Program-made: the position numbers and the translations under genes
Part shown: positions 1-35,383 of the stretch, one piece after another
Numbering within the stretch: the stretch's first letter is position 1
Layout: each line of letters starts with the position of its first letter
From: Methanomicrobiales archaeon
Lineage (GTDB): Archaea; Halobacteriota; Methanomicrobia; Methanomicrobiales; JACTUA01
DNA: 35,383 nt
Reading direction: 5' to 3'
NCBI GenBank assembly: GCA_030019205.1
Contig: JASEFH010000024.1
Location: 1 to 35,383, forward strand
The notes under the pieces: generated by a model
Told to the model about the DNA's origin: nothing
Seen by the model: the letters and a program-made list of their open reading frames with translations, nothing else
The model's database searches: none

Positions 1-1
1 G

Positions 2-523
2 GCTCATATACCTGGCCTGTGCCCTAATGATCTGGAGGGTTTTGGGATGACCTCCATGTATGCAATCTACATCGTGAGCGTGGAGGTGGCCATCCTCGGT
101 TTCGTCCTCGGGCTCCCCATCTACTATCTGCTCGGATACCCAGCCTACGTCCAGCTCTCGATTATCTCCGGGCTCTCCATGTTCATCCCCATCGTGGGTT
201 CGCTGGTGGTGATGGTCTTCCTGATCCTGTACAATCTCTCGATCGGAAGCCCAACCGGGCTGCTGATTGCGCTGATCGTCATCTACCCGATTGTCCTCTG
301 GGTACCTGGATCCCTCGTACGATCGAGACTGATGGGTAAGCGGATCGGCATCCACCCTATAATCATGATGATCGGCATCATCGGCGGTATCTCGATTATG
401 GGCATGATCGGGATCATCATCGGTCCACTCTTTATCGCCCTCCTTGTCTCCTCCTACCTGATACTCATCGACCAGCTGACTCGTATCAAGCGGTCCGCAG
501 GTGAGACGAAGACCACCGATTGA
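2..523 (+). CDS. AI-2E family permease, C-terminal part
   Basis: The reading frame is open from the first bases of the window, so this is the 3' end of a longer gene; the ATG at 47 is internal, not a likely start. The product has at least four strongly hydrophobic segments and the typical end of the AI-2E/PerM (UPF0118) family: a segment with FIPIVGS (the family's iP-x-G-s element) followed by long hydrophobic helices rich in Ile and Gly and a short charged tail. Family members are polytopic inner-membrane exporters or permeases; characterised ones export the AI-2 signal or act in Na+/H+ exchange, so substrate cannot be assigned. Family members are usually about 350 residues, so roughly half is missing upstream of the window. 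Confidence is good for the family, low for the substrate. Confidence 0.8.
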   Translation, partial: AHIPGLCPNDLEGFGMTSMYAIYIVSVEVAILGFVLGLPIYYLLGYPAYVQLSIISGLSMFIPIVGSLVVMVFLILYNLSIGSPTGLLIALIVIYPIVLWVPGSLVRSRLMGKRIGIHPIIMMIGIIGGISIMGMIGIIIGPLFIALLVSSYLILIDQLTRIKRSAGETKTTD

Positions 524-769
524 AGAGAGTGAGGGTGTCCAGCATGCCAGTCACCAGCACCCGGTATCACCGAATCTCCTCGACCTGGCGGCAAGTGTAT
601 CTGCCGCTGGACTAATCGCCTGCAAAGTCCTCCAGATGTCTCGATCTCAGGCCGTGGGTATTAAGGCCTCCCCCGGAACCCCTCCCTACCCCCTGCCAGC
701 GTTCCACATCCAGGCACAGGCCGGGAGCGCCTCACCCTTCTCCCGTATCGCCAGATCTCGCCGTTTCGA

Positions 770-868
770 TCACTTCGCGGGCTTTTCCATCATCTTCGGC
801 GCGACCAGCAGCAGAACTGCCGCTACTATCGCAATGGCCACTCCAGCAATGATGAACCTTTTATCCAT
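770..868 (-). CDS. 32-residue single-helix membrane peptide
   Basis: A short ORF (32 residues) starting at 868 encodes a Met-Asp-Lys-Arg start, one hydrophobic helix of about 19 residues rich in Ala, Ile, Val and Leu, and a basic tail ending in KMMEKPAK. What makes it credible is a strong SD sequence, AGGAGGA on the minus strand, about 7 nt before the ATG; random ORFs of this size rarely have this combination. The longer frame reading through from 1066 has Arg/Ser-rich sequence upstream and is not expected to be translated. Function is unknown; single-helix peptides of this type often modulate a membrane complex. It stands alone between two larger genes. Confidence 0.6.
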   Translation of the reverse strand: MDKRFIIAGVAIAIVAAVLLLVAPKMMEKPAK

Positions 869-1416
869 GCAAAAATTCCTCCTGCTCCTACGCCGGGAGC
901 GGGGGTAGTTCCTGCTCGTCCACCAAATACCTTTCGATGGTTGCCCTGCATATACCGCGGTCAGGCGGAGGGCTGGAGGCCCCGGGAGAGCCACGCTCTT
1001 TCGCGAATCCGGGGTGGTATCGGGGCGGGAGCAGTGCCGGCGCCAACTGATCGACCGCGATCTCAACCCTTCCCCGGCGGGTTGCCTCCTCGGGTGCTCT
1101 TCGTCTCGTGGTCCCGAGTACGGCCCGGGCGTCTCCGGTAGCCAGGGTGCTGCGGGGTATCTGCCCCCTCCAGTACCCCGGGATGCCTCCCTCTATTTCC
1201 AATCTTCCACCGGAATACAGTCTCCCTTGGAGAGTATCGAACCAAGGGTCCCGCCGGATATCACGAATCCTCTATCGAAAAACGATCCTGGCGTTGCCGA
1301 AGATCCGGACTGACGAAGCGCGTCCGCCATGCACCGCACATGGTCCATAAAGTGGCTTACCGGCGGGCGGTCAGAGGAGTACGGGGCTGCCCGGTCGGCA
1401 GAAAAAGGAGTGGATA
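869..1416. other. intergenic region without a recognisable gene
   Basis: About 550 bp between the small membrane peptide and the end of the solute-binding lipoprotein gene. Several overlapping frames are open on both strands, but their translations are Arg/Pro/Ser-rich and none has an SD or TATA in the right place. The first 20 bases hold the SD of the small peptide. Nothing else is recognised. Confidence 0.5.
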
Positions 1417-3366
1417 CTATTCGCAGCTCCTGAAGTTACCGGCCGCGACGATATAGGTCTTTCCGTCGCTCCCCGCGGTGCGGCGGCAATAGGTGGTCTT
1501 GTAGTATAGGCCCGTCTGGGACGGATCGCTGTAGACGTATTCCACCCAGCCCGTGCCGTCTGCCAGGGCCCCGCCAACGATCTCGTCGCGGAACGGTTTG
1601 CCCGTCACGTCGGTCTTCCCCCGGTAGTTGACGCCGACCTGGCGGATATTGTCGGCGTTGGCCACCATGGTGACGTTCTCGTCATACACGAAGACGTAGA
1701 GATCGGGGTGCTCCGGATCCTTATACGGGGCCTGGCCCGCGTTGATCCGCCGGAAGGTCTCGGGGGCGTTCCTCTCGATGTCCTCGGCAGTGCGGTTCAC
1801 GAGCGCCATCGCATCTGCATCAGCGAAGGTCTGCCGGGCGCAGCCGACCCCGAGATAGCGGTAGAGGATCCGCTCGTAGTCGCTGACCCCCAGGGCATCC
1901 CGCTGGAGACGGGTGTTGAGGAGCGCCTGATCGAAGGCCGTGACCGTCGTATTCGGAACATCCTTGCTGAAGACGAAGTAGAAGTCGTTCGTGCTCAAGG
2001 CGAAGACGACTTCATAGGCGTTCGGGTCCTCGGCCGTCTTCACCATCTGGTGCCGCCCGGCGAGGTCGCCCGTCGCCCAGAGGTCGATCTCGCCCTCCTC
2101 CAGCATGCGGAGGAGATCCTCGGGGGCCGGGGCGTTGACGATCCGGGACGCGTTCACGCCACGGTCGGTGAGGAGGGTGTTCTCGATGGAGTCCTCCACA
2201 ACGCCGATCCGGTACTGGTTAAGGTCTGCAGGAGAGTCGATCGTGATGTTCCGGCGGATCGGTGCATAGACGACGAAACTTCCCCGGGTGAACGGCCCGA
2301 CCCACGTGCAGAGGGGCTCCCGGTCCGGGGAGCGGACGATGGAGAAGAGCACCGAACCGCCGTTCTGCACCTCACGGAAGCCTTCAGCCAGCGGCACGAT
2401 GCGCACGTCCTCCCGGGAGCGGTTCACACCGATATCCTTGAAGACCGCCTCCAGGATCTCGACGGCGATGCCGGTCGCCGTCCCGTTCTCCTCGAAGTTG
2501 TAGGGGGCCCACTCCTCCGTCAGGTACTCCAGCTGGCCCAGGCCGACCGCGGGGACGTGCCGCCCCAGGACCCGCTCGTAGGTGCTGATCCCCGCATCGT
2601 CCTTCTCGGCCTTGAGGTCGTCCAGTGCCTGCTGGAAGGCCTGCACGGTCGAATCGGGAACGTCCCGGCTAAACCCGTAATAGATGGGAATATCCGGGAA
2701 GGTGTAGACGATCCGGAAGGAGTAGGCGTTGCCGGTCACCTGCCAGGTGAAGAACCGCCCCGAGGTCTTCGAATAGGCCCAGAGATCGAGCTCGCCATCC
2801 TGGAGCTGCCGCACGAGCATGGAAACATTCGTCTCCGTCACCAGATCGCTTGCGTCCACACCGAGATCCAGCAGCTGCTGGACGGCGGCGTCATCCTCGA
2901 TCACACCGATGCGGTAGCCCAGCAGGTCCTCGGGACTGTCAACCACGATCCCGCTGTCCGGGCGGGCGAAGAGGGCGGTTGTGTCGGGATATAGGGGTCC
3001 GGCCCACTTGAAGGAGCTCTCCCGCTCGGGCAACCGGGCGATGGCGAAGATCATGGTGTTGTTCCCGGTGAGGGCCGCCTGATAGCCTTCTGTCCATGGG
3101 ACCAGTTTCACCTCTTCCCGGGACACTCTCTGGCCCATCCTCTCGGTGATCAGCTCGAAGAGGTCGATGGTGAGCCCCTGCAGGGTCCCGTTCTCCTCGT
3201 AATTGTAGGGCGGGTTGTTCTCCGTATAGTATGTCAGGTTCAGTGGTGCCGATAGGGAGGGTCCCATGCTGGTCTGCAGGTCGGATGTGCAGCCGGCGGC
3301 CAGGAGCAGCGTTCCCAGCAGCACCGCTGTAAGGAAACGGTGCGTGAAGCAGAGAGGCGATGCCAT
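1417..3366 (-). CDS. Lipoprotein with two solute-binding domains and a C-terminal Cache domain
   Basis: The 649-residue product begins with a lipoprotein signal: basic n-region, hydrophobic stretch and lipobox LAAGC with Cys26. Two tandem periplasmic-binding (SBP_bac_3) domains follow, about residues 40-270 and 275-510. They repeat the same pattern: YYTENNPPYNYEENG and EYLTEEWAPYNFEENG at the start, then GLTIDLFE or GIAVEILE, GYRIGVIEDD or QYRIGVVEDS, and GELDLWA or GEIDLWA. Residues about 520-645 resemble a single Cache (sCache_2) sensor: DLYVFVYDENVTMVANADN, GKTDVTGKPF, GWVEYVY, and a DGKTYIVAAG-type end. There is no transmembrane segment after the signal, no kinase and no methyl-accepting domain, so it is probably an anchored extracytoplasmic ligand binder that would work with an unseen partner. 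No permease genes are adjacent. A TATA-like box about 25 bp before the ATG and the lack of an SD suggest a leaderless mRNA. Confidence 0.85.
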   Translation of the reverse strand: MASPLCFTHRFLTAVLLGTLLLAAGCTSDLQTSMGPSLSAPLNLTYYTENNPPYNYEENGTLQGLTIDLFELITERMGQRVSREEVKLVPWTEGYQAALTGNNTMIFAIARLPERESSFKWAGPLYPDTTALFARPDSGIVVDSPEDLLGYRIGVIEDDAAVQQLLDLGVDASDLVTETNVSMLVRQLQDGELDLWAYSKTSGRFFTWQVTGNAYSFRIVYTFPDIPIYYGFSRDVPDSTVQAFQQALDDLKAEKDDAGISTYERVLGRHVPAVGLGQLEYLTEEWAPYNFEENGTATGIAVEILEAVFKDIGVNRSREDVRIVPLAEGFREVQNGGSVLFSIVRSPDREPLCTWVGPFTRGSFVVYAPIRRNITIDSPADLNQYRIGVVEDSIENTLLTDRGVNASRIVNAPAPEDLLRMLEEGEIDLWATGDLAGRHQMVKTAEDPNAYEVVFALSTNDFYFVFSKDVPNTTVTAFDQALLNTRLQRDALGVSDYERILYRYLGVGCARQTFADADAMALVNRTAEDIERNAPETFRRINAGQAPYKDPEHPDLYVFVYDENVTMVANADNIRQVGVNYRGKTDVTGKPFRDEIVGGALADGTGWVEYVYSDPSQTGLYYKTTYCRRTAGSDGKTYIVAAGNFRSCE

Positions 3367-3385
3367 GAGGGAGAATCGACGGCAA

Positions 3386-3395
3386 GTTTATAAAG
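3386..3395 (-). promoter_or_regulatory. TATA-like box for the solute-binding lipoprotein gene
   Basis: CTTTATAAAC on the minus strand is centred about 25 bp before the ATG at 3366. With the usual archaeal TATA-to-start spacing, transcription would begin at or next to the start codon, which agrees with the absence of an SD. Inference from spacing only. Confidence 0.55.
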
Positions 3396-3562
3396 ATTCG
3401 GATGCCCCTGGCGGTGAGGGGAACAGACATGCCGCCGTTTCAGCGCGAGCCAGGCGTCGCACGGATGCCATGGCCAGGATTCGGGACCGGTATCGGAAAG
3501 TCCCCCGGCAGGTGCCGCCGAAAGTATCCCGGCCATGGCGATGCCCTGGGGGTTCCCATTGC

Positions 3563-3570
3563 CTTTATTA
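3563..3570 (+). promoter_or_regulatory. TATA-like box for the GYD gene
   Basis: CTTTATTA is centred about 26 bp before the ATG at 3593, the spacing expected for a leaderless archaeal transcript. No SD is visible before that ATG. Confidence 0.5.
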
Positions 3571-3592
3571 CCTTCCTCGCACATGCATCCGC

Positions 3593-3886
3593 ATGCCCAT
3601 CTATGTCGTGCTTGGAAAACTGACACACAAGGCAATCGAGAACGCGGAAGGGTTTGCAGAGCGGGATGCCCGGGGAGAGGAGGCCGTGCGGGCCGCCGGC
3701 GGAAGGCTGCTAGCCCACTACTACACGTTCGGCCGCTACGACTTCGTGATAGTGGTAGAGATGCCATCGAACGAGGCGATGGTGCAGCTCCTCGTTGAAA
3801 CTGGAAAATGGGGCACGATCAGCACCGAGACCCTGACCGCGCTGCCGCCGGAGCTGGTATACCGAGCGGTCGCCGGGATGCGATAG
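3593..3886 (+). CDS. GYD domain protein
   Basis: A 97-residue protein beginning MPIYVVLGKLT. It matches the GYD family (small ferredoxin-like alpha/beta fold) by its layout: an opening beta strand with a K-L-T, a helix with repeated Glu/Arg, RLLAHYYTFGRYDFVIVVEMP as the signature beta hairpin (residues about 39-58), and a GTISTETLTALP strand near the end. The function of the family is not established. The frame is open far upstream, but the TATA-like box 26 bp before this ATG and the fit to family length make 3593 the best start. It is divergent from the lipoprotein gene and 130 bp before the deaminase gene. Confidence 0.8.
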   Translation: MPIYVVLGKLTHKAIENAEGFAERDARGEEAVRAAGGRLLAHYYTFGRYDFVIVVEMPSNEAMVQLLVETGKWGTISTETLTALPPELVYRAVAGMR

Positions 3887-4016
3887 GGTCCGGACAATGC
3901 GGTGGAGAGCATCCTCTCCAGAGTGGAGGCCAGAATACCGGGAGCATCCTTCTTCCCCTCTCTGAGATGGCAACATTCAATGGCTTAAGATCCCTGTGTA
4001 TTGTGGAGTTGCTGCA

Positions 4017-4496
4017 ATGGATGAGTTCATGCAGGCCGCCATCGAGGAAGCCCGGCAGGGGTTGAGCGAAGGCGGCATTCCCATCGGATCGGTGCTGGTG
4101 ATCGACGGCTTGATCGTCGGGCGGGGGCACAACCGCAGGGTGCAGGTGGGCAGCGCCATCCTGCATGCCGAGATGGACTGCCTGGAGAACGCAGGAAGGC
4201 TCAAGCCCGGGGAGTACCGCCGGGCGGTGCTGTACTCGACGCTCTCCCCGTGCGACATGTGCAGCGGAGCGGTCCTGCTCTACAAGATCCCGCGGGTCGT
4301 GATCGGCGAACACCGCACTTTCCAGGGGCCGGAGAACTATCTCCGATCGCGGGGGGTGGAATTGATTGTCCAAGACGATGCAGAGTGCATCCGGCTGATG
4401 CGCGATTTCATCGCCGCCAATCCTCAGGTGTGGTACGAGGATATCGGGGAGGAGCAGATTCCCCTTTTCAGGGAAGAGGCGCATCCTCCCCGGTGA
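4017..4496 (+). CDS. Cytosine deaminase, yeast FCY1-like
   Basis: A 159-residue member of the cytidine deaminase fold. Zinc-binding and catalytic residues are visible: LHAEMD (His50, Glu52) and SPCDMCSGA (Cys79, Cys82). The whole length resembles fungal cytosine deaminase more than the bacterial amidohydrolase-type enzyme: EGGIPIG near residue 20, GRGHNRR, GSAILHAE, YSTLSPCDMCSGA, IPRVVIGE, and a C-terminal WYEDIGEE equivalent to the WFEDIGE end of the yeast protein. The expected reaction is cytosine to uracil plus ammonia, a pyrimidine salvage step. A GTG at 3996 is possible in frame, but the ATG at 4017 has a GTGGAG element about 8 nt upstream and fits the family start. It may also be a guanine or related base deaminase, though this is less likely given the FCY1-type ends. 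The 3' end overlaps the decayed Cache gene on the other strand. Confidence 0.82.
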   Translation: MDEFMQAAIEEARQGLSEGGIPIGSVLVIDGLIVGRGHNRRVQVGSAILHAEMDCLENAGRLKPGEYRRAVLYSTLSPCDMCSGAVLLYKIPRVVIGEHRTFQGPENYLRSRGVELIVQDDAECIRLMRDFIAANPQVWYEDIGEEQIPLFREEAHPPR

Positions 4497-4995
4497 TCTC
4501 GCTCGGGTAGAAACCCGATCCGACCCACCAGACCTCGTCCACGGGGAGGACGTAGCCGATCTTCACCTCGCCCCGGTTCTCGTTCTCCAGGTTCGGCCAG
4601 ACGAACACGACGTAACCGCCACCGGAGCGTGCAGCCTCGACCAGCACCCGGATGTTCTCCATCCCGAAGGGATCCTGTAGCCCGGAGAGGTCTGTCCCGA
4701 TCAGCCCCGGCGGGTGGGAGAGCGTGAGCGTCGTCCCGTGCGGTCGAGGGCGTAGATGGAGAGGTTGCCGCGTACGAACGTTCCGTTCCTGTCGTTAACT
4801 CTTCCATAGCGGCCTCCCGCCCGTGCACCTGCGCATACTCGAAGACTCTCTCCACGAATGCCGCCAGTCCCTCGCGAGATGCGGAAGCCGTCCGCGGGGC
4901 AGGCGTCGGCGCCGCCGGGGGGGCATGGTGCACGTATGGGTGCAGACGGCAACTGGAACCGCGACAGGCAGAAGTCCGAGTGCGACGAAGACCAT
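4468..4995 (-). pseudogene. Frameshifted Cache-domain exported protein
   Basis: Pieces of one protein appear in order in three frames on the minus strand. The start at 4995 gives a signal-like hydrophobic stretch (MVFVALGLLPVAVPVAVC). The next frame carries EGLAAFVERVFEYAQVHGRE and MEEL, the third carries NDRNGTFVRGNLSIYALDRTG, and the last carries SHPPGLIGTDLSGLQDPFG, GGGYVVFVWPN, KIGYVLPVDEVWWVGSGFY. Together these are the classic small Cache (sCache_2) sequence seen in methanogen sensor lipoproteins. The breaks fall at the G7 run 4917-4923, near 4793-4800 and near 4733-4737, each a one-base change. Three breaks in 530 bp suggest real decay, but homopolymer sequencing error is possible. It overlaps the deaminase gene tail by 29 bp on the opposite strand. 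If intact it would be about 175 residues. Confidence 0.7.
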
Positions 4996-5187
4996 ATGCG
5001 TTCTATTGCCGGGCAGTCTGGTGGCCCGGGCAACAAAGTGAGCGCAGCCCATTATCGCACTTCGTCGGCCGCTGCGGATGCTGGCGGCCCTGCGGCTGAG
5101 CCCGGGCGTCGTAGAACCCCTTCCCCCTATCGCATGACAACGGGACCAGGATCAGGCTTAAGTGGATGCACGGCGTTCCGGAGCTCG

Positions 5188-6417
5188 ATGACGGCTCAAA
5201 CCTTCGCAGCCGAACGGGACCCTTTCCGCTGCGAATTCTGCGGCTTTTGCGAGACGCTCGTCCCCTGCCATCGCGTTCTGGCAGGGGACACATCGGCGTG
5301 CTCCGGCTGCGGGGCCTGCGCCCTGGCCTGCCCCAACGAAGCCATCCGCATGGTGGAGAGCCCGAGGACACGGCAGGTCGCGATTCGCGTGGACGGCGAT
5401 CGGGTATCCGTCCCCGAACGGATCACCGTCAAGCGGGCGCTCGAGCTGCTCGGCTACTCCTTCGGCTCGATGCCGGCCGAGGGCGATCTCTTTGCCCCCT
5501 GCGGGGTCGGGGGGTGCTGGAGCTGTGCCGTGCTGATCGACGGGGAGCTCCGGCAGAGCTGCGTCACCACGGTGCGGGAGAGGATGGAGATCATGACCCG
5601 GGTCCCGCCCTCCCTGCCTCCCCGGCGGTCCGTTCACGGCTGGATGGGGCACGCGGTCGGCGGCGTCGGCACTCCCTGGCACCTGAAGAGTCCGGCGGGA
5701 TTCATCGAGGCGGCGGTCTTTGCCTGCGGCTGCAACCTGCGCTGCCCCCAGTGCCAGAACTGGCGGATGGCGTACAGCGGCGTCCTGCCGCCCCTGACGG
5801 CGGAGGAGGCGGCAACCCGGATGACCCTTGCCCGCCGATACTACGGGGTGGACCGCATGGCCGTATCCGGCGGCGAGAGCACGCTGAACCGCTCATGGCT
5901 CCTCTCCTACGTCCGGCACCTGAAGAGCATGAACCCCGACGGGCGGGCCCGCATCCATGTCGATACGAACGCCACCATCCTCACGGAGGATTACATCGAC
6001 GCCCTCGTCGATGCCGGCATGACCGATATCGGGCCCGATCTGAAGGGGCTCACCGCGGAGACATTCGTGCGCATCACAGGCATAGGGGATCCCGATCTCG
6101 CGGAGCGTTACCGGCGGATGGCATGGAGCGCCGTCGAATACCTGGTCCGCCGGTATCGGGACGAGGTCTTCGTCGGCGTGGGAATCCCCTACAATCCAGC
6201 CCTGATCTCGAAGGACGAGGTTGCCGCCATGGGGGAGCGTCTCTGCCGCCTGGATCCCGGGCTGCAGGTCTGCGTCCTGGACTACCGCCCGGAGTTCAGG
6301 AGGCTGGACCTCGTGCGGCCCACCCGTTCCCGGATGCGGGAGATCCGGGAGATCCTGCACGGCACGGGGCTGAAGACCGTCCTCTGCCAGACCGCTTCGG
6401 GCTACATCGGGCCGTGA
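5188..6417 (+). CDS. Radical SAM protein with N-terminal ferredoxin and [2Fe-2S] domains
   Basis: A 409-residue protein with four probable Fe-S sites in order. Residues 15-27 hold Cys15, 18, 21 and 27. Residues 38-48 hold CSGCGACALACP, a [4Fe-4S] ferredoxin motif. Cys105, 110, 113 and 125 have the C-x4-C-x2-C-x11-C spacing of xanthine-oxidase-type [2Fe-2S] domains. Cys182, 186 and 189 (CNLRCPQC) form the radical SAM CX3CX2C motif, followed by SGGEST and DTNAT elements of the barrel. The barrel resembles pyruvate formate-lyase activating-type enzymes, so it may activate a glycyl radical enzyme or modify another target; no such partner is in the window. The extra clusters could pass electrons to the radical SAM cluster (inference). 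The ATG at 5188 begins just before the first Cys motif; sequence upstream in frame does not look coding, and a CTTAAG element lies about 30 bp before it. Confidence 0.82.
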   Translation: MTAQTFAAERDPFRCEFCGFCETLVPCHRVLAGDTSACSGCGACALACPNEAIRMVESPRTRQVAIRVDGDRVSVPERITVKRALELLGYSFGSMPAEGDLFAPCGVGGCWSCAVLIDGELRQSCVTTVRERMEIMTRVPPSLPPRRSVHGWMGHAVGGVGTPWHLKSPAGFIEAAVFACGCNLRCPQCQNWRMAYSGVLPPLTAEEAATRMTLARRYYGVDRMAVSGGESTLNRSWLLSYVRHLKSMNPDGRARIHVDTNATILTEDYIDALVDAGMTDIGPDLKGLTAETFVRITGIGDPDLAERYRRMAWSAVEYLVRRYRDEVFVGVGIPYNPALISKDEVAAMGERLCRLDPGLQVCVLDYRPEFRRLDLVRPTRSRMREIREILHGTGLKTVLCQTASGYIGP

Positions 6418-6519
6418 AGCCCTCGATCCTCCCTTGCCACCCTCCCTGCGCCGGTTGCACCGGGCCGTTCCCGCATCCCTTAATGCATGCCCGTCCCAAT
6501 ACTGGATGGAGGCAAGTCC

Positions 6520-6705
6520 ATGGAGGGGAGACGCTGCCCGAACTGCGGCTCCGATCGGGTGATTCCGATCCGCTACGGGATGCCCTCCTGCCGCATGTGC
6601 GAGGAGGAGCAGAAGGGCCGCCTGATCCTGGGGGGGTGCATGCCGCACAGAAACAACTGCCACTGCAAAGCGTGCGGCCACGAGTGGGCGGATACCGGGC
6701 AGTAA
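6520..6705 (+). CDS. Small zinc-ribbon protein
   Basis: A 61-residue protein with two zinc-knuckle halves, CPNCGS near the N-terminus and CKACGHEW near the C-terminus, plus a middle CRMCEEE and a Gly-rich LILGGC segment. It resembles small zinc-ribbon proteins of methanogens with no established role. An ATG at 6487 in the same frame would add 11 residues, but the ATG at 6520 has GGAGG (6508-6512) at 7 nt spacing and begins directly before the zinc motif, so 6520 is preferred. It follows the radical SAM gene by about 100 bp on the same strand; co-transcription is possible but not shown. Confidence 0.75.
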   Translation: MEGRRCPNCGSDRVIPIRYGMPSCRMCEEEQKGRLILGGCMPHRNNCHCKACGHEWADTGQ

Positions 6706-6792
6706 GGGCGCTCTGGGGAACGCACGAGCTTCCGCAGGAGGCCGGACGTCCCTGCGGGCTGCACCATCGGATGGATCGGCGTGCCGCAACCG

Positions 6793-7605
6793 TCACCCGA
6801 ACGTCACGTCCAGCACCATCATCGTGACGAAACCAAAAAGCAGGCTCATCGTCGCGAGATCCGTATTTCCGTGCATCTGCGACTGCGGGATCACCTCTTC
6901 CCCCACCACGAAGATCATGGCGCCTGCAGCAAATCCAAGAGCATAGGGGAGCAGCGGCTGGGCGATAACGACGGCTGCTGCCCCGATGACCGCGGCAATC
7001 GGCTCCACTACCGCGGAGAGCTGCCCATACCAGAAGCTTTTGAGCCGCGAGTGCCCTTCCCCGGCGAGCGGGCCCGAGACGGCAAATCCTTCCGGGAAGT
7101 TCTGCAGGCCGATCCCCAGCGCCAGGACCATGGCCGCTCCCAGGCCTTCGGGGGAGATGCCCGCGGCGACCGCGCCGAATGCAACCCCGACCGCAAGCCC
7201 CTCGGGGATGTTGTGCATCGTGATGGCGATCACGAGCAGCGACGTGCGGCGCAGCGAGGATCTCGGCCCTTCTGCCAGGGAATCGGGGAACCCCGGGTGG
7301 AGGTGGGGGAGGAAGCGGTCCATCCCGCGGAGGAACACCCCGCCGAGGATGAACCCGACTGCCGGCGGTGCGCATGCCTGAAGGCCGACCGATCCGGACA
7401 GTTCGATGGCCGGCACCAGAAGCGACCAGAAGCTGGCGGCAATCATGATGCCCCCGGCAAACCCGAGCATGCCGTCCAGCGTGCGGCGGTCGATCTCCCG
7501 CGTGAAGAAGACCAGGGCGGCACCGAGGGCGGTGAGCCCCCAGGTGAAGCATCCGGCGAGAAAGGCCTGCAGGACCGGGTGCAGTTCCGTGAACTGGTCG
7601 AGCAT
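6793..7605 (-). CDS. ZIP family divalent metal transporter
   Basis: A 270-residue polytopic membrane protein with about eight hydrophobic segments. The ZIP metal-site motifs are present: HNIPEG (His131, Asn132, Glu135) in the fourth main helix and NFPEG (Asn169, Glu172) in the fifth. A cytoplasmic loop around residues 100-104 (HLHPG) is short and His-containing. This arrangement matches the GufA/ZupT branch, which carries Zn2+ and other divalent ions. The start has AGGAGA about 9 nt upstream. It lies 85 bp after the DPSL ferritin on the same strand, separated by a hairpin-T6 terminator, so it may have its own promoter or depend on readthrough. A link between metal uptake and iron storage is plausible but only positional. 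Confidence 0.88.
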   Translation of the reverse strand: MLDQFTELHPVLQAFLAGCFTWGLTALGAALVFFTREIDRRTLDGMLGFAGGIMIAASFWSLLVPAIELSGSVGLQACAPPAVGFILGGVFLRGMDRFLPHLHPGFPDSLAEGPRSSLRRTSLLVIAITMHNIPEGLAVGVAFGAVAAGISPEGLGAAMVLALGIGLQNFPEGFAVSGPLAGEGHSRLKSFWYGQLSAVVEPIAAVIGAAAVVIAQPLLPYALGFAAGAMIFVVGEEVIPQSQMHGNTDLATMSLLFGFVTMMVLDVTFG

Positions 7606-7670
7606 GGTGTAATTTCTCCTGCACGGATCTAGCCCTGGTGCCCGATTTGGGAGATGACGGGCGCCCGCAC

Positions 7671-7692
7671 AAAAAAGAGAGGGCCCCCTCTT
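7671..7692 (-). terminator. Hairpin and T-run after the DPSL ferritin gene
   Basis: On the minus strand the DPSL stop codon is followed at once by AGAGGG-GG-CCCTCT and then six T residues within a short distance. Archaeal termination is driven mainly by T-runs; the hairpin is an added feature. It separates the ferritin gene from the ZIP gene. Confidence 0.6.
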
Positions 7693-8242
7693 ACCGGAGG
7701 AATTTCGAGACGAACGGAGACGTCTCCCCTCTCCGCAGGAAATGCCCTGAAGGCCCCTCGCTGAGGAACTCGGAGAACCAGGACTCGTGCTCGATCTCCT
7801 CGTTGAGGATCGAGAGCGAGAGATCGTAGGTGCGGTGATCCTTCCCCGCGGTATAGTTGCATATCTCCGTGTAACCCTTCACGGCGCACCGCTCCGCATT
7901 CACCAGCACCGTGAGCATCTCGGTGATGTTCTTCGGGTCCTGCGGCAGCCGTGCCGGCCTGCAGGCGGAGATATTGTGGAAATCCACCATGTTCTCCGGC
8001 AGACTGCCTCCCAGTTCGTAGATGCGGGGGACGAGCGCCTCGAAGTGATTGCGGTCCTCGATGCGTGCCGTCTCCGCGATCTCCTTTATCCCCTCGCCTT
8101 CGAGCCCGATCAGGTTGATCCGGAGGATCGTGTAGTAGTAGTACGTGGTCAGCTCGGCCGATGCATTCTTCACCAGCATCTCCAGGAGTTTCCCGAGGTC
8201 GATGCCTGTTTTTTCAACCACTTCGCGTGCAACTGTTGCCAT
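7691..8242 (-). CDS. DPSL (Dps-like / thioferritin-type) ferritin
   Basis: A 183-residue four-helix protein closely similar in pattern to archaeal Dps-like proteins: NASAELTTYYYYTILR, EGEGIKEIAETARIEDRNHFE, RIYELGG, FHNISAC, NAERCAVKGYTEICNYTAGKDHRTYDLS and NEEIEHESWFSEFL. Likely ferroxidase ligands are Glu30, Glu62, His66, Glu117, Glu149 and His152. Conserved cysteines 94, 119 and 128 match those of the DPSL/thioferritin group, in which cysteines lie near the di-iron site. The family forms 12-mers that store iron and use peroxide to protect DNA. The ATG has AAGGTGG about 7 nt upstream; a TATA-like element at 8291-8297 implies a leader of about 26 nt. A palindrome sits at the predicted transcription start. 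Confidence 0.88.
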   Translation of the reverse strand: MATVAREVVEKTGIDLGKLLEMLVKNASAELTTYYYYTILRINLIGLEGEGIKEIAETARIEDRNHFEALVPRIYELGGSLPENMVDFHNISACRPARLPQDPKNITEMLTVLVNAERCAVKGYTEICNYTAGKDHRTYDLSLSILNEEIEHESWFSEFLSEGPSGHFLRRGETSPFVSKFLR

Positions 8243-8257
8243 AATGCCACCTTAGCG

Positions 8258-8271
8258 TCGAAATTTTTCGA
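8258..8271. promoter_or_regulatory. Palindrome TCGAAA-TT-TTTCGA at the DPSL transcription start
   Basis: A perfect 6-bp inverted repeat with a 2-bp spacer lies between the TATA-like box (8291-8297) and the DPSL start codon (8242), almost exactly where transcription should begin. A protein bound here would block initiation, so it is a candidate operator for oxidative or iron control. The sequence does not match the GTTTn3AAAC SurR motif. Confidence 0.4.
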
Positions 8272-8290
8272 GTGTTTACCTGTTCCAGAG

Positions 8291-8297
8291 TTATATA
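8291..8297 (-). promoter_or_regulatory. TATA-like box for the DPSL ferritin gene
   Basis: TATATAA on the minus strand is centred about 52 bp before the ATG at 8242. It predicts a start site near 8268 and a leader of about 26 nt, long enough to contain the AAGGTGG SD. Confidence 0.55.
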
Positions 8298-8361
8298 GAT
8301 TGTGTCCGAACAATGGGTGAGCACCTCTTTCACATGCCAGCGCAGCATACTATCCCGTTAA

Positions 8362-8697
8362 AAGCGATACCAGCCTCAGGTATCGGCTGATCAGAAGATC
8401 CCGCGGGGGAGTGCTGAAGCGGATACGCCGGCTGGCGGATACCGCGATGACAGGCCCCTTGATTGGACCATCCGGGCCATTGAGGAGCACCTGGAGTTTC
8501 TCGGGGGCGGACCCCCTTCGGGCTGCTGGAGCCGCTTCCTGCATGCCACCCTGGCGGCGAACCACAAGGTCGTCGGAGTGGTGGGGAAATGGAGCAATCC
8601 AGCTGAAGGCCCGGAGAGACGTCCTGCGATGGCTTTCGAAAAGTTCGTCCCTCCTCCGGTTCACCGGTATGTAACGAACTTTCATGGATTCTTATGA
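8362..8697 (+). other. Open frame without a start codon; possible gene remnant
   Basis: After a TAA at 8359 this frame stays open for 111 codons to a TGA at 8695-8697. It has no ATG or GTG near its beginning. The translation looks protein-like in part (DRPLDWTIRAIEEHLEFLGG, then FLHATLAANHKVVGVVGKW) and is not recognised. Its stop overlaps the ATG of the following membrane protein in an ATGA arrangement, as in translationally coupled genes. It may be a gene that has lost its 5' end or a chance frame. The rest of the 8243-8693 gap holds the DPSL promoter and nothing else recognised. Confidence 0.3.
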
Positions 8698-9356
8698 CGG
8701 CAGCCGACGACCTGCAGTACGTGAGAAGCACGGGAGACCTCAGGAGCACGTTCCGCGAGGAGGCGAGGAGTTTCTTCATCCTCTCCCTCATGAACATCGT
8801 TTTTGCCGCGCTGGCGATGGCCTTCGGGATCAGCGCCGTCGTCGTCAACATCCCGCAGCTGGCCGATGGCGGCGGCATACTGCCGCTCGTATCCCTCCTC
8901 CTGGGCGGCATCGCCGCCGCGGTCGGGATCTGGTGGCTCGCGGGGAGCGCCGGGATCCTGGGCGACGTGGACGATCTCCGGGACGAAGCCCGTGCCCTGC
9001 AGGAGAGCGACGAGGAGATCCTCCGGCTCATGATCGGGATGATGGCCCTCTACCGGGAGAGGCGACCCACGGTGCGGAGGATGATCCTGGTCTCCCGGAT
9101 CGGGGGAGCGATCTTCCTGTTCCTCGGCGTGGTCCGGGCAATCCAGCTCGCAGGGCTGGCGGGCTCCATGGGCGGAGCCCTGGAGACCTATGCCGTATAC
9201 CTGGGGATTGGCGGGGTGATCGTCACGGCGGGCATGGCCGCTGCCGCCCTGCTCGTCTCCATCCTCTTCGCCCGGTACGCGGCCGCCTGGGAGGGGCGCC
9301 TGGAGGAGACCGCCCGGGCGGAGGGGGCCTTGAAGAGCACCCTGGAGCGGGATTGA
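8694..9356 (+). CDS. Four-helix membrane protein of unknown function
   Basis: A 220-residue protein. A soluble N-terminal stretch of about 25 residues is followed by two transmembrane helices (about residues 26-50 and 61-84), a central charged, helical region (about 88-125, rich in Glu, Asp and Arg), two more helices (about 134-158 and 168-195), and a charged tail. No family is recognised. The next gene, a winged-helix protein, starts 1 bp after the stop, so the two form an operon. Such pairing suggests that the membrane protein and regulator act together, but no ligand or target can be named. No SD is evident at the ATG; a start at the nearby 8684 ATG is in another frame. Confidence 0.65.
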   Translation: MTAADDLQYVRSTGDLRSTFREEARSFFILSLMNIVFAALAMAFGISAVVVNIPQLADGGGILPLVSLLLGGIAAAVGIWWLAGSAGILGDVDDLRDEARALQESDEEILRLMIGMMALYRERRPTVRRMILVSRIGGAIFLFLGVVRAIQLAGLAGSMGGALETYAVYLGIGGVIVTAGMAAAALLVSILFARYAAAWEGRLEETARAEGALKSTLERD

Positions 9357-9357
9357 G

Positions 9358-9630
9358 ATGCCGAGGCGCACCCCGTACGAGATCTACTGGGAGATCCTGG
9401 TCTTCTGCCGCACTCCGCGCTCTTTCACGCAAATAGTCAACCGCTGCGACCTGAACTCCCGGATCGGGCAGGACTACCTGGAATTCCTCGCGGGGAAGGG
9501 CTACCTTGCGGTCGTCCGCGAGGGAGAGAAGCGGGTCTACCGGAGCACGGAGAGGGCCCGGGAGTATGTCTCGCTCTTCACGGACCTCTACAGGACCCTT
9601 TTTGATAAAAATCCGGGGTTTCGGTTATAG
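9358..9630 (+). CDS. Winged-helix transcription regulator
   Basis: A 90-residue protein beginning PRRTPYEIYWEIL, the usual opening of archaeal winged-helix regulators of the HTH_45/ArnR-like type. The recognition region is RSFTQIVNRCDLNSRIGQDYLEFLAGKGYL, followed by the beta wing (AVVREGEKRVYRST) and a final helix, EYVSLFTDLYRTL. The ATG is 1 bp after the stop of the four-helix membrane protein. It probably controls its own operon or a nearby target. The downstream gene is convergent. Confidence 0.78.
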   Translation: MPRRTPYEIYWEILVFCRTPRSFTQIVNRCDLNSRIGQDYLEFLAGKGYLAVVREGEKRVYRSTERAREYVSLFTDLYRTLFDKNPGFRL

Positions 9631-9787
9631 ACGGAATCCCGCAGGCGACGAAGGATCTGTCGCCCTCGTTCCCCGGTGCAGGCTTCTAGGGATGCGGCCC
9701 TGCGCGGAAGAGCAGCTTCGCACCGGTATCTCCCCCATCTCCCTTCCCATGCGTTTCCGGAATGGCAGATGCCCGTGATCCGGATCC

Positions 9788-10696
9788 TTACCGGCGCTTC
9801 CTGGAGGCCAGCCCCCCGCCTGCCACGATCCCGATGCAGAGAAGGCCGAGCGCGCCCAGGAAAAGGAGTCCGGCCGGCAGGAAGAACAGGTCCCCGTACC
9901 CGCTCCCGACAGGCAGGATCGCGCCCAGCCGGGGAACGATCGTGGTGTTCGCCGAGTGGGCCAGGCTCGGCGCCCAGACGCTCTCCGCCCGCAGCCGCAG
10001 CCAGCCGAGCACGATCGAGAAGAGGATCATGTACACGGGGATGGAAACCAGGCTTAAGAGCCCGTGCTGGTTGGGCAGGTAGCCTGCCAGCACCGCGGGT
10101 AACTGCCAGACGCCCCAGATCGCGCCGGTTGATATAGCCGCCAGCAGCGGGCGGTCGCCGAACAGGCGGATCTGCAGGTAACCCCGCCAGCCGAACTCCT
10201 CGCCGAAGAAGAGCGGCGTAAGGATGAGGGCGTTCAGGAGGAGCGCCCCGTACCGGGGCGCATCCAGGAGCCCCGGCAGGGCTTCCGGCGGCAGGGAGAG
10301 CGCGCCTACTGCCCCGCCGAGCACGAAAGAAAGGGCCGGGATTCCCGCAAGAACGAGGAACGGCCAGAGCCCGGCGAAGAGGTAGTAGGGCCAGGCCCGC
10401 CGCAGGTTGACCGCGAGGGCGGCGTCGGCAAACCCATCCCGCGTCACCACGAGGCGGACGATGGCCGCCGCGATCGCCGGCGCGAACGCCCCCGCAATGA
10501 ACGCCAGCGGCGCGACGCCCCTCGATGCGGGGATCCAGAGCAGCCAGAGGGGAATCCAGAGTGCCCAGGCGATCCCGAAGGCGAGGATGAGGTAGGCGGC
10601 GATGCCTCTTCTCACCGTTCGCCTCAGCGAGGGAATCTTCGGCCTGTGCGGGGCGGCCAGTGTCGAGAGTGCCGGTAGTGGCCACGGCGTTTCCAT
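9788..10696 (-). CDS. CPBP (Abi) family intramembrane protease homologue
   Basis: A 302-residue protein with about eight hydrophobic segments from residue 32 on. The first CPBP motif is present, EEFGWRGYL (Glu166, Glu167, Arg171). The third is LAHSANT (His247, Asn250). In the second motif, usually FxxxWHxP, the sequence is GAIWGVWQLP, so the expected zinc-binding His is Gln198. CPBP proteins include the Rce1 prenyl-protein proteases and bacterial bacteriocin-immunity proteins; with the altered ligand, activity here is uncertain. The frame is open to 10924, but sequence before 10696 is Pro/Arg/His-rich and does not look coding, so METPWPLP is taken as the start. No clear SD or TATA confirms this. 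Confidence 0.75.
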   Translation of the reverse strand: METPWPLPALSTLAAPHRPKIPSLRRTVRRGIAAYLILAFGIAWALWIPLWLLWIPASRGVAPLAFIAGAFAPAIAAAIVRLVVTRDGFADAALAVNLRRAWPYYLFAGLWPFLVLAGIPALSFVLGGAVGALSLPPEALPGLLDAPRYGALLLNALILTPLFFGEEFGWRGYLQIRLFGDRPLLAAISTGAIWGVWQLPAVLAGYLPNQHGLLSLVSIPVYMILFSIVLGWLRLRAESVWAPSLAHSANTTIVPRLGAILPVGSGYGDLFFLPAGLLFLGALGLLCIGIVAGGGLASRKRR

Positions 10697-10972
10697 ACGG
10701 GGTGCCGCTTCCGAATATCTCGGATGCTCGGGATAAGGATTGGGTTCATGCCCCTCCGCGTGAGAAGAGCACCAGTCGTGCGGTGAAGCTGGGACGGGTG
10801 TCGTCCGAAGGGGCATTCTCTGAACTGCGGGGCACGGTGCATTCCCTTCCCGCTCATCCCCGTTTCGCGATGCCAATGAGCGGAGCATCATGCCCCGAGC
10901 CCGGGCGGCCAGGCCTGTTCGCACCCGGCAGGTTGCGGATGCGGTTCCTGTCGAGACAGGAGAGGCTCGGTA
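10697..10972. other. Intergenic region between divergent genes
   Basis: This divergent stretch between the CPBP gene and the SatD-like regulator holds several small overlapping frames without family resemblance. The functional content appears to be at its right end, where the tandem palindromes begin. Confidence 0.4.
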
Positions 10973-11024
10973 TCGCTTATATCATATTTATATAAGCGAA
11001 AATACTTATATTATGCCGATATAA
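10973..11024. promoter_or_regulatory. Two tandem TTATAT-N7-ATATAA operators
   Basis: Site 1 (10977-10995, extended to a 10-bp perfect inverted repeat 10973-10982 / 10990-10999) and site 2 (11006-11024) both read TTATAT-N7-ATATAA. Their centres are 29 bp apart, near three helical turns. Site 2 overlaps the best TATA-like element (CTTATATTA, 11005-11013) for the regulator gene that starts at 11066. Because that gene encodes a C-terminal HTH, autoregulation is the simplest reading. The site architecture is direct observation; binding is inference. Confidence 0.6.
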
Positions 11025-11065
11025 CTCACTGTTACCGCCTCCATTCCGGGTGGCATGTGGTACAT

Positions 11066-11776
11066 ATGGGGCACGATCCTGCGCAGCGGCTCTTTGCGAT
11101 CCTGACGGGCGATCTCGTCGGGTCCTCCCGCTACAGCGCGTCGGAGAGGACCGAGGTGCTGCAGCACCTGGAGACCACCCTCTCCCGGATGCGGCAGTTC
11201 TACGCCTTCCGGATGCCGCCACCGCGTGCCCCGCCCACCGTAGACTACTACTTCTTCCGGGGAGACAGTCTCCAGGTGTACCTGCCCTTCCCCAAAAAGG
11301 GGCTGGAAGCCGCCCTGTTCATCCGCACGAGCCTGCTTTCGGCGGATCTTGCGAACAGAGCAGATGCGCGCATTGCCGTCGGCATCGGGAGGATCTCCTA
11401 CTTTGCCGAGCAGCTCGAAAGGATGGACGGCGAGGCCTTCCGGCTCTCGGGCGCCGCCCTCGAGCAGCTGGACAGGACGCAGCGGCACCTGATCGTGCGG
11501 ACGCCCTGGAAGGACGCCAACGCGGAACTGAGCGTGGAGTGCGCACTGTTGGACGAGCTCATGGAGAGGTGGACGGGGAGGCAGGCCGCCGCCGTCTTCC
11601 ACCGCATCACGGAAGGGAACCAGGCCCGCGCTGCAGAGATGCTCGGGATCACGCAGCCCGCTATCTCCCAGCAGCTGCGGGCGGCGGGTTTCTCCGCGGT
11701 GCAGGAGTTCCTGGACCGCTTCGAGTCGCTCATACCGGAGTACTGCGTCGAAGAACCGCTGGAAAAAGCGGAATGA
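11066..11776 (+). CDS. SatD-like cyclase-fold protein with C-terminal HTH
   Basis: A 236-residue protein. The N-terminal about 170 residues resemble the SatD family and, more distantly, class III nucleotide cyclases: FAILTGDLVGSSRYS, DYYFFRGDSLQVYLP, ALFIRTSLL, ARIAVGIGRISYF and MDGEAFRLSGAALEQL occupy the places of the cyclase DivGST, GDg, GiG and G-x-aRL elements. The second metal Asp and substrate residues are not clear, so a ligand-sensing rather than catalytic role is likely (inference). Residues about 185-215 form a helix-turn-helix, RAAEMLGITQPAISQQLRAAG. SatD genes are often beside DUF3307 genes, and the next gene is such a partner. A GTG at 11057 is an alternative start. Two tandem palindromes lie upstream. 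Confidence 0.72.
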   Translation: MGHDPAQRLFAILTGDLVGSSRYSASERTEVLQHLETTLSRMRQFYAFRMPPPRAPPTVDYYFFRGDSLQVYLPFPKKGLEAALFIRTSLLSADLANRADARIAVGIGRISYFAEQLERMDGEAFRLSGAALEQLDRTQRHLIVRTPWKDANAELSVECALLDELMERWTGRQAAAVFHRITEGNQARAAEMLGITQPAISQQLRAAGFSAVQEFLDRFESLIPEYCVEEPLEKAE

Positions 11777-11799
11777 CACCCAACAGGGGACTTCGACAC

Positions 11800-11807
11800 C
11801 TTTTAAC
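11800..11807 (+). promoter_or_regulatory. TATA-like box for the DUF3307-type gene
   Basis: CTTTTAAC is centred about 28 bp before the ATG at 11832; no SD precedes that ATG. A leaderless transcript separate from, or in addition to, the SatD-like operon is therefore possible. Confidence 0.4.
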
Positions 11808-11831
11808 CCCGGTATACCCAAGCTCATTCCC

Positions 11832-12233
11832 ATGGTGTTTGCCGCCGGGATCGGCAGCGAGGCGCTTATCTCCCCCCTGCACGTCCTCATCATCCTGGCC
11901 GCCTATCTCCTGGTCGTCTGGCCCAGCGGCCCCCTGATCGGGCGGATCATCCAGAGGTGGAAACGGACGCCTCCTTCTGCCGCCCCGGAGCAGCGGAAGA
12001 GCCTGGACAAGGCCGGCAGGTGGATCGGGTACCTGGAACGGATCCTCATCCTGACGTTCGTCCTCCTCCAGGAGTACACGGCCATCGGGTTCCTGGTGAC
12101 GGCCAAGTCGATCTTCCGGTTCGAGGCCACGCGGCAGGAGGGGGAGTACATCCTGCTCGGAACGCTGCTCAGTTTCAGCGTCGCCATCCTTGCGGGAGTG
12201 CTGGTGAATGCGGTCCTGTCGCTCATCCCCTGA
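11832..12233 (+). CDS. Membrane protein resembling the C-terminal half of DUF3307 proteins
   Basis: A 133-residue protein with one transmembrane helix near the N-terminus (about 13-35) and two more after residue 65. The middle and end match the C-terminal region of DUF3307-containing proteins: LDKAGRWIGYLERILILTF, EYTAIGFLVTAKSIFRF, and GEYILLGTLLSFSVAILAGV. The about 120-residue DUF3307 domain that normally precedes this is absent, so it is a short version. In bacteria DUF3307 proteins are found next to SatD proteins, and here the SatD-like regulator ends 55 bp upstream, which supports both assignments. Function of the pair is not known. The start follows a TATA-like box with leaderless spacing. 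Confidence 0.7.
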   Translation: MVFAAGIGSEALISPLHVLIILAAYLLVVWPSGPLIGRIIQRWKRTPPSAAPEQRKSLDKAGRWIGYLERILILTFVLLQEYTAIGFLVTAKSIFRFEATRQEGEYILLGTLLSFSVAILAGVLVNAVLSLIP

Positions 12234-12389
12234 AAATGGAGCCGCCTTGCCCCCGACCGGCAGATGCCGAAAAGCGGAAGGGATCACAAAGGCGGGTACG
12301 GGAAGGCATCCTGGCACGATCCAAAATGTCCGGATACGTGCAAGAATCCCGCTCTCCCTTCCCGGCACCCATCAGGAGGCAACGAGACG

Positions 12390-12959
12390 GTGAACGGTCG
12401 ATCCCATGTCTATCCCGCATCCCGGGCCGCCCTGCTGGACAACCGGGTCCGCCGACTGGTGCACCCGCCGCAGAAGATCCTCGGTGATTTCATCCGCCCG
12501 GGGGATGTGGTGCTGGATATCGGATCCGGCTCCGGATTCTTTACGCGGGCGATGGCCCGCATGGTAGGAGGTACGGGCAAGGTCATCGCCGTCGACCTCC
12601 AGGAGGCGATGCTGCAGAAGGTGCAGGAGACGGCACAGGAGGAGGGCCTTCTGCCACGCATCCGCCTGCACAGGGCCAGGACGGATACTCTGGATTGTTC
12701 CAGACGAGAATGCGCCGATTTTGCCCTGGCCTTCTACGTGGTCCACGAGGTCCCGGATGCGGGGAGGCTGCTTCGAGAGATTGCCGCCCTCCTCGTGCCG
12801 GGGGGAAGCCTGCTCGTTGTCGAGCCGAAGGGGGAGGTCCCGGCTGCAGAGTTCGAGAGAATGGTAGAATCCGCTCATTCGGCCGGGTTCCGAACCGTGA
12901 AACGGCCGAAGGTGCTGTTCAGCAGGGCGGTGGTGCTCCAGAAGGTGGAGACGGGCTGA
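12390..12959 (+). CDS. Class I SAM-dependent methyltransferase
   Basis: A 189-residue protein. The SAM-binding motif I is VLDIGSGSGFFT (residues about 38-49), followed by KVIAVDLQEAML with the acidic residue of motif II and ADFALAFYVVHEVPD with PGGSLLVVEPKG further on, typical of UbiE-like small methyltransferases. The start is the GTG at 12390: AGGAGG at 12374-12379 lies 10 nt upstream, and the sequence before it does not fit the family although the frame is open to 12264. The substrate is unknown; archaeal relatives are variously annotated as acting on quinone-like or small thiol or arsenic substrates. It is 156 bp after the DUF3307-type gene on the same strand. Confidence 0.8.
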   Translation: MNGRSHVYPASRAALLDNRVRRLVHPPQKILGDFIRPGDVVLDIGSGSGFFTRAMARMVGGTGKVIAVDLQEAMLQKVQETAQEEGLLPRIRLHRARTDTLDCSRRECADFALAFYVVHEVPDAGRLLREIAALLVPGGSLLVVEPKGEVPAAEFERMVESAHSAGFRTVKRPKVLFSRAVVLQKVETG

Positions 12960-13047
12960 TATTCTCCAGTTCGTGCAGAGCCTGCCGCTTCTACGGCATC
13001 AGGGATCCAGCGCGCACCGAGGATGATCGCGGCAGCGCTCCCCTCCC

Positions 13048-13527
13048 CTACAGCAGTTGCCGGAGCTCCTCGGTCAGCGCCTGGGCCTCCTTCGGCCTCC
13101 CGATGTACCAGGCCCGCGAGTTCTGGAACGCCGCGATCTTCCAGCCTGAATCCTCCCGCACGGCGACGATGGTCTGGATGGAGTTGCGCTCCTCGTCCAG
13201 GTCCCGCTGCCCGCCCCGCACCATTCCCCCGACCGCGTGCATCACGGCAATGTCGGGCGAGAGAAACCGCACGCTCCGCACCTTGCCCACCAGACGGGAG
13301 CCCGGGACGTACAGGTCCAAAACCTGCTGGTGGAACCGGGCGATCGCAGGGCGCCCCTTCAGGTAGGTGCCGTCGAATCCCACGAAATCGGCGTCATCAG
13401 CAAAGGGGGCGGCGAAGGCCACGCCACTGCCACGGTTCCAGCCTTCCACCAGCTGGCTGTGCAGGTCGCGGACGGCCGCTTCGTCCGGGGAATAGGGTAT
13501 CTGTACCTGGCCTGCCTCTGCATCCAT
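13048..13527 (-). CDS. NTF2-like (SgcJ/EcaC, DUF4440-type) protein
   Basis: A 159-residue protein of the SnoaL/NTF2 cone fold. The SgcJ/EcaC pattern is visible: DEAAVRDLHSQLVEGWNRG, FAAPFADDADFVGFDGTYLKGR, AIARFHQQV, a central LVGKVRSVRFLSPDIAVMHAVGGM, RNSIQTIVAVREDSGWKIAAFQNSR. Family members are small cavity-containing proteins whose ligands and reactions are mostly unknown. The start at 13527 follows GGGGAGAGG by about 6 nt; TATA-like elements (CTTTATA 13544-13550 and ATTAAAC 13553-13559 on the plus strand as read) lie 20-30 bp upstream, so leaderless or SD-led initiation cannot be separated. A second in-frame Met is not close. Confidence 0.75.
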   Translation of the reverse strand: MDAEAGQVQIPYSPDEAAVRDLHSQLVEGWNRGSGVAFAAPFADDADFVGFDGTYLKGRPAIARFHQQVLDLYVPGSRLVGKVRSVRFLSPDIAVMHAVGGMVRGGQRDLDEERNSIQTIVAVREDSGWKIAAFQNSRAWYIGRPKEAQALTEELRQLL

Positions 13528-13729
13528 GCCTCTCCCCTTCAGGCTTTATACGTATTAAACTGCATTGCCGGACCCGGGCCTTCGGCCACTGCCTCCCGCC
13601 AGGGTGGATGACTGTCGGAAGAGCCACCGAACACCCCGGTAAAGAAATCTCTGGGGTTAATCCCGACAACCGCAAAAGGGGCGTACCGCCATCGACGAAC
13701 CGCCTGCGGCATCGGATGCAGGAATGCGT

Positions 13730-14428
13730 TCAGTAGCCCGGAAAGATCTCTCTTTGTATCCGATCCTCCGGCACACCCAGTGTCCGGAGTGCTCTGGTCA
13801 GATCGGCGACGAGCGCAGGAGGACCGGATACGTAAAAGACACGCTCCCGGTAATCCGGTATCTCTTCTTCGATCACCTGCGCACTGACATGCCCCCGTCT
13901 CCCTTTCCAGGCGTCGCCCGGGCGTGACAGGCAGTGGACGACCTTCAGGAGCGCGTTCCTCCTCTCCAGTTCGGCCAGTTCCTCGCGGAAGATGATGTTC
14001 CCCTCACTGCGGCTTCCATACAGGAGCGTGATTCGGGACTGCGCCCCCATGTCCGTGCAATAGCGGATCATGCTCAGCATGGGGGTGATACCGATCCCTC
14101 CCGTTATCATCCCCACCCGGGGATGCTGACCGCTGAACGTAAAGCGGCCATGGGGCCCGTCGATGGACGCCCAGTCCCCCGGGCGAAGCGCATCGAGCGC
14201 CAGCGAGAAGGGGTGATCGGTGATCCTCTTGGTGAATTCGATGTAGTCCTCTTCCGTGGGGCAGCTCGAGAGGCTGAAATGCTTGGTCGTCTCCTCCCCG
14301 TCAGCCCGGATGGTGACGAATATCCACTGGCCGGGATCGTACGTGAACTCCGGCGGCCGCCCGAACCGGAAACTCTTCACCTTTTCTGCCCGGACCAGTA
14401 TCTCCGCGACGTGTGTCTGGAATTGCAT
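13730..14428 (-). CDS. FNR-type FAD-binding oxidoreductase
   Basis: A 232-residue ferredoxin-NADP reductase-fold protein. The flavin domain has KHFSLSSCPTEE in place of the RxYS motif, GDWASIDGPHGRF as the FAD phosphate segment, and the nucleotide domain has GMITGGIGITPMLSMIRY, TLLYGSRSEGNIIFREEL and VFYVSGPPALV. It ends with a conserved short FPGY tail. No [2Fe-2S] domain is fused. It probably moves electrons between NAD(P)H and a separate iron-sulfur or flavin partner, which is not identified here. It diverges from the MarR-MATE operon with a 29-bp palindrome in the gap, so it may belong to the same regulon. Confidence 0.85.
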   Translation of the reverse strand: MQFQTHVAEILVRAEKVKSFRFGRPPEFTYDPGQWIFVTIRADGEETTKHFSLSSCPTEEDYIEFTKRITDHPFSLALDALRPGDWASIDGPHGRFTFSGQHPRVGMITGGIGITPMLSMIRYCTDMGAQSRITLLYGSRSEGNIIFREELAELERRNALLKVVHCLSRPGDAWKGRRGHVSAQVIEEEIPDYRERVFYVSGPPALVADLTRALRTLGVPEDRIQREIFPGY

Positions 14429-14628
14429 GCGTCAATGCCCCTTGGCGTGCTCTTGGAAATCATAACATTAGAAGCTGCCGATACGGGGCGTAAGCGGGAC
14501 TCCGCTCGCCCGCTGGCCAGACGCCGATCCGCCGCGGCCGTAAACCGGACGGAAAAGGCCGCTGGGGAAGCAAATCGCCCGGTTGAGCGGTGCGATGGAA
14601 ACGTCTGCATCTAACTGGATCGAAAATA

Positions 14629-14657
14629 GTTGGCATCGCAACTGTTGCAATCCCAAC
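14629..14657. promoter_or_regulatory. 29-bp near-perfect palindrome, likely MarR operator
   Basis: Half-sites GTTGGCATCGCAAC and GTTGCAATCCCAAC flank a central T at 14643; 12 of 14 positions are complementary, and the centre GCAACTGTTGC is perfect. It lies about 40 bp before the MarR ATG, next to a TATA-like AAAATAG (14624-14630), so it probably covers the transcription start. Length and position are typical of a MarR dimer site. Confidence 0.6.
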
Positions 14658-14693
14658 ATTCAAGGGGGATTCCGCACCAGTACATAAGGTACA

Positions 14694-15149
14694 ATGCACC
14701 CGGACCTGCCCCTCGGAGCCCTGATCTCCCTCATCCGCCGCAACCATATCGTCGCGCTCAACACCCGCCTGAAACCTCTCGGCCTCTCTGCCGCCCAGGT
14801 CCCTGTCCTCCTCTACCTATCGCGGAGGGAGGGGGTCTCCCAGGAGGCGATCGCCCGCTTCTTCCACCTGGACAAGGCGACCATCGCCCGCGGGGTGCGC
14901 CGCCTGGAAGAGGACGCCTTTGTCTGCCGCAGGGTAGATCCCGACAACCGCCGGGCCTACGGGCTCTACCTGACCGGAAAGGGGAAGGAGATCATCGCAG
15001 AGATCCTGGAGATCGAGGCCGGCTGGGAGGAGGAACTCCTCGCCGTCCTCTCGGAGCAGGAGCGGCAGGATGCGATCCATCTGCTGCGCACCCTCGCCGA
15101 ACACAGCCTTGCCATCGCCGGAGTCGAGCATGACTGCGACACCGCGTGA
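14694..15149 (+). CDS. MarR family transcription regulator
   Basis: A 151-residue protein with the MarR winged-helix layout: N-terminal dimer helix (LGALISLIRRNHIVALNTRL), HTH SAAQVPVLLYLSRREGVSQEAIARFFHLDKATIARGVRRLEEDAFV, wing CRRVDPDNRRAYGLYLTGKG, and a C-terminal dimer helix. The DKATIARGVRRLE recognition helix and the D-x-DNRR wing are standard. MarR proteins usually repress and are released by phenolic or other small compounds. The gene overlaps the following MATE exporter by 20 bp, so it very probably controls that exporter. The palindrome upstream fits autoregulation. Confidence 0.88.
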   Translation: MHPDLPLGALISLIRRNHIVALNTRLKPLGLSAAQVPVLLYLSRREGVSQEAIARFFHLDKATIARGVRRLEEDAFVCRRVDPDNRRAYGLYLTGKGKEIIAEILEIEAGWEEELLAVLSEQERQDAIHLLRTLAEHSLAIAGVEHDCDTA

Positions 15150-16605
15150 GTCCCCGTCTCCCCCGCTGGAAAAGGAGGTGACCCGTGGCATCCACCTCCT
15201 CCGGGGCGATCCCAAGAGGGCGATCCGGAAGCTCTCCGGCCCCCTGATCGTCGCCATGTTCCTGATCGCGATCTACAACCTGGCCGATGCGATCTGGGTG
15301 GCCGGGCTCGGGTCGAATGCACTCGCCGGCGTGGGATTCATCGCCCCCCTCTTCATGATCCTGATCGGGCTCTCGAACGGGCTGGGGGCCGGTGCCACTT
15401 CGCTGGTCGCGCGGCGGATCGGAGCCCGGGACAAGGCGGGAGCGGAGAGTGCGGCCACGCACTCGCTGGTGATCGCGTTCGCCGTCTCCGCGGTGCTGAC
15501 GATCTTCTTTGTCGTCTTCCTCCGCCCCATCGTGGAGGCGCTCGGGGCCGGACCCGTGACCGATATCTCGGTCGAGTACGGCCAGATCGTCTTTCTGGGC
15601 ACCGTCATCTTCCTCGTCGTCCAGATGGCCTATGCCATCCTGCGGGCGGAAGGGGATACGAAGCGGACGATGTACGCCATGGCCATCTCCTCGGTCCTCA
15701 ACATCGTCCTGGACCCGATCCTGATCTACGGGGCCGGGATGGGGGTCGCCGGGGCGGCCTGGGCGACCGTCATCTCCATCGCAGCCGTGATGGGAGTCGT
15801 CGTCTACTGGTTCTCGGTGAAGCGGGACACCTACGTCCAGCTCTCGTTCCGTGGCTTTGCCCCCGATCCCCGCACCTTTCGCCAGATCCTGGGTGTGGGG
15901 CTCCCGGCGAGCATCGAGTTCCTGCTGATGTCGCTCGTGGTGATCCTGGTCAACGGGATCCTGGTCTCCATTGCGGGGACCGACGCGGTGGCCATCTACA
16001 CCTCCGGGTGGCGGATCGTGATGTTCGCGATCGTCCCCCTGATCGGGATCGGCACCTCCGTGATCTCGGTCGCCGGCGCCGCCTACGGGGCCCGCGAGTA
16101 CGAGAAGATCCGCATCGCCCACCAGTACTCGATCCGGATCGGCGTCGCGATCGCGCTGGCGACGAGCGCCCTCACCTTTCTCTTCGCCCCCCAGCTCACC
16201 GGGCTCTTCACGTACACCCCGGAGAGCGCCCCCCTGATCCCGGGCTTCATCCTCTTCTTCCAGACGATGTGCCTCTTCTACCCCTTCGTCCCGCTGGGCA
16301 TCTTCTCCTCCTCGATCTTCCAGGGGACCGGCCACGGCCTCACCTCGCTTGTGATCAACATCCTGCGGAACCTGGCCTTCATCGCGGTCTTCATCTACCT
16401 GCTGGGGGTCGTCCTCGGGCTCGGGGTCCCGGGTGTCTACCTGGGCATCGTCGCCGGGAACATCCTGGGAGCGTCGGTGGGCTACCTGTGGGCACGGGTG
16501 TTCATTGCGAGGCTCCTGCGGGTCTACGGACCGGGACCTGTCCAGGAGCCACAGCTTGAACTGTATTCTCCTGTAGAAGAGGAGATGAAGGGCGTCGAGG
16601 ACTAA
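15130..16605 (+). CDS. MATE family multidrug efflux protein
   Basis: A 491-residue integral membrane protein with about twelve transmembrane segments in two homologous halves. The MATE pattern is clear: AIRKLSGPLIVAMFLIAIYNLADAIWVAGLG, GLSNGLGAGATSLVARRIGARD in the first half, ILGVGLPASIEFLLMS at the start of the second, and GIGTSVISVAGAAYGAREYEK later. It exchanges drugs or metabolites for Na+ or H+; the counter-ion cannot be told from sequence alone. The ATG at 15130 has GGAG 7-8 nt before it and lies inside the last codons of the marR gene, so the two are translationally linked. Methyl-branched or fluorescent substrates known from relatives should not be assumed. Confidence 0.9.
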   Translation: MTATPRESPSPPLEKEVTRGIHLLRGDPKRAIRKLSGPLIVAMFLIAIYNLADAIWVAGLGSNALAGVGFIAPLFMILIGLSNGLGAGATSLVARRIGARDKAGAESAATHSLVIAFAVSAVLTIFFVVFLRPIVEALGAGPVTDISVEYGQIVFLGTVIFLVVQMAYAILRAEGDTKRTMYAMAISSVLNIVLDPILIYGAGMGVAGAAWATVISIAAVMGVVVYWFSVKRDTYVQLSFRGFAPDPRTFRQILGVGLPASIEFLLMSLVVILVNGILVSIAGTDAVAIYTSGWRIVMFAIVPLIGIGTSVISVAGAAYGAREYEKIRIAHQYSIRIGVAIALATSALTFLFAPQLTGLFTYTPESAPLIPGFILFFQTMCLFYPFVPLGIFSSSIFQGTGHGLTSLVINILRNLAFIAVFIYLLGVVLGLGVPGVYLGIVAGNILGASVGYLWARVFIARLLRVYGPGPVQEPQLELYSPVEEEMKGVED

Positions 16606-16820
16606 CCGGGATGGATCCCCCACGACAGCCGATGACCGGCGTCAATGGAGGAGAGAATCCATTCATTCCCCTATCGAATCCCCTCCTGGAACCAGATATA
16701 TCAAATATTCTTACATTATATCCCGGACCATTCCTGATCAGAACCTCCGCCCCCGCGGTGCACCACTGCATGCCTCCCGGCGAACATCCTGATCTGCCGT
16801 TCCGGCAGTATCTGACGGAC

Positions 16821-17973
16821 ATGAGCAGCAATCACAGCCAGATCCCCGATACCGCCCGGGCGGTGAATCGTCTCGTGCTCTCATGGATACTCTCCTATCT
16901 CGAGTCGGTCCAGATCCGCCTGGCCGCCATGCCCCTGGAGGCGCCCCTTGTCATTGCAGATGATGGGGCTGCCGACGGGGCGAACTCAAGCCAGCTCTTT
17001 GAGAGTATCATCGAATTCATCCATGCGGTCAATCCATCCCTGGCCATCCGGCTCATCTACATGGACATCGCCGATCCGGTGCCTTTCCACCGCTTCTGGG
17101 AACGCTCGCACCGGGCAGCGCTGGAAAATGTCAGTGCCGAATACAGGGCTCGTTCTACGAGCCGTTCCCCGAACTCCCGGGGAGGGTGCACCTTGGCTTC
17201 TCTTCTACCGCCATGCACTGGCTGGATACAAGGACCGAGGATGCCACGTTCTCCCAGCACCCCGCATGCATCCAGCCTAACCAGATCCCCGGGCCCGAGC
17301 GGCATAAGTTCGCTCTCAAGTGGAAGGGCGACTGGCGAAGGTTCTTTCTTGAGCGCTCCCGCGAGCTCGCGGAGGGTGGGGCACTCTGGCGAACCTGACC
17401 GATCTGGGCGAGGACCAGTGGGCGGGATCGGCGGCCTACAACAATCTCCGGGATATCTGCTGCTCGCTCTGCCGCGAAGGATACCTATCGGCAGAGGAAC
17501 TGAACCCCATCTTCATCCCGGGCTACTTTGCCACCCCTGATTCGATCCGGGACCTGCTGGGAGAGAACGGCATCCGGCAGCGCTTCTCTCCCATGTTTCT
17601 CGAGGCGATATCGGTCTCCTGCGCCTATTTCACCCGGATGCACGACCGCCTCGACGATATCCCGGGGAGACGCCGGCTGGCGTTCACCCCGGCCCATTCC
17701 GCGCGGGCCTGGAGCGAGTCCTCCCTGCGGGTCGGGCTGTCAGCAGAACATACGGAGATCATCGATGTGATATGCCAGCACCTTGCGGGCGCGTTCTTCG
17801 GGAACCCATGGGGCCTGCCCTACCCGTCCTGCCTGATCGGGCTCGTAAAAAGAGAGTCGATGACCATCGAACCGGGAGGAGAGGGTATCCGCCGCAGGTC
17901 TTCCCGAGAGATCCCCCTGAATCTTTCAAAACAGAAGCTTTGTCAGGAGTGCTGCGGGACAGAAGGGCTATGA
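16821..17973 (+). pseudogene. SABATH-type carboxyl methyltransferase, two frameshifts
   Basis: One protein is spread across three frames. Frame 1 (16821 to about 17148) starts MSSNHSQ and includes the SAM site PLVIADDGAADGANSSQLF, matching the iADlGCSsGpN of plant SABATH enzymes. Frame 2 (about 17150-17381) has SFYEPFPELPGRVHLGFSS, AMHWLD, ERHKFALKWKGDWRRFFLER and ELAEGG. Frame 3 (17383-17973) has TLANLTDLGED, the YFATPDSIRDLLGENGI segment and the long RAWSESSLRVGLSAEHTEIIDVICQH stretch. The breaks fall in GGG runs near 17147 and 17378-17381; each equals loss of one base. SABATH enzymes methylate carboxyl groups of small acids. Without frameshifts it would be about 385 residues, near the family length. 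Artefact or decay cannot be separated here. The upstream ATG at 16770 is a possible alternative start. Confidence 0.65.
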
Positions 17974-18646
17974 TGGCAGGTTCTCCTTCGCCTTCCCTCT
18001 GCTTCTCCACAGGCGGTAGGACCAGACCGTGACATACAGGATGGCGGCGGCGGAGGTCCCGACGGCGAAGGGCATCGTCCATGCCCGGCAACCGCGCTCC
18101 CCGGCACGATCACGATGCCCGCGAGGAGAAGCACCGCCCCGCCGTGTTCGTGGGTCTTCTTCCAGACCATTTCGTCCCGGATCGTCCACGGCAGGCGGAA
18201 CCCGACCGCGATGTTACTCGGGATAGACGGCATCAGGCTCCCGATCAGGAAGAATCCGAGCAGCATCGAGATGGCGACCGCAAGCGGCAGGTTCACGCCG
18301 GCGGACGAGAGGAGGACCAGCGCCTGCAACCCGGAGATCGTGCTGACCGTTGCGAGGATCGCGATAGCGGAGAGATCTCGCCGCCATCGTCGAATGTGTG
18401 CCGCCAGCGCTCGAAGCGGGGCGATACGGTCAGGAAAACTGCGGTCAGCGTGATGATGGCGGAGAAGGTGAACGCTCCAACCAGCCTGCTGGCAAACCCG
18501 TCCGCCTGGCCGTAGGCGTTCCAGTGGATCGGAATGGTCTCCGGGAGATAGGGGAGGGCGAAGAGGGCGACAACCCACGACAGTCCTGCGACCACATACG
18601 TGAGCCGCATGAAGAGCATCGCACGCTTATCTGCCGGCCCGGCAGC
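17968..18646 (-). pseudogene. SdpI/DUF1648-like membrane protein, two frameshifts
   Basis: Pieces in three minus-strand frames form one SdpI-like protein. The first (from about 18646) has MRLTYVVAGLSWVVALFALP and the DUF1648 signature ETIPIHWNAYGQADGF, then FTFSAIITLTAVFLTVSPRFER. The second frame continues with SAIAILATVSTISGLQALVLL, SMLLGFFLIGSLMPSIPSN, and the SdpI signature GFRLPWTIRDEMVWKKTHEHGG. The third has TMPFAVGTSAAAILYVTVWS and YRLWRSRGKAKENLPS. Breaks are near 18380-18395 and near 18075-18095. SdpI proteins are membrane immunity or signal proteins in Bacillus; the archaeal role is unknown. The gene end overlaps the SABATH gene end by 6 bp. The last codons look intact, so sequencing error is possible. 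Confidence 0.6.
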
Positions 18647-18759
18647 CATCGCTCTCCCCGGCTGCACCACCGCTCTCACCCCGCCGGGTTCCTGTCTCGA
18701 ACCTGCTGCCATGGGGCACCACCCCAACCCTCCCTGAATAAGTTCCGATATCTTCGTTA

Positions 18760-19206
18760 TCATACCATCGCCTTCACTTTTTCGAACAGTTCGTCGGCCA
18801 TCTTCGTCGGGTCGGCAGTCTTCTCGAGCCGGATGCCGAGTTCAGCCGCATAGTCCCAGAGCAGCCCGATGCACTCGGCATACCGCTGGCAGGCGCCGCA
18901 GTCGCCCTCGTGCTCGTACCAGACCTGCACGCCGTGCTTCTCCGATACTAAGACGATCGCCGCGGTCCGGAACGGGATGGACCGCCCGAGCAGGACTCCC
19001 CGTTCGGTATCGATCGCTTCGACTGCGATCTGGTTTGCCTTCGCCATCTCCCGCAGCGCCGTCTCGATCTTGCCGTCCATGACGAGAAGCGCCCGGGACA
19101 CCGCCTGCCGGGATATCTTGAAGCGGTTCGCTATCGTGATGTTGGGCACGCCCTTTCGCCGCATCGCCAAGAACCCGAACTGTTTTTCGGTCGTTGGAAG
19201 AGGCAC
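18760..19206 (-). CDS. HTH protein with a Cys-x2-Cys-x5-Cys C-terminal domain
   Basis: A 148-residue protein. Residues 5-45 form a helix-turn-helix of the sigma-70-region-4-like type (KQFGFLAMRRKGV, then NRFKISRQAVSRALL). The C-terminal part contains WYEHEGDCGACQRYAEC with Cys103, Cys106 and Cys112, a C-x2-C-x5-C pattern that could bind a metal or [4Fe-4S] cluster with one extra ligand, perhaps His99. This suggests a metal or redox-responsive regulator, but no experimental family is recognised. A TATA-like element on the minus strand (ATATTTGTA, 19231-19239) is about 28 bp before the ATG, so the transcript may be leaderless. Two inverted repeats lie between or over these elements. Confidence 0.65.
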   Translation of the reverse strand: MPLPTTEKQFGFLAMRRKGVPNITIANRFKISRQAVSRALLVMDGKIETALREMAKANQIAVEAIDTERGVLLGRSIPFRTAAIVLVSEKHGVQVWYEHEGDCGACQRYAECIGLLWDYAAELGIRLEKTADPTKMADELFEKVKAMV

Positions 19207-19208
19207 GC

Positions 19209-19228
19209 GTCAACATATGCACGTTGAC
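19209..19228. promoter_or_regulatory. Inverted repeat GTCAAC-N8-GTTGAC before the Cys-HTH gene
   Basis: A perfect 6-bp inverted repeat with an 8-bp spacer ends 3 bp before the ATG at 19206, between it and the TATA-like element. A second small palindrome, CCATA-caaa-TATGG at 19228-19241, overlaps that TATA-like element. Position suggests autoregulation. Confidence 0.4.
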
Positions 19229-19241
19229 CATACAAATATGG

Positions 19242-19570
19242 CAGATCTGTTCAGTCTGCCTGCACTACAGATGGCATCCTATCCCGAACTGTCTCTCCCT
19301 GCTCATCGGGTTTAAGCCATTTCCCGCCGGCCACGCTCCGGGTCGGGGACTGCTCCGGTCATCCAGGAAACGGATGCGGAGCGCAATCGAGATCATGCAA
19401 CCAGGAACGCTTCAGCCTGAAGCCAGCCTGGAGGTCTCGCCTGTTCGTACAGCCCATCCCTGCGGCAGCAGTCTCACGGGAGGATGTGGGCAACGTCCCT
19501 ATCCAATAGCTTATGGCAATTGCGATCTCAGGTACGTTGTTGGAGCAGGGAGCTCCCGGGAGGTTCCGGA
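19242..19570. other. Intergenic region between divergent genes
   Basis: About 330 bp between the HTH regulator and the next gene. Frames here are short and without family resemblance. A GGGAGG SD for the next gene lies at 19558-19563. Nothing else is recognised. Confidence 0.4.
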
Positions 19571-20359
19571 ATGGAAGACGCGGTGAAACGAAGACGGCGC
19601 CGGATTGCCCTCATAATCGCCGCGGTTCTCATCCCTGCCGCGATTTTGGCAGGAATCGCCTGGCGGTGGGACCAGCAGACGCGGCAGAGCGAGCGGCACG
19701 ACTACTCCTACGAGATCCGGCTCTCGGTCAACACCACGATCGAGGACGTGACCCTGCTCCTGCCGGCGCCGCAACGGAACGGAACCGCGTTCCTCGCCGA
19801 CGCCCTGGCGAACGGGAGCGGCTACGGCGTTCCCCCGGACTGGAACCTCTCGATCGAGGAGGCAAACGGCAGCCCGATGCTCGCCATCCGGGCTGCGCGG
19901 ATGGTGCCAGAGTACCGTGCCTACCCGATCCCGATAGAGCCGGGGCTGAGCCCGACGACCCTTCCGCCGTCAACCGAGTACTCGAACGAGACCCCGGTGC
20001 TGATGCCGATCTCCCTCGTTGCCAGGGTTCCGCTGAACCGCACCATCGATACACGCGACCCCCTCGCCAGCGAGCCCGTCTTCCATCCCGGTGGCCGGTT
20101 CCTCCCCGGGACGGCACCTGTCCACAGGTACAGCGGGTCGGTGTACACCTATACGGTCCCGGTCTGCGTCCGGTTTACCGCGGACCAGCCGGCATCGCTC
20201 TCGCTCCAGATGAGCATCGAGGGCGTAAACTCGATCTGGAGGGGAGGCTGGAACTATAACCTCTACAGGGATAGAGTGACCCTGGAGACCAGCGGCGATC
20301 GGCAGGGCTGGCTGGAGGGCGAGGGGGTACTCCTCGCGGGGGAAGGCATATACTATTAG
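19571..20359 (+). CDS. Membrane-anchored extracytoplasmic protein, unknown function
   Basis: A 262-residue protein. The N-terminus is very basic (KRRRRR at residues 6-11) and followed by one hydrophobic helix (about 12-31), so it is anchored with the C-terminal domain outside. The outer part is rich in Asn-x-Ser/Thr sites (NTTI, NGT, NGS, NLS, NET, NRT), consistent with an N-glycosylated archaeal surface protein, and alternates beta-type segments (YEIRLSVNTTIEDVTLLLPAP, YTYTVPVCVRFTADQPASLS). No family is recognised. The start at 19571 has GGGAGG 7 nt upstream; an earlier in-frame ATG at 19484 would add residues without that support. It is a single-gene unit. Confidence 0.7.
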   Translation: MEDAVKRRRRRIALIIAAVLIPAAILAGIAWRWDQQTRQSERHDYSYEIRLSVNTTIEDVTLLLPAPQRNGTAFLADALANGSGYGVPPDWNLSIEEANGSPMLAIRAARMVPEYRAYPIPIEPGLSPTTLPPSTEYSNETPVLMPISLVARVPLNRTIDTRDPLASEPVFHPGGRFLPGTAPVHRYSGSVYTYTVPVCVRFTADQPASLSLQMSIEGVNSIWRGGWNYNLYRDRVTLETSGDRQGWLEGEGVLLAGEGIYY

Positions 20360-20913
20360 GGGGCGGAGCGTTCTCTTAAGACACTTAAAACAAAAAATTT
20401 GGATTTCTTACATCATCCAGGCAACTAGTGGATCGGGAACGCCTCGAGATCCAGGGACGGTTAAGCCCGCGGAGGCGATCCGCGATGGATTTAACCGTTA
20501 GCGGTTGGACAGCCGGATCTCTTTGAAAAAGTGGATTTTGCGACTCTGTCGAAATCCCCATCTAAACAGGATCCGGGAGGGCTGGCATCTTCGCCGGAGG
20601 GACGAGGTCTCCCCCACCCCCCTTCGTGCGATAACCCGAATGCGGGGAGGTTTCTTGTACAGACTCGTACAGGCCTATCGCACTCTTCCCCACCCCTTGG
20701 AGAGGGAAGGGGGCGGCTTGGGACGGGCCGCGGGGAGGGGAGGACCAGATCCCGACCCCTGGAACCGGGGAAATGGGTGCAAAATACGCCGGATATCTTT
20801 TCTGCAGAGCCGTTTTTGCTCGCATATGTCGAAGAAGTAAACAATCGAACTCCAAATACCACTCATTAATATATTATTTTTAGAATATACTTCGATTAAC
20901 GGGAGGGCTCCAG
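20360..20913. other. Intergenic region holding a structured repeat
   Basis: About 550 bp. Open frames on both strands have translations dominated by Pro, Gly, Arg and Ser (for example SHSSPPLGEGRGRLG), as expected from GC-rich repeat DNA rather than genes. The central part is the dispersed repeat described separately. The right end carries an AT-rich promoter region (20866-20900) for the coiled-coil gene. Confidence 0.55.
20585..20795 (+). repeat. Dispersed structured intergenic repeat, copy A
   Basis: Copy A shares order and sequence with copy B at 31153-31350 on the opposite strand. The best-matching core is 20672-20747, beginning CCTATCGCAC and ending CGGGGAGGGGAGGA. Flanking matches include CTCCCCCAC near 20610 and GGGTGCAAAATAC near 20775. 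Copy A has an 8-bp inverted repeat GTGCGATA (20626-20633) / TATCGCAC (20676-20683) and an internal CCCCTTGGAGAGGG-type hairpin. GC-rich elements with such hairpins are known as REP-like sequences in bacteria. No gene is inside. Confidence 0.6.
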
Positions 20914-21375
20914 ATGGCAATCACGAAATCCCTGAAAGATTACCTGATGCGGGAAGAGTTGATGAAGCTCGATGCAGAGTGGGCCAGGATCAAGCAGGCC
21001 AGGGAAGAGCTGGTGAAGCAGCAATTGGAGATCGAACAAAAACAAATGGATCTAGAGCGAAAGCAAGCAGAGATCGATCGGCAGTGGGCCGCGATCAACG
21101 CGGAACGGGAGAAGATGCGGATAAAGGAAAAACCGCCCGACAGGAACGAGATCAAACCGAAGAGAACAGAACCCCAGAAGGTATCTTCAACGAAAGAGGT
21201 CCTCGTCCGGTATCCCAAGGCCTACGAGAAGTGGACCTTTGAGGAGGACGACCGGCTCGCGCAGGCCTATCTCCAGGGCGCTACAATCGAGTCCCTCGCA
21301 GACGATTTCCAGAGGCAGCCCGGCGCGATTCGCGCCCGCCTGCAGAAACTGGATCTCATCGGTAAAAACCGATAG
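20914..21375 (+). CDS. Coiled-coil protein with a C-terminal DNA-binding-like domain
   Basis: A 153-residue protein. Residues about 10-75 are a continuous heptad-rich coiled coil (KLDAEWARIKQAREELVKQQ and on, mostly Glu, Lys, Gln, Ile, Leu). A basic linker follows. Residues about 100-153 read RYPKAYEKWTFEEDDRL, QGATIESLADDFQRQPGAIRARLQKLDLI, the pattern of a small helical domain often found at the C-termini of helicases and nucleases (W-x2-EED-x-L, then an HTH with R-x-AI-x-RL). A DNA-binding dimer or tetramer is likely. Start: GGGAGGG (20901-20907) 6 nt upstream of ATG. An AT-rich block with TATA-like elements lies about 40 bp upstream. Confidence 0.68.
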   Translation: MAITKSLKDYLMREELMKLDAEWARIKQAREELVKQQLEIEQKQMDLERKQAEIDRQWAAINAEREKMRIKEKPPDRNEIKPKRTEPQKVSSTKEVLVRYPKAYEKWTFEEDDRLAQAYLQGATIESLADDFQRQPGAIRARLQKLDLIGKNR

Positions 21376-21426
21376 GTATCGCAGGATCCCGATACCCTTA
21401 ATTTCGCGTGCACCGATCTTCTGACG

Positions 21427-21651
21427 ATGGATATCCTCGGCATTCTCCTGGGCCTCCTGCTGATCGGCTTTGGGTATTCCCTCATCCTGCCTTCCCTCTT
21501 CTACCCGGGACTCGCCGTCATCGTCCTTGGCATCCTCACCCTGCTCGGGAGCTTCATTACTACGCCTTCGGCCCGATCCTGGAGCGAGTGCGAGGAGGAG
21601 GAGCAGCATATGGTCGAAGACGAGATCCTGTTCGTCTACGACGATCACTGA
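21427..21651 (+). CDS. Small two-helix membrane protein
   Basis: A 74-residue protein with two hydrophobic helices (about residues 3-22 and 26-45) and an acidic C-terminal tail (CEEEEQHMVEDEILFVYDDH). A CCTTAATT element about 28 bp before the ATG and no SD suggest a leaderless transcript. It is not recognised; similar small membrane proteins are common near surface-protein genes. The gene begins 52 bp after the coiled-coil protein on the same strand. Confidence 0.5.
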   Translation: MDILGILLGLLLIGFGYSLILPSLFYPGLAVIVLGILTLLGSFITTPSARSWSECEEEEQHMVEDEILFVYDDH

Positions 21652-21930
21652 TTCCGTATCGATCGCGACCCTTTGCTTCGGCTCCCTCCTTCCGGAGAAC
21701 CAGAATCCAGGCCGGACGGGACGCTGTCCGCTGTGGCCGTCAAACGGGGGTATCAACGGTGCGGACCACTGCTCGAACTTCGTCCGGACCGGAATCCTGT
21801 ATAGCGAGCCGGGATCGGGCGAGCCGACCCGCGCGACTGCACCGGCCACTTCCGAAGTGCCGGATGCCGGCACAAAGTCCACATAACCCCCGATCCTGCG
21901 GCGGCACAGGCCGGGGAGGAATACTTCGCC

Positions 21931-22443
21931 TTATGACAGAACAACCGTGCCTTTCCAGGTGTCCGCGAACACATCGTTTACATACAGGTTTGCTTCGGCT
22001 TTATACGTCCCAGCCAGCGGCACTCCGGAATACTGCGAAGGAACAGTGAAGTGCATCGTGAAGGTATAATTCGAAGCGGGTTGAATTGTTTCGGTATACG
22101 TCATCGTGTACGATCTCTCCTGATACCCGATGAGAAAGAAATCCCTGCCCAGTTTCATATCGATACGTTCCTTGGATAGGGGTATCTGGCCCGTGTTGGC
22201 AATGCGAATCCTGACCGGAGAATTGGTATCCAATCGCACCTGGCTGGTATCCACGGCTTCGATGCGAGCGGCTGCAACGGAACCGCTTGGCGTATCCTGC
22301 GGCCCGGCGACATCCGCATGTTGCCCATCCGGAGATTGTGCTGGAGCTGTCAGTAGAGAGATGCCCGCCACGACCCCCAGGAGAATCAGGCCTATGACAA
22401 TGGCGGCAAGAATCCTCTTCTCTCTCCGGGGTACTTCCTCCAT
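21931..22443 (-). CDS. Membrane-anchored beta-sandwich-type surface protein
   Basis: A 170-residue protein. A basic N-terminus (PRREKR) and one helix (about residues 11-32) anchor an outer domain of alternating beta segments (SPVRIRIANTGQIPLSKERIDMKL, YTMTYTETIQPASNYTFTMHF, GTYKAEANLYVND), as in small Ig-like or CARDB-type domains of methanogen surface proteins. The ligand or partner is unknown. The frame is open to 22548, but the ATG at 22443 begins just before the anchor and lies 28 bp after a TATA-like GCTATTTACC on the minus strand (22466-22475), so a leaderless start is likely. Confidence 0.68.
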   Translation of the reverse strand: MEEVPRREKRILAAIVIGLILLGVVAGISLLTAPAQSPDGQHADVAGPQDTPSGSVAAARIEAVDTSQVRLDTNSPVRIRIANTGQIPLSKERIDMKLGRDFFLIGYQERSYTMTYTETIQPASNYTFTMHFTVPSQYSGVPLAGTYKAEANLYVNDVFADTWKGTVVLS

Positions 22444-22474
22444 ACCCGGATATATGCCGAACGGTGGTAAATAG

Positions 22475-22489
22475 CTGCCAGATTGGCAG
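22475..22489. promoter_or_regulatory. Palindrome CTGCCA-GAT-TGGCAG beside the surface-protein promoter
   Basis: A perfect 6-bp inverted repeat with a 3-bp spacer abuts the upstream edge of the TATA-like element of the gene starting at 22443, where an activator or a repressor that blocks TFB would bind. Observation of sequence only. Confidence 0.3.
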
Positions 22490-22548
22490 GTTGGCCGCAC
22501 ATGGTCGGGGCTGCCGGGAATATTGCGGTCCCATCGAAGACGTTGCAT

Positions 22549-24067
22549 CCTCGATCGTCTCCATACCTCCGTTACCCCGCCCTACCGGTTCCACTACCCG
22601 GTTCGGTCTTTGCGGGTTCAGCCCGAACCTCCGTTATGGTTCACCCCAGCACACGCGGGTAGGCGAGCTGCCTCCATCCCGTCCGATGCCGGCCTCGAGG
22701 AGCAGCTGGATGCCCTGTAAGTCCGCCTGAAGGCGTCCTGTAGCGCGGCGATCAGCCCGCGGATCAGGATTGCCATCGGGCCCGGAGTGATACCCCGATG
22801 ATCATCGGAGAATCCCGGGAGGATGCCGGGGACGCGGGGCTGACAACGGGCAAAGAGGGAGGGCTGCTCGTGCACGACTCTAGGAGAAGCTTCATCAGGC
22901 AACAGGAATGGATCCGCGAGCCGGATCCGAACGGTCCGGATAATTCATAACCCCGTGTGGGGCAAAGGGAAGCCGCAATAATACGAGGGAGCCCGGCGCA
23001 CTGCGAGTCTTTGGATGCCTGCTCCTTGAAAGAAGGTCCAGTCGCTACAGGATCCGAATCGGGATCGGAGGCGATCCAGGGCAGGACTATTCGCATCGAG
23101 CCGATCTCCGAGTGGCTGGACCAGAGGATCCGAACCGGGGTATGCAGGGTGCGAAGATCCGGGCTGATGCCGTAGAGGGAGGGAAGGCAGAAGTCGACCG
23201 AAACGGGCATATCCCGGGAAGCCGTGCCGATTCCGCCCCGGCCCGGGCCTGCTGTTGATCGGGCGGGGCTTGTCTCTTCCGTGCCGGCCCTGTTCTCACT
23301 GGAAGGAGCCAGGGTAGTTCCTGGCATTCTTGCACCATCGAAGTGCACTTCAGTGCCCCCTCTTCAGCAGGATCATGGAACCCCAGGAGTTCGGATCGCG
23401 TCTCTGCATCCGCTACTGCTTCGGAATGCATATCCAGGAGACAATTTTTAACTTCCCTGTTTTCTCTTCATCGTTCGATCTCCCCCTCAATTCACCGTTC
23501 GAGGAGAACGGAAAAATTACCCCGCATCCCTGTCAGAATCCCCTGATAGGGAACTCTTCCGTTGCGGTGTAAGAATTGGGCAGTATACCGGAAAGAAGGA
23601 TAAATACGAGGATCGGGATCCCTGTCGGTGCTTGCATGAGCGAGCCCCCGGACTCGATGCGCAGCGGCACGGTGAAGGCAGGTGCAAGGATATGCCGGGG
23701 CTGATATTCCAGAAGACACCATGGTTGCTGCCCAAACCATGAACACCGGAGAGCGTCAATTTTCAATCCATGGATATCTTATTACAATCTGTTTTTCCCT
23801 GGCAGGCCGAATATCGCGATCGTTTCACAGAGCGGTTCTGATGCACGGCCGGGTCATACCGTTCGCCAGGCGGTGGATCCCGCGGAGAAGGACAGGATCT
23901 CTGTCATCTCCCGGCGTTATGGATGCTCCTGCCACGGCTTCCACCGGTTCCAGCGATGAATGCCGTTTTTCCACCGAATTTCGCCATAATCCCCTCTCAT
24001 TCCTCTAATATACAAATTGAAATGAGTACATGCAAATATTACCATTGCCAAAAGAAAAAGTGCTGGC
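22549..24067. other. Long region without a convincing gene
   Basis: About 1.5 kb. Many short frames overlap on both strands, with mixed Ser/Pro/Arg-rich translations, and none has consistent codon-level protein character, SD and TATA together. The longest (22764-23348, minus, 194 codons) shows no motif. A fragment reading DAGLEEQLDAL, a stop, then VRLKAS (about 22689-22735, plus) looks protein-like and may be a remnant. The last 60 bp are AT-rich and hold the promoter of the addB-like gene (AAATATTA, 24033-24040). Confidence 0.4.
22798..22950 (+). CDS. Possible 50-residue charged protein, uncertain
   Basis: An ATG-to-TAA frame of 50 residues with a protein-like, highly charged translation: MIIGESREDAGDAG near the start and RRSFIRQQEWIREPDPNG near the end. 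A GGAG lies about 11 nt upstream, a wide spacing. It could be a real small gene, the tail of a decayed longer gene (fragments of another frame precede it), or chance. No family is recognised. Confidence 0.25.
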   Translation: MIIGESREDAGDAGLTTGKEGGLLVHDSRRSFIRQQEWIREPDPNGPDNS

Positions 24068-27000
24068 ATGTCTCGGACGGCACTCTATCTTGCGCTCCCC
24101 GGGGAGAACCTGGATGCTCTATTCTCGGAATTCAGAGAGGTCCTCAGGGACCACCCCTTTGCCACGGTCTTCGTCGCCCCCACGGCCCGGATCGCGCAGG
24201 TGCTCCAGCGCCGCCTGGCGGGCGAGGGTCTGCCTTTCATCCCCTCGTCCATCACGACGCTGCGGGATCTCGCCCGCACCCTCTTCGAGGCCCATGCGGC
24301 GGATGCATCCCCTCTCTCCGACATCGAGGTGAAACTGGTTCTCGCGCATCTCCTCTCCGTGAACCGCGAACGGCTGCCGATCTTCTACTCCCGCGGCTCC
24401 CCTTCTCCCAGGCTCGTCAGCGACCTGCAGACGCTCGTCTCCGTCCTCATAACCCGGAAGGTCCCCTATCCGGATTGCCTGGGCGACCTGCAGAGCGGGA
24501 AGAGCGATCAGATCCGGTGTATCTTCGATGCCTACACCCGCTACCTGGAGGAGAACCGCCGGGTCGATGGTGATACCGTCCTGCGGTGGGCGATCCGGTG
24601 GCTGGCGGATCACCCCTCGTTCCGCTACCGCGCAATCTTCTTCTACGGACTCTACGAGCCCCTGCCGCTCGAGCGGGAGTTCATCCGCGCCCTGCAGGAC
24701 CATGCGGAGACCCGCGTCTGCTCGCTCTCCTCCGGCGGCGACGCCCGAGTCTTCCCGGACGGCGGCTCCTGGCTGAATCCGGACACTGTCCATGCCGTCG
24801 AGCCGGGTTCCCCCCTCCGATCGAATATCGCCGCCATCTTCTCCCCGCGTCCCCGGTGGGATGCATCCCCCCGGATCGCCATCGGCACCCGCAGGGACCG
24901 CACGACCGAGATCCGTTCCATCGCAGAGGAGATCCGCTCCCTGATCGACGCCGGGGTGGCCCCCGGTGAGATCGCCGTCGCCTTCCCCGATCTCTCGCGG
25001 GGCGTCGCACGGGTCTCGGGCGTCTTCCCGGACTTCGGGATCCCCTTCGACGCCGCCAGCGGTGAACCCCTGGCGCAGTCGCGGATCGTCCAGACGGTCT
25101 TCCAGGTCCTGGCGGTCGCCGCGTTCGACTACCGCCGGGAGCACGTGGTCGCGCTCCTGAAGTCCCCCTACATCCGCTACACCTGGAACTACCGGGGCCG
25201 CACCGCCCGCCTCTCCGCGGACGACGTGGATGTCGAGTCCCGGATCTCCCGCATCCTCGGGGGGCGGGCGGAATGGCTCCTCCACCTGGACGCCCGCCTT
25301 CGAACGATCCGGGAGGCATCCCCGGGGAGCGGCGGGCAGGCCCTCGCACACCTGGAGCGCATGCGGGACGGCCTCCTCCGACTCTTCGAGGATCTGAAGG
25401 CGCTGGAGGGGGAAAAGAGCATCGGGGGGCACGTCTCCGCCCTCCGCTTCCTCCTCAACCGCCTGGAGTATCCCCGCGATCTGGCAACCGGCGGTGCAGC
25501 TGCCCGGGAGAACGCCGATCTCGCGCAGATCGCCGCCATCCTGGACGCCCTGGAGCGCTTCTCCGACGCCCACCCGCCCCTGACCCTGCCCGACTTCCAC
25601 CGCCTCCTCTCCACGCTCGTCTCGGATGCCCGCAGCACTCCGCTGCGGAACCCGCACGCGGTCCAGGTGCTGGGCATCCGCGAGCTGGCCCATGCTTCGT
25701 TCGCCTATACCTTCATCGCGGATCTCGTCGAGGGGGAGATGCCCCGCCTGACGACCCGCCTCCCGTTCACGAACGATCAGGAGATCCGCCGGATGGGGAC
25801 GCGGACACGGGCTGAGGTCCTCCGCGAGGAGCGCTACCACTTCATCGCTGCGCTCCTCGCGGGGAGGGAGGGTGTGTACCTGAGCTCCGCGGAATCCGAC
25901 GGCGATTCCGTCCTGATCTCCTCGCGGTTCCTGGTCGACCTCATGGCGGCCGCGACGGTTCGCCCCTGGGATGCGGCTCCCTGCCGCCACTCCCTCCTGG
26001 ACGCCGACACCCGCCTGGGGGCGGCCCTCTCCTCGGGAGCGGCGCCCGCGCCCCACCGCGACCTTGCGGATATCGTCTCCCGCCTGAACGTCGAGAACTG
26101 CGACCGGCGGGGTAGCTACCGCTCCGCCCACGACGGTGTGCTCTCGGGGGACGCGGCGATCTGCGCGGAGCTCGGGCATGCGTTCGACCGGCAGCAGGTC
26201 TACTCCCCCACCATGCTCGAGACCTATGCCGCCTGTCCCTTCCGCTTCTACCTCCGCTACGTCCTGCACCTGGAGCCCTTCCCGGACCTCGAACCGGAAC
26301 TCACCGCGAAGGAGCGGGGCAGTCTCCTCCACGAGATCGCCTTCCGTTTCTTCACGGAGTGGCGGTCATCGGGCCATGGAGCGATCACGGAGGTCCACCT
26401 CCCTCGGGCGCTGGAGACCGTCTCCGCTGTGGCCCGGAGGTGCATGGAGCGCTACGCCCGGGACAGCCCGCTCTGGGAGGCGACCCGGGAGGAGTTCCTG
26501 GGCCAGAACGGCATGGGCCCCGGGCTCCTGGAGCAATTTCTGCGGTACGAGAGCGGCACGTCCTCCTTCCTGCCCGCGCACTTCGAGTTCTCCTTCGGGC
26601 TCCCTATCGCGGAGGGCGGGTGCGACGCCGCCTCGGTGCCGGATCCCGTGCCGCTGGGGGACGACGACGCGATCCTGATCCGGGGCAAGATCGACCGTGT
26701 GGATATGGCGGAGGACGGGTCCTTCGTCATCCTTGATTACAAGACGGGCGGCGTCCACCCCCGCTTCCGGGACATCCGGGATGGAGTGTCGTTCCAGCTG
26801 CCGCTCTACATCGCCGCTCTCGAGCGTCTGACAAAGCGGCGGGGCATCGGGGGTGTCTACTACACCGTCCGCCCCCGGAAAATCCGGAAGTACGCGGCCC
26901 TCTGGGATCCGTCATGCGCGAATGCCTTCGCGCCGTTCTCGAAGGACGCGTCCTGCAGAGACGAAGACTTCCGCCGCGTCCTCGCGGACTCCCTCGCCAA

Positions 27001-27160
27001 TGCCCGCCGCCACACCGCGAATATCCGCAGCGGGCTCTTCCACCCGGCGGCGGAGATCGATCGCTGCCCCTCTTTCTGCGAGTACGCGACCGTCTGCCGC
27101 TTCGACCCGTTGCGGATCCTCGAGCTGCGCCGGGAGGAGGGAGCCGATGACGCTCACTGA
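24068..27160 (+). CDS. AddB-like helicase-nuclease subunit with iron-staple nuclease
   Basis: A 1030-residue protein resembling AddB/RexB. The N-terminal helicase-like part keeps the fold pattern (FVAPTARIAQVLQRRL, SSITTLRDLARTLF, then VKLVLAHLL) but has no Walker A; PGENLD stands where GxxGxGKS/T would be, so ATP use by this subunit is unlikely. The C-terminal PD-(D/E)XK nuclease has YAACPFRFYLRYVL (Cys723), GSLLHEIAFRFF, GKIDRVD (Asp876) and VILDYKTG (Asp890, Lys892), and ends with CPSFCEYATVC (Cys1000, Cys1004, Cys1010). Cys723 plus the three last cysteines form the 1+3 pattern of the [4Fe-4S] staple of AddB. With AddA it would resect double-strand ends for recombination. It overlaps the next gene by 14 bp. 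Such genes are unusual in archaea, suggesting ancient transfer from bacteria. Confidence 0.85.
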   Translation: MSRTALYLALPGENLDALFSEFREVLRDHPFATVFVAPTARIAQVLQRRLAGEGLPFIPSSITTLRDLARTLFEAHAADASPLSDIEVKLVLAHLLSVNRERLPIFYSRGSPSPRLVSDLQTLVSVLITRKVPYPDCLGDLQSGKSDQIRCIFDAYTRYLEENRRVDGDTVLRWAIRWLADHPSFRYRAIFFYGLYEPLPLEREFIRALQDHAETRVCSLSSGGDARVFPDGGSWLNPDTVHAVEPGSPLRSNIAAIFSPRPRWDASPRIAIGTRRDRTTEIRSIAEEIRSLIDAGVAPGEIAVAFPDLSRGVARVSGVFPDFGIPFDAASGEPLAQSRIVQTVFQVLAVAAFDYRREHVVALLKSPYIRYTWNYRGRTARLSADDVDVESRISRILGGRAEWLLHLDARLRTIREASPGSGGQALAHLERMRDGLLRLFEDLKALEGEKSIGGHVSALRFLLNRLEYPRDLATGGAAARENADLAQIAAILDALERFSDAHPPLTLPDFHRLLSTLVSDARSTPLRNPHAVQVLGIRELAHASFAYTFIADLVEGEMPRLTTRLPFTNDQEIRRMGTRTRAEVLREERYHFIAALLAGREGVYLSSAESDGDSVLISSRFLVDLMAAATVRPWDAAPCRHSLLDADTRLGAALSSGAAPAPHRDLADIVSRLNVENCDRRGSYRSAHDGVLSGDAAICAELGHAFDRQQVYSPTMLETYAACPFRFYLRYVLHLEPFPDLEPELTAKERGSLLHEIAFRFFTEWRSSGHGAITEVHLPRALETVSAVARRCMERYARDSPLWEATREEFLGQNGMGPGLLEQFLRYESGTSSFLPAHFEFSFGLPIAEGGCDAASVPDPVPLGDDDAILIRGKIDRVDMAEDGSFVILDYKTGGVHPRFRDIRDGVSFQLPLYIAALERLTKRRGIGGVYYTVRPRKIRKYAALWDPSCANAFAPFSKDASCRDEDFRRVLADSLANARRHTANIRSGLFHPAAEIDRCPSFCEYATVCRFDPLRILELRREEGADDAH

Positions 27161-30100
27161 ACGCCAGCGTCAGGCCCTGGATCACACAAGGAGCCTCTGC
27201 GTGACAGCCGGCGCCGGGACCGGGAAGACGAAGGTTCTCGTGGAGAAGTACATTGACCTCCTGGAGTCCGGGGCCGTCCCCGTCGACGCCATTCTCGCCC
27301 TCACCTTCACCGAGAAGGCGGCCAAGGAGATGAAGGAGCGCATCCGCTCCGCGATCGCCGGGAAGAGCGGGGAGCGGTGGGAGCGGATCCGGGAGGAGTT
27401 CCCGTGGGCGAACATCTCCACGTTTCACTCCTTCTGCAGCCAGGTGCTGCGGGAGTTCCCGCTCGAGGCGGGCGTGGATCCGGGATTCTCCGTGCTGGAA
27501 GACCGGGAGTCGCAGCGGATCCGGGAGGAGGCGATCGAGGACCTCTTCCACACCCGCCCCCGCGGGGAGTACCGGGACGCCCTCCTCGACTGCCTGCGGG
27601 CGGTGGGGGCCTACGGGCTGAAGGCCCACCTGCTGACACTCTACGAGCACCGCGAGACGGCGGTCCCCTTCTTTGCGGAGCTCCGGGCCGACGAGGGCGC
27701 GATCGTCGAACGCTGGGACCGCGCCTTCCGGAACCGCCGGGAGGCGGCCGTCACCGCATTCTTCGCCGACGGGGAAGCGGTGCAGGCAGTCGAGACACTC
27801 CGCGACCTGGCCGCACGGTATCCCGGGGAGTGGGACAGCGGCATGCGCTACCTGCGGGCCGTCGAGGACTGCCTCTCCGTCGTCTCCCCCGATCGGCCTG
27901 CCGGGATCGCCGCCCGGGCCCTTGTCCGCATGGCCGATACCCGGAGCGGGACCATGGCCATGGGGAGCGCCAGGAACTGGCAGGGCGACGACCTCGGACG
28001 CCTGCGCGACGCTTTCGGCTATCTCCGCGGGGTGCTGGGACGTCTCCGTCCCGCCCTCGCCCTCTCCTTCGAAGCGGACGCCCCCTTCTCCCGGGCAACC
28101 CTCCGCTACCTGCGGAATCTCGGGATCGTCTTTTCCGTCTACCGCGAGGCTGTCGACGCGGCGAAGGCGCGGATCGGAGCGATCGACTTCTCCGACATGA
28201 TCTACCGCACCCATACCCTCTTCCGCGAGAACGACGGGCTGGTCGCCAGCCATTTCCGGAATCGGTTCCGCTACATCCTGGTGGACGAGTTCCAGGACAC
28301 GGATCCGCCCCAGTGCCGGATCCTATGGCGGATCCTGGGCGATCTCCCCGCCGCGAAGATCTTCGTAGTGGGGGACCCCAAACAGTCCATCTACCTCTTC
28401 CGGAACGCGGACGTGACCCAGTTCAAGCGGACGAAGAGGGCGATCGTCGAGGGGCTGAACGGGAGGGAGATCGGCCTTGACGTAAACTTCCGAAGCGCCC
28501 CGGAGGTGCTGGGTTTCGTCAATTATCTCTTCTCGGCATTGCTGGCGGACGCGGACAAGCCCTGGGAGTTCGGCTACGATCCCCTTCGGGGAACCGAGCG
28601 GCGGCAGGGAGATCGGGGCTCCGTCGCCATCCTCCTCAGTCCCCCGGACGGCGACGCTGTCGCCCGGGCGATGGCCGAGGCGGAGATGGTGGCGCGGAAG
28701 ATCCAGCACACGATCGAACGCGAGCGGCTGCCGGTCTACTGGGACGCCGCCGGCGGGCATCTCGGCACCCCGCGCCCCGCGGAATACCGGGACGTCGCCA
28801 TCCTCCTGGAGCGCCGCTCCAACCTGGGTTACTTCGAATGGGCGCTGCGGAAGTACGGCATCCCCTACCACATCCACGCCGGCATCGGCTTCTACCGCCG
28901 CCAGGAGATCTTCGACCTCTACAACCTGCTCCGATTCCTGGACAGTCCGTCCGACGACGTTGCCCTCTACGGGGTCCTCCGCTCGCCCTATGTCTCCCTC
29001 TCCGACGCGGCGCTCTATCGCATCGCCCGCAGCGGGGGCGGAGGCACCCTCCATGACCGTCTCCGCCGCTCCGCAGCAGCGGATCCCGATCTCGCACCCG
29101 CCGCCGCCCGCCTGGAATCCTGGCTCGAGCACGCACACCGCGAGCCCACCGCCCTTCTGATCGAACGGATCCTGCGGGACTCTGCCGTCTTCGCCGTCTA
29201 CGGGGGGGTGCCCGGGGGCCAGCAGGCGATCGCCAACGTGGAGAAGCTGGTCGGCATGGCCCGCTCCGCCCGAAGCGCGGTTGCCGCCTCTCTGGGGGAG
29301 TTCGTCGAGGATCTCCGCCGCAGAATCGTCGCGGAGCAGAGGGAGGGCGAGGCCCCGCTCGACCCGGAGAGCGGCAACGCCGTGAGTGTCATGACCGTCC
29401 ACGCCTCCAAGGGTCTGGAGTTCCCGATCGTGGTCGTCCCGGACATGGCCGCAGCCATGCCCTCCGACAACGCCGCCCTCCTCGTCGACGAGGAGTTCGG
29501 CATCGGGGTCGCCGTCCCCAATCCAGAGAACGGTTTCGAGATGGAGCCCTCCCCCGTCCTGCGGGTGATGCGCGACGAGCACAACCAGAAGCTCCTGGCC
29601 GAGCGCAGAAGGCTCTTCTACGTCGCGACGACGCGGGCAAAAGACCACCTGATCGTCTGCGGGATCCGCCCGAAGGAGAGCCCCGCATGCCTGGAAGACT
29701 GCCGGAACCGCATCGACTGGCTCTACTGCTGCCTGGGCCTCACCGACGAGGCGATCCGGCGGGGCAGCATCCCGTTCGTCCCGCCGAACGGCGCCCCGCC
29801 CGTCACGGTGTCCATCGTCTCGGACCCGGACGCGATCCCGGCCGAGATCCGCCGCCCGCAACCGCAACGCATCGACCTGCCGCCCGGCGCCCTCCCGGCG
29901 CCCCCCGCCCTCCCCGGGCACCTCGCGCCCGTGGCCATCCCCGAGGCCCCGCATACCTGCTCTGCGAGCGAGATCGAGCACTACCTCCGCTGCCCGAGGG
30001 AGTACCACCGCCGCTACCGCCTGGGCGTCCGCGAGACCGACCCCACCCTCTCCGTCTTCGCGGAGACCGCACGGACCCGCGGCCTCCTCGTCCACGAGAT

Positions 30101-30638
30101 CTTCCAGGGGCGGGACCCCGAGGCCGCCGCCCGCCGCTACGGCATCCGGGACCCGGAGAAGGTCGCGGCCCTGGCCGATCTCTGCCGCCGGTTCCTCGCC
30201 TCCCCCCTCATGACGAACGCCGCGGAGGACCGACGGGAGGTCCCCTTCGTCTGCCGGTTCGCGGGAGCCGTATTCGGGGGGAAGATCGACCGCCTCGTCC
30301 GTCTGGCAGACGGCTCCTGGGCCCTGATCGACTACAAGACGGGCCACGTCGAGGATGCGGACATTTCCGGGCAGATACAGAAGTACGAGCTCCAGATGGC
30401 CGTTTACACGGCGGCGGCGGAGCAGATCCTGCGGCAGCCCGTGAAACCGTATCTCTACTTCACCGGGCTGAACCGCTTCGTCGAGATACCCGTCGATTTC
30501 GAAAGAGCCGTTCGAACGGCGGAGTTCGCTCTGGAGAACATATCGAAAGGGCTGTTCGGGTTTCCGGCGTGCGAGAGGTGCCGGGCCATGGGTATCGACC
30601 CGTGCCCCGGGCTGGCAGCTTTGCACGGGATGAGATGA
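27147..30638 (+). CDS. AddA-like UvrD/RecB helicase-nuclease
   Basis: A 1163-residue SF1A helicase with a C-terminal nuclease. Helicase motifs are complete: Walker A AGAGTGKT (21-28), LTFTEKAAKEMKERI, VDEFQDTDPPQ (Asp380, Glu381), VGDPKQSIYLFR, LDVNFRSAPEVL, VMTVHASKGLEFPIVVVPD and LFYVATTRAKDHLIVCG. The nuclease has CSASEIEHYLRCPREYHRRYR (Cys949), GLLVHEIFQG, GGKIDRLVRL (Asp1048), LIDYKTGH (Asp1062, Lys1064) and QIQKYELQMAVY. The C-terminus is ACERCRAMGIDPC with Cys1142, Cys1145 and Cys1153, so this subunit also seems to carry a four-Cys iron site, which bacterial AddA lacks. The ATG at 27147 is preceded by GGGAGG in GGAGGAGGGAGCCG. With AddB it forms a dual-nuclease end-resection machine. 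Confidence 0.88.
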   Translation: MTLTERQRQALDHTRSLCVTAGAGTGKTKVLVEKYIDLLESGAVPVDAILALTFTEKAAKEMKERIRSAIAGKSGERWERIREEFPWANISTFHSFCSQVLREFPLEAGVDPGFSVLEDRESQRIREEAIEDLFHTRPRGEYRDALLDCLRAVGAYGLKAHLLTLYEHRETAVPFFAELRADEGAIVERWDRAFRNRREAAVTAFFADGEAVQAVETLRDLAARYPGEWDSGMRYLRAVEDCLSVVSPDRPAGIAARALVRMADTRSGTMAMGSARNWQGDDLGRLRDAFGYLRGVLGRLRPALALSFEADAPFSRATLRYLRNLGIVFSVYREAVDAAKARIGAIDFSDMIYRTHTLFRENDGLVASHFRNRFRYILVDEFQDTDPPQCRILWRILGDLPAAKIFVVGDPKQSIYLFRNADVTQFKRTKRAIVEGLNGREIGLDVNFRSAPEVLGFVNYLFSALLADADKPWEFGYDPLRGTERRQGDRGSVAILLSPPDGDAVARAMAEAEMVARKIQHTIERERLPVYWDAAGGHLGTPRPAEYRDVAILLERRSNLGYFEWALRKYGIPYHIHAGIGFYRRQEIFDLYNLLRFLDSPSDDVALYGVLRSPYVSLSDAALYRIARSGGGGTLHDRLRRSAAADPDLAPAAARLESWLEHAHREPTALLIERILRDSAVFAVYGGVPGGQQAIANVEKLVGMARSARSAVAASLGEFVEDLRRRIVAEQREGEAPLDPESGNAVSVMTVHASKGLEFPIVVVPDMAAAMPSDNAALLVDEEFGIGVAVPNPENGFEMEPSPVLRVMRDEHNQKLLAERRRLFYVATTRAKDHLIVCGIRPKESPACLEDCRNRIDWLYCCLGLTDEAIRRGSIPFVPPNGAPPVTVSIVSDPDAIPAEIRRPQPQRIDLPPGALPAPPALPGHLAPVAIPEAPHTCSASEIEHYLRCPREYHRRYRLGVRETDPTLSVFAETARTRGLLVHEIFQGRDPEAAARRYGIRDPEKVAALADLCRRFLASPLMTNAAEDRREVPFVCRFAGAVFGGKIDRLVRLADGSWALIDYKTGHVEDADISGQIQKYELQMAVYTAAAEQILRQPVKPYLYFTGLNRFVEIPVDFERAVRTAEFALENISKGLFGFPACERCRAMGIDPCPGLAALHGMR

Positions 30639-30765
30639 CACGCCAGAGAAAGGGCAGGACAGCTGATATTCGTGAGGGAATGTGCGAGAATTCTTTTGGC
30701 TTTTTCCCCTAAGCGAACGACACAATGTCGCCCTCATTCTCCTACGAATGCGGCTTTTTTTATCG

Positions 30766-31043
30766 ATGATAACGATCAGACAGCTGAACCCGCAAATACT
30801 CCCTGCAGGCAGGACGAAATACCATTTAACCATTGCCATCCGGGAAGAGGAAGGAGCCTTCGTGGCCAGGTGCGCTGAACGGGAGGTGTCCCGCTGCGGG
30901 GACAGTCCCCGGGAGGCCAGAATATCCTGGAAGCGATCGCGCTGCACCTCGAGAACGCCAAAGAGCTCGGCATCCTGCCGGAGATCGAAGAGGCGAGGCG
31001 TGCCTCCACGAAGTTCACCCCGTCGATCGAGGTCGAGGCATAA
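30766..31043 (+). pseudogene. HicB-family antitoxin, frameshifted
   Basis: The first frame, from the ATG at 30766, reads KYHLTIAIREEEGAFVARCAEREVSRCGDSPREA, the partial RNase-H-like fold of HicB. The second frame continues NILEAIALHLENAKELGI and ends with SIEVEA before TAA 31041-31043. The break is near 30919 in GGCCAGAAT and equals loss of one base. HicB neutralises the HicA mRNA-binding toxin, but no hicA lies next to this copy; the AddA-like gene ends 128 bp upstream. It may be an orphan relict, or one base is missing from the assembly. Confidence 0.65.
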
Positions 31044-31095
31044 ACACAACTGTTTTTTTCGATTGAGAATTCACTGGCACGGATGATTATTTACT

Positions 31096-31124
31096 TCAAT
31101 TGAGGATACATAATCCTCAATTGA
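31096..31124. repeat. 12-bp inverted repeat with twin TCAATTGA sites
   Basis: TCAATTGAGGAT (31096-31107) and ATCCTCAATTGA (31113-31124) are perfectly complementary around ACATA. Each half starts or ends with the self-complementary octamer TCAATTGA, their centres 21 bp apart. As RNA it would fold into a strong hairpin followed by GCATATTTT, terminator-like for the broken hicB. As DNA it resembles a double operator. AT-rich surroundings differ from the neighbourhood. Confidence 0.55.
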
Positions 31125-31152
31125 GCATATTTTCGCCCTATTGATAAGTCCT

Positions 31153-31350
31153 CCGGGTATTGTTGCACCTATCCCGCGGATAATCCGGCGATTGTCCGAT
31201 CCTCCCCTCCCCGCAGCCCGTTGCGGGCCGCCCACTCCCCTCACCGAGGGGAGGGGACTGGTGCGATAAGGCTGTCTGAATACCGAGGAGAGATCTCTCT
31301 ATAGCACGGACGTGGGGGAGGGCGAGACCCCTCTCCTGAGAATACCTGCA
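31153..31350 (-). repeat. Dispersed structured intergenic repeat, copy B
   Basis: The minus strand matches copy A (20585-20795) in order. The core (31194-31271) begins CCTTATCGCAC and ends CGGGGAGGGGAGGATCGG, and includes CCCCTCGGTGAGGGG, a hairpin in the place of the copy A CCCCTTGGAGAGGG. Outer matches include CTCCCCCAC at 31312-31320 and GGTGCAACAATAC near 31160-31175. About three quarters of core positions appear identical by eye. The repeat forms the 3' end of the galaxin-like frame described separately. Confidence 0.55.
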
Positions 31351-31669
31351 AAACCGTCAGCATCTTCTCCATGGGGATTTCGACGAAGTCCCGGTTTTTA
31401 CCATCGGGCACGCCGATTGCCTGCATGCTGGAGGCATTGAGCTCGTTCAAGACGCGCGTAGTGCTGCTCACATTAACCGGAGTATATCGCGCCATTATAG
31501 TATGCTCCGTATTGGTACCCTCGTACACCATGCCATTACAGCGAGTATCGTGCAGGCTATCGTAGCATCGGTCCCCACAGGGCTTCCTGTTGCTCTTCCC
31601 CGGATACGCCCTGCCATCACAGCAGGTACCAGTGTTTTTATGGCAGGTATCCACACAGGGCAGTCGCAT
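31241..31669 (-). pseudogene. Cys-rich galaxin-like ORF, probably truncated by the repeat
   Basis: A 142-residue frame. The first part holds two 27-residue units with the same Cys layout, LPCVDTCHKNTGTCCDGRAY then KPCGDRCYDSLHDTRCNGMVY (81-bp period in DNA), as in galaxin-like repeat proteins of methanogen surfaces. A linker (MARYTPVNVSSTTRVLNELN, MQAIGVPDGKNRDFVEIP) follows. From about 31350 on the frame lies inside copy B of the dispersed repeat, so the C-terminal 35 residues (Arg/Pro/Ser-rich) are probably not original. No signal peptide is present, and an upstream in-frame TGA leaves room for only 16 more residues, so the 5' end may also be missing. Best read as a gene fragment. Confidence 0.45.
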
Positions 31670-31889
31670 CCAGACCGTGGCATGCCTTATGGCGAAACTA
31701 ATCGCTGCAATCTCGCTTCAGAGGTTCTCCCGTCTTTACTCCCCGGAAGGGTTGAGATCCTCGGGCCAGTTGATCCGAAGCCCAGAGACACTCGGTTCTG
31801 GAGTTCAGAGGTATTGCGTGGAACCGGTGTGCAAGGAGGAGTGTAACAGGAAAGTTTAGTTACAACCCTGAAGGATACGGACAGGTATA
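31670..31889. other. AT-moderate gap between the Cys-rich ORF and hicA
   Basis: About 220 bp. A plus-strand frame (31502-31846) overlaps, but its repetitiveness (81-bp period) comes from the Cys-rich units on the other strand. AGTTTAGTTA near 31852-31861 is a possible TATA element for hicA. Nothing else is recognised. Confidence 0.35.
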
Positions 31890-32126
31890 GTGACACAGTT
31901 CCGGGGCATAAGGGGATCCGATGTGGTCAAGGCTCTCGTTCGCGCGGGCGGTATCGTGTGACAGGGCAAAGGGGATCATCGGAACATCAGGATGCCGAAT
32001 GGGCAGCTGATCACCATCCCGATATCCAGGGAGCTGAAGATTGGTCTCCTCAAAGCGGTAATAAAGAGAGCGGGGCTGGCCGAAGAAGAGTTTGAACGGT
32101 TGCTATCGGGGGAAGATCTATGCTAG
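31890..32126 (+). pseudogene. HicA-family toxin with an in-frame TGA
   Basis: From GTG at 31890 the frame reads FRGIRGSDVVKALVRAGGIV, then TGA (31959-31961), then QGKGDHRNIRMPNGQLITIP, ELKIGLLKAVIKRAGLAEEEF to TAG at 32124-32126. This is a complete small HicA (double-stranded-RNA-binding-like fold) with one stop before the QGKGDH segment, which carries the catalytic His. A one-base change from CGA, AGA or GGA would make it, and the surrounding family often has Arg here. Restarting at ATG 31992 would give a 44-residue piece without that His. The 3' end overlaps hicB by 7 bp, the normal layout of this module. The toxin is probably inactive, unless the base is an error. Confidence 0.72.
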
Positions 32127-32350
32127 AATATACCGTGTTGATACACCCGGCTGAAGAAGGAGGCTACTGGGCCGATGTTCCGGCACTCCCGAGATGTTTC
32201 AGTCAGGGTGACACGATCGATGAGACGATGAGAAATATCAAAGAGGCGATTGAGGCACACATTCTGGCACTGCACGAGGAGGATGAGAAGACTCCACCAG
32301 AAGAGGAGCTAATCATTGGCAGGGTCCGGGTGGAAGCCGCAGAAGTGTGA
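32120..32350 (+). CDS. HicB-family antitoxin
   Basis: A 76-residue protein matching HicB: MLEYTVLIHPAEEGGYWADVPALPRCFSQGDTIDETMRNIKEAIEAHI, the partial RNase-H-like fold, then a short acidic tail (EEDEKTPPEEE, RVRVEAAEV). It has no long C-terminal HTH or ribbon-helix-helix, so autorepression of the operon is uncertain. It overlaps the inactivated hicA by 7 bp, which would couple their translation. With its toxin disabled it could persist as an antidote to another HicA or as a relic. The frame is intact. Confidence 0.85.
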   Translation: MLEYTVLIHPAEEGGYWADVPALPRCFSQGDTIDETMRNIKEAIEAHILALHEEDEKTPPEEELIIGRVRVEAAEV

Positions 32351-32697
32351 GAATCACCCCATTTTACAATTACCGGGTGCCTGTTGCCATTCCTCTCGAC
32401 TACCCTGCACACCTGCGAAGAGATAGAGCTGGCAGCGAGAACCGAAAGCCGCCACGATGCGAGCCTGTGAGCGAAGAGTCCCGCCCTTCTGCGGATCGTG
32501 AAGAAGGGGGTTGGGCTGTCGCCACGGTCAGGGGATCCGAGGCACCGGTTACACCTCCCGCCGGACCGTTGCGGATCTGCCGCCGTCGAGGGATTGATAC
32601 CGAGCGATGGGTCCCTACCGGTGGTGCATATCGCAGAACCATTTCCGCATGCATGGTATTCCGCAACCCTTTTTCATCGCAGTGCTGAGTATCTATC
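32351..32697. other. Intergenic region without a recognisable gene
   Basis: About 350 bp. Frames on both strands run through it (for example 32347-32688 plus and 32400-32747 minus), but their translations are mixed in character and show no motif, and neither has an SD. A CCCATTTTAC stretch follows hicB and may end its transcript. Confidence 0.4.
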
Positions 32698-32916
32698 ATG
32701 CGGCCGATAGAGGGGTATACCGAGTACAGGCGCCGGGAATACTGCAACGATGTCAGGTGTCCGATTCAGCTGCTGCTGAATCGGGAAGTCGAGAAGTCCC
32801 CCGGATACGAAGAGATCCGGGCGATCTGTGCGTCCCACTGTATCCATTCTACCCACGAATTCCACCGCTGGCTGACAGAGAAGGGATACCGGATCGTCCG
32901 ACCGGCGCAGGAATAA
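32698..32916 (+). CDS. Small conserved methanogen protein
   Basis: A 72-residue protein: MRPIEGYTEYRRREYCNDVRC at the start, RAICASHCIHSTHEFHRWLTEKGYRIVRP at the end. The two paired cysteines (C-x4-C and C-x3-C, with His nearby) could bind zinc or an Fe-S cluster. I recall similar uncharacterised proteins in methanogens, but no function is established. It is followed after 53 bp by the aldolase gene on the same strand. No SD is visible. Confidence 0.6.
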   Translation: MRPIEGYTEYRRREYCNDVRCPIQLLLNREVEKSPGYEEIRAICASHCIHSTHEFHRWLTEKGYRIVRPAQE

Positions 32917-32969
32917 ACCCAGGTTTTTATTGGTATCGCCGTGCATAATATTCCTCGTGAAGTGTCCCT

Positions 32970-33788
32970 ATGGTATATCTCGACGTTGGAATTCAGAGCC
33001 GGATGAACCGGATCATCGACCCGAAAGACAACCGGGTGGTCATGCTCGCGATCGACCACCCCTACTTCCAGGGGCCGACGACGGGCCTGCGCAATATGAG
33101 TAAAACGATAAAGACCCTGCTGCCCTACTGCGACTGCCTGATGACGACGCGAGGAGCGGTGCGGAGCAATATCGCGCCCGAAGATCTCGGATCGAAACCC
33201 ATCATGCTGCGGGTCTCGGGGGGTAACAGCGTTCTATTCGAAGACTTGAGCGACGAGAAGATCACGGTCACCATCCAGGAAGCCATCCGGATGGATGCGG
33301 CCGGCGTCGCCGTCAGCGTGTACATCGGCTCGCCCCACCAGCAGCAGACGATCCTGAACCTCACGGATACGATCAACCGGGCCGAAGAGTACGGAATTCC
33401 CGTTCTGGCCGTGACCGCCGTCGGCAAAGACATGGTCCGGGACCTGCGCTACCTGGCTCTCGCATCCCGCATCTGCCAGGACGCCGGGGCCCGGATCGTC
33501 AAGACCTATTACTGCGAGGAGTTCTCCCGGCTGGTCGACGCGGTCGCTCCCACGGCGGTCGTCGTCGCCGGAGGAAAACGCACCAGCCCCCCCGACTCTC
33601 TTCAGGTGGTCTACAACGCGATCCAGGCGGGTGCCGCGGGAGTCGATTTCGGGCGGAACATCTTCCAGGACGATAACCCGATCGGCATGATCCAGGCGAT
33701 CCGCTCCATCGTCCACGAGGATCATACGGTCAGGGAAGCCCTGGACATCTACAATGCCTCTCTGCCCGGGGCATCCCGGCTCGAGTGA
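32970..33788 (+). CDS. LsrF-like class I aldolase/thiolase (DhnA family)
   Basis: A 272-residue TIM-barrel protein very similar in pattern to LsrF of the AI-2 pathway: DVGIQSRMNRIIDPKDNRVV, VMLAIDHPYFQGPTTGL, CDCLMTTRGAVRSNI, LRVSGGNS, VYIGSPHQQQT, VTAVGKDMVRDLRYLALASRI, then the active-site strand AGARIVKTYYCEEF with Lys that forms the Schiff base, and AGAAGVDFGRNIFQ. LsrF cleaves or transfers acetyl from a phosphorylated dione, while related archaeal enzymes start aromatic amino acid synthesis (ADTH synthase), so the substrate is open. An alternative start is the ATG at 33003. The gene is 38 bp before a zinc dehydrogenase, and the two are likely one operon. Confidence 0.82.
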   Translation: MVYLDVGIQSRMNRIIDPKDNRVVMLAIDHPYFQGPTTGLRNMSKTIKTLLPYCDCLMTTRGAVRSNIAPEDLGSKPIMLRVSGGNSVLFEDLSDEKITVTIQEAIRMDAAGVAVSVYIGSPHQQQTILNLTDTINRAEEYGIPVLAVTAVGKDMVRDLRYLALASRICQDAGARIVKTYYCEEFSRLVDAVAPTAVVVAGGKRTSPPDSLQVVYNAIQAGAAGVDFGRNIFQDDNPIGMIQAIRSIVHEDHTVREALDIYNASLPGASRLE

Positions 33789-33826
33789 TCTCTCATACCT
33801 TGTATGCACTCCCCACGGTGAACAGG

Positions 33827-34879
33827 ATGCGAGCAGCCGTCTACTACGCGAACAGCGACATCCGCGTCGAGGACGTCGACGATCTCTCCGTCGGGCCGGG
33901 AGAGATCAGAGTCAAGGTCATGGCATGCGGCGTCTGCGGCTCGGATGTCATGGAGTGGTACCGGATCCGGCGTGCCGGCAGACCGGGGGGCATCGGGGCG
34001 TTCGGGCACGAATGCACGGGAACCATCGCAGAAGTCGGCTCCGGCGCGGATCCGAAGTGGAGCGTGGGAGACCGGGTCGTGGTCACCCATCACGTCCCCT
34101 GCAATACCTGCAATGCCTGCATCCGCGGGCACACGACGGCCTGCGACACGCTGCAGAGAACGAAATTCAAGAATGCATACGGGGCGTTTGCAGAATACGT
34201 CGTCCTGCCCGCGATCAACGTGGACCGGGGCATCCTGCGCCTTCCCGACACGGTCTCTTTCGATGCGGGGACCTTCGTCGAACCCCTCGGCAGCGTTCTG
34301 CGCGGGCAGCACTGGGCCCCGACCTCGGACGGCCGATCCGTCCTGATCATCGGCGCCGGTATCACCGGCCTGCTGCACGTCCAGGCGGCCCGCTCGAACG
34401 GTGCGGGGTTCATCGCGGTCTCCGACGTCGATCCCGATCGGCTGGAGCTCGCCCGAAAGTTCGGCGCCGATGCGGCCATCTCCGCCACGGAGGACGTTCC
34501 CGGGACGTTCAAAGAGTTGAACGGCGGGCCGGGCGCAGACACCGTCATCATGACGGCACCGGTCCCCGTCTGCGTGCAGCAGTCCCTCGACGCGGTCGGG
34601 GCGGGGGGCACGATCCTCTTCTTCGCCCCCACCCCTCCCGAACACCAGTCCGGGATCAACCTCTGGAACCTGTGGCAGAGAGAGGTCACGATCACTCATT
34701 CCTATGCTGCCGATCTCCACAATCTCTGTACGGCCCTGAAGTGGATCCAGTACAGCAGAGTCAACGTGGCCGATATGATCACCCATGTCCTCCCCCTGCA
34801 GAAGACGGTCGAAGGGTTTCTCCTGACGGCCCGACCGCGGGACGGCAGTCTGAAAGCGATCATCCACCCCCAGGAATAA
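33827..34879 (+). CDS. Zinc-dependent alcohol/polyol dehydrogenase (MDR family)
   Basis: A 350-residue medium-chain dehydrogenase. Catalytic zinc ligands are visible as ACGVCGSD (Cys) and FGHECTG (His-Glu), and the structural zinc loop is CNTCNACIRGHTTAC (four Cys). The Rossmann fold has VLIIGAGITGLLHVQAARS with a DVDPDRLELARKFGAD acid after it, so NAD is favoured over NADP. It resembles sorbitol or threonine dehydrogenases. An ATG at 33785 in the same frame would add 14 residues, but GGTGA 6 nt before the ATG at 33827 and the family start MRAAVYY support 33827. It follows the LsrF-like gene and probably oxidises or reduces a product of that enzyme. A T5 run at 34884-34888 may end the transcript. 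Confidence 0.86.
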   Translation: MRAAVYYANSDIRVEDVDDLSVGPGEIRVKVMACGVCGSDVMEWYRIRRAGRPGGIGAFGHECTGTIAEVGSGADPKWSVGDRVVVTHHVPCNTCNACIRGHTTACDTLQRTKFKNAYGAFAEYVVLPAINVDRGILRLPDTVSFDAGTFVEPLGSVLRGQHWAPTSDGRSVLIIGAGITGLLHVQAARSNGAGFIAVSDVDPDRLELARKFGADAAISATEDVPGTFKELNGGPGADTVIMTAPVPVCVQQSLDAVGAGGTILFFAPTPPEHQSGINLWNLWQREVTITHSYAADLHNLCTALKWIQYSRVNVADMITHVLPLQKTVEGFLLTARPRDGSLKAIIHPQE

Positions 34880-34912
34880 CTAATTTTTCCGACGTTGTAA
34901 TGTGTGTCAGGA

Positions 34913-34950
34913 TGGGCTCGTCGGGATTCGAACCCGAGACTTCGCCGTGT
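34913..34950 (-). tRNA. 3' half of a tRNA gene, probable att remnant
   Basis: On the minus strand the sequence runs from ACACGGCGAAGTCTCGGG through the T-arm (TCGGG-TTCGAAT-CCCGA; complement at 34921-34937) to the acceptor end CGAGCCC plus discriminator A (34913). Homology to a tRNA stops inside the anticodon loop. No sequence matching the missing 5' half (expected GGGCTCG near 34985-35000) occurs up to the window end. The half most resembles a Val tRNA (CAC), from memory. Integrases of the tyrosine family often duplicate exactly this anticodon-loop-to-3'-end segment. An intron in an intact gene is a weaker alternative, since the break is before the usual 37/38 position. Confidence 0.6.
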
Positions 34951-35383
34951 TTATCTGTCCCTTCAGGAAGAGCTCCTATCCCCCTTCAAGGAGAACATGC
35001 ATTTCGACCGGATTCCGAACCAGAACCTCTCGATGAAAAATTCATCGCCAGAACTGAATGTATCGGGCAGGATATCGAGAGGAGTATGAATGCGAGAGAC
35101 AGGATTATTAATGCTCATGCGAAGAACCGCCCTCCCCCCGATTGTGCGCAGGGAAACCTTCGGCATAGCATCCGCAAAGGTATGGCGAAGGCGAGTGCGA
35201 GAAGAATATCCGCCCACATCCGATATCGTATAGGATTCTGCAGGTGCTGCTCCAGCCCTGGATATCAGGGACCGGTTGTTCTTATGCGTGGATATGTCTT
35301 TGACATAAGAAGGAGGATTTCGAATCACCTCTCTCAACCACAAGAGCTTTACCGGAGCATGACGCATACGTGAATGAGGGACT
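34951..35383. other. AT-richer end of the window, no recognisable gene
   Basis: About 430 bp. A minus-strand frame of 134 codons (34963-35367) and a plus-strand frame overlap here; neither translation has motifs, a hydrophobic pattern or an SD. Composition is visibly AT-richer than the preceding operon. If the tRNA half is an attachment site, this DNA would be the first part of the integrated element. Confidence 0.4.

Follow-up and report, generated by a model that had tools for sequence, protein, structure and literature searches.

A half-site array of fixed pitch is the probable autoregulatory operator of a SatD-family regulator in archaea and bacteria

Two palindromes of the same architecture stand close together upstream of a gene for a helix-turn-helix (HTH) protein in a Methanomicrobiales archaeon, raising the question of which protein binds them and to what effect. 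Within the window, by which we mean the whole stretch of 35,383 nucleotides that was analyzed, an earlier note had reported two copies of TTATAT-N7-ATATAA at a distance of 29 bp, and both were found exactly as described, at 10977-10995 and 11006-11024, 29 bp apart from centre to centre. A longer palindrome with perfect 10-bp arms, TCGCTTATAT-N7-ATATAAGCGA (10973-10999), encloses the first copy, and the second has arms of 6 bp only. A scan of the whole genome to which the window belongs (G000, 2.73 Mb) returned no third exact copy and four further places with one mismatch, while shuffled versions of the window held on average 0.06 matches at up to two mismatches, none of 100 shuffles reaching two. 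We consider it likely, with a probability of roughly 0.83 and judging from sequence, that the palindromes serve as the operator through which the SatD-family regulator encoded at 11066-11776 controls its own gene. They are read as the control site of this protein because a layout with a 28/29-bp repeat recurs before the genes of its relatives, and because the letters of the operator change with the DNA-reading helix.

The regulator gene (plus strand, ATG at 11066 with an alternative GTG at 11057) encodes P0001, a protein of 236 residues with a cyclase fold at about residues 8-145 and, as had been claimed, a C-terminal HTH. In an AlphaFold model of P0001 (pLDDT 91.5), the HTH helices span residues 186-193 and 197-206, the latter being the recognition helix, with Q197, P198, A199, and Q202 as recognition residues. 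Compared with Pfam on its own, P0001 gave only weak HTH matches and, lying outside the reach of the SatD profile (PF16264), did not attain its cut-off of 29 bits, which was reached by relatives aligned over the full length (L006, 29.4; L112, 41.3; L116, 48.8). Homologues from the whole-genome search aligned with P0001 from end to end, and the protein holds the SatD core TGD..RGDSxQ..DxRIAxGxG..GEAF followed by the C-terminal HTH, as do the homologues that pass the cut-off. Invariant or near-invariant columns are likewise shared (T14-D16, R65-S68, Q70, R102, G106, G108, G122, A124, F125, and the HTH at 186-206). For the N-terminal domain, the best PDB neighbours in Foldseek were GGDEF domains (6eib, E 2.5e-4), class III adenylyl and guanylyl cyclases, including the adenylyl cyclase Ma1120, and GTP cyclohydrolase III, and a profile search matched 3mr7 (E 9e-5) and Ma1120 (E 0.002). 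Profile match, predicted model, and Foldseek all assign this domain to the class III/GGDEF cyclase fold. P0001 shares with these enzymes the fold and the positions of two metal-type aspartates, D16 and D67, which are conserved among its relatives; it differs from them in that the fold is fused to an HTH, and it is a putative cyclase only. Relatives in other genomes were found with an alignment query, a single-sequence query of the genome contigs having given none. Two of them (L007 and L014, 579 and 527 aa in total) carry a long C-terminal extension resembling TPR repeats, two others lie on plasmids of Segatella copri (NZ_CP137558.1) and Sphingomonas insulae (NZ_CP048421.1), and a viral scan returned one SatD relative.

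Between the two palindromes, and built from identical half-sites, sits an inverted repeat, TATAAG-CGAAAATA-CTTATA (10991-11010), which is the sole match to TATAAG-N8-CTTATA in its own genome when up to one mismatch is allowed. Half-sites start at 10976 (CTTATA), 10991 (TATAAG), 11005 (CTTATA), and 11020 (TATAAC). Read in this way, the array would consist of one full unit, half-sites 2 and 3, where a single SatD dimer is predicted to bind, and of two orphan half-sites that flank it at the expected distance. Half-site 1 (CTTATA, 10976-10981, minus strand), the left arm of the first palindrome, would be the right half of an upstream unit, and half-site 4 (TATAAC, 11020-11025, plus strand), the right arm of the second, would be the left half of a downstream one. 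The N7 palindromes would then be half-sites of neighbouring units paired across units. A 16-bp inverted repeat, TCCTGTC-GA-GACAGGA, occurs once in exact form in this genome, at 10946-10961, 14 bp upstream of half-site 1. No Rfam family was found in the window, and searches with PADLOC defence models and for terminators close by gave no match either.

The layout was then compared among dereplicated upstream regions of relatives from Methanomicrobiales, Methanoperedens/ANME-2, Methanosarcinales, Bacteroidota, Jettenia, Omnitrophus, and others. A search that presupposed no motif found 6-mers directly repeated at a distance of exactly 29 bp in 47 of 67 upstream regions, where 5.4 would be expected and no more than 12 appeared in any of 100 shuffle sets; at 58 bp, such repeats were present in 20 of 67 (4.6 expected). 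Paired 20-bp palindromes, for which periods of 21-44 bp were tried in 111 dereplicated regions, fell at 28 bp in 18 and at 29 bp in 45, with every other period found in none to two; this amounts to 63 of 111 regions, and the same pairing turned up in none of 555 shuffles and in 8 of 1376 control stretches taken from elsewhere in these loci. Most typically, relatives carry TATAAG-N8-CTTATA units separated by N9 (6+8+6+9=29), and other lineages hold the same layout with TATAAC, TATTAG, TATCAG, TATGAG, TATCGGGTT, TTTAAG, or TGCAACC, including the less AT-rich operators TATCGGGTT..AACCCGATA and TGCAACC..GGTTGCA. Palindromes at the promoter of the regulator itself, kept in its relatives, are thus what was found. 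About 40% of the relatives miss the strict palindrome threshold, and several of these look like satD placed directly behind another gene without a promoter of its own. The strict score, based on 20-bp units, leaves out the window, whose array is in the other register; scored with 21-bp units, the window gave 21.5 at its own period and 17.0 at the best other period tried.

The most serious competitor takes the N7 palindromes themselves, at 10977-10995 and 11006-11024, as the two dimer sites in place of the N8 unit between them. Within the window alone this has its appeal, since it takes in all four half-sites and no arms are longer than those of the first palindrome (10 bp). The relatives argue otherwise: with TATAAG-type half-sites written as > and their complements as <, arrays of the TATAAG/TATAAC type mostly start with > and finish with <, 23 being whole >< arrays and 3, the window included, <><>, with three more having an odd number of half-sites, and one relative (L116) carries just one such unit, a perfect 20-bp >< palindrome. 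We therefore regard the N7 assignment as unlikely and retain the N8 unit, the window array, in its rarer <><> arrangement, being one that may be degenerate. Of the earlier expectation that N7-spaced half-sites and a 29-bp period would be conserved, it is the period that held, the conserved pairing being N8; similarly, the letters TTATAT/ATATAA are not kept in all orthologues, conservation being that of the layout, with letters that follow the recognition helix.

Across archaea and bacteria, arrays mostly consist of whole >< units with 4 or 6 half-sites. The longest, upstream of satD in L155, has 11 alternating half-sites at a 29-bp pitch. Besides the 29-bp layout, the upstream region of L008 contains direct repeats of GATATCTATTCCTGATA at 18 bp, and that of L006 a repeated block of about 47 bp. 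Four loci (L065, L066, L072, and L085) show no palindrome array, and satD there apparently follows directly after a gene whose product has an ABC-F ATPase-like C-terminus; satD is probably transcribed from another promoter in these cases.

The position of the array may bear on the sign of control. The probable TATA box, TTTATATA (10987-10994, plus strand), is of exact archaeal type, overlaps half-site 2, and falls within the right arm of the first palindrome, although the second had been proposed. Transcription would be expected to start at about 11014-11019, given the position of this box. A second TATA candidate, CTTATATTAT, is found at 11005-11014, and half-sites of the window overlap both. 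This overlap with the core promoter suggests autorepression. Alternatively, the SatD protein could bind its own promoter through these sites and activate it, or switch sign with a ligand. The evidence for binding, namely, the period and the covariation described below, is silent on sign, and in some Bacteroidota, where the array was compared with candidate -7/-33 promoter elements, it seems to end tens of bases upstream of a candidate -7 element, an observation of secondary weight. The overlap of both TATA candidates in the window weighs against activation, as does the short distance, at most about 35 bp, between the end of the array and the start codon in half of the relatives; protein bound there would block initiation. 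Activation is thus quite improbable in our view, and we continue with repression.

Which protein owns the sites was addressed through covariation between operator and protein at 76 loci, one of which is the window, its half-site having been entered by hand from the 10991-11010 unit. When mutual information was calculated between protein columns and half-site bases, the top columns by z score were the recognition-helix residues 199, 202, 198, and 197, and residue 202 ranked first of 194 columns when the signal was summed over half-site bases 4-6. Moreover, the partial correlation between operator distance and residue distance, controlled for N-domain distance, peaked at residues 197/198/199/202 (r=0.36), the best of 187 residue sets (mean 0.03), and 0 of 2000 permutations reached this value. 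Residue 202 was associated with base 6, Q occurring with G in 22 of 27 cases and K with C in 13 of 19 (Fisher p=4e-7); kinship among loci is partly controlled, and the p-values of the covariation are to be read as strong, not exact. The correspondence runs from Q to TATAAG, K to ..AAC, Y to TATGAG, H to TATTAG, and E/D to TATCG, and the window fits it, with Q202 in P0001 and sites that read TATAAG. Operator bases therefore follow the recognition helix, and this makes the encoded SatD protein itself the likely binder. That a different DNA-binding protein owns the sites, satD being merely a target, is very improbable: one promoter can serve several regulators, and we found no support for such an owner, while in archaea and bacteria alike the layout accompanies satD and its letters change with the recognition helix of SatD. 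Chance is negligible as an explanation, for although archaeal promoters often contain TATA-like words and could form palindromes where they are AT-rich, the exact motif has no third match in 2.73 Mb, the period is confined to 28/29 bp and absent from all 555 shuffles, and the less AT-rich operators keep an identical layout.

We thus propose that a P0001 dimer would bind each TATAAG-N8-CTTATA unit through its C-terminal HTH, and that at the fixed 29-bp repeat each dimer would touch the next, or in the window the single subunits seated on its two orphan half-sites, and so bind cooperatively; such contact is suggested by the tolerance of only 28 or 29 bp. Since the TATA box lies within the array, bound protein would keep TBP/TFB out and so lower the output of the satD-DUF3307 operon. 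A ligand, probably a nucleotide or a similar compound, would be sensed by the cyclase-fold domain at the N-terminus and would make binding weaker or stronger. What has been computed is the sites themselves, their conserved period, the way in which operator and helix covary, the overlap with the promoter as judged from coordinates, and, in the genome of the window, the confinement of exact sites to this one promoter; from these results we infer dimerization, cooperativity, repression, and ligand sensing. The earlier proposal of a dimeric, cooperative binder gains from the conserved period, with its dimer unit moved to the N8 pair between the palindromes, and that of autorepression by the adjacent HTH protein gains from the covariation as far as self-binding is concerned, repression being suggested by the core-promoter overlap.

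As for the extent of control, four genomes, namely, that of the window, G542, G544, and G545, have exact TATAAG-N8-CTTATA at the satD promoter and at no other place. G543 has one copy away from its satD promoter, and a scan of G546 returned none; the satD loci leading to these two genomes (L089 and L106) carry TATAAC and TGCAACC operators. Such restriction of exact sites to the satD promoter suggests that control is local, limited to satD and what follows. In most relatives, the next gene encodes a DUF3307 membrane protein (PF11750 E 7.6e-21 in L055). Some Methanoculleus-type loci have satD with an array and a different gene next. In the window, the gene that follows satD (11832-12233, plus strand) matches the L055 partner at 57% identity (E 2e-43) over the C-terminal half only (about residues 120-240). 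Neither a PF11750 domain nor a full-length DUF3307 protein was found in this gene or elsewhere in the genome, and the gene appears as an N-terminally truncated relative of the DUF3307 protein. P0001 and its relatives differ in how they match the Pfam descriptions: relatives reach the SatD cut-off and most are followed by DUF3307, whereas P0001 scores on the HTH only and its partner lacks the DUF3307 domain.

In line with the earlier note, no operator or regulatory role of SatD-family proteins was found in the open-access literature, subscription journals being outside the search, and DUF3307 had one passing mention there. LexA is an autoregulated repressor with palindromes at its own promoter and an operator sequence that differs between phyla. 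The SatD system resembles repressors of this type in its own-promoter palindromes and lineage-specific operator letters, and differs in three respects: it has a single target in the genomes where this is testable, its units stand in tandem with an invariant repeat distance of 28/29 bp, and its fold is unrelated. An autoregulated HTH regulator is thus of a known kind; as far as can be checked in the open-access literature, the combination of a cyclase-fold regulator with a fixed-pitch array, shared by archaea and bacteria and following a specificity code that can be read, represents a new form of it. More tentatively, at somewhat less than even odds, SatD proteins may be one-component nucleotide-sensing autorepressors, shared by archaea and bacteria and acting on a single promoter, in which the cyclase-fold domain governs how dimers assemble cooperatively on arrays of invariant 28/29-bp pitch with up to 11 half-sites, and with a residue-to-base code centred on residue 202. 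A widespread uncharacterized family, of which one scan yielded 386 relatives among its candidates, gains a proposed role, a predicted binding site, and a testable specificity code, together with a promoter architecture in which spacing is constant and sequence free across domains of life. The satD-DUF3307 operon, and what the cyclase-fold domain senses, are now open to direct experiment.
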